The notes under the pieces: generated by a model
Told to the model about the DNA's origin: nothing
Database searches by the model: none
What the model saw: only the letters and a program-made list of their open reading frames with translations
Part shown: positions 1-64,000 of the stretch, piece by piece
How the letters are laid out: each line of letters starts with the position of its first letter
How positions within the stretch are numbered: position 1 is the stretch's first letter
Made by a program: the position numbers and the translations under genes
From: Plicaturopsis crispa FD-325 SS-3
Taxonomy: Eukaryota > Basidiomycota > Agaricomycetes > Amylocorticiales > Amylocorticiaceae
Assembly (NCBI GenBank): GCA_000827205.1
Contig: KN832554.1
Location: forward strand, 551,263-615,262
DNA: 64,000 nucleotides
Direction of reading: 5' to 3'

Positions 1-8
1 TGGCGAAC

Positions 9-1531
9 ATGCCATTCGCGTGGCCGCAGCAGCAGCAGGCTTACTACCGTGTGTATTCCTTTATAGCCGTGATCGATCTGCATGGCTGACGCCTGGTCAT
101 GATCACTTTGCAGAACCGCAGGCAATGCCGTTCGGCAACTCTGCATACGTGCCCGGTGGCCAACAGGCGTTTGTCGCACCGCAGTATGCGATGCCGCAAC
201 CAATCTTGTACCCAGCAGCCATGAACGGTGGATATCCATCCGATTCCGAGCGACATCGCTCTCGTCGATCGCGCGACAGTAGCACCAGGCGGCGGCGGCG
301 AAGGCGTTCCGAGCAACAGAGCAGTGCGCCATTTATCCCATCCAATATGAACGGACCAGTAATCCCAACTGCAGCTGGCAACGCGGTACCAGTCATACCA
401 AACCAGCCCGTCGCGCCACCCACGACGACCACCAATGCTCAGGGTTTGCCTGTCGGGTTTGTACCCGCTGATAATGGGGCCGGTGCGCCAGTAGGAATAA
501 CCGGTCTTCCGCCCCCACGTCCCCCTTCACCACCGCCACCTCCGAATCCGCTCCCCACGCCCCCACGCGACGTATGGAATGAGCACACACCCTACCGAAC
601 TCTTCTCACCGAACTCCCTGCGACCACTGAATTTTTAGAGCGCAGCCACACCTTGAGCTTGGAGGGTCGCTCTGGAGCCGGGCTTCAGGGAAGGACGGAC
701 AGCGAAAATGCACCACGCAGGCGGACCCGACCGGGGTTCTTCGGATTTGGGTTGCGGAGAAACCGGGACCGTGACAGAGACAGGAGGGAGGAGGGTGCGG
801 CGCAGTTTGCAGTTCCTGGGAACATGACTGGGATGGGCACCGGGATAGGCGGGGCCAACCCTGGTGACGCAGGCGGGCCCTCGCAGCCACCGCCGCCCTC
901 TGTCATGCCGACACCTGTTATCCCGTCGTCACACCGTGCACCCACTCCCGGGCCATCAAATGTTCCAGTCACGCCTGGCTACAGTACCGCACGCCCCACG
1001 TCCCCTTACCCCGCCACAATGCCCAGCCCGGGCCCTAATAATGCTTCCTTTGCACCCCAGCCGCCGCCGCCAATGCCCCCGGCACCACCGATCCACTTCA
1101 CCACTGAATCGCACCCGTGGTTGATGAACCATTCGCCGCATCGCATATTGTACGGCAACCGCACATACCCGTCGGCGTTACATCTTCTCGAGGCTCTGAA
1201 GTTCCTCCCGCACCGTCCCGACATCGCCGAGCGCCTGCGCCTGTGCACAGGCGGCGCGCAGGATGTATACCCCCTGTCCACGCGCCACGACGCGGAGAAG
1301 CGTGGTGACTGGGGCACCGTGTTCAGGGACGTGGTCGCGGAGGTGTTGTATCTGAAGTTCAAGCAGCACCGCGATATCCGAGCTGCGTTGCTAGAGACAG
1401 TAGGACAAGAGCTGATCTACGCACACGAAGATGCGTACTGGGGAGTCGGTCCGGACGGCAATGGTGCGAATGAGATGGGGAAGGGGTTGATGCGCGCTCG
1501 GGACAGGCTGCTCGAAGAGGCTGGCAGATGA
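9..1531 (+). CDS. Proline-rich protein with C-terminal NADAR domain
   Basis: Predicted exons 9-48 and 114-1531 (485 aa); the gene may begin before the window, because the first ATG is only 8 bases in. Splicing (donor GTGTGT, acceptor TTTGCAG) keeps a Q-rich start in frame. Residues ~1-370 are low complexity: an RS/R-rich patch near 60-85, then long Pro/Gly/Ala stretches. Residues ~375-485 match the NADAR (YbiA/DUF1768) fold, with the HPWLMNHSPH start, an EALKF helix and the WGVGPDGNGAN signature near the end. NADAR proteins act on ADP-ribose-linked or riboflavin-intermediate N-glycosides. The substrate here is unknown, and the disordered N-terminus is an add-on common in basidiomycete members. 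The family call is firm; the cellular role is open. Confidence 0.85.
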
Positions 1532-1718
1532 TCGTTTTGTTTACGCTCTCAGTTTTGCCCTTTGCCTTGCTTACTTACTAGGTCATGCCGAGGTCATGTC
1601 CATGTTTCAATATTCACTTACACACAGATTGCTCTACTTACTACTGAATTCCTGTACTGCTCTCTCATATATCGCACTTGGATTAGGAACTAAGCATTAT
1701 GTATAAAATATATCCGGT

Positions 1719-3405
1719 TTACTTTTCTCGTTTCCGCCGTTTGCGTTTCGGCGGATCCTCTGTGCCCCTCGCGTCTTCGGCAGCACCCCCGCTCGCTTTC
1801 GACACGGCTGCGCGTCGCACCTTCTCCGGCACCTTCTCCCAATACAGCGCCTCCTTGGTGCCGTGCACGACCTCTACCACAAGGTGCACGCCATCGGCAC
1901 TTCCAGCATCGTCGAGGCCGTGCAATTGCGCGGTCCCGTGTGCCGAGAAGTGTGCAACGAGGGCCTGGGTATACGACGGGGTTGCGAGGCGGACGTGACA
2001 CTAGCAGCAGAAAAAGTTAGACGGTATAAGGTTATGAGCATTGAGACCGAAGTGACGCACGGTGTCCATGCCCTTGTTGAAGTCGATGTAATCGAGTGCA
2101 TGGGCCTCGCTCGCAGGAAAGGCGGCAGAGAGCAGCGTGCGCAGGGCCGTTTTGTTCGTCTCAGGGTGTACATGCCTCACAAACACGAGGCAGCCTGGCG
2201 GATATGGGGCGTCTGGAAGCACCTCTGTCGTCTCTGCACGACGCTGTGGTGCTGGAGCTTCTGCTTTGCTTGGACGATTCGCATGGACTTGTATAGACTC
2301 GGGTTCGAAATCCTCTGGTTGTATATCATCCGGTGTTTCCAAATAGACTTCGTCGAGGAGTTGCTGTCGACAGGCACGATACGTGTCATTAAGTTCGTCC
2401 CATGTATGCTTTGGTAGCGCACGGAGACCATACTTCACTGCATCATCTGCAGGTGTAGATCCAGCGACAGTCTTTTCGGGAGGAGAGCCCCAAGGCCATG
2501 CATGTAGAAAGGCATCGACATCCGAAATTTCCGCCAAGGTAACGAGAGCGAAGCCTTTGCATTTCGGTAGGTCGGAAGGTTGATCTTGGTAGTGGGGCGG
2601 AAGGAAAATGGATTGCACCCGCTGGCTGAGAGAGTCTGCCGTGGCCGAAGACGGAAGGAGGCCGCGAAGAAAACGCGCTATGCCCGGAATTGTCCTGTAC
2701 TGAGGAGGGATGTTTTCCTGGGAGCATATTTCAGTATATTTTGTCTTGATTGCTTGAACGTACGCACAAGGTATATGGTTCGCGCCTCCCAGTCGTTGCG
2801 CGTGCAATCCCGCTGAGGCGCCGTCGAATCCCGCCTACGCACCTCATACCCGCCTACCTTGTCTTTTCCGCCCCACGCCGACTTCGACGGTGCCTCGGTG
2901 AGCATACGCACCTCGAGCACCGCCGCCGCGTGTGTCCGCACTGCCCTCGCCACTACGCCCTCCGTGGCCGTGTCAAACGTGAGCCCGGACTGCAAGAGCA
3001 TTGGGGCATGAAGAAAGACATAGCTGAGCGGGATGACTGGCGAAAATATATCAGGATTGGAAACAATGAGGAGGGCAGATGAGGCGTACATCCTTCGGCG
3101 TTCCATTCGATAGTCCGCCGGAGGTCGGGGTCGGACCACAGAGCATGGTCTGACAGCGCTAGGCAGACCAGTATAGCACATTCATCATCTGAGTACGGGA
3201 GAGATCCTTTTCTTTCGCTGTCCTTGGGCTTGACCTTGAACGGACCGGACACGGACGCGACGGGGGCTGCAGAGCTCGATCCCGCCGTCTCGGACGCGTC
3301 TTTGGCGCCATCATATGTCCCCTTTTGCAGATGTTTGGACGCCTGCGGTTTGACGGCAGATTTTGCAGCTACTTTGCGGGGTACGAAGGCGAATGGGTTG
3401 GACAT
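1719..3405 (-). CDS. LARP7: LARP7/Pof8-type La-related protein with C-terminal xRRM
   Basis: Predicted exons, read right to left: 3090-3405, 2768-3036, 2061-2717, 1719-2000 (507 aa; introns 50-60 nt). The La-like N-terminal part carries YSDDECAILVCLALSDHALW and, across the first intron, EGFIPLSYVF. TIYLENIPPQYRT follows and leads into RNA-binding elements. The C-terminal xRRM begins PYPPGCLVFVRHVHPETNK and continues DYIDFNKGMDT joined to CHVRLATPS, then ALYWEKVPEKVR. The tail is basic (KRKRRKREK). LARP7-family xRRM proteins bind the 3' region of 7SK or telomerase RNA; the fission yeast Pof8 relative assembles telomerase. A telomerase RNA role is the inference here. It is tail-to-head with SAP18 on the same strand. 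Confidence 0.85.
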
Positions 3406-3826
3406 GCGATCAGACTAGGTAGCCTGCGCGGCGCGTGGCCCTACAGTATGTATGGCCTAGCAGAGTCTCCGTCGCGCGAGCTCCTAGTAGACAGCAGAAG
3501 TACGTGTTATGTAGGATCTCTGTAAAAGCGGGGAATGCTTAGCGCTTAGCATGTGCAATGTACATGAGCGTTCGAGGACAACCACTATGACAAGGTGACT
3601 CAAGTGTTGTGACTTCAAGCTGGAAGTACTGACCACCGTACATCTAATATCCGAGCCCGTGAGGTTGAATGAATTGTCTCTCGTCTGCACAGGGAGACTA
3701 CGTACATCTGCTGCTCGAACGAAGCTTGACAAAATGAACAAGAATTTCTACATTTTGAAAGATACTGAAAGATACAAGAGATACGGACGGAAACCAAGAA
3801 GAAATGGCAAAACTGCTATAGAAAGC
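3406..3826. other. Intergenic spacer LARP7/SAP18
   Basis: This 421-bp stretch lies between two minus-strand genes and should contain the LARP7 promoter and the SAP18 terminator. I see no gene or repeat in it. Confidence 0.6.
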
Positions 3827-4978
3827 TCAGTCGTATCGCCCCCTCCTCCGAGGCGGTGGACTTCTGCTCCTGCTCCTGGATTTGCTCCGGTTCCTACCTC
3901 CCCTCGCACCCCACCCATTGCCTCTCGTATGTGGCGGAGAGTCTCTTCCGCCCCTTGGTGGTCCCCCGCCCCGTCTCTCAGTCCCCCTGCGCTCTCTGTC
4001 AGGCCGATCCCGGTCGAACTCCCTGTCCCTGTCCCGTCCGCCACGCCCAAGACCTATGCCCATGCCCCGAGATGCGCCAGGCGCAGTAGGACCAGGTCCC
4101 GAGTCGCCCCTCCAATGACCACCGCCTCTCCCAGCCGGTGGACCCGTAGACGCAACGGCGCCTCCCCATCCACCGTCACCTCTGCCCTTCCATCCATTTC
4201 CGACGCCATTTCCGACGCCGGCACCCTTTATAGACAGTCCCCCTTCACCAGCGGCAGCCGCCGGTGGGGCAGTGACCGCATTTTTGGGAAGCAGCAGCGC
4301 GACGCACATGTAGTCGCCTGGGTGGAACCGGAGTTCCTCCAGGGTCCGCTCACCGTCGCGTTCGTCCTCGTCCTTGAGCAGCCGGGGCGCGGCACCGCCA
4401 AGGATGGAGCCGGGTTCCCCGAGTATGTCACGACTGTATACGAGGCCGAGATCCTTTTGTGCGAATCGTCCGCGCGTTGCAGAGTCGGCATAGACTGCAC
4501 GGAAGGAATAACGCGCTAGGGGATGACGGTGCTCCAGAGTGGGCGGTGCAGTTAGGCGCAGCGTTGTTAGTAGCTCCCGGAGGGTCGCGTCTTTCCTGTA
4601 ATGCATCGTTAGATATTTGTAGACCTCGCCGTACAGGGAGGAGCGCACCAGGTAAATAACTGCGTCTCGTCGGCAATGGGCAGCGTTCCATCCTCAAATA
4701 ACGAGAGCCTGTGGAAGCCGCCCACTTTCACAAACGCGCGAATGAGAAATGGCGCCGTCTACGAGTGTAAAAATTAGCTCTTTCCCTTGCTTGCGACCGA
4801 AGGCATATAACAGAATCATCTCCCTGTACCCAGCAACAATCCCAGGCTGTATAGACCATCTCCGCTGAACGCGACGCAAAAAAAAGACAGAAACACATAC
4901 CTTCTCCCGTTGGACACCTGAAAGTGCTGCATCGTCTCCATTCGCAGTTTCCTCCACCTTCATGCTGGGCTCGTCCAT
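3827..4978 (-). CDS. SAP18: SAP18-like histone deacetylase complex / ASAP subunit
   Basis: Predicted exons 4901-4978, 4649-4758, 3827-4595 (318 aa). The SAP18 core reads TAPFLIRAFVKVGGFHR, then QLFTW joined to KDATLRELLTTLR, ARYSFRAVYAD, GLVYSRDILGEPG and LEELRFHPGDYMCVALLLP. SAP18 adopts a ubiquitin-like fold and bridges Sin3/HDAC and the ASAP/PSAP exon-junction complexes. Family members in animals are about 150 aa. Here a ~160-residue Gly/Arg/Ser tail follows (RDRDR, RGG and SRSRSRSRS blocks), which fits an RNA or splicing connection. The first intron is long for this locus (142 nt); the second (53 nt) splits the W codon before KDATLREL. It is divergent from the F-box gene at 5335. Confidence 0.9.
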
Positions 4979-5334
4979 TTTTGTGGGGACTCGATATCGT
5001 CGAGGTACCGCCGTCTGTGCTGTAAGTTGTGTAAGTTGTGAAGCAGGTATTCTCAGTTTACCAGCTTCCGAATCCGAGTCGCTGCGAGCAAATGCTTACG
5101 TAAGGGCCATTACCGAGATTTCTCCTTCACGTCCAACGCTACGCTCAACCAACGCAAGCCTCAAGGCCTCAGGGAGGCCAACATGACTGCAACTCATGGC
5201 GAGCTCTCTTTTTCTTCTGCTTTACACTCCCCCAGTCTGACAGACGCAGATGTGAGTTTTTAAACAAAGTTCAGTGCGGCGAATGCCTTTCTAACAACGC
5301 GCATAGAACAAGCGTCGACTGGAAGCTTTCTACC
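4979..5334. promoter_or_regulatory. Divergent intergenic region SAP18 / F-box gene
   Basis: This 356-bp region lies between two divergently transcribed genes and is the presumed shared promoter. I could not assign any individual motif. Confidence 0.4.
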
Positions 5335-6684
5335 ATGGCTGATTCGCGCTTTACCAAGTTTTCACGCGTGCACTACGCGCCAGACGACGACGAAACGAAG
5401 GAGATACGCCAAATTGCTTTAGGCCTCGCTGGAGACCTTGTTCCGGCCAACGCCAATGTCGAGCGTCTCCAGGCAGAGCTGCGCTACCACACGGAAGTGC
5501 GCGACAATCTGCAGAAATCGATGGAACTGCACAATTCGCTTCTATCCCCCGTTCGTCGCCTTCATCCTGACATTTGGTCCGAGATATTCGTGCACTGCCT
5601 TCCGGACTACAAATTTCCTAGACCCAGCTGCGACACTGCTCCGCTGCTGCTGGGACGCGTTTGCAAGCTGTGGAGAGACATCGCGACGTCGACACCGCTG
5701 CTCTGGTGCTCTCTCATGCTTCCAAAACATCACGACAAAACTTGGGAAGGACATCTCCAGGCCATCGAGGAAACGGATGCATGGCTGTCGCGCTCTGGCA
5801 ACTTGCCTCTGAGTCTTGGTTTCGTCGACATTGAGTGTTGCGACTGCATGAGCGAGATGGTGAAATATGCTGCGCGATGGAAACATCTGCACGTCGACCT
5901 GGAACTCAGAATGAGACGCTGGGTTTTCTCCCCCCATCGTTCCGGCCCCGTACACATGCCGCTCCTGGAATCCCTCACGATATGCGAGGGTGATACTAAT
6001 AGTGGGTCCTCGCTTCCCAAACTCGACGCCCCCCGTCTTCGGACGTTCACGGCCTCCCGCTATAGCTATCGAGCTCCTTCGGAAAAACCAGCCGCCATCT
6101 TTCCCTCACAACAACTCACTCATGTCACCATAATCCATTCGGAAATGTACATGAAAGATTTTCGAAAACTCGTGACTTCCTGCCCAGAACTACACGTTTT
6201 CTACCTCAGGGTATTTGACCTACTGGGTTGGCGCTCAGCTTCCGTCCCTCCTCTTCCGCCCGTGGTTTTGCCTCATCTGCATACACTTGGGATACAGGCC
6301 TGCTACTGTACCTGCGACGCTTCGCCGCTGCTCGACGAACTTACTCTGCCCAGCCTCCGACACGCCCAGTTCAGGAATGTGTTTTCTGCTGACGCCCTAC
6401 TCTCGCTGGTGTCACGATCAGCATGTCGTCTTGAGTCCCTCCACGCTGTATCTTCCTTAAGCGGCAGACCAGGTCTCTTCACGCTCGTTACCGAAATACC
6501 GACATTGTCGACGCTTTGGGTCAAGGACGAAGACGGAGGGGAGCGCATAACAAAGGACGTGAGGAAGCTCCTCGAGGCACGGCCAGGGAGTACTGGCATA
6601 CCTAAAGCAAGCCCAGATCTAGACATTAGCATGAACACATTCAAATTCCCCTCTTATTCGACGCTCGGCGCATTGCTCGAGTGA
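5335..6684 (+). CDS. F-box protein
   Basis: Single open exon of 449 aa. After a coiled-coil-like lead (EIRQIALGL through LRYHTEVRDNLQKSMEL), an F-box-like helix set is visible at about residues 69-110: LLSPVRRLHPDIWSEIFVHC, then GRVCKLWRDIATSTPLLWCS. The rest has the spaced leucines and LESLTI / LDELTLPSLR elements of degenerate leucine-rich repeats. Such proteins are greatly expanded in Agaricomycetes and usually act as SCF ubiquitin-ligase substrate adaptors. The substrate cannot be told. The start MADSRFTKF follows a weak Kozak context (TACC before ATG). It is not closely related to the F-box gene at 33022. Confidence 0.8.
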   Translation: MADSRFTKFSRVHYAPDDDETKEIRQIALGLAGDLVPANANVERLQAELRYHTEVRDNLQKSMELHNSLLSPVRRLHPDIWSEIFVHCLPDYKFPRPSCDTAPLLLGRVCKLWRDIATSTPLLWCSLMLPKHHDKTWEGHLQAIEETDAWLSRSGNLPLSLGFVDIECCDCMSEMVKYAARWKHLHVDLELRMRRWVFSPHRSGPVHMPLLESLTICEGDTNSGSSLPKLDAPRLRTFTASRYSYRAPSEKPAAIFPSQQLTHVTIIHSEMYMKDFRKLVTSCPELHVFYLRVFDLLGWRSASVPPLPPVVLPHLHTLGIQACYCTCDASPLLDELTLPSLRHAQFRNVFSADALLSLVSRSACRLESLHAVSSLSGRPGLFTLVTEIPTLSTLWVKDEDGGERITKDVRKLLEARPGSTGIPKASPDLDISMNTFKFPSYSTLGALLE

Positions 6685-7140
6685 TTGATAACTCAGGTGC
6701 GTCAAGTTTGTTTTCGGTCGATCTTTCCCGTTACCAAGACATATAGCTTATCCACTTTCAGGCGTACATGACATAGCGTATCGATGTTGTTGATACAACC
6801 GGACTGCCTATCTTCCAAGACCAACACGGCGAAATTGAGGAGACGAGTTTTATGGCCGAGAAGGGCCGAGATAGGGTTTGCGTTGCTTGTTTTCCCTATC
6901 GCGTCCAACATGCACGACTTTCATTATGCACAATCGCTCGAGGACCGAATTCCAATTTCAAGTGCCTTGCCCTTGTGGCGGTGCGATTACCGTTACGGTA
7001 TGTTTCTCCTAGATATCCTTGCAGCACGTGCCTCGGTTAGCTATCTTTCTCCGCGACGCGCCAGCTATAATTTGAAGGCTTCGTTATCGTGGGTTGGGGA
7101 AGCTCCTTCGCAGCTTTCCACCCTCACTGATCTACTAGAG
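6685..7140. other. Intergenic spacer before copper amine oxidase
   Basis: About 456 bp. An open frame continues upstream of the chosen ATG, but it carries no family similarity that I recognise. This is presumably promoter and 5' leader of the amine oxidase gene. Confidence 0.5.
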
Positions 7141-10100
7141 ATGGCACACAGATACCAGGCGTTGAAGGACTCTGACCTCCCAGACGACCCACCCCCGATT
7201 CGACGCACGCGGAGCCGCCGATTAGTCCATGTCGGCTTTCTCGCGCTGTTCGGTCTTGTCGCGGTTCTCTCCGGAGCTTTCTACGCTCGCTCGAAGAATA
7301 ATCACTTTCCGCATCCCCCACCTCTTGCGTCGGAATCTCACGGCTTTTTGGAGGAGACACTGACCCAATGCCCGTCCAATTTCGCGCCCTCCGCGTCGCC
7401 GCCCGCACCGGTCAACATTTGGGCGCCCCTCACGGTTGCAGAGACTGCCGAGATTCACTCCTGGATATCGCAGGACGCACAAGCCTTCAATCTCACCTCC
7501 GCCGGGCAGTCAGACCTGTCTGACAACGTCATCTTCCTCGTAGAGGCACTTCCGCCACCGAAAGACGCTGCCCTCGCCTATCTCGACAGTCCAAAGGCCG
7601 TATCTCCCCCTGATCGTTACGCGCATGTAGCCATCCACCACGGCGCAGGGTTCAACGGTGGCCCACCAGTCATCAAGGATTGGAGAGTGGGCCCGCTACC
7701 CATCAGTGCAAAGACTAGGATTGAAGAACGAAGCGACGTGTATCACCGAGAGATTCCTCACAATGCCAGAGGCGTTCTCGGCCAGCCGGAATTTACCCAG
7801 TTTTTGGCTGGTGTTTTGCCTCAGCTCAAGGACGTCATGCAGGTACGTACTTTAGCTCCTATCGCTCTGTTGTAACCACGTTCCTACGTCGCATCTGTAC
7901 AGGATCTATTCAACGGCTCAATATCCGGCACGGCGAATGACACTCTTATTGCGGGCACTAGTGCGCCGTTTGGCATCGACGGTTCGTTCCGCCGTCTCTG
8001 GATCACCTTCCGACGAAACAAGGCTGGGCCATGGCTGCATCCTGTCAACTTCTTCATCTACTTGGATATTAGTGGCACGGACCGCTCGCTCTGGAGAGTG
8101 ATAAAGGTAAATCATGCTGCGCCGCTACTATCCGTCCCTTCGCTCAACAGTTCGTGCCATTAGCTTGTCTACAACCACCAAATATTCGCAACCGTCGATG
8201 ATCTCCTTACTGCCTACAAGAACAACACCATTGTCCGCCTCCCCCCACGGCCCGACCAATCGGCAGAGGATCCTTGGTCTACTCGTGTGCGCCCTGAAGG
8301 TGCGAAGCAGCGCGATTTGGACAACCTCCCCGGTCCCCGTGCGGTTAGCTTTGGGGGCCTGCGCTTCCGGATCGACCAGGCCACGAAATATGTGAGTTGG
8401 ATGGGCTGGGGGATGTACCTTGGATTCAACCGAGACATGGGGATGAACATCTGGGACTTGCGCTTCCGAGGGGAGCGCATTATCTATCAGGTGGGTGCAT
8501 CGAGGACGCTTTCGTCGATCTATACTGAGGACAGCAACTTTGCATTTCTAGCTGGCACCCCAAGAAGCGATCGCACAGTACGGTGCGTTGTATTGGGCAT
8601 TGCATCTCCGTAACATGCTGAACGTCTTTATCAACAGCTGGAAATGACCCTGGTCAGACCACGACCGCCTGGCTGGACAGCTACTTCGGCATGGGCACCT
8701 CCGTGCGGTCTCTCCTCCCTTCCTACGACTGCCCTGCAGAGGCAGTCTTCCTCCCCGCGACAACTTCTACTTACAGCGGCTCGACGACCATCAAGCGTGC
8801 TATATGTGTGTTCGAGCACGACACTGGACGTCCTTTGACCCGTCATACAGGGTGGATTAAGGGCGAGTGGGGGGCTGTCAGGGGATACGTTCTCGTTATC
8901 CGCAGTATCTCGACCGTTGGAAAGTACGTGGCTTGTTTCACAACGTTTTGAGAAACCATACTCATCGAATTCGTATGAACTAGCTATGATTACTGTAAGT
9001 CTCATGACGGATTCTCGTGAAGTGATTCTAATCTCGAATGATGTATCTCTCGTGCAATACTAGTGGCAAGTCCCTCCTCGTATATTCTTTGCATCCTCGC
9101 TGACGCCGTATACGTAGTTCGACTACATGTTCCATCTCGATGGAACGATCGAGGTGCGCCTCTCGGCATCTGGCTATCTCCAGGGAGGTTTCTGGGAACC
9201 CAAGCAATCTGGATATGGGACGCCGATTCGTGACACCACCAGTGCGTGCATCTCGCACTTTCTTTGTCGTATGCATACTTAACCTCATGTCTCGCAGTGG
9301 GCAGTCTACACGACCACGTCATCAACTACAAAGTCGACTTCGACATCGCCGGGACGCGGAACTCGCTCTTGAGCACGACGACCTCGCAGGAGTCCGTCAT
9401 GCAGCCTTGGCACGAGGACGACGAGTGGGGCCCAGAAGTCATCCAGCAGAAGATTACCCGCAAGTTTATCGAGAACGAGGACGATGCTCTGCTCAAGTAC
9501 CCCGCCAATTTCCAGGGCGGGTACTCCATCGTCAACCAAGAGGAGACCAACACATGGGGTACGCCGAGGGGATATGCGATCCATCCTGGGTGAGTACGAT
9601 TTCTGGATGCGGTGCGATAACGGGACTAACTTTGTGGCAGGTATTCTCCCATTCACAACGTGCGATCATGAACCTCATTATTGCGCGAGGCTTACTGACA
9701 AGCATTGCAGTCGGTCGTTGGTTCCAAACGCCTCTTAAACAACGCGAACTGGGCACGATACAATCTTGCCGTGTCGAAGCGTAAGGAGACCGAGCCATCG
9801 TCGAGCTGCATGTGGAATCTGCATCTTCCCGGGAAACCTGCAGTCGACTTCCACAATTTCTTCGACGGAGAGAATATTACGCAGGAGGATCTTGTTGCTT
9901 GGGTGAACATCGGAATGCACCACATCGTATGTCGTCCCCTCGATCTGTATTCCAATCGCTCGTCCGACTGACATCGGAAATTAGCCCCAAGCAGAGGACT
10001 CGCCCAACACGCGCACGAACACCGCGACTTCGAGGTAGCTTGTCTGTCGACATCCCCTTTGGATCGTATATTAACGCCATGCATTCATACAGTTTCTTCC

Positions 10101-10372
10101 TGACCCCGCTGAACTTCTTCGATTCGGACATCTCCCTCGACTCGACCAACGCCATATTGCTCGACCCGACGCCCCTTGCAGACGGCTCCTACGCCTTCAA
10201 CGACTACGGCGTTAAGCACACGCACTGCGTGCCTGACCCGCCAACGCCGTTCCATTACGAGCAGGAGGACCAAACTCCGTTCGACGTCAATGGCCGCCAG
10301 GCTACGTTTGGTTCCGTCGAGGACCAGAGGGCCGCGGCTGAAATGTACCATAGGATTAAAGTGGAGTTGTGA
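7141..10372 (+). CDS. Copper amine oxidase, N-terminally membrane anchored
   Basis: Thirteen predicted exons (847 aa): 7141-7842, 7903-8106, 8164-8490, 8552-8582, 8638-8923, 8984-8994, 9064-9065, 9118-9241, 9298-9589, 9641-9659, 9711-9926, 9985-10034, 10093-10372. A single hydrophobic helix (residues ~29-49, after RRTRSRR) suggests a type II membrane protein. The catalytic domain is complete: base Asp435 in TAWLDSYFGMG, topaquinone precursor Tyr518 in NYDY, and copper ligands His567/His569 in GSLHDH and His737 in HHIPQAED. The enzyme deaminates primary amines to aldehydes with H2O2 release. The topaquinone motif is on an 11-nt exon. The reading frame then needs a 2-nt exon (TG) ending in a GCAAGT donor; phase agrees before and after it. 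The gene family is certain; the two microexons are predictions. Confidence 0.9.
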
Positions 10373-11045
10373 ACGTGAATCTGAGTCTCGATATACTTGT
10401 AGTACGTGTTCCTCTGGCCTCACTCAGCTATGGATTCATGCCCGATGCCCGTATTGACGAAGGTTTTATTTCAGGTCTCAGCATCAGCCATCAAATCGCC
10501 TAATACTGTCGCCCTGGCTACTCCTGGGTTGCGTGCATTGCGTTGTAGAGATTTACGCGTATACGTGTAAAAATTGTATTGTATGCAGGGTCCAATTGAT
10601 GTTATCCGTGTATTGATTGCAGTGGGAATGTCTCTCGCACAGTGCCCGCCCTGGGCCTGTATCTCCTCGACCATACTTGCCCATACCTGTCGTTGGATGC
10701 ACCGTCGACGCAAAGTAGGTTGAACGTATCACAGCTCATGCCACTGCAAAAGTCAAACATCGTTTGCATGACTAGACCAGAGCAGCAAAGTAGCATTTCT
10801 CTCGTCTCTTTAGCCCCCGCACCGCGTGACTGGACTGATAACAGCTCAATCGATCTTATGTACTTTGATTCTCCAGACCAACACAGGCACCTGCGCGGCT
10901 GCATCTAGATAGAATCCTTTTGCAGGGATGCGTTTCTTAAAAGGTTTGTCTGCTATCATGCGTCGGTCTGGTTCCCCCGCTTTCGTAGGAACTACCATCT
11001 CTGCAGCGTTTTCCTCTGCTTTGCACCTAGGCAGCGGTCCCAGAG
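10373..11045. other. Intergenic spacer amine oxidase / Atg22-like
   Basis: 673 bp between two plus-strand genes. Terminator of the first and promoter of the second are expected; I see no gene or repeat. Confidence 0.5.
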
Positions 11046-13396
11046 ATGTCGCGACTCCCCGCACCTGACAACCCCATCCCTGCGTCCGAGGACGCAGCGC
11101 TCGAGCCCGGAAAGCTGATAACGGACGACAAACACGATTCGGGCAGCCTCGTCTATGATGAAGGGCCCAGGACTGGCAAGAAGAACATCATGATCTCCTC
11201 CGTGAGCAAGGACGAGCCGGTCGTTACTAGAAGAGAGCTTTGGAGTTATTACAGTGAGTTCTGGGCGTTCGGTTATGCTGGAATGCGCGCGTCTATCAAG
11301 CGCCGTGCTAATCGTCCTTTTAATTAAACAGTGTACTACAACGGAGACAACGTACGTCTCAATACTATTCGACCCAATAATGTTCATGGTGCTCACAGAC
11401 CTTCACAGGGTGTAGGACCTAATGGCTACTCTATGACGCTCTTCCAGTCGCTTGCCACGGCCGCAGGTTATGACCCGGCTCTTGGCCCTGGAAGCACCTG
11501 CGGCACCGGAGGATGTGTCCTGCCATGGGGAAGCGGCACAAAAAGCATCTCTAGTGTCGTCCTCGTAGCGAACGGCCTGAGTTTCGCGGTATGTGCCGTG
11601 TCTCAAGATATCTCGCATATGGCTCAATTCGTTCCCCAGGTCATGACCTTGATCTTTACAACGATTGGATCTGCCGCCGACTACGGCACATTTGGGCGGT
11701 GGCTCCTCCTAGCCGTGACGGTGGTATGCTGGGCTGCGCAGTTTGCCAGCATGGCACTTATCTGTGCGTCCCTCAACTGCGTTGAGTCAATTTAATATTA
11801 ACAAGATTGTAGCCCCGGATCGTTGGCGCTCGGCCATGGCCCTCTATATGCTCGGATTCATCTCTTACGGTGCAACGCTCGTTTTCTACGCCGCCCTTTT
11901 CCCGCGCTTGGCACGCAACACGCCGCATGCCCGCGCGCTGCGCGAAAAGTTCGAGCAGGGGGAGATCGATGCGGATGTATACGAGGTCGAAGAAAGTCTG
12001 GAGAAGAACAGGATAAGCAACATCAGCACGGTAAGATTATTCTCGCTCTTTCATTATCGCGTTTGCTTATGTTGTGGCGGGGAAATAGATGCACAGCAAT
12101 GTGGGGTATATTGTGACGTTGTGTCTGAACCTTTCTCTCCTGCTCCCGCTGGCGACAAATGGGAGAGTCGACAACTACGTTATTGTTTTGTGCGTTCAAA
12201 ATCCCATCCATGGCAACCCCCGTTCCGATATCTGACTCTGCGAGCCTCTCTGTAGAACCAATGGTTATTGGGTCCTCACCGGCATATGGTGGTGTACGTT
12301 GCTGCATTCTTTGTGCTATGCATTGTGTATTGACAAGATACTTTGTAGTCATATTTCAGCAACCACGACCTGGACCTGCCCTTCCCAAGGGCGAGCATTA
12401 TATCACCATCGGGTGGAAGCAGGTCTGTGCTGCTCATCAATGTTCAGCCATGTACTACTACTAAACGCGTGCGTACAGATTTGGGAGGCATTCCAGCAAT
12501 ACAAGAAGCTGCCATACACCTTCATCTACCTATTCGCGTTCTTCCTTCTCGCTGATGTGGGTCGCCTCATGCATCTACTCGTCGTCCGCGTGCAGGTGTA
12601 CTGACCTGGGAACATTGGCGCAGGGGTTGAACACGACGGGAACGCTGGTGTCGATTTGCCAGAACGACAAATTTAACTTCTCGTTCCTATACAACACGTA
12701 CCTCGGGCTCGCGCAGGCCATTACATCGACGATAAGCACGCTGGGATTCTGGTACATCCAGCGGTACTGGAAGATTAGCACGAAGAAGATGGTGAGCCGA
12801 GTCCCTAGACTAATTTTGACACACGAGCTCACACGTATATTGCAGTTCGTGGTCACCAATGTAGTGACCATTTTGATACCGCTCTGGGGGATGATCGGCA
12901 TCTGGACCGAGAAATTCGGGTAGGCAGCTTCAAACTATCCCCGATGTTTTCGTCTAACGTTCTACGCGTAGCTTCCACAATGTCTGGGAATTCTGGTACG
13001 CGCTAAACTTATGAGTCTTGGAGCATTCGCATTGACCGTGACCGCAGGGCCTACAACGTCCTCTTTGGCCTCTTCCAGGCGCCGTACTACGCGTTTTCGC
13101 AGACGATGATGGCCGAGCTCACGCCGCCCGGGTTCGACAACATGTTCTTCGGGCTGTTCGGGCTGTCCAACCGCGCGTCGTCGATGGTCGGGCCGAACGT
13201 CATCCAGGCTATCATCGACCGCACAGGAAACAACTGGGAGGGTTTCCCGTTCCTATTCGCGCTGTGCACTGCTGCGTCGCTCGTTATCTGGTTCGGTGTC
13301 GATATCCAGAAAGGGCGGAGGGACGCGGTCAAGTGGGCGAAGGACCGGAGAGACGAGGGGAGCTTGACGTCTGGCGAGGATAGCAAGCAGGCGTAA
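11046..13396 (+). CDS. ATG22: Atg22-like vacuolar amino-acid effluxer (MFS fold)
   Basis: Thirteen predicted exons, 551 aa: 11046-11253, 11332-11351, 11409-11588, 11640-11763, 11813-12030, 12089-12189, 12256-12293, 12349-12422, 12479-12556, 12624-12791, 12846-12919, 12972-12995, 13048-13396. Family markers: ELWSYYMYYNGDNGVGPNGY near residue 70, IGSAADYG, FFLLADGLNTTG, APYYAFSQTMMAELTPPG and FFGLFGLSNRASSMVGP. About twelve hydrophobic segments are seen, with soluble tails (acidic at the N-terminus, charged DRRDEG at the C-terminus). Atg22 exports amino acids from the vacuole after autophagic breakdown. Exons of 20, 24 and 38 nt occur. Family membership is clear; orthology to yeast Atg22 rather than a paralogue is inferred. 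Confidence 0.88.
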
Positions 13397-14048
13397 GGCT
13401 CTGAGGTATCAGTGCATTCCACTGGTTATGTTCTTATGTTTTTGTTTATAGTATGCTTGGGACATATAGTTGAGGGTTTTCCAGACGTCCCACTCGTGAG
13501 ACTATCATCGGAACGAAGTGCAGATCTAGGCTGCTCGATATGCGCGTCCCTATCCTGCCCTGAGGTGAACAAGTGTATCCTTCGTGTCCTCGTCGTTCGC
13601 CACGTAATGCATGCGAGAAAACTTGAAAGTAGATGAAGCGTGCGCGTGCGCCGTGAAGCTTTCGGAGATTGGCACGGTGAAGGTGCCATCGTCGCTCGTT
13701 CCGAGCGCGTCGTTGTAGAAACATTCGCCACGATCGCTCCTGTTTGAGCACTGGCATGTGAGCCCTGCGTGTATCCTGCGTGTATCCTGCCAGTGTGTCT
13801 GTAAGTGACAGTTAGGGAACAAGAAATGAAAGAGAGAGAAAATGCTATAGTGCTAATAAGGATCGCGGCGTTGAAACCTTCAATCGCGTACGTAATCACA
13901 CACCCTGCTTGCATTCTCTTTCTTTACTTATAAGAATCTCGACCGAGTTCTTTCATTGTGGCACACCCTAGGACTCTTTCCCATAGCGCTATCTAGCTTG
14001 GTCTCTCTACACGACACTTGGCCGTCAGGCTGCTGCTGTAGCTTGCCG
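13397..14048. other. Intergenic spacer Atg22-like / Dicer
   Basis: 652 bp. A short doubled 11-mer (GTGTATCCTGC) occurs near 13770-13792. Nothing else stands out. Confidence 0.5.
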
Positions 14049-17000
14049 ATGTTGAAAATATGGAAGCAGGGTTGGAAAAACCAAGACTCGTCGCGTCGCG
14101 CCCAGTCCGAACAGGTCGATGACGGGTCCCCGGACACGCAGATTAGTGGAGCTAGCAGCAGCGGTTCACATCTGGACTCAGCTGCAGCGGCTCCCCAAAG
14201 TACTGTCGATGCCGCTCCGGGACCTGACATAGTTCCTGTTCAAACCGAAGAGGCTGGCGCGCGTCGCAAACGGACGTCTCCAAATGTCGCAGAAGAGCAT
14301 GCTCGGCCTGCGAAGAAACTGAAGACGGAGGAGGAGGATGTCCCCGCTCAGCGGGATACCTTGGGAAATCACTTGCCCGAGATTTTCGACGTCGACAAAT
14401 CAGTTTCGACCAATGCTGCGAGTTTTGAGCAGCAGGTACTTGACCAGGTCAAGATGGAAAACAGTAATGCATTCCTAAATATTCATCCTTGGCATTACGA
14501 GCGGCTAAGGTGCTATATAGCTATCGCGGTGCTCGGATCTTCCAGTGGTGAGTCTCATTATATGTCTATGCATATGAACGCCACACTTATGACAAAATGC
14601 CCAGCCGCCAACAAAGTGTCCATTGATTTCCTTACATGGGCTGTTGAATTAGAACGTCGTCGACCCCTGCATAAACCACGCCCTACCACTTTATTCGTCG
14701 TGGAGTGAGATTTTATGTCGCCCTGGTCTTCGTCTTTCATCATTAATCTTCTCACAAAGTGACGAAGCTTCAATTGATCCATACGCAGCCATTCTCAGCA
14801 AGGACAGCCCGCTGACGATTGGAAAGTACACCGAAATTATCCACAGAACCGGAAGCCAGCGATGGACGGACCTCTTGCACAACGATGTAGTCATAGTGTC
14901 AACCAATGTGAACAGTCTTTCTAATTTCTGCCTCCATAGCATAAGCTGACGTCGCAATCGCTAGGTGCTTTTGGAGTCTCTACTTCAACGCAGTCTTCAC
15001 ATGAGGAACGTGCACGCATTCTTGATAGCTGACGCCGACAGCATTAAAAATCAAGATTTGCACCCCATCGTACGTGTCATGAACGAATTCTACCTCGCTA
15101 CGAATCCGCGCGCCCGGCCGAAGATTCTGGTGATAGCGGCGACCCCCGCCAACCGTCGGTATTACCTTGATTCCAGCATGCTAAAGCTCGAGGGTATCTT
15201 CGATGCCAAAGTCGCCGGCATATCGGAGCAGAAGCGCGCAGAGATTCTCGCTCTGCCTGATCGCCCCATCGACGTCGTCGTAGTGTACAGCCCGCCGGTA
15301 AGGACAGCGGAAACACACCTCTTCCGCTTGCTTCATCAGCTGGACCCTACCGAGGCGATATTTCGACGCCATTTCAGGGGTGCACGATATGCTCTTGCTC
15401 AAGTCGGTTCTTGTGGATCCGATTTAGTGTGGCGCCGAGCGCTGAGGGATATCGAGGCCAGCATTCCGGCCGACTTCGACGAAGATGATGACTCCCTGCC
15501 AGAGGCTGATATGGCGCTCGGTAAGACAAAAACTCGCATTCGCGATCTTGTCAAAAACTGGGTGTTCGCCATGCCCAACCTTGACATGGGGTCACGAGGT
15601 TTCAATGTTACGCCGAAGATATTAAAACTAGTCGATATTCTGGAGGCTTGCCAGTGCTATGGTGATAGTTTTCGGGGTGTTGTATTTGGTAAGTCTCGCC
15701 ACTTTCGACTAGTATGTAATTAACCTTGTTGGACAGTTCAACGGCGCGCAGTGGCATTCGTGATCACAGATCTTCTACGAAGTAGAGACGACCGCGGCAG
15801 TTTCCTTCGTCCGTGTGCTTTGGTTGGTCACGATGCCTCCGGGGACCATCAACATCAAGTCAGTCCTTGTGTATCGCATCCCTATTACTGGCGTTGATTC
15901 ATTGTCGACATTGACAGGAAGACATCTTCAGGTGTTTTGCGAATGGAACTTACAACCTGCTAATCGCCACTAAGTTCGCGGAGGATCTTGACCTGCCCAA
16001 AGCTGCTATAGTAATTCGGTCCGTGGGCTTGAAAAGAATTGTGTGTCCCATCTTAACGGTCTTCCGTAGGTTTGACATGTTCGAGAGTCAAGTGTCCCAT
16101 GCGTACATCCGAGCCAGGACTCGGGGACGTGAAAGCCATCTTATCCATATGGTCGAGAAGGACAACGACGTTCACCGCCGTATCGTCTCGTTGATTAACC
16201 CCGACGACGAAAAAATGCAGGAATGGACCGAGAAGGTCTTCACCGATCCACGGAGTTCCGTTCCTCCTCGATCGCTGCGGGTAACTACAGACCCCTACAC
16301 CTCAGATAGCGAGGACGAAGATGATGGGGACCCTTCGCAATATATCAAGGATCCCACAACCAGTGGCCGCATCTATCCGCAGGACGCCACGACAGTAATC
16401 TACCGCTTTGCAGCGATGCACCCAGGTCCGGAGACTCCTGAGGAAGACGGTCATCTTTTCGAGTTTGAGGACTTCATCGGGGTATCCGGCGCTGCGCGCA
16501 AACACATTTGCACCGTGATTCTACCGCAAGGGAGCCCTATCGAACGAATAACGGGTCCGCCTTCATCATCCGGAGCGGAGGCTAGGCGCGCTGCTTGCTT
16601 CCAGACATGTTGGGACCTCTTTGAGCGCGGCTTCCTGAGCTACCGTCTCTTTCCGCTACCCCCCAGCGCCACAAAAATGGATGCCACACCGAAAACCTCC
16701 GCAAAGAAGGAAGGCGATGGATCTACCAATCCCCAGGACCAGAAATGGGTTGGCGCTCGGTGCTACCTGCGCAAGAAACCGGATTTCTGGGATAACGCTA
16801 TATCTGGCCTCCATCGTGCACTTTATCCTACCATCATAATGACCGATGCCGCACCGGACTCTCCTCTCCCCTATGCTCCGATACTGATGCTTTCCTGGAA
16901 ACCCTTACCGCCACTAGACAGCATAAGGCTTTTCTTCTCTGGTGTGCCTGGTCTGGTCCATTTCAGGCCGGCGGAGCCTTTCGAGGTGAATGAAGATCGT

Positions 17001-19962
17001 CTTCATGACATCTACATGTACACCATACGGCTCTGTCGCGCTATCGGGAACAAGCCGTTTGTGTGCTCCTTGGAAAACATGCCATACTTCCTCGCCCCTC
17101 TCATGTCCTCATGGCACGATGCCTCCAATGTCTCATCAGCCACTTGGGAGCTTCCCTCGGTCGCGGATCACATACCGTGGGATGCAGTAAAACTCGGTGC
17201 GGAGCACTGGGTGGTGCCGATACGGACTGACAGCGTCCAGGCCCTGACAAACGACATGGAAAACGCTGTGATCCAGGACAGAGGAGTCGAATTTACGCGG
17301 AGGTATGATGTTGTGCGCGTACGGCCTGATCTGACACCTCTCAGCAAACCAGAAGATAGCCCTGTACGTTTCTCCGCACTTCGCGCTTCATACCGGGCCG
17401 CTAATGCATGACTCTCAGCGCGAGGCAGAATATGAGAACTTGGTCGAATATTGCAAAGGCCGGCGGAAAGGCTTCGAGGGTCTCAAGGACTACGCCCAAC
17501 CCCTGATCGAGGTCTCCAAAGTCCCCGCGGTCCTAAATCGCCTGAACCCTACCTCGAGGCCAATGACTGAGTCGACCAAGTCGCCCGCCAAATGTGGGAT
17601 CCCCATTGTTGTTCGAATAATTGTCCGTCGTTGACAAACGTTGTACAGACTTGATACCCGAGTTATGCACGAAGTTCACGATCGCCGCAGAGCAAGTACC
17701 GCTAATCTTTGTAACCCTTCATAATACCTAACGAGCAATAATTGAGCAGTACCCTCCGAACGGCTCTGCTTCTACCGTCAATTACTCGGCGAATGGACGA
17801 CCTTCTCTTAGTCAAGGAGCTCAATGCCAAATTCTTTGATCACGCTATCAAGGAGAGCCACCTTCACGCCGCCATATCAGCCCCATCTGCAGGCATTGAA
17901 TTCGATTACGAGCGGCTCGAGCTCTTGGGTGATGCATTCCTGAAGTACCTCTCCTCCATCTACGTATTCGTCACAAACCCCGCACAGCACGAGGGCGCCT
18001 TGCATGTGGCGCGTCAGAAAATCATCAGCAACAAGTCCCTGCTGCAGAACGCCGGTGGCACAGGCCTTCCTGCTTTTATCCAATCGAAACCCTTCACGTT
18101 CAAGCTGTGGCAGCCTCCTGGTTTCCACATCATTCCTGCCCCTAGACCCCCACGCGCGGATGCTGTGATCAAGACCGAGGAGGACGAGGCGGCGCTGGAT
18201 GCCATGCAGGACCCTGCGTCGGCCGGTGCGACCGAGGGCGCTGCAGGCGAAGCGCTTCTCCAGGACGGGGGCTCCAATGCGGCAGCTCCTGAATCCGCGG
18301 AGACGCAGGCAAATGACGTGATGGACGTTGACAGCCTTACTATGGCCGCCGAAGCGGAAGGACTCGACGATGCACCGGCTGCAGCCTCTTCTAGCCAACC
18401 GAATGGAGAAGGGAGCGGCTCCGTGTTGTCGACGGAGCCGTCTTCCTCCTCCGCTAATTCAGGACAGCCAGCGGACTCCGGCAAACCGAAGAAGAAGCCC
18501 AAGAAAAAGAAACAGCAAGAGGACCTGAACACCCAGTGGTTAGGCGACAAGGTGCGCACGTTCGCCGGGGGTATCGTCGTAATTACAAGTTTTTAACCGT
18601 TGTAATCCTTGTGCAGGCAATCGCTGATGTGGCGGAAGCGATCATCGGGGCGGCGTACATCTCTGGCGGGCGCGAGGGCGCACTGCGGGTGGCGAAGGCG
18701 ATGAACATTCCCATCCCGCACATCGACCGTTGGTCCGACTTTGGCAGGAAAGTCCTCGCGCCCCCGCCGAATGTCACGGCAAAGCTGCGCCCAGGGTCTA
18801 TTGAGGCAGTCGAGGGGATCATCGGGCATAAATTCAACCGCCCTCATCTACTGGCACAGGCTCTGGTGAGTGATCAATGGAAACCGTGGGTACGAGGATT
18901 CTCAAATAAACATGCTAGACACATGCATCTATTCACGGCCACGAGACGACTTCGTACGAACGGCTTGAATTTATCGGCGACGCCATTTTGGATTTCAGTG
19001 GGTGTCCATTTTGTCCTAACGCACATGTTGGCTGACTCGATGGCAGTGGTGATTCGTTACATATATGATCGTGATACACAACTCTCCCCTGGTGCTTTGA
19101 CACTGCTCAAGGTATGCTGCATCAAGGGTGTTTGCCAGATTTGACTGACGGTGATTTGGAGGGTGCTATGGTGTCGAATTCTGCACTCGCGGCGGTGTGC
19201 GTGTGGTCCGGTCTGCAGGAGCACCTTCTATTCGAGTCGTTCAGCCTCGCCGCGAACATGCAGACTTACGCGGATCAGTTGAAGCTCAAGCAAGCGGAGG
19301 AGTACGCGCTCGCCGCGCGTGAGGGCCGCCCACCGGGACAATACTGGCTGGAGATCGAGCCGCCCAAAGCAATGTCGGACGTCGTGGAATCGATCATCGG
19401 CGCAATATACATCTCAGACGACTTTTCTCCTGTCGGCGCGGAATCGTTGTTCGACAAAGTGCTGAAACCATTCTACGACAAGCACATTACCCTGAAGACC
19501 CTCTCACATCACCCGACTAAAATCCTGTTCGAGCTGTTCCAGGCACATGGGTGTCAGCATTTCGAGATCGTTAAGGAGAAGGACGACGATCAAGCTACGC
19601 GGTGCGACGGTGAGTACCAACATTTCCTGTGGATATCATATTGTCTCAGGCTAACGCGAACCGTAGTGGTGGTCCATGACGTGGTGCTCTCGAGCGCTTC
19701 GGACACGACGACGACGTTTGCCGCGCGCCGTGCATCGCTATATGCATTGGATGCCCTGGAGGGGGATTCCGAATTCCTCATCCGTACTTGCGACTGTCGT
19801 TCGCACGCACAGGCGCGCAAGGCTCAGAAGAAAGGCGTTGACAAGATACTTGCAGGGTTTGGAGATGAGGATGATGAGCTCGTGGCGGTGGAGGGCTCCC
19901 TGGACGGCGGTGATAAAAGTCAAGGATCGTCTGAGAAGCCTGACATCCCAATGGTTGAATGA
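14049..19962 (+). CDS. DCL: Dicer-like ribonuclease III with degenerate helicase
   Basis: Fifteen predicted exons, 1714 aa: 14049-14547, 14605-14704, 14760-14907, 14965-15688, 15737-15858, 15918-16018, 16070-17363, 17419-17593, 17649-17691, 17750-18551, 18617-18865, 18919-18997, 19047-19111, 19162-19609, 19667-19962. Order: acidic leader; helicase-like region (~130-600) with VVIVSTNVLLESLL and YNLLIATKFAEDLDL; Dicer dimerisation domain (~685-760, DATTVIYRFAA); platform/PAZ-like stretch; RNase IIIa (YERLELLGDAF, later ADVAEAIIGA), split by a ~135-residue low-complexity insert with a Lys-rich end; RNase IIIb (YERLEFIGDAIL, SDVVESIIGA); dsRBD-like tail. Both RNase III acidic sets are present. 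Walker A is absent, the DECH box reads DADS, and motif VI is lost. It should cut dsRNA into small RNAs without ATP-driven translocation. An in-frame ATG at 13956 is an alternative start. Confidence 0.9.
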
Positions 19963-20097
19963 ATAGATGTAGTTTGCTCGTGCTTTCTTGATGCTTTCAG
20001 TTGTATTTGCGTCCGTTTTTTTTTGTTTCCGATATTCTCATTGCATGTCTACAGCATCGTCTATACAGCATCGCCAGCAACATCACTGTCAGGCTGA

Positions 20098-20499
20098 TCA
20101 TGCAGCTCCACCGGATTTCCTCCTGTGAATGACGATCAGTTAAGCCTCTGCAACATTACGAGGCCTCAACTTACAGCTGGAGGTATGCGGCAAAGAACGG
20201 AAGTCCGAAACCGGTCTGTAGCCATATCACTGTCAGTGCCAGCCTTCTATACGAGAGGATGAGAAGCGTACCGCGAGCAGAACAGTTACTTTGGCCCCAA
20301 ATTTGGCCTTCTTCTGACCTGGCCACGCAAATGGCAGATGCTAATGGGTGAACACCGGGTTAGTTTTCATGACACGGTATGCAGCTGGATTGCAGCGTAC
20401 GTGGTATTCGCCATGGCCAGACGACATGTTGCGCACGGGCGCACGAACGGCAGCCTGCTGGCGGAGGAGAACTCTGGGTGCGCGGGCGATGAGCGACAT
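20098..20499 (-). CDS. COX8: Cytochrome c oxidase subunit VIIc (Cox8)
   Basis: Predicted exons 20401-20499, 20272-20340, 20175-20215, 20098-20122 (77 aa), too fragmented to show as one open frame. The N-terminus (MSLIARAPRVLLRQQAAVRA) is a typical mitochondrial targeting peptide. The mature part reads HLPFAWPGQKKAKFGAK, then a single membrane helix (VTVLLATGFGLPFFAAYL) and a short basic tail (RKSGGAA). This is the COX7C/Cox8 subunit of complex IV in the inner mitochondrial membrane. All four exons keep phase with standard GT-AG introns. The last intron lies inside a Leu codon, after CT. It is divergent from the aldehyde dehydrogenase about 2 kb away. Confidence 0.9.
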
Positions 20500-22506
20500 G
20501 GTGGTTGTGGTGAAAGAGAGAATTGCGACGAGCGAACTCTGCGACAACGCCCTCGAAGGATTTCAGATTGCAGCCAGCGGGCGCGACTTGTGATTGGCTG
20601 GTGAGTAGGAAACCCCGTTCAGTGCCGATCCTCCCGAGAAATCCCATTGGATCCCGGCAATCCTCGCTATTGGCCCGCTCAACCTTAAGCTAACAATGAC
20701 ATGCCGATCACAGTGTTCAGACGTCCAGGGACAGCGGGGGAGAAAGACGCCACTGTATATACTGACAGAACGTAGATATAATAAAGCTGTCCCAGCTGAA
20801 CCCACCCCCGACATCACGTGTGAGATTAAGGGCCGGCCAGAGTGAATGTTCGGAGTCGGCTCGGAGTGTGCCGTTTTTGTGACGTGTATCCACCGTCGTC
20901 TCCCACCACCACCACGTCCAGCCGCGACACCAGCGCGACACCATCCCTCACACGTCCTTCGCCGTCCCTCGCGCTCCCGTCCACCCATCCTCGCCTTCCC
21001 CCCTCTGTGGCGGGAATACTGACCAGTTAGGACCCCCGCGCCTCGATTTCCACCGGAACCACCGGAAGACCCGCCCAACGACGCGCAGCGCTACCCAAAG
21101 CCGGCTCGCTGCCCTCGCGGAGAGCTGCGTGTAAAAGCGCAGTACGCCGAAGCCTACGACGGTAGGCTCACGATGGCGCACGCGACGCACTGAAGCCCCC
21201 ACCCTCGGCATGCTCGGGCGCTAACGCGACGGCCTACTGCCCGTGAACGTGGTTGCCGTATGCGCCACTAACGCGTCAGCTAGCAGGGAGGGAGGCGGTG
21301 ACGTCTATGGCTATCTGCGATAGGTGAGTTCTTTGTTGTGCTTTTCGGATATCTCGCCCCCCCTGTCGCGCTTCCCCTTCATCGTACATTCATTATTTTT
21401 CTGTACTACTTATTGTAATTGCATGTACATACGTGATAATAAACAACAAAATTAAATGTCATTTTTCATTCATCTGAGCTGTGAACAAGAAATTTCGAGC
21501 CCCGGGCCCTTGGGAAGTGTTGTGCAAGGCGGCGCCTGGTCTCGGTAAAGTTCGTCAACAGCCGGCCCTAACCTCGCACGTGATGTCGGGGGTGGGTTCA
21601 GCAAGGTAAGCTATATAATAATCAACCAAGGGTAGATATGTAGCTATGTAGGGATAATCTCCGACGGTCAAATTCATTGGAGGAAATACAGACCGGTATG
21701 ATGGGCCTACAGTAAGATCGCCGAGCGGCGAGGATGCAACAAATCTTCGTGAAGGTCGGTACAGCCGTCATCTCAGAGTTGGGCCAAAGAATAAGAGCAC
21801 GAAGAGTTTTCTTTTGGAAAGGGACGCAGTCGCAGAAGCGAACGAACACCACGCGCAGCATGTAAAATCGAATTTCGTGGACCAAAACTCAGCTATACAG
21901 TTTCTATGCCCAAGGTCCCATATGGACGACGGCCTCCGAGCATTGAAGTGAGACGCGTGTGCTCGCCAACGCCTTGGGAGAAGATACTCTGAGGACTTCA
22001 AATACAGCAAGAGAAGACATGTCAGAACGGTCTCCGCCGATACCACTTCACGTATGATAGCATAGTCGACGTCGCACCTTGATGTTATCGATGCGCGTGC
22101 GATAACACCGACACGAAGGGGACATTTATGCGCGTCCATCGGTCCATAGCCCCTTCTTCTGCGCAGATATGGCATGGAAGTAAACCCCGGAGAGTGCCTG
22201 GAGTGCAGTCAGTCCAGTCTTAATAGACGTGTTGTCGCCGGAATGTGGCACGCTAGACATGTGTGAGGCAGTCTGAGAGGCGCTAGAATAGTTTGAAGAA
22301 ATAAAGAAAACGGTGTGAACGTCAAGGAGAAAGAAAGAAAGGCAATTCGCTCGCTTAGCGGCGCTGCCACGCGTGTGCTGATAATTTGGCGACAATCTTA
22401 TCGTCTGACTTCGGCTTGTGAGTCCATGTTTCTTCAAATTCGGCTATGTCTTCGCAAGCCGTTCCCTCCATTTCCGTCCTCTCGCTCCTTGCTTTCTACC
22501 CTCACA
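20500..22506. other. 2-kb divergent intergenic region with inverted repeats
   Basis: No protein of recognisable family is encoded on either strand. The segment holds the inverted repeat pair annotated separately, and promoters for COX8 and the aldehyde dehydrogenase are expected near its two ends. Confidence 0.5.
20795..21602. mobile_element. Candidate MITE-like element with ~42-bp inverted repeats
   Basis: 20795-20837 and 21561-21602 are inverted copies. The first 26 bases (starting GCTGAACCCACCCCCGACAT and ending in CACGTG) are identical, and the remaining ~16 differ by two substitutions and one indel. They enclose about 720 bp without a transposase-like frame. A clear target-site duplication was not found, so a promoter-associated palindrome cannot be excluded. 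Confidence 0.45.
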
Positions 22507-24981
22507 ATGGCCGCAGTCACACAGGTTACTATCCCTAGCACTAAGAAGACCATCTCGGTCAACACTGGGCTCTTCATAAATAACGAATTCGTGCCCTCAA
22601 TCGACTCCAAGAACACTATCGAGCAAGTAGTCTTCGACTGTCATATTGCATCATTATAGCTCATGCTTTAATTAGTGTCTATAACCCTGCTACAGAGGAT
22701 GTTATAGCTACGATTGTCGCAGGTATGTGCATCGTCGAATGGGCTAGCGCTCGCCAAGTGACACCGTGCGCAGGTTCCGAGAAGGACATTGACGTAGCCG
22801 TTGCGGCGGCGCGCAAGGCGTACAAGACGACCTGGGGCAAGAATGTGACAGGTTTCGAACGATCGAAACTGATCAACAAGCTCGCCGACTTGATCGAAAG
22901 GGACCAGCAGCAACTCGCTGAATTGGAAACCTTGAATAACGGAAAGCCCGTCAAGATTGCACGGTAATTTACTTCAGTCACTGTGCCACAAGTTCGCATG
23001 TTTATTATGAAATTACAGCGACTTTGATATCGGGGACAGTATCGCTTGCCTACGATACTATGCTGGTTGGGCAGACAAGATTGTTGGCCAGGTTAGTATG
23101 CTCGTTGAGTTTCTAAATAATATATCTCTGACCAGAAGCGTAGACGCTTGAGGTCGACAACAAAACCAAGTGGGCGTTCACACGCCATGATCCCATTGGC
23201 GTTGTCGGACAGATGTAGATACATCTTCCAGTCTGTTCCAGCCTGCTGAGCTTATTTGCCCCGTTAGTATACCATGGAACTACCCCATCAACATGTGGTG
23301 AGTGATGGGCTGTAAAACCCGTTCTGCTGCCATACTCACCCGCATCGAAGGTCCTGGAAAGTCGCACCAGCATTGGCGTGTGGCTGCACGATCGTCATGA
23401 AGCCCTCCGAACTGACACCGCTCACGGCGCTTGTGAGTCACTATTCAATACTCACCCGACGATGCTGATGCCTCATGTTTACTTGTAGAAACTCTCAGAG
23501 CTCGTGGTCGAAGCAGGGTAACTAGCCATACACTGATGATCGGACGAGCTGGATTGGATACGACTGACGTTTGCCGTGCACAGCTTCCCCCCTGGCGTCA
23601 TCAACACCGTCCCTTCCCTGGGAAGCGTCGGCGGTGCAGCCCTCTCCTCCCATCTGGATGTCGACAAGGTCGCCTTCACGGGCTCTACTGTCACCGGCCG
23701 CAAAGTCATGGAAGCAGCAGCTAAGTCGAACCTCAAGAAAGTGTCCCTGGAGCTCGGTGGAAAATCGCCACACCTGATCTTTGAGAGTGCCGACATCGAT
23801 CAAGCGGCGAACTGGGCGGCCCTTGGCATTCTGTATAACTCAGGTCAGGACTGCACCGCTGGTTCCCGTGTATACGTCCAGGACACGATCTACGATAAGT
23901 TTGTCGAGGTGCTCGCTGGGAAAGCGAACCAACTCGTCATTGGTGATGGATTCGATGAGAAGACTGGCGGCGGGCCAGTTGTCTCGAAGACGCAATACGA
24001 CAGGGTCTGGGGGTATATCGAAGCCGGTAAGAAAGAGGGCGCCAAAGCGATCGTTGGAGGGACGAAGCGGACGACCAAGGGATATTGGGTGGATCCAACC
24101 AGTTGAGTTCTCCCATCATCATCTTCCTGTAAAAAAGCATCAGACGCTGAAGTGTATTGCTCCCAATATAGTTTTCACTGATATCCGGGAAGACATGAAA
24201 ATCGTGAGTTGTGCCGATCATCCTCGCGGCCTACGAAACTAACTGCGGGGTTGTAAAACTAGGTTAAGGAGGAGGTATGTCGGCGTTCTGCTTGAACAAC
24301 GAGCTCTGGGGGACTGCACATGCTAACCGACATTGTTCGTCGAAAACGGAAATAGATCTTCGGGCCCGTATTAGTCGTCGGAAAATTCTCGACGGAGGAC
24401 GAAGCGGTCGCGCTAGCCAACGACACGAGTTACGGACTTGGCGCGGGTCTCCACTCCAGTGAGTCTAGCCTCCAAGATCATAGCGACCCCCCTGTTGCTT
24501 TTCCGGGCGTCGGTTACCGATCCTTCGCGGGTATTCGCGCTTCAGTCTCATATTCGCGCTCCGTTCTCTTAGCGTCGCGTATTCCAAATGACATTCATTT
24601 CGGTGTTCGCCTAACTAATTTCGTCCTCGCTCTCGATAGACGACGCGAACCAGTGCATGCGGGTTTCTCAGGCCCTCGAGGCAGGAACGGTGCGCCCTTT
24701 TCCCCCCTCACATATCGGGCCGTTTGATGATACTGTTACGCAAGGTCTGGGTAAACCAGTATAACCTCCTGACCAACAACGTGCCCTTCGGCGGAAAAAA
24801 GCAGAGCGGTATCGGTGAGTGGCTTTTCTAAAAGGGCTACTTTCTCCCGAGCACGTTATTTTCATTTAACACGAGGGGATATTTTACAGGCCGCGAGCTA
24901 GGAAGCTACGCCCTGGAAGAATATACTTCCGTGAAGGGCGTCCACTGGAACTTCGGCGAGAAGCTCGATTGGCCTTTGTAA
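22507..24981 (+). CDS. NAD(P)+-dependent aldehyde dehydrogenase
   Basis: Fifteen predicted exons, 504 aa: 22507-22622, 22676-22722, 22774-22963, 23019-23091, 23144-23214, 23268-23297, 23351-23432, 23489-23517, 23584-24101, 24172-24203, 24263-24274, 24356-24458, 24640-24689, 24745-24814, 24890-24981. The ALDH1/2-type fold is complete: [30 protein letters not shown] with the general base Glu (~269), GQDCTAGSR with the catalytic Cys (~303), [10 protein letters not shown] and [15 protein letters not shown]. Length is normal for the family. It oxidises aldehydes to acids, probably in the cytosol (no signal seen). The first intron must use a GC donor (GCAAGT); nearby GT donors run into a stop. One exon is only 12 nt (VKEE). 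Substrate preference cannot be read. Confidence 0.92.
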
Positions 24982-26042
24982 AAAAGGATGCAGCGGGCGA
25001 AGGGGGTCAGATCAGTTTCGTCGAGGACCACCGGAAGGGCGTCGTCAGGAGCCTGCTCACCGAGAAGCTGGTCCCTACGGGAGAAGAGGGTCCCACGTGG
25101 GTAAGCTAATGGATTGTAAGATACTGAAGGAGGAGCGCGCTGTTGCTCGAATGATACCGTCGCAGAGTCGGTCCCTTGTATTATCACTATTTGTTCAATC
25201 GCTATCTTTTTTCACACATTCTTTCCGTGGGAGCAACGTACGCGTAATCCCCCAAACTGTTCGATAAGACTCGGACACGCATTCAGATTTTGCTAGCAGA
25301 GAGATTTCTTACTCGCATATGGACTAATTGCCAGGATCCTCGGACTGTCGCGGCTACAGAGCGCATTTTGACTCATTTTTCGGGCCCTTGGGCCTGCAAA
25401 AGGGCGAACACATAGGGTACAACACTGACAGTGTGATCTGCTTGATGCATGGCCTTCCCGCCGGTGCCCTGGAAGATAGCGTCGAAAGGTACAAGGTGTG
25501 GTATGTGCTAGGATTTAAACCTTCGACGCATTACCTTCATCACCGGGAAATGCCACTGTTCTGGAGCTGACAGTTGCGCGTAGGGTAGATAATAGGTAGA
25601 TATGAGGTGACCACAGAAGAGGACTGTATTAAAACTAAACTAATTTGTGTCAAATAATTATCGGCGCGGTCAACGCGTCAAACACACGGTGTACAGTAAT
25701 TCCGAAGGACAAGAAACATACAGAGAAAAGAGGCCGGGATAAAGTGCAGTCGTTAACGGCCGACGGCATATAGTGAAGCGCGCGCATGCTAACGTATGAG
25801 TGCCACTTAAAATAATCGAGGCTCATTAGCGCCGAAGAAGCGATGTTAGGTTGCACAGGACATACCAGGACAAGCGCCCTCGAGACGTCTATCGATAGTG
25901 CCATCTTTTCACCTCGTACCCCCACCATAGGCTGCCGACGATGCACAGAACCCGTTCATGTGGTGGACTCCACAGCTTGGGCATCTAAGGGGGAGCGATC
26001 ATTCCTCAGCTCATCACCGAGGATGCAGTACCAGCGGCTAAC
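24982..26042. other. Intergenic region, no gene seen
   Basis: About 1.06 kb between convergent genes. An 80-codon frame at 25328-25570 has no recognisable similarity or splice context. I see no repeat. Confidence 0.5.
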
Positions 26043-26935
26043 TCACGGTCGATTGCCATACGACTGGCTGTAGTCCTGCATACCGTAGGGCTGCGGCGGC
26101 GAGTACTGTCCGGGGGAGTGACTCATCGCGTATAGATCGTCACTGGGTTGTGGACCAACGACTCCGCTGGGCCGCTGCGACTGCGAAGGGTGGGGCCACT
26201 GCTGGGCCGGCCACGTACTGCCGGCGTCACTGCCATGCCCATGGCTAGGGACATAGGAGGGTCCAGAGAAGTGATGGACGTTGCCGACGTCACCGGTTGG
26301 TATGTAGTGTGAGGGATTGGGATGTGGGGGAGAGTACGCGGCTGGGTAGCTCGACGCTGTTGCTGCCATCGAAGACGGCGCACTACTATAGGCGGGGTAC
26401 AGCGATGCGAGGGTCGAGGAAGAACTTTGAATGGGCGCTGGATATGCGGTGGATGGATCTCCATCGCTCGCGTAGGAGCGATGGCTCATGGCATGGTGTG
26501 TAGACGGCGACGTAGGGCTAAAAGCGGAGGGCCCATACGTCGAGTGGTTGGTGTAAAGGGGAGACTCCGCGGTCGCCTGCGGGTTGTAGGCGGGGTTTCG
26601 AGGAGAGGATAGAGCCGGCGGTGATGTGCTGTGATGACCAACTTCATCCTCGCCGACTGGTACGCGAACACAGTCTGTATGAATTCCCTTCGAGATGCAG
26701 GTTTGGCAGGGGCCGTCTCTGACTGGACCCTCGCTGCACTGGGGGCCAAAGTCAATGAAAGTCACGGGTAAGAGAAAAAAGGCGCACCTTTCGCTTGGCC
26801 TTGCGACATTTCGTGCAGGCCATGTATGCTCTACTGTTCTGCTGCTGCGACGGGGACGAGTGTTTCTGGGAAGTATTATATTAGTCGATGTATGTTCAAC
26901 AGCGGATATGAACCTACGATGTTTGTGGCAGACAT
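26043..26935 (-). CDS. Zn(II)2Cys6 transcription factor, proline/serine/tyrosine-rich
   Basis: Predicted exons 26918-26935, 26788-26865, 26043-26738 (263 aa). The binuclear zinc cluster is complete: ACTKCRKAKRKCS, then PCQTCISKGIHTDC, with the second intron placed just before the third Cys. The remaining ~200 residues are a disordered Ser/Pro/Tyr/His-rich tail typical of an activation region. No fungal_trans middle homology domain is seen. The stop codon overlaps a perfect donor (GTGAGT, directly after CC of a Pro codon), and an acceptor about 60 nt downstream would keep an open frame, so the real C-terminus may be longer. It is a small regulator acting in the nucleus; targets are unknown. 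Confidence 0.8.
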
Positions 26936-28151
26936 AGCGGTGTACTGGTGGGGGGGAGAGAGGAAAGACTTTGGAGGTGGGATGAGGAGCGAGGAAGATC
27001 GAGGAGTGGATGTTTAAAAGGATCACTCGAGTGAGAAACAGGCCTTCACGCGATTTGGAAATTAAACTTCCGTCGAATCCGGTCTCCTATCCGTGAAGCC
27101 GCAGGGAGACGGGGGCATGGTCCGCGCAGCAAGCCGAAAACAAAAGGCGCACATGCAGGATGCAGTCCAACTGGAGTGTAATGAACTGACGCTCAGAAAA
27201 TTTGGAGCGCCAATGCTGCGTTTCTCGGCGCCAGGTCAGAGCGTCCGTCCCCCGCGAATTCCAAGGCCGGGATAGATAAAAAGACAACATGGACCCATGC
27301 CATAGCGTTTAATGCGATGAGATGGGATCGAGATGCGCCGGCAAATGGAGTCTACCTGTCTGCGCATGTCGAAGCAGACTGTCATTGGAATTCCCCAGTT
27401 GGGATCGGTTCTCGAGAGGAAGGAGTCAATACCATCAGGCGCATATACTGGTGCAGATCGTCAGACAAAAAACGGAGCGGAGGGGCAGCGTACCTCGCGC
27501 GCGCTTTTTCCCGGAGTTACATAAACTTGTACTCGTTGTTGGAAACGGGGCTAGGCACGAACATGAAGCACGGCGTGGGGACTGAAACGCCAACCGCACG
27601 AGGCCGTACCAGCCTGGCATCATCTGAAAAAAAAACTATCGTGGTGTTAATTTGGGATCGACGCACTTTGCCCAAATACACGCGTACCCGGGTAAAGCGG
27701 CGTATGCCAATTGAAGGGATATCCTGAAACCTGAAACGCAGTCAGTGACCCAAGCCATAGAGCACGCTGAAAACGTCAGGAATGGAGTGCCGCGGATCAT
27801 CCTAATCGTCGAGCTGCTGTAAGCGAGAAGTCGAAATTCATGTTTTGAGTCCCTAGAGTGTCGAAATCATGTTTGAAAGAAGCTGATGCATGCCATGGTG
27901 ATTAGAGGAGTCTTCGGCGAACACTATTATCAGTACAAATGAGCATAATTGTGGGGATCTGGTGCGGCGTGCGACGTAGGTTGAAGATTGTCCGGCGTCG
28001 AACAATTTCTTACGCAACACAGACTCCGCGAAACCGGCGCCTTTCCCTTTGCCCAAAAGACGACGTCGACGAAACAAGTCAATACGAAGAAGCGCAGCAC
28101 ATGAAAAAAAACGTACACAGCATCCGCATCATGACGGATACAGATGACTTT
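26936..28151. other. Intergenic region, no gene seen
   Basis: About 1.2 kb between two minus-strand genes. Small open frames are present (for example 27317-27727) but show no family motif or plausible exon chain. Confidence 0.5.
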
Positions 28152-29190
28152 CTACAACGACAGATAGTCCCTAACTTCTTCTTCCGAAAGTTTTCTGAAC
28201 GTAGGTTTCGGCCTCCCCGTCTCTCCGCCAATCTTGCCTTCCTCGAGTTCCGCGGCTGTGGGAACCGTGATGACACCGATCTCAATCGTCTTCTCTGTCA
28301 TTTGACCTTCGAAACCTTCCTTCAGCGTGAGCAACGCCGTATGGATAGCGTCCTCCAGACTAATGTCATCGTTGTACCTGCGTTTGATTCAATGAGCAGG
28401 AAAGGAGCATAAATCAAGTCAGCTGCTAATCAGTGGCGTCGTCGTGTCATGCTACTGACCGCTTCTCCAAGAACGTTTTCGCGTTGACCATGTTCTTGCC
28501 GATAGCACTAGCCTTCCATGCCCAGAAAGAGCCAGACGGATCGACCTGATATAAACTAGGTCCCCGGTTGATGTCCCACCCCGCGACAAGTAAAGAGACA
28601 CCGTAGGGTCGGACACCTCTATACGCCCACACCTGTCAATACGGCAAAATACGCGATGTCGTACTTCAGGGTAAGCACTAACCCGGATTGTGTTGCCTGC
28701 TGCATAACAGTGGCGATTTCTTGTGTCAAGACTCGCGTCGGGGGGTATTCGCCGTATATTTTCCAGTACGCCTGCGCGCTCTTTCGTGCCTTGGCAATTA
28801 AGACTCGGAAATCGGGACCCATGCCGGAGTAGACGATGCCAATATTTGGACAAATTACGGCGACCTTGTCGAGCATGGAGTCGTCAATGAGTATGGAAGA
28901 TGACTTCTTCTCCGTCGCGATTACGATTCCATTTGTTGCTGAACGTGACGGTGGGTGCGACAATATGAGCACATGTACCTGATCAAGTGATTCTAATTGG
29001 GCGCACCTTTGATACCAAGACTTGTGGTACCCTGCGATACGGCGGCCAGAGCGTGTTCAATTTGGACGAGCTTTCCACTCGGAGAGAACACGGTGAGAGA
29101 GTAGCTGCCAGAGACGTCAGTAGTGACTCCACAACTTGTCAAACACGAATTTGTACAGTACCTGTAGGCACCGCCATCTGCGCTAGCCAT
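28152..29190 (-). CDS. PRE8: 20S proteasome subunit alpha-2
   Basis: Predicted exons 29162-29190, 29007-29104, 28683-28938, 28460-28618, 28152-28377 (255 aa, normal size). Diagnostic alpha-2 sequence: [63 protein letters not shown] and the [17 protein letters not shown] block. The subunit forms part of the alpha ring that gates the proteasome core and contacts the regulatory particle. The usual Tyr of the alpha signature (QIEYA) is His here, a conservative oddity. All junctions are in phase with GT-AG introns of 57-82 nt. Confidence 0.93.
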
Positions 29191-29901
29191 TCTGATATAT
29201 TACTGTAGAGAAAGCAGGGAGGCCTAGGAGATGGACAGGGTAGAAAGCAAGGAGCAGGACGTGCGCGTTCTCCAGTGAGCGGACGCGCGTCGATCGGATT
29301 TCGGGACTCGGAGCCACCGCTCGTGGCTTTGTACATGTTTGGCTGACGCCTCGGACGCCACGTGGTTTCGCGGACTCACCTCCTTCGGGGCCGGCGATCT
29401 TGGCAAACTCAGCGCGGCGCTGGCTGGAATGATATTAAACCCGCGTGTGTTGCTGCATTGCTTTCGCAAGGCACACGAAACCAAATCGCAAAAATGCGTA
29501 CCTATCATATGCATACATGACGAGCGCTTGGAGCCAATGGACATCGCATTTGGAGGGCGAGGGCCTAGGGTAGGGACGATCATAATTTTAATCTTGCAAC
29601 AATGCATGTTGCATGGCGCAAGACGTGTTAGATATTTTAAAACCGAGACCTACACGACCCTGGCGCTCTGCTCTAGCCGCGCCTTGTAGGCGTTAGGCAA
29701 CTAACTAGAAGAGACCTCCGACGTACGCCGTATCGCACAGTCTATTCTAGCGCCCATACAAGTGTCCTGGTAGTTGCAAGCGCTTGCTGGTGAAGGCATC
29801 TTCCGAGATACAGCGATCATCGATTGACGCATAGGATAGCAATACTATTACACAAAACACCTCGTAGTACAACATCGCGGTTCATTTCATGCGGTTACCC
29901 T
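29191..29901. other. Intergenic region, no gene seen
   Basis: 711 bp between two minus-strand genes. Presumed PRE8 promoter near 29200 and peroxiredoxin terminator near 29850; nothing else recognised. Confidence 0.5.
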
Positions 29902-30963
29902 TTAAACTTTGAGAGGAGTGGTCCTCAGGTAGGGTTGCTGCGAGTATTGAGCAAGTTAAAAATCTTCCAAGCCTAAATGTGCTTTGAGCATCACAAACCT
30001 TGTGCTGGGTGGCCTCGGGGAATAGAGTCTTGATCTCATCCTTGGTCACGGAAGGGTGAACGATGACATCGTCGCCCTTCTTCCAGTTCACGGGGGTCGT
30101 GACGCGGTATTTGTCGCCGATTTGCAGAGCTATACGCAGCAAGAGCGGTCAATAAATGGATCCGCCGGTGGGAACAAAAGAGGGCGTGCTTACAGTCGAT
30201 GACACTGGGCGTTTCGAATATTCAGTCAGCCGGAACGGAACTGTAGGAGGCATGGCATAACGAAACAAGCCCACTCACCGGATGATCTCGTCGAAATTAC
30301 GGCCGGTGGAGGCAGGGTATGCAAGCGTCAATCGGATGGTCTTCTTGGGGTCAATGACAAAGACCGTGCGGATCTTCACGAGAATACCAATGTTAATACA
30401 CGGATATTGCGCATTGCAAAGTGGGGCGAAACAACGCACGGTGAAAGGCAGGCCCTTTGCGTCCCGGTTCGTGGCATCCTGCTCATCCAACATGTCGTAG
30501 AGAGTGGAAATCTTCCTGTCCTCATCGGCGATCTGGGGCAAGGCGAGCACCGCGGCATTAATATCCGTACACAATGGGGAAATACGCTAACTCACGATGG
30601 GGAACTGGACGTCGGTCGGGCCGACCTTGCCACCGAACTCGTTGATGTCCTCGACCCACTTCTTGTGGTCCTGGAGGCCGTTGGCAGAGATGCCGATGAC
30701 CTTCACGTTCCGGGCCGCAAAGTCGGGCGCACGACGCGCAACTTCACCGAGCTCCGTTGTGCAGACGGGGGTGAAGTCACCGGGGTGGGAGAAAAGGACA
30801 GCCTGCAAACGCGTGCATGGTTAAACACCTGCTTCCTGAAGGTCTTGCGCAGCACACAGAGACGTACCCAGGAGTCCCCAATCCATTCGTGGAACTTGAT
30901 CGGCCCCGCGGTGGTCTCAGCGCTGAAGTCGGGGGCGGTGTTTCCTAGACGAAGAGAAGGCAT
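29902..30963 (-). CDS. 1-Cys peroxiredoxin (Prx6 type)
   Basis: Predicted exons 30868-30963, 30596-30802, 30440-30532, 30279-30373, 30194-30204, 29999-30129, 29902-29937 (222 aa). The peroxidatic Cys46 sits in GDFTPVCTTELGEVA. Prx6 markers follow: FPIIADEDRKISTLYDMLD, FVIDPKKTIRL, YPASTGRNFDEIIRVIDSLQ and VTTPVNWKKGDDVIVHPSV. No resolving Cys in the position of 2-Cys enzymes is seen. It reduces peroxides and phospholipid hydroperoxides. The N-terminus (MPSLRLGNTAPDF) lacks an obvious mitochondrial presequence, so a cytosolic form is likely. The fifth exon is only 11 nt (coding for V-I-D plus part of S). Confidence 0.93.
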
Positions 30964-31260
30964 TGCGGAAATGTGGTATATGGAGATGATATCGATGGGG
31001 GTCGATGAGAAGAGACGCGAGCTTTCATTTTTATCCAGCTTTATGTAGAGTGGTTCTTCGACAGTCTCGCGCCTTAATTGATGCTCGATGGCGTGCTCAC
31101 TGCTCAGCCTGCGAAATCGCTTGGTGCTCGCGAAGATATATTACCCGAAGAGAATGATTTCCCTTTTTCGATCTCTTACCACTGGTACTTGGAAAGTCAA
31201 GGAACGTCCCATGCACATCGCACGACATGCCTGAGAACAGAGTGTATATGTAAAAAAAAC

Positions 31261-32446
31261 CTAATAAAACGCAACGGCGTGAAGTATGCTATGTGGATGC
31301 TTCTCCTGCTGGGTCAGGAGAATCTTATCGATATCTTCGTCGATATCTTCCGAGGCTTCGATCTAGGGGTGCAAGCGATATGAGGTTCAGAATCCTCTAC
31401 TTACCGCTCGCCCTCGAGGAGGCGTGCAAAGGCGTAACGCACCGCTGTACATAGATCGACCATGGCCTTCCCCGCAATCAACGCCTCCTCGTGATTATCC
31501 TTGATTTCGAGATTAATGACATGCACAGGGCGATTGTATTCACCTCCACGCGTAAGCAGATCTACCGCGGAAATTCAGCCTTGATCGAGAGTGTTGTTGA
31601 CGGCAGACCCGCGGAAATGCGAGTGGACGCACCATCGCACACCGCGTCGAAGCAGCGCTCTTCACATGTGATCACGATGTCTGCGACCGTTCTACTCTCC
31701 TGCCAGCGCTCCGGAGCGAGTTTTATCCGCCGATTGCGGTCTAGCATCTGCAGCAGCCCATTCGCGGAATACCTAGAACAGAAACAGCCAGCCAGCCAGT
31801 CAGTGGTGTAGGCAGCATCACTACACAACATGAAGGACTCACAGGCGGGCATCCTTGCCGCTCAGTTCCTCGAAAATCTGGTTATACGGGGTACCGAATT
31901 GGTAGATGTTGGGCTTGTCTATCGAGGGGCCAGGTAATCGAACCGCGGACCCAGTGCCATACGATATCACCCGGAATCCTGCCTTCCTATACAAAGAGCA
32001 TCAGTTGCCTGGGTAATACCCGGAGAGATCAATCCCCCTACTCCAGCACGAAATGCCCCTCCATCGACCGATTCTGAGCCGCGGATCGACAATGAGCACC
32101 CATGCGGTCGGACGGGGTTATATACACGCACTTGATTGCTTGCACACACCACACAGAACAAGGGCCGTGGTTTGTACATTGGTGTGGACGCTGGTGGGTG
32201 TGGTTGCGCCTGCTGTACCTGATGAGAGGAGCCAGCAGACGCCTGTTCGTAATGCGGGTAAGGCGCGGCTTGGGTTTGTGGGGCCGTCTCCTGCGCCGCC
32301 GTCGTCGTGTACCCGGGGACTCCATTTTCCGTCCATTGGGCTTGGGGTGCCTGCTGCTGGGGTGGAACGGGCGAATTGGAGTGTGTGCGCTGCAGGCGTG
32401 GGTCGGCGCGCGCTAGCCTGGGATCGCGTGCTCGTCTTGGGTCCAT
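31261..32446 (-). CDS. SSU72: RNA polymerase II CTD phosphatase Ssu72
   Basis: Predicted exons 32132-32446, 32042-32073, 31843-31986, 31633-31772, 31443-31561, 31261-31362 (283 aa). The phosphatase P-loop is C101-ASNQN-R107 (CX5R), and the first intron falls inside it, after CASNQ. Typical Ssu72 blocks follow: [63 protein letters not shown], and the terminal HAVAFY. Ssu72 removes Ser5/Ser7 phosphate from the RNA polymerase II CTD within the cleavage and polyadenylation factor. About 95 extra residues precede the core: an Arg/Asp start ([18 protein letters not shown]), then a Gln/Pro-rich stretch. Yeast Ssu72 lacks this extension. Confidence 0.92.
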
Positions 32447-33021
32447 TGTCTCGTCGTCGCGTCCTGTACGTTCGGTAATATCTGTATAGTTGCTACGCGT
32501 CAGAATGCTGTAGCGGGTTGGAATGGGATTCCCGAAGAAGAGCCTCAGCAGTATCTAGAACACATATAAAGTCTTCATGTCGAACCCTGGCGTCAAAGGC
32601 CCGGCTCGATGGAGATTCCACTCTGAATCATCTCTGGCGTATCTTTCGCGCTGCACAGAACACACGACTCACATTTGTGCAGACGTCCAGTAGAAAATAA
32701 ATGGAAAAGAGGCGGCAATGACTTGGAGCGTGACAGTCGTGTTTGAAATTGCAAAGAAATATGAATATTGTCGGCGGTGAGTCCGGAGGCTGTTGACAAA
32801 CGGATGCAAACAACCCAATCGCAATATCCCATTAGTAAGTCTTCCGCTAACATGGCTCTCTCACCGACTCCGCTATCTTGGACCGCGCGACGCAATTAGT
32901 TTGAGCATGCCCAAAGCACACTCCCTGCGTTTATCCGCACTAGTTACTCTGGAAAACCTAGCCTAATTTCACGCCTCGATCGGTTTACAGCTACTAGACT
33001 CTAATTCTACAGCAGGTCGAG
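32447..33021. promoter_or_regulatory. Divergent intergenic region SSU72 / F-box gene
   Basis: 575 bp between divergent genes; presumed promoters of both. No specific site is assigned. Confidence 0.4.
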
Positions 33022-34589
33022 ATGTCGGAAAGCACAGAGAACACGCTGCAAATATCGTATTATCGCCGCACGATTGGTCCGGAGGAAATTTACAACGTGC
33101 GGAAAGCTATTACGGTCCACGAGCAGCAGATATCGAATATAGAGGACAAAATCCAGGTGAGTACTGGTGATAATATACTAATACATTTTCTCATCAACGC
33201 ACACCTTAGGTGCTACTAAACAGTGTAGGCAGCCTCCGCGAGGAGCAAAAAGGCCACCAGGAGCACATCAGGCGCTACAAGGGCCTCATCACCCTCGCCA
33301 CCCGCCTCCCCCCCGAACTCCTCGGCGTCATCTTCTCAATCTGCGTCGAAAGCAAATGGACCCGCGCGCCCTTCGCCCTCTCCCAAGTCTGCTCCGCCTG
33401 GCGCGCCGCAGCGCGCATGCCCAGCCTCTGGGCGCACCCCTACATCAACTGCGACTCCAGCGACCCCGTGCGCAAGGCGTTCAACTGGCTCCGTAACGCA
33501 CAGGACACGCAGCTGAGCATCACGCTCGTGGCGCCCGCGCCGGAGAGGAGCGCGCGTTTGGCCGGCGTGGTGAGTATCCTCCTGACGCGCGTCGCGAGGT
33601 GGCGGAGCCTTGTGATCGAGGCGCAGCACGCGAGCGTCGCGGAGTACATCGTCTCGCGCTGTCCGCGTGCGGCGCCGCGCCTCCGCGCCTTATCTATCAG
33701 CGTCGAGCACGATGAGGGGGATGCGGGGCTGGCGGGGTTTCGCGATGCGTTCGCTGAGGCGCCCGAGTTGGCGAGTATGAAGCTGTCGCTCACGCGTCTG
33801 CCGACCGGCGGGACGCGGCTCCCTGCGAGTATCAGGAGACTCGACGTCAGCCTCACGACGTACACCGCCCCGCCGTCCTTCTCAGCCTCCTCGTTCATCT
33901 CTCTCATCGACGGCTTACCGCTCCTCACAGACCTCTCTATCACGCTCGCCTCCTCCGATCTAAGAGAATTCATCCCGGAACCGGACTTGGCGCGGATCGC
34001 CTCCGCGCCGCACCTCGAGTCGCTCACGCTCTCCGTCTCGCCCGACATCAACGCCGTCCTCTCCCACATCCACGCGCCCTCCCTCCGCCGGCTGCGGCTG
34101 CGCTCCACCGAGGACCCTTTGGGCCACACCCACGAGCCCACCGGCCTCGCGCTCCTCTCTCTCCTCGGGCACAGCGCCCCGCCGCTCGAGCTGCTCGAGC
34201 TGCGCGACATCGACCTGTCGGACGAGCACTTCGTGCGCATGTTCACGAAGCTGCGGACGCTGAGGGAGCTGTGTCTGCATGAGACGGAGATGTCCGACGA
34301 CGTGGTGCTGATGATGAAAGGCCCGAACGCGCTGTGCCCTGCGTTGAGGCGTCTTGATCTGCGCTGGTGCGGGAGGTTGACGGGGTCTGCGCTGGTGCAG
34401 GTTGTGGAGAGCCGTAATAACGTTCCGGGCGCGGGGGAGGGCCAGCCGACGGCGCCTATCAGCGAAGTGACTGTTATCAATTGCACGTTTGTGAAAGAGC
34501 GGGACATCATGGCCCTGGCTAGAGCTACGACGTGCCGGATCATCATGGGCGACTTTGAGAACGATTATTGCCGTGAGTGTTTGCCCTGA
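33022..34589 (+). CDS. F-box protein with leucine-rich repeats
   Basis: Exons 33022-33156 and 33210-34589 (504 aa). A coiled coil (HEQQISNIEDKIQ through REEQKGHQEHI) precedes the F-box-like core LATRLPPELLGVIFSICVES and LSQVCSAWRAAARMPSLWAH. The remainder has spaced Leu/Ser repeats (LRALSISVE, LESLTLSVS, LRRLRLRS, LELLELRDI, LRRLDLRWCGR), consistent with an LRR-type substrate-binding region of an SCF ligase. The coding region is very GC-rich, which opens long antisense frames that I do not regard as genes. Near-identical nucleotide pieces of this gene recur at 57.70-57.86 and 58.45-58.80 kb inside a broken chimera. Confidence 0.85.
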
Positions 34590-36784
34590 TGGTATAGATT
34601 GGGTGTTGAAGTGGAATTCACGTCACTCTAGGCCTCCAAGGATGCTGCAACAATGGCAGATACCGGCAACGGTTGCACTTTCGCTACATGTCCAACACAG
34701 CGCCGGAAGAGCGTGCGCGAATGCGCCTCGTCCTATGAAGTTTGGGCTGTCGTCTAGTAGCTGAGAAGGGTGTCCATATTCTGAATGCTGATACTGTTCG
34801 GCCATGGTTGTATTTTAAATTTGACTTGTCGCCAATGGGTGTAGAATAATACTGTACATGTAACATTTACTTATTGCCATCGTGCATTTACCTCCCAGTA
34901 TCTCTCGTAAGAGCCACACACACTCAGTGAGAGTCAAACAGTCTCCATGTTATTGCAAAGATCGAAAATGTAGGTCACTTCTTTATGGCAAAAGATGGTT
35001 TAAAGTACACCCTCCGCCTCAAACGAGAACCCATAGTCCACTCTACCACAGCCTGCACGCAACCCTCCAGTCTACCAGGTGAGACCAGAGAGAGAATCTT
35101 GTGTAAGCAGATGCCGTGGAACAAATGATAAAGAGAAAAAAGTCTGCAAACTTTGGGCTTGGGCAATTGCGGGTCGGAAAGTGTACTGCTTATGTAATCC
35201 ATTTACCAGTGAACGCGACTTTGAAAGTGACACAGGTCCGCCTTTCAGCCTAAACATGTCCTATGCACACAGAATCGGCTTGAAAAAATTGTTCTAGGTC
35301 TAGTAGCTACACTAGATGACAGTGTATATGTTTTCCGTAGCTACATGAGCCGATGTGATGGAATAATGTGATGCTCTGTGCTATTATAGCTGTGCAGCCT
35401 GAGCTTGAAGGCTACTTGTATCGTTCTCTTGTGCCTTTGATCGAAAGATTTGGTGCAGGCATCAATGGAATAAGCATCCGCACATTTTTTGGCGTTGCAG
35501 GTCGCATAAGGCATAGATGCTCGTGCTCGGTCATGCAGCTGGAGCGACCTCGGAGCTCTAATTTGCATCGTTTGTTGGGGATTATTGTACACAAAGACAC
35601 GAGTAAATGATGAATTCAAATACGAGACAAGTACGGGAGGTGCTATGCATCAGTGCATGACAATATGGCAGGAGGTCGAGAGGTCAGGAAAATACGCGCC
35701 CCGCGGCGCGTCGCGGCAGTGAGCAAACGCGCCTGTGGCTGACTGTGGCTGAACTCTGCCCGCGTCTGTATGCTCTGCACGGAAACATGTATGCAGGTTT
35801 CCTCGCTTGCTGGATTGCTTTAGTTACCACAGCAAAAACACTTGGAAAGAGTAAATCTGTGATATGATTGCAACAGAAATCTGTTTCCCTTCCATTTGCT
35901 CTTGATCTGCTCAGTGAACACGTCCTTTACACCGAATAAAACAAAAAGAAAAAAATCCTTTGCAATCATATCACAGAAAAGGTATANNNNNNNNNNNNNN
36001 NNNNNNNNNNNNNNNNNNNNNNNNNNNNNNNNNNNNNNNNNNNNNNNNNNNNNNNNNNNNNNNNNNNNNNNNNNNNNNNNNNNNNNNNNNNNNNNNNNNN
36101 NNNNNNNNNNNNNNNNNNNNNNNNNNNNNNNNNNNNNNNNNNNNNNNNNNNNNNNNNNNNNNNNNNNNNNNNNNNNNNNNNNNNNNNACAATATGGCAGG
36201 AGGTCGAGAGGTCAGGAAATACGCGCCCCGCGGCGCGTCGCGGCAGTGAGCAAACGCGCCTGTGGCTGACTGTGGCTGAACTCTGCCCGCGTCTGTATGC
36301 TCTGCACGGAAACATGTATGCAGGTTTCCTCGCTTGCTGGATTGCTTTAGTTACCACAGCAAAAACACTTGGAAAGAGTAAATCTGTGATATGATTGCAA
36401 CAGAAATCTGTTTCCCTTCCATTTGCTCTTGATCTGCTCAGTGAACACGTCCTTTACACCGAATAAAACAAAAAGAAAAAAATCCTTTGCAATCATATCA
36501 CAGAAAAGGTATATACAAGCAAATTCTTCTCCCAAAGTTTTTGCCAAAGCGAACATACGAGGATGGGTACGTGTTTCCGTGAGCTGTACCATTCAGACGC
36601 GTCGAAATGCGTACATGCCAGCACTGCCACAATCGTGCGAACTTATTTTGGGAATAGGGAATTGCCCAAGCCCACAAACTTCCAATCGCTTTTATACCGG
36701 TGGCACAGTGCACGTGCCTCCACGGCCGCGAAAGGGTGCACCTTGTCCGACAACCACTTGAGTGCGTCTATTTCACGAACCTCC
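34590..36784. other. Intergenic region with assembly gap and duplicated gap flanks
   Basis: No gene recognised. Unknown bases occupy 35987-36187. The 327 bp before the gap (35660-35986) and the 326 bp after it (36188-36513) are the same sequence apart from one missing A. This looks like two contig ends that overlap but were not merged, rather than a biological repeat. Confidence 0.7.
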
Positions 36785-38119
36785 ATGGCCTTGGACCGGA
36801 CTGCAGACTTTCGAAATGCGGTAGACGAAAAGCGCAAGGAAATACCAGAGTCCAAACGGAGGCGCATCTCGAGGCCCAAGGCTGGTGCACAGTCCGACGA
36901 GCATGCCTCGCAGGGCAAGGAGTACGTCGCGGAGGCGTACACCATCGTCCGTATCATATTATCTGCGCTCGAATATACCGTTTGACTGACTATGTCTCAT
37001 TTCGAGTAGCTCAACCATATAACGACGCTCACGCGCATGCTGTCAAACATCCGCAAGCCCTACCTCAACGTAGACTCGCGCAGTCCGCTGGGTACACGGC
37101 ACAACGCACGGAACAACATCGACTTGGCGACGGGGACCGACCAGGCGTGGGCCGGCGTCCGCCATCTCACGAACGAGGAGCGCGACCAGATCGACCTCCA
37201 GGCACGTGTCATCCTCTCGCGCTGTGCGGACAGAGTCAAAGAGATGGAGGCGCTCGAGAAACGTCCGTACCCTCCCACTTACTCCCCCTCTTGTACCTGT
37301 CAGACTAAATAAATACTCCCCCCCCCTTTCTATGGATTCACAGGACGCGCGGAGCTCGTCGCTCGCAAGACGAACCCATTCACACGTCTCCTGCCCTCCC
37401 GCCTCACACAGGACGACTCCTCCTCCGCTTCGTCTGACTTCACAGCCGCGCACCACGCGAGCATCACATGGTACCTCAGCCGCCGGCTCACGGAGGCCAG
37501 CCAGGCGCAGAAGGAGATGCAGGAGGAGCGCGTCAAGCGCCAGCTCGAGCGCTCGCGCACACTCGGGTCTGGGGCTGCGCGCGACGCGTTGCATATCGGC
37601 TCCCCGCAGCTGGTAGATTCGGAGAGTGGTGGTGGCGGTAGCAGCAGTAGTTGGCTGCAGGGCGCCTCGTCGAGCTTCGCATCAGGCTTCGCAGCCACCC
37701 TCGGCGCGCCGTCGCCTAACGCCTCGCGCACCACACTGCCCTCCCCACCCCCGCCGGACGACCTCGACTCCTCCAACGAAGACGACGAGCTAGAGCTCTC
37801 CCAATCCCAGATCCTCCAATTCGAATCCGAGAACGCTACCATCCTGCGCTCCGTACAAGACACGCTCTCCTCCGTCCAAGCCGCCGAAGCGCACCTCCTC
37901 GACATCAGCGCCCTCCAGCTCGAGCTCGTGTCGCACCTCTCGCGGCAGACGGCGCTCACGGACCAGCTGTACGAGGACGCAGTGGCGACGACGGGGACGG
38001 TGGAGAAGGGGAATGCTCAGCTCAGGGAGGCGAGGAGGAGGGCAAGGGACGGGAGGAAGTGGGTTTTGGTGTTTTTGGTGGGGGCGAGTTTGTCGTTGTT
38101 GTTTTTGCATTATTATTGA
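36785..38119 (+). CDS. UFE1: ER t-SNARE Ufe1 / syntaxin-18 homologue
   Basis: Exons 36785-36946, 37010-37262, 37344-38119 (396 aa). The N-terminus (MALDRTADFRNAVDEKRKEI) and YVAEAYTILNHITTLTRML with IRKPYLNVD match the syntaxin-18/Ufe1 N-terminal domain. Residues ~300-375 form the Qa-SNARE helix (ENATILRSVQDTLSSVQAAE, then LLDISALQLELVSHLSRQ). One C-terminal membrane anchor follows (WVLVFLVGASLSLLFLHYY). It acts on the ER in COPI vesicle fusion from the Golgi. A low-complexity Ser/Pro/Gly linker sits between the two domains. It is convergent with TVP38; the two stop codons are about 115 bp apart. Confidence 0.88.
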
Positions 38120-38233
38120 GGGAGACTGAGGGGGATGAGTGCAATTATATTATTTACATTGTCCGTCCGACTCGTACACCACGATCTACGTATCTATATA
38201 ACCCGATGCCCAAGAGAGCTAGCTGTGCAGTGC

Positions 38234-39599
38234 CTAAACGGATAGACGCTCGGCCGAGCGAGACGTATTTTTGTCCACTGGGTCAGAGAAGGTTCGGAGG
38301 AGCGGTGCGCCCTCGTCGATATCGTCGATAGCCTCCTCGGCAAGCTCGTCCACTTCTGGCGGGACATCCGCCGCCCGTAACTGTTTCTTCATGTAGTAGT
38401 ATATCAGGCTGCGCGAATATAGGGTCAGCGATGCGACCGCGATGAAGCGAGGAGGTGTTAACGCACGCTCCCGAGACGAGCACCCAGAGGATCCCGCCGA
38501 CGACGAGCAGGCTGTTCAGAATCTTCGTTGCTGTATACGGATAAGCTGTTAGTAATTGTTCACGATTGTTGAAGAGAGACAGTATTGCTTACGCGTATCC
38601 ATGTGCGCGCGCTGGTCGCCATCCGACAAGGCAGCTGCGCGGGAGCCGATGAACACATTCACGAAGATTTTCGGGTACACGAAGAATGTAGCGACAATGA
38701 ATTGCGGGAGGCTGACATTTTCGATCGACTACCACGCTACCCAGTTAGCAATATATTGCAGGGGGGGAGGGGATAATGCATTTCACTGACCGCAAACATG
38801 GCATTCGCGTAGATCCACGGGGGCAGAGGCGACGCCCGGACAAGGATGATGAGAGGAAGACCCTTAGCTTTCTGCACGCATCGTCAATTCCGCACAAACA
38901 CCCAACACCCAACGCAGACGAATGCCTCACAATAACGGTCTCCAGAGCCTGCCATTTATCGCTATCGGAAGACCACTGCCGCAGCCTTCTGCTGAAGAAA
39001 TACCGCAGCACGACGAAGACGATGGCGGACCCGACTGAGCTCGCGGGGCCTGCGACCGCGAATCCTTTGACGCCGTAGGCGAAGCCGCACATCGTCATGG
39101 CGGTGGTATGGCCTATAATCTTAGCACGCGCCGTGGCATTGCATTAGCTACTTACACGGCTCCACCGCAAAGTTATATACTAGATCAACGTACCGGTGGA
39201 AACGATGCAACGACTACAGTACGCAGGAGGACGAACGCACGTTAACCGTCTGTATTAATTGTGTAGTTACGCGCGCGCGACGACGCACCGATAGCGACGC
39301 TGAAGATGAGCCAGCCGAACGGGTTGTGGCTGAGCCTCTGGGCCAAATCGTATAGGTATTGCGCGATTCTGGACGGGGTGACGATGATGATGAACGTCAA
39401 CAGCGCGATTTCGAATAGGATCCATAACCACACAACCAGCTAGCAAGTACAACGATTAATATAAACGTCGGTTAGGAGCGTAGGGGTCCGCACGTACCTT
39501 TCCCCATGGATTGAGAGCCCTGTACCGACGCAAGAGCGCACCTGGCGCGCGTTTGGCGTAGTCCCAGGCAATCTTCCTGTAGCTGGTCTCTTTCGACAT
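38234..39599 (-). CDS. TVP38: Tvp38/TMEM64 (VTT/DedA-like) membrane protein
   Basis: Predicted exons 39498-39599, 39289-39439, 39194-39213, 38931-39119, 38791-38871, 38593-38728, 38467-38530, 38234-38408 (305 aa). After the first helix (WLWILFEIALLTFIIIV) comes the VTT signature: SFPPIIGHTTAMTMCGFAYG, AGPASSVGSA, LRYFFSRRL, then LPLIILVRASPLPPWIYANA and VSLPQFIVATFFVYPKIF. The C-terminal tail is acidic. Family members localise to Golgi or late secretory membranes and are related to VTT lipid scramblases. The third exon is only 20 nt. The acceptor used before IIGHTT (CTAAG) was chosen over a nearby ATAG because only it keeps the frame. Confidence 0.88.
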
Positions 39600-40008
39600 G
39601 GTGGTGCGACTCTGGGAACTGAGAGACGAGAGTTTAAATAAGTACCTGCTCTGCTCCGTGCACGGCTGCCGGATGCTGACGTCGTCGTAATTTGAAGTTG
39701 AATTACTTAACTTACCGCAGTATGGATCTCGGCCACGTGGCTGCAGCCCCTAAGCTCGTCTGGCATCTGCTTGAAATCCGAGTCCTGGATGTCGTCTCGT
39801 AGCTTACTACAGTATTTCTTTCGATGGGAAGACACTCGGTGGCGTACATTCTTCAGTACATATTTGAGATGCGCGCAGGCACATGCACCCTGACATCGCT
39901 ATGTACTCGGCACCACCATCCGGAGACGTTCGCGAACGTTTCTCCCCAGGTCGGCACTTAACTAGAAGACGGTCCTGCGGTCTCAGCAATACGGTCTGAC
40001 GACGGCCG
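39600..40008. other. Intergenic spacer TVP38 / oxygenase A
   Basis: 409 bp between minus-strand genes; presumed TVP38 promoter. No repeat or gene seen. Confidence 0.5.
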
Positions 40009-43000
40009 TCAGACCGCTGTTAGCCCGTTGATACGATTCATGATGTCCTGGTAATCCTTTCCCAGAATCCTTCGCTGAGTTGACTCGTCGGGGCTTATAC
40101 GTGCCATGATTGTCAGAGCCCGTGCTTTGTCCACCTCCCACTGTAACGGGGCGTATAGAGCTTTCGCTTTCGATATCTACGATATGATTTTATGCTCAGA
40201 TGATGAGCGGTGGGTGAACTAAAAGGATGCTGACTCACCCGTATTCCTTGGGGACTACTAGTCCTTACAGTATCACTCCTTGCAATAGACCAACCGTACG
40301 TGTACCGTACTTCGTCCTCTACGTGCCTGCGCATAGGCGCTCCGATGCGCTCGAAGGTGATTTCTTTCTCCAAGCTACTAGTAGCCAGGAAAGTCGCAAC
40401 CCGCGAGCACCACTGGCATGTGCACATGGTCCGCACGACCTTCGTGAATAACACGCTAGGGTCCGCGGGTTTCGGGCCAAGTATCTTGTCCACGAAAGCC
40501 AGGAGAATATGCTTGAAAGTGTGGCGGTACGGATCGGTGGTAACCGAGATCTTCCGGCGCTGCAGGACGTCACGCACGTCGGTCAAGAGTGGCACCATGA
40601 AGTCGGTGATGTACTCGGAGGTCATGGAGGTCCCATCGGGACGCAGGACGCGTGCAAACAGCTTTGTGGGGACATATCCGACGTCGAGAGATAGATTCAA
40701 GAGGTCGATGACAGTGCGACTGCTCGTGGCGATATATGATCGTTGAATCAAGTCGTCCATGAGCTCCTCGGAAATTGTAGGCACAGAAACACCGTCCTCC
40801 GTGCGAAATCCCGTCTTGGCCTCATGTGCGGTCAATTGCTCGATGAAGGATCGACAGAATGTTCCAGATGGTTCCATTTTTCTGCTTTCGTGGATTAGCC
40901 GGCCGACGTGTCTGTAGTTCCCGGTTTCCAAGCACAACTTGAGGAGGTCGAGGACAGCGGTATGATCAATGGCCTTGGACCGCCCCAAAAAGTCTTCCAC
41001 CAACTCGGTGAATACCCAAGATAATTCGTCGGGCGAGAAATGAAGCTTTGCTTCGTGTGCGTACAAGTGTTGGATGAATCCGAGAGAGAGCGCCTTTTTG
41101 ACGGGAACCAATTTGATCCGGGGAACTATACTGGAAAAAACATCGTGAGATGGGCGGTAGGAAGATGAACGCAGAGTGATACCGACAGCTGGCGGAAAAT
41201 CTCGAACCCGCCGCTCAAGGCAACCGCCTCAAAAATTGAGGAGAATTCCTCTGGAGTGGGTATCCGAGTTTGTATCTGCTGCATATACAAGTGAAGGGCG
41301 TTCAAGCTGAGTTCCGCCACCCGGGGAACATGTGAAGACGGGTCCAGAGTAGCCTCGAATTGTTTGAGCAAGGTGACAAGAGGAAGGAGCACCGTCACAG
41401 CGCGTTGACGAGCGATATCCGCTGGCGAAGAGACCAACTTCTGGATGACGTCACCCGCGAGCTGCGGATTGCCTGTTTGCATACACACTTTAACATAGTG
41501 GAGAGCTAACGCAGGGGTAGGTGTGTCCTGAGGTGGGGCCGGACGGCCGAGGTAGCTGTAGTAATACGGCTGGGTTGCAGGCTTCGCTGTCCCAGGTATA
41601 GGCGTGAAAAAGTCCGTTTTGGATATTGCTGATGCCAGAAGCTCTGCGACGACCCGGTCAACTTCGGCGGTATCGGTCTCCGAGTAGCACAGAGGCTCTT
41701 TGCCGGAATGGAGAGAAGTGGCGAAGGAGATCATGCAGGATGGATCAGCTATTCGAGTAAGTTGCGGCGTGATGCTGAACGAGGACGAGAGGACGTTAGC
41801 CGTGTGTTTCGCGGTGAACAGGAAAATACATCGACGTACACGTCTCTGAGGAGAGGCACACCTCCATCGTCGCGGGACATCTCAATTATAAGTTTGACCT
41901 CGCTTGCGCTGGGCTTAGATAGTGTCTTGAAAAATACATCCCGTTTCTCGTACGCCCAAGTGGCATCCATGATGGCCGGAGACTCCGCACTCAGATGCAC
42001 CAGAGCCTTCAGCAATGTGTACCTCCCAGTATTGGTGGGATCGTATTTCAGGACGTCCTCGAGACTGAATATTGAAGCATTTTAGCTTGCGAGCCATATC
42101 ATATGCTCGAAAATGAGAATACGCACAAAGAACGGACGTGCATAAATCCGAACCGGCGAGTAGCAGTTATTATCCCGGCAACACCGATCAGCTGGACGCG
42201 TTTGCTCGCATTACAGGAGGCAATAGACCGTAGCCAAAGCTTCAGATCGCCCCACCTGCACGCAGGCGTGTGGAGGCCCTTGATTGCCTTTGCACCGGGG
42301 ATTGTTTTGTCATCTACACGACCAAGGAGGTGGCGCACAAGAACCAGTTCTTCCTTGGTAGGACGGGGAGAAGTCGATTGGCAAAGGATCTCGGTAGGTT
42401 GAGAGGGGTCATCGTCGTATGCGATTTCAGCGTTATTGGCGTGGGGCCATATGACAAGAACAGTACGTCGGTACCCTGAACGATGTGACATCCGATTTCA
42501 GTATACACTGTCATGACACGTTTGGAAGATAGACCCACATTGCTCCATAGTGCCAGGTGCCTTCCTCAACAATCAATAAAAGGTCTGAACGATTCGAAAG
42601 TGCTGCTCACATTGCCTTGAAAACCTTCGTAAGACTCGTGGTCGGGATCACCGTCCTCAACATCCTCGCGGAGGTAGACAGGTATGAACTCGAGATTCTC
42701 TGGGTCGTCTTCGATGCCTTCTTTGTAGTGGATCGGAAGCTCATCTCTGATCAAGGTCCCGTCGAGGTCAACCATATGCTCTATCGTCATCTCGCGTTCG
42801 TCAACATCACCCATCTCCGGGTCCTCGTCCGACTCGATATCCGACTCCCCGTAAGAATTACGGTACCGTCTGCCGCCTTCGCCTTTAGCGCGTCCACTCA
42901 GCTGGCACACGACACCCGCTAGTGCGAGATGGAAATGGTGCCTCTTTGCCAGCATCTCAAGAACAGCTACCCTATGCGCATCCACGCCCTTCAGTGCGGT

Positions 43001-44371
43001 CCGCTTCAAACTGGCCTGTGCGTAATGATGGTCCAAAAGGCATATTATCTTCTGCGGTTTTGCGGGGGACTGCTTCCACGACAGTAAAACATGACGAAGC
43101 TGCTCGACGACAGCATGTGATACGGGCAGGGAAGCGCGGATTCCGGTAGGATTTGTGTGTACGAGGTTATACGAGATCGCCAAACGGTAGCCGGTCGTGA
43201 CAGGGGTAATTTCGTGCGTAACATCGGTATACCACGAAAGGACAGACGTCCGCAGGCGACTTTTGGGACCGCCGGAGTCCAGATGAGCCCCTAGTTCGCC
43301 ATGTTTAAGGACCGCCACGCCGCCGGTGAAGAAGGAGGGAAGCACAACGACGATGGTGGCGAACATGCCAGCAGCTTTCTCGGTACTGGAAACGAGGTAT
43401 GACTGCCGTGTTAGAATAGTGGGTGATGTGCGCTTACTCTTTGTGAGGTAAAAAACTACGGTCGCGGTTAGCCTATATAGGATGTGGAGGCGAGTAATAG
43501 CTCACTGAGATCCAGTCTCGTACAACAACAGTTTGTAGGGCTCATGCCGCGGCTTGGCAGACTTGAGATCCACGCCCAAAGCCACACATACCTCCTTGAC
43601 AATATTTTGCATCCATACATCCCAGTCCGGATTATCGAAGTGCACCTAAGATGTCCGTAAGCAATACGCCCACTGACTCGAATGAGCACCTACCTGGGAC
43701 GCGTCGATTTCCCATGTGTCTCTTACGCCCGTGTCCACCACCGTTTGAGCACCTTTACCGAATGGCGCGTGCTTGCTGTGGCCAATGATGGCCTGCGCGT
43801 CGCGCGTTGAGAGGGGCAGGCCAACATCACCAAGACCCTCGACACGAAGGACAGGATTGGGAGCATTCGCGTAAGCTCTGTGGAAGGAAAAGGTTCCGTT
43901 GTACTCGAGCTCTTCACCGAGGATCTCCTCCAGATCACCCTGCGGACGTTACATATCAAGCTGGACGCTAGAAGGAGGTGAATGGACACACCCTAATGTC
44001 AGTGGAAGGGTTATCGATGACGCATTCTTCGCGATCCTCGTCGTCTCCTGCTTCATTGAACTCCTCGCGTCTTTCTACGTTGGCGTCCCGGTGTTCAGCC
44101 TGCCCTTTATTGTCCGCAGCCGGTTCAAAAGCGAGAACCAGCGCCCCATGTTTAGCGCCGAGCGGTCGTAATACCGACGCGGAGAATACTTCTGGTGAGT
44201 TCACTGCGTTATTCGTTCTCGTATCAGTGTGCGTGCTTCCAATGTCCTCTCGAGAAGTGACCGACGTAGCCTCTCCCTATGAAATGTCATGTCAATACTC
44301 CCGAGATATCAAAAATAAAGACATACGAGGGTATCAGTTCTCTGTACGGTCCCCATGGAGGCCTTACGCAT
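40009..44371 (-). CDS. Large 2OG-Fe(II) oxygenase-type protein (copy A)
   Basis: Twelve predicted exons, 1251 aa: 44327-44371, 43992-44276, 43694-43939, 43506-43645, 43438-43455, 42611-43385, 42539-42560, 42124-42475, 41840-42064, 41187-41774, 40239-41130, 40009-40176. Residues ~110-500 match a fungal 2-oxoglutarate/Fe(II) oxygenase family: VEGLGDVGLPLSTRDAQAII, then YKLLLYETGSHFLPHKDTEK carrying the HxD iron-binding motif, FATIVVVLPSFFTGG and GYRLAISYNL. WYRRTVLVIWP follows near residue 510. The ~650-residue helical C-terminal part has no domain that I recognise. An acidic leader (EAGDDEDREE) precedes the domain. Exons of 18 and 22 nt are needed. The start is the least certain point. Substrate is unknown. 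An inverted, truncated copy (B) lies 6.7 kb away. Confidence 0.8.
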
Positions 44372-45775
44372 TTTAACAATTGGAAGAGTGGCTCGACAGT
44401 GAGGGAAGAAAAGAAACAATCGAGGATCCTTTGTCAATGAACGCGACGCGTTATTGCAGTGTCACGCACACGCGTGTCGGACCGGTTCGCAAACTTGCAG
44501 TCCGTGGTGCCGCGCATGGTATAAGGTGCGTCGGCGATACTATCTTAGACAGGGAGTTGCAAACGAGATCAGTCGTGATTTTCTTGCACCTCCAATTCTT
44601 CATCATTTTCCTTGGTCTCTTCGCAGACCTGTGCAAGGTGTCTGTAACTAAATGCCTGCATTTTTTTCGAGGCAAAAGAGCTATTGGTTGTGTCTAAGAA
44701 AATAGGACGGTGTTGAACCTGCAAATTCGGTTACACCGGACACGGAGTTGCAAAATGCCGCCGCGCCATGTTTCCGCGCGCTCGCCGAGGCACCAATCTT
44801 GCAACACCATGGTTTTGCAGATGCTACAAGTTCAACACATATTCAATATATTGATGGCTACCATAGGAGAAAAGCGTGATGAACCATCGATACTGCACTT
44901 TTTTCCCGGAGAAAGAGTGTAGTTTGGCAGGACAGATAGCCCAAGACACGGTTTTGCAAAACCGGGGTACAGACGTATCTTGCTCAAGAACGACCTTCCA
45001 CTTGCACTTTTCTCTATTCTAAGTCGATAGGCATATTGGATAGACCCTAAAGGACACCTGTACAGGATATATAGCTGAAAGGTTGAGGTGGAAGAGAGTT
45101 ACGAATTTATTTCGAGGATTTGCAAGCCAATGTACCGTTTGCAACTCCCTGTCTAAGATAGTAAAGAGCAGGAATAAGTATACGGGTCCCGTTGCAATAC
45201 TTACAGCATACTGATACCAGTTGGGTCATTGAGTATCATGGTCGATAATCACTAGATTCTCGAAACCTGAAAGCTTTCGTCTAGGGGGTCGGTTGGGACT
45301 GGGGGCAAGTTGCACATGTGCTGACGCGGAATGAATTGACAGTTGGACTTCCAGCTCAACGTCTGCCTACTAGAAAATATTTCATCCAGTCATTGAACGT
45401 TCAAGGAGGTTCGTATTTGAACACACACCTCAACTGCGCTGCGTACTCCCGTCCGCTGAATCAAAGCACTTCGAGATCCACAATGATATTGGACTGGCTC
45501 AGGACTAGAATAACCGGAACTTGCAGCCTAAAGAGCCAGAAGTACGAAGAGAGAGACTGCCAGTGAAGAGAAAACGCGAGGCCGAGGACTGGCCACGTGG
45601 GCTGCTTTCCACCGTAAATTTGGCGAAATCGCGCTGTGATTGGCTGGATGTGGCGTGCGTCCTCTTCGCCATATCGCACACACAGGAGGCATAAACATGT
45701 AAAATAGCATGCTGAGGGGTGCAGCTGCTGACCCTCACGTCGTAGCAGAACTTGTCCTCGAAGTACCTGACTGCC
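44372..45775. other. Intergenic region hosting a TIR element
   Basis: 1.4 kb between divergent genes (oxygenase A and the cystathionine enzyme). Apart from the 622-bp element annotated at 44540, nothing recognisable is seen. Confidence 0.5.
44540..45161. mobile_element. Non-autonomous DNA transposon (MITE), TA target site
   Basis: A 622-bp element with perfect 26-bp terminal inverted repeats (starting CTATCTTAGACAGGGAGTTG, at 44540-44565 and, inverted, 45136-45161). It is flanked on both sides by the dinucleotide TA (44538-44539 and 45162-45163), as expected for Tc1/mariner/pogo-type insertion. No transposase frame is present, so it would depend on enzyme supplied elsewhere. TTGCAA and TTTGCAAAA motifs recur inside it. 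Identical repeats argue for recent mobility. Confidence 0.8.
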
Positions 45776-47512
<1,737 letters not shown>

Positions 47513-47759
47513 TGAGCTCGAACTAAGCGCGCTTTGCATCCGTGTACACTACATGCTTTGGCACTGATAGTACACTGACAACAAGCAAAATATAATATTC
47601 TAAAGCTGAATTTGTGTTTTAGCTTTCGAATGCGCCGAATGAAGACATGTGAGCGATGTCAGGCTCAAGCTCTCCGCCCCAGTGTATCACTTTCTCTCAT
47701 CTCTCTCATCTCCCGTTCACTGTCTCTCACTGTTTTCCGCTGCTGTTGTATTTGCTATA

Positions 47760-48972
47760 ATGGGGGGATCCAGCTCAAGTTCTGTCACCGATTTGGCGCC
47801 TTCAACACGTCTCTTCTTGCGCGGTATGTCTGCTCGTGCTTCGGAGGCAATCTGGACGTCATTAACGCGCCTTTTGGTTCCGTGCGTAGGCATACCTGAA
47901 GACGTCGAGATTCAGCAAGTATACGAGGTATGACACACGCAGTGTAGGTTGTCCCACTGTGCTGATCGCATCGCAGCACCTGGTGGTCTATGGACGGATC
48001 CAGGAAGTCAAATTGATGCCCGGTATACGCATTCGTCCCATTTTCGCGGCTTGTTTACTCACCACACTCGTGTTAGAATATGGCTTCGTGGAGTTTGAAT
48101 CGCAGAAAGATGCAACGGTACGCGTAAAAATCTCCTCGTTTGTGCTTATTCCAACGACACGCAGGATGCCGTGGAGATGCTGAGGCGCCAGAAATTCCTC
48201 GGCGCGGACGTGGAAGTGCAGTACGCGCGCCCGCTTCGCAAGAACATGGCCGTGAGCTCAAGCAATAACGCGAGCACGGCGGCCAGGCGTCAAACCCAGC
48301 GAACAGAGTATGCATGACTTGTCTCTTCTCCCGGATACGTATCAATCATATATTTCCTTGCAGGCGTGGCCATCTGGTTAAATATCCCGTTCAAGTCCTC
48401 GGCATGTCGTGCGAGACAAAGTGGCAGGAGCTCAAGGACTTTGGGCGCTCCAGCGGGAGCTATGTCGCGTTCTGCGACCTGGACAGAAACAAGCCTGGCA
48501 GAGGGTAACGTGCGCTGTCCTTGGCGCGGCGCTCACGTCTGACATCTTAGCGACACGCAGGTTCATCGAATACCTTTCGCAAGAGGACGCAGACAATGCT
48601 GTGAGACACCTAGACGATACGCTCCTCGGGGGCAACATCGTCAAGGTGAACCTTCGCAATGTCAGCCCCCATTCGCTCTCTCGGGACTAGAGCATAAACT
48701 GAACGCAGTGTTTCTAGCCAAAGACGTACGACGTGCCGTATGTTAAAGACCAGCATGCGCCGCGGCACGTCTTCCATGCGGACTCGCGTTCCCGCTCGCG
48801 CTCGCGGTCCCCAGCCCGCGGCCGCATGTACCAAGCACGGCGCCCGCGCTCGCCTGACCCTGTGCGTCGTTCCGAGAAAGGCAAAGCACAGAGCTCGAGG
48901 TACCACCACCACCACCACCACCCGCCCCGAACGACCTCGCCCACCATGGCCGTGCCCATGTCCAGGCGTTGA
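47760..48972 (+). CDS. SR-type splicing factor with two RRMs
   Basis: Eight predicted exons, 275 aa: 47760-47823, 47890-47927, 47977-48022, 48077-48117, 48165-48307, 48364-48504, 48561-48660, 48718-48972. RRM1 starts TRLFLRGIPEDV, with RNP1 EYGFVEFESQ. RRM2 is of the SR-protein pseudo-RRM kind: LGMSCETKWQELKDFGR stands in for the SWQDLKD motif, followed by VAFCDLD. A short SRSRSRSRSP tail, a run of six His and a basic end follow. By analogy to SRSF1/Srp2/Npl3-class proteins it binds exonic RNA and promotes splicing or export in the nucleus. Such a factor is expected to be busy in a genome with so many tiny exons. Exact orthology is not resolved. Confidence 0.87.
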
Positions 48973-49253
48973 TTTCGCATTTCTTATTCTTTTCGCAGCA
49001 TGATCCTCCATTACACGTCCCGAGTCTCTCGACTCATTAATCTCGTCTGTAGCAACAGAAACCGCATCCCTGATCCCCACTTGTACTGTATGTAACTGTC
49101 TTGTCTGACATTAGCGTCGTTGCCCGCTTTCTTCTTTGCCGCCGCATAGTTATCGTAGATCTGCACGTCTCCTCCGTATTTGTACCGGCACTCATTCGCT
49201 CGAAATCCAAATCCAATCAATGTAGCATTGTTCAAGAACTACGACTTGTGGTG

Positions 49254-50730
49254 CTACCTCCGCTGGGACCAGAAAAACTTCAAGAACGCGCGTTTGTCCT
49301 CCCACCCCATGCCAGTCCGTTTCAGCTTCCCGATCTGGGCTATGAGTGCGGCGCAGGCCTCCGAGAGCTCGTCAGTGACGGCGCCCATACTGGACCCCGA
49401 GAGCACCTCGCTCAGCATGAACGATCCAGAGCTGGGCGAGTCAGACGGCGCAAGGAGCCGGATGGAGATCGGCAGGGGTGCGAGCGTGGTGGCGAGTTTC
49501 AGGAAATGGCCGAGGGGGTTCAAGACATGCGACGGTATGGGACGTGCGAGCGTCGGTGCAAGGTTGGTTGGCGAGTCGTATCTGCATTAGTATCATATTA
49601 GCGTGCAATGAAACAAAACTCTGTTACCCTAATGCCTGGCACGCACCGGACACACATCACGAACACCTTGTATCCTTTAACAGGGAGCCGCGCTGCGCCG
49701 AAGACGTCCGCAAACCTTAGCAGGCCACGCCCATTGCTCGTGGTGCACTCCGGAAAGACGACGACCGGCCGTTTCGCCCTGAGCCTGATGTCATCGAGAC
49801 TGCGCGGTGGGGCTGCGCCGGGGAAGGGCGGCGCGCAGCCTGTGAGGCGTATCATCTGCAGCAAGGACACTTCGTGGAAGCCGAGTATCGGGGCACGTAT
49901 GATAGGCGCGCGCACGGAGGAGATGTTGGCGGAACCTGTTCCGGTGCGCCGGCCTGGCGTATGTGTGATGGGTGAATGAGTTTCTGACGTGACGTCTTGG
50001 GGTTCTGCTACGGGAAGAACAAAGATTGGGTTGCACCTTGGGGAACGCATGCGTGTATCAGAACGAGGCCGTGACAGCCCAGGAAAACGGAGAAACGAAC
50101 TTTATGGCGAGCCATAATAGCTCAATCCAGGACACCCAGTTCGAGACGATGATGTCACCTGCCTTCGGTGACCACGGCTCATTATTTTGAGCGCCTCTCC
50201 TGCTCTAATTCATAAGTTCCAGGACGGGAGGGACCGAAGGACGCGTACCCTCGTTTTCTGGAGACGACTTGGACAGGTATCCAATACAAGCCCGACAGCA
50301 AGAGGACTATTCGCGCAATCAATGCAGTCAGCGCATGGGCTATAGTACGATATAGAATCGGCACTGGAATCTAGTATCGTGAGCAACATGGGGATAGGTC
50401 TAGCACATTCTGAGCTCACAAAGACCAGGCATATGCCCCGCACTACCACAACGTATAGTAGGGTCGCCGCTATCAAAAGTACTGTCCGAATCGCCGCGAG
50501 CACATATCCGAACGGAAGAAGGGCATTTGCAAGGGCATTAGAGCCCAGAGGTGGGAGTGGGGTGAGAAATGGCTATTCGTGCACCACTAGAACTTGAGCA
50601 GGTATTACAGCGCGAAAAATTCGTGGAGGTTGACCTGTATGCCTGTCCCCGGATCCTGCCCATGGTGTTAGTTCATCGCGCAGTAGATACTCGTAGCGAG
50701 ACCTACCCGATACGCAGAGAATTTCTCCAT
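49254..50730 (-). CDS. PlsC-like lysophospholipid acyltransferase (Vps66-like)
   Basis: Predicted exons 50707-50730, 50635-50655, 50420-50572, 50249-50370, 50101-50202, 49647-50036, 49254-49581 (379 aa). It starts MEKFSAYRDPGTGIQPFLTP. Membrane helices follow (VLAAIRTVLLIAATLLYVVV; ALTALIARIVLLLSGLYW), then the acyltransferase segment: GDIIVSNWVSWIELLWLAIK, PIFVLP, FPECTTSNGRGLLRF and LPVKGYKVFV. The tail has IGKLKRTGMGWEDKRAFL. Members act in ER lipid remodelling. The usual HX4D catalytic motif is replaced by SNWVSWIE, and motif III reads FPECTT instead of FPEGTT. I believe the latter is normal for the fungal subfamily; the former makes activity uncertain. The second exon is only 21 nt. Confidence 0.82.
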
Positions 50731-51072
50731 GATTGCAATTGACAGCAAAACGATGAACTTGTATATAGATGAATACGCGACGAGATTTTTGGATGAGCAG
50801 TGGTAGGCAGACTTAGGGGCTATAGCCATCTCGGTCACGTCCCGTAGAGTTCTAACGCGACTCGGACGCGCTCGCCGACTAGCTTCAAGAATCAAGTTGA
50901 CTCTTGAGAAGGAGAGTGCGCACTGCGCAGGGGAAGTATTATTGCTGGGGTGTGTACTTAAGCTGCTCTCTTTCAATGGCTGTAATACTTACTTTCTGAG
51001 TAGACGCCTGGGCTGGCCGTAGTGACCGTCACGGTCGTCGCGCGGAACACCTTTAAAAGTGCGAAGAGATAG
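50731..51072. promoter_or_regulatory. Divergent intergenic region acyltransferase / oxygenase B
   Basis: 342 bp. I searched it for a missing first exon of BRF1 (the first Cys pair of a zinc ribbon) and found none. Confidence 0.4.
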
Positions 51073-52654
51073 ATGCAGAGCGCAGCTGCAGAAGAGGCTA
51101 TTCACCCATTGGTGGAGACTCAGGACGATGCTATGAATGTGGATTCTGTGGTTGCCGCAGGCGCCGTATGCAAATCCGATTCTACCGAGCCCAGCGTCCC
51201 CTGTTACGGAGATGGCAGCAATATGGATGTGCAGAGAGCGGATAGCGCGAGGAAGAATGGCGTTGAAGACTCGGAACCAGAAGAATCTGTCGTAGAAAAC
51301 CCCTCCTTAGACATCAGGGTAAGCAAACTTATCACACCCTCGTACGACCTTCTGACTTGAATATCTGCAGGGTAGCCTGGAGAGAATACTGTCCGGTCCG
51401 CTTGACTTTTCCGGAACGTTCTCTTTCTACGGCTCTTACCCCGACGCGCCCAATCCATTCCTCCGTGTCGAGGGTCTCGGCGATGTTGGCTTGCCTCTCT
51501 CTACCCGTGATGCGCAGGCTATCATCGTCCATAGCAAGCATGCGCCATTCGGAAAAGGGGAACGCACGGTCGTGGATACGACTATCAGAGATACTTGGGA
51601 AATCGACGCGTCTCAGGTACACATAGACAATCCGGCGTGGAACACCTGGATGGAAAGTGTTGTCCGAGAAGTATGCGGGACGTTGGGAGTCGATTGCAAG
51701 TCGAGTAAGCCACGGTTTGAACCATACAAACTGTTGCTGTATGAGACGGGCTCACAGTATGTTATGCATTCCTCCGCATCTTGCGCATGCTCACGTTGGT
51801 AACAGCTTCTTGCCTCACCAAGAGTAGGTCTATCGTCGCGCATGTTGTACGGTCAGCTGACAGCGATCTACAGCACCGAAAAGGCGGCTGGAATGTTCGC
51901 AACTATTGTCGTAGTGCTGCCATCGTATTTTACAGGCGGCAAAGCCGTCCTGTCTCACGGTGAACTGAGCGCCACAATGGATTGCGGTGGACCCAAGAAC
52001 CGCACGCAAACATCCGTCCTCTCGTGGTATACCGACGTGAAGCACGAAATCAAGCCCATTACCTCGGGCTACCGGCTGGCCATCTCGTACAATCTCCTCC
52101 ACACGAACCCTGCCGCCATCCGTCCATCGTTGCCCGACTCACACGTTGCCGTTGGGAAGCTACGGCACCTCTTTCTGTCTTGGAAACAGATCGACGAGGC
52201 GCCCTCCAAGATCGTATACCTGTTGGCGCACCAGTACGCTCAGGCGACTTTAAAACGGACTGCGATGAAAGGCGTAGACGCACACAAGCTGGCACTACTC
52301 GAAGCGCTTGCCAAGAAGCACAACTTTCATGTTGCGCTGGCGAGCGTGGAGTGCCATGTCCACGGGATAGGGATCGACTATGGCCCTAGTCATCACTGCG
52401 GTCATCACAAAGCCGACATACCAATGGGCGAGATCTTATCGCGCAAAATGACGATCACTCATCTCGTCGATCTAGAAGGAAATTTAATCAGGGAGAAACT
52501 CCCACTTTATGATATCAAGCGTAAGGAGGTCGAGAGTGTGGAACTGTCGTGGAGGAGAACACGATTGTCTCCGAGGTTGTGTTCGGCGAGACGTCGGGCG
52601 GCGCTGCCATGGTGCAGGGGTCGTACGTTGGCCAGGGATCCAGTGCGTACTTAG
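51073..52654 (+). CDS. Truncated 2OG-Fe(II) oxygenase-type paralogue (copy B)
   Basis: Exons 51073-51318, 51371-51756, 51806-51823, 51874-52654; the last runs out of homology at about 52540 and stops at 52654. It parallels copy A: NPSLDIRG start, VEGLGDVGLPLSTRDAQAII, ETGSHFLPHQDTEK (iron-binding HxD), FATIVVVLPSYFTGG, SVLSWYTDVKHEI, GYRLAISYNLLHT. Splice sites around the 18-nt exon match those of copy A. One intron of copy A (43646-43693) is absent here, the sequence reading straight through. Similarity ends after about 385 residues, and BRF1 coding sequence begins in another frame a few bases later, so the ~800-residue C-terminal half of copy A is missing. The oxygenase core could still fold; whether it is expressed is unknown. 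Confidence 0.75.
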
Positions 52655-54324
52655 CGTCAACCCCGCCTTTTTAAATGCTAATAAGGATGTAGCTCGTGCG
52701 AGGATGAGTGGGCCATTCGGAAACAGGGGCAGCAGCGAGTCGAGGGAACAGACCATTGCGAACGGTACGCGCTACATGTTACCTTTCCGTGAAGAGGGGT
52801 GTCTCACCCATCACACAATAGCAAGTCGCAAGATACAGAGCATAGCGACTATTCTGCGGCTATCCGAGGTGGTGTGCCTAGCCGCGACACGACTATATAC
52901 CCTTGCCGTCGAGCACAAATTTACCAAGGGCCGGAAAAGCCTCAACGTCGTCGCCGTCTGCCTCTATGTCGCCTGCCGACAAAAGGAGACGCGAAACTAC
53001 ATGCTTATCGATTTCTCCGACCTACTCCAAGTACGCCCTCTTCGTAATATCCAAATGCCCCTTTAATTAATGACGCCTACAGGTCAACGTCTTCGAGCTC
53101 GGGCACACTTACCTACAACTCGTGCAGACGCTCAATCTACGACTGCCCCTCATAGATCCCGCGCACTACATCTCGCGCTTCGCCGCGCTCCTCGAATTTG
53201 GTGACGCCACGCACCAGGTCGCCGCGGACGCTGTGCGGCTCGTGCAGCGCTTCGACCGCGACTGGATGACGCGCGGGCGGCGCCCAGCGGGGATATGCGG
53301 CGCCGCGCTCCTCCTCGCCGCGCGCATGAACAACTTCCGGCGCAGCGTGCAGGAGATCGTGCAGGTCGTGAAGATTGCGGACACGACACTCAAGAAGCGG
53401 CTGGACGAGTTCGGGAAGACGCCCAGCGGCGCGCTGACGCTGGCGGACTTTAGGAACGTGTGGCTGGAGGACGAGATGGACCCGCCAGCTTTCACGCAGG
53501 GGAAGGAGAGGGAAGAGGAGGGCGGAAAGAAGACAAAGACAAAAACGGGCCAGAAAAAGAAACGGAAACGGAAGAGGGGGGAGGATAGCGAAGACGACGA
53601 GGATGTCGAGGGTGCAGAAGACGTGGAGACGGACGCGCAACTGCAGTCTACTCCCGCGCCAGTTGACTCTGCCCTCTTGACAGAGGGCATCTTGGCTGGC
53701 GCCGTGGACCCAACCCCGCTCTTTATCCCTGAACCCGCTCCTGAGCCAGACTCAGAGAATGCAAACATCGATCCTGCGCTCCTTCCTCCACCCACGCTCT
53801 CTCCCCCGCCACCACCTCAGTCCTCCAGTCCTCCCCCCGACACTACCGCCGACGAGAACACCCTCATTGAGGAAGTAGACAACGTGCTTACGGACGAGGT
53901 CTCGACGTTTCTTCATAACCCCCAAGGCGCCATGCTCGCAGGTGCGCTGGACGAGGCCGAACAGCGACGGCTCGCGCACATCGAGGTCGGCGACGAGCTG
54001 CTCGGTCTCGACGAAGATGAGCTCGATGCGTTCCTACTCACCGAGGACGAGGTGAAGATCAAGGAGCGCGTGTGGGTGGAGTTGAACAAGGAATATCTCG
54101 AGGCGCTAGCAGGTCAGTCGTCTTGGCTCACAAATCTTGTATTCCTTGATCTTTGCATTTGCTGAACGGTCCCCGCTGCAGCAAAAGGCGAACAAGAGGA
54201 ATCGGGTTCATCTATATGGGCGATATACTGTAAAAAAATTATTTGCAAAACAAGTCGTAAAACGAGGTATTTTTTTCACAAGTTCACGCATACCTGCTTG
54301 TCACCTTCAACAAGTGTGTTTTGA
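52537..54324 (+). CDS. BRF1: BRF1 (TFIIIB subunit), 5' incomplete and 3' altered
   Basis: Predicted exons <52537-52642, 52693-52764, 52822-53030, 53083-54112, 54182-54324 (519 aa as far as seen). The first recognisable residues are CGTVVEENTIVSEV, the second Cys knuckle of the TFIIB-type zinc ribbon; the first knuckle and start codon are not in view. Cyclin-like repeats follow (RARMSGPFGNRG, SLAAT-like VCLAATRLYTLAVEHKF, LNVVAVCLYVACR, then FDRDWMTRGRRPAGICGAAL). A Lys/Glu-rich linker leads to the Brf1 homology block (ELDAFLLTEDEVKIKERVW). The last exon departs from the family after AKGEQEESG, where a TIR element starts. Brf1 recruits RNA polymerase III with TBP. The open frame shows no internal decay. 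Confidence 0.75.
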
Positions 54325-55125
54325 GGCTTCTCATGCTCTGCGTACCTGCGAGCTCAGAAAAACACATGTTGCTGGTAAGGATACTGTTTTTACCGCATGT
54401 AGCAGCAGTGCACTGACGTGAATACACAAGGCGCTGGAGATGCTACTAGCTGCCCAAGGGACGGCGGCGGCGCCGCCCTAGGCGCGCTGTGGCAGGCCGG
54501 CTCTGCCGTGCATTCCCCACCGGTGAGCACCGACATCACTCATGGACGCCCGGCATTAATGACTGTGGCGGCGAGCTCAGGCTGCATCAAGCCAGGTGGG
54601 CGGCACTGGCGCACGGTGCGAGCGCTCCGCCGCCGCCGCCGCCCCAGTATCCAGTGCGATGACATGGGCTCCCTGCTCTGTAGACCGCAGCGGCGAGCAG
54701 CCCTAAGCCACGGGCGTGCGGGCTCAACAGCCGCTCGAGTCCTGAGCATGCCCCGGTGCGGGGTGTGTCGGGATAGTCCGTGGATGCGCCATGGTCACTT
54801 TACAGGCCGTGAAGGAGCCGCCTCGTCTGCTGAGCACCGTGGCTCGGACGGCGGAATCAGGACGGCAGTACCCAGGTACTCATTGCTCAATAATGATGAC
54901 CGTACTCCGAGTCTCCGACAGCTTGTGTGCATCCCATGGACATCGAGCACTTGTGTAAAGCTCTGAATCACCACTTGTGAGAATAAACCATGCAGGATTC
55001 CGACTTGTTGCAATGTAGACTCGCCGGCAGTCGAACTTGTTGGAAAATGGCTTGTCATTTCCGCCACCACTCGTGTAAATCGGCCAATTATTGGACATTA
55101 ATTTTTTTACAGTATATGTGCCATA
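54215..55125. mobile_element. Candidate DNA transposon derivative with ~26-bp TIRs
   Basis: 54216-54242 and 55100-55124 form inverted repeats sharing ATATACTGTAAAAAAATTA, with three mismatches further out (ATGGGCG against ATGGCAC). They enclose ~860 bp: A/T-rich margins around a GC-rich, locally palindromic core (54455-54500), with no transposase frame. The left end lies inside the last BRF1 exon. No target duplication is obvious, so the exact ends are approximate. Confidence 0.5.
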
Positions 55126-55340
55126 AAAAGTCATACGAAGTCGTGCTCAGACTTTCGGTGACTTTTGCTAGCCAACAGTGCGACTTTTCGTTTTTACTGA
55201 GAGTCTCAGTCACGGCTGTGGCGCGGCATTTTCCACCAGCCCGAAACGCGATCATGTGCAGCCCGGGACTCTTTGTTTATCGACTGTAAAGTCCGGCGTA
55301 TAAATTCTTTTCTTGTGCACTTCAGTCGTCCCCCCTTTCT

Positions 55341-56875
55341 CTCCTCCCTCCCACACGTCGTTCGATATTGGGGAGCGTCTGGTCAACACCCCGAGAATGT
55401 TTAAAGCGGTTTCGTAGGGATGCTGCCAAGAGCTGATAGCAATGGTGAGTTCTCGTACGCGACGAACGTGAGGGACGCGCTGGGCGACGCTGAGCGCCTA
55501 GCGACCTCTCGAGCAGCTCGCGTCGCCTGGCATCCTCGTGTTCTAGCAGTATTTAACCATTCATGCTGCTGACATCCATCCATGCCACGGCAGGAACTTC
55601 TCAACAACGCGCGCCTTGAGCTCGCTCTCCTCCCTTCCACACGTCCGTCGGTATTAGGGAGCGTCTGGACCCGGGTTGGTCGGGATGCTGCCATGAGCAG
55701 AATCAAGTGGTGCGTGCTCATTTTTACGCGACGAACGTNNNNNNNNNNNNNNNNNNNNNNNNNNNNNNNNNNNNNNNNNNNNNNNNNNNNNNNNNNNNNN
55801 NNNNNNNNNNNNNNNNNNNNNNNNNNNNNNNNNNNNNNNNNNNNNNNNNNNNNNNNNNNNNNNNNNNNNNNNNNNNNNNNNNNNNNNNNNNNNNNNNNNN
55901 NNNNNNNNNNNNNNNNNNNNNNNNNNNNNNNNNNNNNNNNNNNNNNNNNNNNNNNNNNNNNNNNNNNNNNNNNNNNNNNNNNNNNNNNNNNNNNNNNNNN
56001 NNNNNNNNNNNNNNNNNNNNNNNNNNNNNNNNNNNNNNNNNNNNNNNNNNNNNNNNNNNNNNNNNNNNNNNNNNNNNNNNNNNNNNNNNNNNNNNNNNNN
56101 NNNNNNNNNNNNNNNNNNNNNNNNNNNNNNNNNNNNNNNNNNNNNNNNNNNNNNNNNNNNNNNNNNNNNNNNNNNNNNNNNNNNNNNNNNNNNNNNNNNN
56201 NNNNNNNNNNNNNNNNNNNNNNNNNNNNNNNNNNNNNNNNNNNNNNNNNNNNNNNNNNNNNNNNNNNNNNNNNNNNNNNNNNNNNNNNNNNNNNNNNNNN
56301 NNNNNNNNNNNNNNNNNNNNNNNNNNNNNNNNNNNNNNNNNNNNNNNNNNNNNNNNNNNNNNNNNNNNNNNNNNNNNNNNNNNNNNNNNNNNNNNNNNNN
56401 NNNNNNNNNNNNNNNNNNNNNNNNNNNNNNNNNNNNNNNNNNNNNNNNNNNNNNNNNNNNNNNNNNNNNNNNNNNNNNNNNNNNNNNNNNNNNNNNNNNN
56501 NNNNNNNNNNNNNNNNNNNNNNNNNNNNNNNNNNNNNNNNNNNNNNNNNNNNNNNNNNNNCTGTTGATTGACTTCAGCTGCTGACATCCTTCCATGCAGC
56601 GGCAGGAACTTCTAACCAACGCGTGCCTTGAGCGCGCTCTCCTCCCTTTCACACGTCCTTCGATATTAGGGAGCGTCTAGACACGGGTTGGTCGGGATGC
56701 TGCCAAGAGCAGAATCAAACAGTGCGTTCTCATTTTTACGCGTCGAACGCGAGGGACGCGCTGGGCGGCGTTGAGCGCCTAGCGACCTCTCGAGCAGCTC
56801 GCGTCGCCTAGCGTGCTCGCGTTCCAGCGTTGTTGATTGATTCCTGCTGCTGACATCCGTCTGTGTGAGAGCAGA
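55341..56875. repeat. Tandem repeat, unit ~286 bp, spanning an assembly gap
   Basis: The block beginning CTCCTCCC...CACACGTC recurs at 55341, 55627 and 56639. The first two are 286 bp apart, and each carries the same order of landmarks (GGGAGCGTCT, GGGATGCTGCCA, AGCGCCTAGCGACCTCTCGA, CTGCTGACATCC). Bases 55739-56560 are unknown; the repeat runs into the gap from both sides, so the true copy number is undetermined. No coding capacity seen. Confidence 0.75.
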
Positions 56876-56928
56876 AAGTCCTGAACGACGCGCGCTGTCA
56901 ACAGCACTCCGATCAGTTTGCTGCGAAC

Positions 56929-57059
56929 GCAGATACAGCCTAGCACTCACGCGTGCCGTCCTATCTCTCGCGCGCTCCGGCCTTGCTCCCTTGCTCACCA
57001 TCCCAGCTCCCGCGCGCGCCAATCCTGCGCCAATTCTCCTATCTTTCGCGCGGGCCAGC
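56929..57059 (+). repeat. Direct repeat, left copy, flanking the Psf1/F-box chimera
   Basis: 131 bp nearly identical to 58837-58968 in the same orientation, beginning GCAGATACAGCC and ending CGCGCGGGCCAGC. The two copies bracket the chimeric gene fragment block. Confidence 0.7.
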
Positions 57060-57186
57060 GCACCGTCCCAGCTTCTGCGCGTACCGTCTCAGCTCCTGCA
57101 GCTACCGTGGACGGCAGCCCAGTTTCCGCCATCGTTTCGTGCAAAATTTTGTGCACGAGTTCCTGAACCTTGACTCTCAAATGCTG

Positions 57187-58836
57187 GCTCGGTGCCACAC
57201 GAGAGGTCTACTCTCTCAAATACAACGACTCGCTAGTCCGTTCCATCATCCGCGAGCAGCGCGACCTCGACAAACACATCCGAGCTCTAGAAGCTACGCT
57301 ACCCGCCGATGCCCACGCCGACCCAGACCACATCCCGCTCGCGCTGCTCCTCTACCAGACCGCGATAGCGCGCAACAAGCGCTCCCTGCTCACGTACCAC
57401 GCGCACCGCTCGGACTGCCTGCGCGACATGTACTGGGCGACCGGCTGCGCGCAGCCGCACCTGCTCGGCGACGCGGACACGCGCGCGAAGCTCGCGCCGC
57501 ACGAGGTCAACTTCCTGCGCGCGTACGCGGCGTCGACGATCGCGTTCCGCGAGACGCTCGCCGCTGAGCTCGACATCACCGCAGGCATCACGCACCCGCC
57601 GAAGGACCTACGTGTGCATGTGCGTGTCGTACGCGACTGCGAGACGATACAGACGGAGCTCGGCGCGGTGGACTTTACGAAGGGCCAGCGGTTTCTTATA
57701 CGACTGCAGCGACCCCGTGCGCAAGGCGTTCAACTGGCTTACAAACGCCCGGGACTCAGAGCTGAGCATCACGCTCGTGGCGCCGGAGCAGAGCGCGCGT
57801 CTGGCAGGCGTGGTGAGTATCCTCCTGACGCGCGTGACGTAGTTTGGTGATCGAGGCGCAGCCGAGCCCCTACACGCGAGACGGCGACGACAAAACGAGA
57901 CGCCTCCTGGCGTCTCGTTGTCGCTTTCCGGCCGCCGCCCCCGCCGCCTTCCTCCACCCACGGCCCTGGCGTCTCGCGTGGGCTGCGAGGCCGTGAACGC
58001 GAGACAACGAGACGCCTCCTGGCGTCTCGTCTTCGCTTTCCCCCCGCCGCCGCCTCCTTCCTCCACCCACGGCACACCACCACGGCCCTGGCGTCTCGCG
58101 CGGGCTGCGAGCCTGTGAACGCGAGACGGCGACGACACAACAAGACGCCAGGAGGCGTCTCGTCGTCGCTTTCCCGCCGCCGCCCCCGCCGCCTTTCTTC
58201 ACCCCGTGCACGCGAGACGGCGACGACGAGACGAGACGCCAGCAGGCGTCTCGTTGTCGTCACTCTACCCGCCGCCCCCGCCGCCCTCCACCCTCAGCAA
58301 ACCACGACGGGCCCGCCGTCTCGCGCGCGCACGCAAGACGACACGCCGCCGCCGCCTTTTCTCCCACCGCGCAGCAGCGCAAATCCCCCTTAGTGCAAAA
58401 TTACGGGTGCAACGTCTCGTGCGCGCCGCCGCCCCTCCCTTCGCGCGTCGAGCACGATGATGGGGATGCGGGGCTGACGGGGTTTCGCGATGCGTTCGCT
58501 GAGGCGCCCGAGTTGAAGGCTATGAAGCTGTCGCTCACGCGTCTGCCCACGGGCGGCACGCGGCTCTCTGCGACTATCAGGAGGCTAGACGTCAGCCTCA
58601 CGACGTACACCGCCCCGCCGTCCTTCTCAGCCTCCTCATTCATCTCCCTCATCGACGGCTTACCGTTGCTCACAGACCTCTCCGTCACGCTCGCCTCCTC
58701 GGATCTAAGAGAGTTCATACCGGAACCGTACTTGGCGCGGATCGCATCCGCACCGCACCTCAAGTCGCTGACGCTCGCCGTCTCGCCCGAGTCGTCGAGA
58801 GCCGGAACGCTCCGAGCGAGGCGAATGTCCAGCAGC
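57187..58836 (+). pseudogene. Broken Psf1 (GINS) / F-box chimera
   Basis: 57187-57700 encodes, in one frame, most of GINS subunit Psf1: KYNDSLVRSIIREQRDLDKH, ARNKRSLLTYHAHRSD, LRDMYWATGC, LAPHEVNFLRAYA, THPPKDLRVHVRVVRDC, IQTELGAVDFTKGQRFL. The N-terminal ~30 residues and the C-terminal domain are missing. At ~57702 the sequence switches to the F-box gene of 33022: one piece at 57702-57863 (DPVRKAFNWL, SITLVAP) and another at 58447-58790 (FRDAFAEAPELKAMKLSL, LDVSLTTYTAPPSFSASSF), with a possible third scrap at 58791-58825. Between the two F-box pieces lies a hairpin minisatellite. No single frame crosses the block. Intact Psf1 is essential and presumably lies elsewhere. Confidence 0.85.
57877..58265. 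repeat. GC-rich minisatellite with hairpin-forming units
   Basis: Four irregular units carry an 8-bp stem GAGACGCC / GGCGTCTC around a 4-base loop, at 57897, 58009, 58142 (one stem mismatch) and 58233. Loops are TCCT, TCCT, AGGA and AGCA. Between hairpins, CGCGAGACGGCGACGAC and CCGCCGCCCCCGCCGCC blocks repeat. It sits exactly between the two F-box pieces of the chimera. Confidence 0.75.
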
Positions 58837-58968
58837 GCAGATACAGCCCAGCACTCACTCGTGCCGTCTCATCTCTCGCGCGCTCCGACCTTGCTCCCTT
58901 GCTCACCATCCCAGCTCCCGCGCGCGCCAATCCTGCACAAATTCTCCTATATTTCGCGCGGGCCAGCC
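58837..58968 (+). repeat. Direct repeat, right copy
   Basis: Partner of 56929-57059. Shorter scraps of the same GC-rich family (CCCAGCTCCCGC, TTTCGCGCGGGCCA) recur at about 59987-60230. Confidence 0.7.
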
Positions 58969-60385
58969 CCAGCTCCTGCGCGTACCTATGAGGGTCAAAC
59001 TGCACATTTAATTGACCGCGCGCGCGCGCAAACTTCGGAGCGCGCAAATCAAGTTTTTTTCGTATCTTGTGCATATTTCGTGTCTACATCGAAAGTAGGG
59101 GTTCGTGGACCTTGTACCGTAACTAGTGGGTGTTCCCAAGCCATACCTAACCATAAATAAGCCTTGAATGTAAGAGAAATGGGGTCAAGCCTAAAATTTG
59201 ATAACTTGAGCACTGATATTTCCTGAGGAAGACAGAAGCTAAGTGCAGCTCGTAGAGGATGAAAGTAAATGAACACACCAGTGTGCTGATACTGGTGAGG
59301 CAAATCGGTACAGGGTCTGGCTACACTGGCATATGGCCGTGGCTAACCAGACAAGGTCTACAGGTTCATAATCAGACACTGATTTACATTGAAAATCGGA
59401 CACACCCAGCAGTACAGGCATGTCTGCCCCGTACCCAAGCCCCGACGCCTTAGAAATATGGGGCTATGCACACACGCACCGAGGTTGGCAGGCCAGTGGC
59501 TACTAGGGTAGGGCCGAGTCCGAGTCAATGGAACCGGAGTGGTGGCAGCAACAAGTGACCATACACAAAGACCTAAGTAGGCAATGCGAGAAGGTCCATA
59601 TAGGGAATGTTGTCCTGCTGTCCGGCAGCGGGCGTCCAATCCTTCGTGCTGTATCATAGAGGTCGGCGACGTTGAGGGCAAGTTGTTTATCGTCCGTCGC
59701 AGTGGCCGGATATCGGAGTCGGCACTCGGAATCCAAGCCAAACACCGTCGTCGCCATGACTGACGACGACCTCGAGCTCACAGGTATTAATGTCATGATG
59801 GAATGTCGGTGGCCATAAGGGAAGGCACTTGAAGGCTTGGGGAACCCTAGTAGTAAGTAGTTTCTAGTAATACATTCTATTTTGCGCGCGCACTTGAATT
59901 GCGCGCCCGAGTTATGCGCGGAAATAATTAAAAGTGCACTTGGCCCACCATACGTACCAGGTCTTGCGCGCATTAGCCATTGGCCCAGCTTCCATGCATC
60001 CCAGCTCCCGCACGCGCCATCCCAGCTCCTGCGCGTGCCAGTCCTCCGCGAACCTTCCTGTTTTTCGCGCGGGCCATCTAACATCCAGCATGCACCGACC
60101 TTGGTCTAGCGATTACTGGCCCAGCTCTTGCGCGTACCGGCCAGCCCAGCTCCCCTGCACGCCATCCCAGCTCCCGCGGATGCCTGTCCTCTGCGAACCG
60201 TCCTATCTCTCGCGCGAACCATCCCACATCCAGCGAGCACCGGCCTTAGTTCTGCGCTTTGCGCAGCAGCCGAAACAACTCAACGTTGGCCCAGGCTATA
60301 TAGATAAGTAGAAAGACGATTCGTACAGATAGCATCTAGAAGGCAGATATACAACATCTGGGTTACAATAGATCAAGTGTCCCAA
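58969..60385. other. Repeat-derived intergenic region
   Basis: No gene recognised. It contains the degenerate inverted pair and, at 59987-60230, several scraps of the GC-rich repeat that also forms the direct repeats. Confidence 0.55.
58995..59940. repeat. Degenerate inverted repeat pair
   Basis: The stretch near 58998-59050 (GCACATTTAATTGACCGCGC, GAGCGCGCAAATCAAG) resembles the reverse complement of 59878-59940 (GCACTTTTAATTATTTCCGC, GGGCGCGCAATTCAAG), with many mismatches. The ~830 bp between them encode nothing recognisable. It may be an old element. Confidence 0.3.
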
Positions 60386-63300
60386 TTAACTCCCTAGAAA
60401 TCCAGACTCTCTCATGAAGGAGATCCACGACTCATCCATAGCAGACTCCCCAGCCATCAAGAAATCTAAATCGGTAAAATTAGCGGAATCTACAGTCGAT
60501 TGGTGTTCCGGAGCACCGTACGCCATGTCGTCCTGTGAAGGGCTGAAGAAGGCAGACCTAGGTTCGAATGTCGGGACGGGGAAAGTACCGTTGGTGGGGA
60601 TAGTAGACGGATGTGATGGTGTGGACCATGCTGGTGATGGTGCCGCTGGCATCGAAGACGGCGGATACTGCGGGGGTGGCGGCGGCGGGGGAGGCAAGGT
60701 CGATTCTGGCGGCTGTTGCTGGGGCATGGCGAACGGCGACGGGGAGAATGGCCTATACGACGTGTCCTCGTGTGATGTATACTGCTCTCCATAGTCATTG
60801 CGAATGGGCGAATGCTCGTACTCGTGCTCTGGGGGCGCCGAGCCGCTGCTCTTCGTCATCGCTGCATTGGCATTGGGATGAAGGGACAGGTATTCTACGA
60901 GCGACGGGTGGACATCCGCAGGAGGCGAGTCCTGGGAGGACGTCGACGGAGAGGCATCCGCATTGTGGGCACTTAATGTGTTATCGTGTTTTTGTCCTTG
61001 CTTGGAGAGAATCTTGACGACCACGACACGGGTCTGTCCAGCAAACAAGGCAAGTTGGTCATCACCGTCTTCGTGCAATGCGTGTATACTGCGATCGACG
61101 TTTGGCAATGGGCTGCCACTTTGATATTGGGAATACACCTGTATTGCCTTCTCTCGCAATCGAGTCAAAATGGCCTATTGCAAAGTAAACCATCAGAGAT
61201 GATGTGCACAACGGGTGATAATATCGCATACCAAGCCGGTTTGTCGACGTCGATTGGAGGTCGCTCCCTTCTCGAAAAGTTCTACGGCGAGCCCAAGCTC
61301 CACGAAAGCAGTGGCCGCCATACTTGATGAAGGCGACCGTGTGACTATGGACCCGACAATTATCTAGAAAACTCTCGTGAGATGAGTCGAAGGTGATGTA
61401 GGGGAGTGATGCACTGACAGCAGAGGAAAAGAGATGTGTCCAGATAGCCCACCACCGCAAGCAAAAATCCGGGAACCGTTCGTAATGTTCTACGTGTAGC
61501 AAGCTAATCAACCGCTGCGAGGAGAAGGTATATCACGCAAGCATACGAACCAATAGCGTGTTTAATGACGGCGGACGCACATCGATAAGTTGCGAGGAAC
61601 GACGGCGCGTACTGACTGCGTAGAGGGTTCGCCGGGTGATCTAGCAAGGCCTTCGCAAAGAAACTTCTATGCAAGTACAACATGCCTAGAGAAACCAGTA
61701 AGCGACGAGTACTGCGACAAAACACGAACATATTACACTCAACTGATTGAACGGAAATATAGAGCGAGACAACCTTGCAAATAAACAGATACTGTACAGT
61801 GCTGGTCACTCGCGGGTCGAAGTTGTGGCGGAGGCACTAGTTCTCGGATCTGCATAAATAATGAATGTCAGCTATGGGCTCGGCTTTCAAGCTGCATATT
61901 GACCTTGCGATCGAGCTCAAGTATACTGTCATATTGAGGCGGAATAGCCGTCAACGTAACCTCTGTTACGGGCGCGAGTACCTGGTAGGGCCTGTTATAC
62001 GGATATCTGGATAGATACCTAAACCCGCTCCACATACCTCCTTCGCAAACACATACTTCCAATCCCAGACTACCGTAGGCCATGGGTCATTTCAACTCGG
62101 CAAATTTATAGACCTTGCATTGGTACATACCTCCCGGAACGCGATGACCATCCTTATCGATGGTCTGCTCTTTATCTTGAGGCCACTCGCAGTCCACATA
62201 AGACAAGCGTATGGACGGTGGACGGCCAAGAGCAAGGCTCTGTCAAGTGACATGCTAGATTAGTTTCGTAAATAGGATGGAGTAAAGCTGTACGGACGTA
62301 GAATGTTTCCGCGGCAAACATCTCCCAGAATAGTGAGCGCCTCCGCTGCACAGTTTTGTGGTCTAAGTTCCATCGGGCGCTGTCACGGTCTGTGCATAAA
62401 AGAAAAGAGCGTGAGGTACTCGTGTTTTGATCTTGAGAAGATTAAGCAACGCACGGAGGCCAATCTGCATCGACGAATTGCAAATGGAGATGAATAAAGC
62501 ATTTGCGAAAAAGTGCTTCACGACGTACACCCTGTGATAACTTGGATGCGAGAGAGAAGAGTGACCATGTGCCGTCCAAGGTATATCGACGGCCTGCAAG
62601 ACTATAGTATAGGCCCATGACCAGAAGAGCCTGCACGGTAGCTATTTCCTTGGAATCGAAGACACCGCGCAGAACCAAAGCGCTGCGCCCGAGCTGAAAC
62701 CAGGATTCGGCCTCGTCGTTGTAAGGCGGGAGCGTGAGGTCCATAAGAGATCCAACAGCAAAAACATAGTACAGAACCGCTAATTTGTGTGGCGATATAG
62801 AGACGGAGGGCTTGATGCCGTCTTGTATCTCCTGCGCGACCTTGTAAGTGGGAATCAAGAAGTCTTCGATGAGTTCGTCACGCTGTATAGGCTTGATCGA
62901 CGAACACGCCTGTTCGATGAACGTCTCGCAGAGCGACCATGCGCGGGGCTGAAGGGGAAGGAAGTTGTACAGGATGTCGAGCGAATTGGCCTTGTGCCAC
63001 GCGCCTCCAGACATGAAAGGGAAAATATGCGACAATTGAGCTACGTCCGCCGACACAGGGAGAGACTCTTCTTCGTCTAAGCGGTCTTCGCCTCCGATAC
63101 CAGCGCCGGCCTATGCGATAACCACGCTTGAGATTGATGACCAAACTGTTCTTGAGATAACGCACCAATAATAACGCCTCGGTCCCGGCCGTGTGTCCAA
63201 AATACGACCCCGTGTCACCATCCACACCATCCTCTATCGTCAACGTTCCTAAGGCGTCGATGGTCTCGTGGAGGTCCGTCGAGTAAGGTTCTGGCTCTTG

Positions 63301-63972
63301 TACCCGTGCATTCTGAGCGTCAGAGCCAAATTTCACTGTGAGGAGTTCGCCCTGTAGGAGCGGGTGCGTCTCGTTCGAGACTTGGGCTTGAAGTATAGCT
63401 AGCGCGTCCTCCAGCAGGCGGATTCGCTGCCCCATGTCCGCAATTGTGCGGTGCAATTGTTCGGTACTAGCGAGCACCATTCTAACGAAGCTTCAAATGT
63501 ATACAGGTGAATTGTTGCAAGAATTTAAGTACCTTGTTCCCTGACCCGTAGAAAGGCTGCCATTTGGGCATATATTGTGGCATCCTGCGAGCCGGTAAGC
63601 AAGAAGATCACTCCTACTTTGTTGACAGGCAGACCTCGTCGAACACAAGAGCCACCTACATCGTAGTTTAGTCTTTGCCTTTATAGCAGAATTGGATCCA
63701 CGAACAAGGGAGCTTTTTATCGCATTTCAACTTCAGCCTTCGCGGTTCTTGTGAGTGCAATTTATCGCGTCAAGTTCCAGTGACAAACGCACCTTGTGCA
63801 TTCTGCACAACTAATCTATTTCGGATGGAGATAACGTTAGACAAGGCTGAGAACCATAAACTATTCGTGTACGCACTTCTCCTTTTGCACGTCTGCTGTC
63901 AACCGGACTTAGTTTCTTGTACGATCGGCGAGGCGCTGCGGTATTCCTGGTCAGAACCGGATCCACAGGCAT
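60386..63972 (-). CDS. Zn(II)2Cys6 transcription factor with fungal_trans domain
   Basis: Seventeen predicted exons, 887 aa: 63877-63972, 63793-63815, 63706-63737, 63635-63655, 63533-63584, 63166-63481, 62529-63110, 62455-62464, 62298-62389, 62131-62239, 62038-62069, 61904-61981, 61774-61849, 61547-61685, 61419-61503, 61232-61363, 60386-61174. The zinc cluster is pieced from small exons: ISCAECTR, LKLKCDKKLP, CGSCVRRG, CHNICPNGS. A coiled coil follows (TEQLHRTIADMGQRIRLLED). The fungal_trans domain includes LLVMGLYYSLAGRRYTLDGT and IGLHRDSARWNL (its first residues on a 10-nt exon), RRRSLFWEMFAAETF, LHRSFFAKALLDHPANPLRS and RWWAIWTHLFSSA. The C-terminal 200 residues are Pro/Ser-rich and end in an acidic DLDFLMAGESAMDES segment that could activate transcription. 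Junctions around 61774-61849 are the least certain. Confidence 0.85.
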
Positions 63973-64000
63973 TCTTGTTCAACCGTATCCACAGGGTACA

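Follow-up and report, generated by a model that had tools for sequence, protein, structure and literature searches.

A predicted two-nucleotide exon in a copper amine oxidase gene

Exons of only a few nucleotides have been described in animals, plants and fungi. In the accessible portions of the papers cited here, earlier finds of 2-5 bp exons are recorded for Arabidopsis, Drosophila and humans (PMC12940212), and several exons that are shorter still are described. In Fusarium CYP621A P450 genes, a 1-nt exon followed by a GT donor (AGGGT) is supported by RNA reads and by 20 Fusarium orthologues (PMC12940212). In Arabidopsis, a 1-nt exon of APC11 was shown by reporter assays, and replacing that exon (A333) with TT created an engineered 2-nt exon that was spliced correctly in Arabidopsis and mis-spliced in rice (PMC4674806). 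A 1-nt exon is also described for plant VPS55 (PMC8831610). No 2-nt exon is named in the accessible text of the MEPDB paper (PMC12409088) or of a paper on Trichoderma microexons (PMC11121469), and a search of the open-licence literature on 2-nt exons returned, as matches by title, only an HLA-F paper and a genotype-phenotype database, which is no proof of absence.

Here we describe a copper amine oxidase gene that, in our assessment, quite likely contains a 2-nt exon, TG, between two short introns; a first-pass annotation had proposed this exon, and the analysis below supports it as a prediction. Gene structure and genome size lead us to judge the host a fungus, more precisely a basidiomycete. 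Like Fusarium CYP621A, this is a gene in which an ultra-small exon is needed to complete a codon within a conserved motif. The unsplit intron is also overlong in both cases (139 nt in CYP621A, over twice the median, and 123 nt here), and in both the exon was missed by annotation (PMC12940212, as far as its available text goes). The two cases differ in that the CYP621A exon is 1 nt long, precedes a GT donor and is backed by reads and orthologues, whereas the exon predicted here is 2 nt long and precedes a GC donor. The available descriptions of APC11 and VPS55 likewise show an ultra-small exon preserving the frame; these are plant genes, however, with longer intervening sequences (422 nt before splitting in APC11) and experimental proof. 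The P450 genes of Phanerochaete chrysosporium, a white-rot basidiomycete, are similar in having tiny exons and frequent introns of 45-55 bp, but their shortest reported exon is 6 bp, and no 2-nt exon is reported in the accessible part of that work (PMC1184071). Lastly, stwintrons of filamentous fungi, as described in the available text, also involve two small introns removed in succession by intron definition, but leave no coding base between them (PMC6616335), whereas two coding bases would remain here. Exons of 2 nt as such are therefore not new, and the present gene would join a known, very rare kind, of which 1-nt examples are proven in Arabidopsis and Fusarium; particular to it are a donor of the GC type and, next to the 2-nt exon, an exon of 11 nt.

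The gene and its residue spacing

The model spans the gene from its start codon to its stop, and all positions are those of the window, the entire 64,000-nt stretch of DNA that was analysed (Table 1). The exons are, in order, 702, 204, 327, 31, 286, 11, 2, 124, 292, 19, 216, 50 and 280 nt long. Introns 5, 6 and 7 all fall inside 13 coding bases, such that the 11-nt exon 6 is next to the predicted 2-nt exon 7; this juxtaposition of two ultra-small exons was absent from the first-pass annotation.

Table 1. Features of the gene, in window coordinates
Feature	Position	Strand	Description
Copper amine oxidase gene, coding part	7141..10372	+	13 exons, 12 introns, 847 aa plus stop; PF01179, PF09248, PDB relatives
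Exon 5	8638..8923	+	286 nt; last two bases are AA of the NYDY Asn codon
Intron 5	8924..8983	+	60 nt, GTACGT...CTAG
Exon 6	8984..8994	+	11 nt, C TAT GAT TAC T; holds the codon of the presumed TPQ-precursor tyrosine
Intron 6	8995..9063	+	69 nt, GTAAGT...CTAG; CTAAT branch candidate
Exon 7, predicted 2-nt exon TG	9064..9065	+	T|TG = Leu
Intron 7	9066..9117	+	52 nt, GC-AG type, GCAAGT...GTAG; CTGAC branch candidate
Exon 8	9118..9241	+	124 nt; begins FDYMFHLDG (TTC GAC TAC ATG TTC)

The predicted protein scores 416.8 bits against Pfam Cu_amine_oxid (PF01179; cut-off 27) and 30 bits against DUF1965 (PF09248). It matches 41 distinct PDB sequences at E <= 0.001, headed by 3pgb (E 2.9e-131), which is followed by two lysyl oxidase sequences (1n9e and 1rky) and then by membrane and liver amine oxidases. 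NYDY, HDH in GSLHDHVINYKVD, GMHHIP and AWLDSYFGMG align with the matching stretches of 3pgb, and NY[DE]Y, HxH with a distal His, and the catalytic Asp are all present. We take the NYDY tyrosine to be the precursor of TPQ, the HxH and distal His to be copper ligands, and the Asp to be catalytic. By its predicted protein, this is a copper amine oxidase gene, and the active-site residues to be expected are in place. A hydrophobic stretch near the N-terminus (residues 28-47, LVHVGFLALFGLVAVLSGAF), encoded within 7141-7842, suggests a membrane anchor or signal.

The case for the TG exon begins with the residues that follow NYDY. Exon 6 ends ...TAT GAT TAC T, leaving one spare base after the motif, and the next clear exon resumes in frame with TTC, as the first-pass annotation had observed. 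It had also claimed that two more bases are required here, and the homologues of known structure bear this out. Five PDB alignments (3pgb, 1n9e, 1rky, 1tu5 and 2c10) are gapless in this region, with a single residue (M, N, N, V and V, respectively) between NYDY and the next aromatic residue. Two paralogues in this genome, on C4 and C14, give NYEY-I-WNYMF once the parts on either side of their own intron are joined by eye. Since homologues have exactly one residue after NYDY, the codon begun by T needs two more bases. The TG exon would supply them, giving T + TG = TTG and hence the Leu that had been proposed as the inserted residue; TTG is used 12 times in the gene, the predicted instance included. 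The predicted join reads AAC TAT GAT TAC TTG TTC GAC TAC (NYDYLFDY), and the predicted 24-mer spanning it is CTATGATTACTTGTTCGACTACAT. Exon TG is thus needed both for the reading frame and for the residue spacing of the family. With the exon in place, the phase is right in every later exon, also as claimed, and the frame is open over 847 codons up to the stop (848 codons including the stop, in an otherwise intact gene).

The paralogues have their own introns at this motif. In C4 (L011:2846-2903) there is a 58-nt phase 1 intron at NY|EY, a position that differs from those of all three introns near the same motif in the window gene. The C14 paralogue (L009:1689-2458) has an intron of ~860 nt at NY|EY that holds a 770-bp palindrome, consisting of two 385-nt arms that are 89% complementary and have no spacer. 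The palindrome occurs at six full-length places in the genome, its own included, with 72-100% identity, and the C14 copy of the oxidase gene looks, by eye, degenerate in its reading frames. A DNA search found no second copy of 8638-9241 in its own genome. We also looked for signs of a duplication or introner origin of the two introns, and rejected this idea; the local alignment scores of pairs 5/6, 6/7 and 5/7 were matched by 441, 945 and 475 of 1000 shuffles, respectively.

A single 123-nt intron and other splice paths

The letters and boundaries of the proposed split proved to be as the first-pass annotation gave them (Table 1), and the two branch-site candidates claimed for it, TCTAAT in intron 6 and GCTGAC in intron 7, are present with 32 nt and 14 nt, respectively, after the branch A. 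Both introns flanking exon TG thus have spliceosomal ends (GT-AG and GC-AG), usable lengths (69 and 52 nt) and CTRAY candidates; the other ten introns of the gene are all 51-61 nt long. The simplest departure from the TG-exon model is a broken gene, in which a real deletion or an assembly deletion has removed two bases at the junction, 8995-9117 is a single 123-nt intron, and the protein is frameshifted and truncated. The GTAAGT at 8995 and the GTAG ending at 9117 are usable, and a blind gene finder joined them. In a coarse intron set from a third-order de novo gene model (eight rounds, uniform length prior; 104 introns, of which 100 lie elsewhere than in this gene), the median length outside the gene is 59.5 nt and 73 of the 100 introns are 45-75 nt long, but 17 of the 100 are at least 115 nt, and an intron of 123 nt is therefore conceivable in this genome. 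Nonetheless, we consider a broken gene unlikely. Exactly two bases would have to be missing, and right at the edge of an intron, from a gene whose 13 exons are otherwise intact; a 1-base error could not yield the family spacing. The first-pass annotation had noted that a single intron would exceed the others in length and break the frame; it would indeed be twice as long as the other ten, and joining 8994 to 9118 loses the frame immediately after NYDY, with a stop after 38 codons.

Were the gene broken, it would also be coincidental that the stretch can be split as CTAG|TG|GCAAGT and that each half has a branch site. As a control for chance, we used 197 further GT..YAG stretches of this genome, each 123 nt long. 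In 45 of the 197, an AG|NN|GT-or-GC split leaves at least 45 nt on either side, and in three such a split has site scores no lower than those here; a Leu, Ile, Val or Met codon arises in none of these three, nor does any of them carry CTRAY branch sites in both halves, such that no control reproduces the arrangement at equal site scores (0/197). When exons of all lengths between 2 and 32 nt are counted, rescue is common, occurring in 117 of the 197 controls (23 at equal site scores), and the weight of the case for the TG exon therefore rests on homology fixing the insert at two bases.

The search for other splice paths, run over 8850-9150, allowed at most three introns, each with GT-AG or GC-AG ends and 40-200 nt long, with acceptors before 9118 and with the product in frame and open. 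GT donors alone gave 80 such paths, none of which has NYDY. Allowing GT or GC donors gave 220, of which one has NYDY, namely the TG-exon model; one further path keeps YDY (GDYDYLFDY), and it combines another intron 5 with the same TG exon. A second search covered 8898-9150 with up to three splicing steps, nested introns allowed. It reached 586 sequences, the unspliced one included, and a single product keeps [NGY]Y[DE]Y and DYMFHLDG; this product is reached by either order of intron removal. Among GT/GC-AG introns of at least 40 nt, nested ones included, the TG-exon model is thus the only path found in which the frame is open, NYDY is present and a single residue separates it from FDYMF. Its local fragment also has the best Pfam score of seven models (144.6 bits, against 60.9-136.8 for the six alternatives), the form that skips TG scoring 94 bits and the five other in-frame forms 120.3, 135.0, 116.9, 60.9 and 136.8 bits.

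Several of these other forms are open and in frame, and could in principle be used instead of the TG exon: a 190-nt intron at 8928-9117 that joins GKY to FDYMF, a 16-nt exon at 9064-9079, a GA-AG intron at 9006-9117, or the loss of 8806-8923. The 190-nt intron would remove the TPQ tyrosine (120.3 bits) and has a 0.3-bit donor. The 16-nt exon retains NYDY (135.0 bits), and came from a search with two GT/GC-AG introns of at least 30 nt and acceptors up to 9150, which found two further NYDY paths; both have a 38-nt intron, a 16-nt exon, a poor first donor (-6.1 bits, GTCTCA, and -4.2 bits in the variant) and the wrong spacing, placing extra residues inside a motif that is gapless in the family. 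Single introns from exon 6, whatever their end dinucleotides, give 342 open, in-frame paths, none of which is a GT-AG or GC-AG intron with exon 6 kept. Across the six end classes viewed, there are four paths (two GT-AC, one AT-AC and one GA-AG). Of these four, only the GA-AG path retains FDYMF; it keeps NYDY (136.8 bits), but puts four residues after it in place of the family's single one. To our knowledge, GA-AG is not a common spliceosomal class. Loss of 8806-8923, the form chosen by the blind gene finder, scores 60.9 bits. Taken together, we regard these forms as very unlikely to be the true product.

We also considered a stwintron, in which an inner intron would split a splice signal of an outer one and all 123 nt would be removed in two steps. 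Two consecutive small introns are what is described for fungal stwintrons (PMC6616335, from its available text), but neither a donor nor an acceptor is reconstituted across 8994/9064, removal of the full 123 nt leaves the frame broken, and the nested search gave no other product with the motif. We reject this reading as extremely improbable.

Splice-site quality and gene finders

Site matrices were built from 75 de novo introns of at most 80 nt outside the gene. With GC set at 1%, the GC donor at 9066 scores 1.6 bits, which is below all 75 reference donors because GC was given only that 1%; with position +2 omitted, G|GCAAGT lies at the 56th percentile of the same donors, and it matches the GC-AG U2-type consensus. 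Two of the 224 GC dinucleotides in the gene, that one included, score as high as the 9066 donor. The acceptor at 9063 scores 2.4 bits, at the 1st percentile of the 75. Equally low sites that are supported by homology occur in the same gene, at donor 10035 (1.1 bits) and acceptor 9710 (2.5 bits).

Blind gene finders did not choose the 2-nt exon at realistic intron costs; these penalised GC donors, none of which were in the training set. A run with far too low intron costs chose it, among many spurious tiny exons. The blind finder skipped both 8806-8923 (118 coding bases) and the 2-nt exon and thereby stayed in frame, although the protein of the dropped 118 bases aligns to solved structures. Augustus likewise does not recognise GC-AG introns, according to the accessible text of one report (PMC5677156).

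Proposed splicing and its significance

We propose, with fairly high confidence, that this copper amine oxidase gene has a constitutive TG exon and that the GT-AG and GC-AG introns on either side of it would be removed stepwise. Each small intron would be recognised singly, by intron definition, and the two would be removed in succession, because splicing factors could hardly occupy the two sides of so small an exon simultaneously. One-by-one recognition is probable for introns of this length; it is argued for filamentous ascomycetes in the available part of one study (PMC6616335), and an average intron length of 56 nt is given for Cryptococcus neoformans in that of another (PMC11913375). If intron 6 were removed first, the transcript would read TACTTG|GCAAGT, with the next donor intact; if intron 7 were removed first, the acceptor would remain intact as CTAG|TGTTC. 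Since the signals of the remaining intron would stay whole after either removal, stepwise splicing would work in both orders, and both would yield the same NYDYLFDY join. At no point would the 2-nt exon itself have to be recognised as one, and skipping it would cause a frameshift and a truncated protein. We infer that the cell uses the TG path, and uses it constitutively, as we do the order and efficiency of splicing.

A more far-reaching version of this proposal, which we offer tentatively and think doubtful, is that a 2-nt exon that is natural and constitutive, and has a GC donor, lies beside an 11-nt TPQ exon, that obligatory stepwise splicing would put the motif together out of four exons, and that the efficiency of the weak GC donor might set the amount of active enzyme, inclusion giving active and skipping giving truncated protein.

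Gene-prediction programs tend to miss exons of this kind, and the present gene illustrates one way in which annotation goes wrong: by dropping 118 coding bases, a simple gene finder stayed in frame without the 2-nt exon. The case is easy to check, since with introns this small and so strict an active-site motif there is just one in-frame GT/GC-AG solution. Exons of one or two bases, very few of which are documented in the literature consulted, probe the lower limit of recognition by the spliceosome, and the TG exon predicted here would be one of them.
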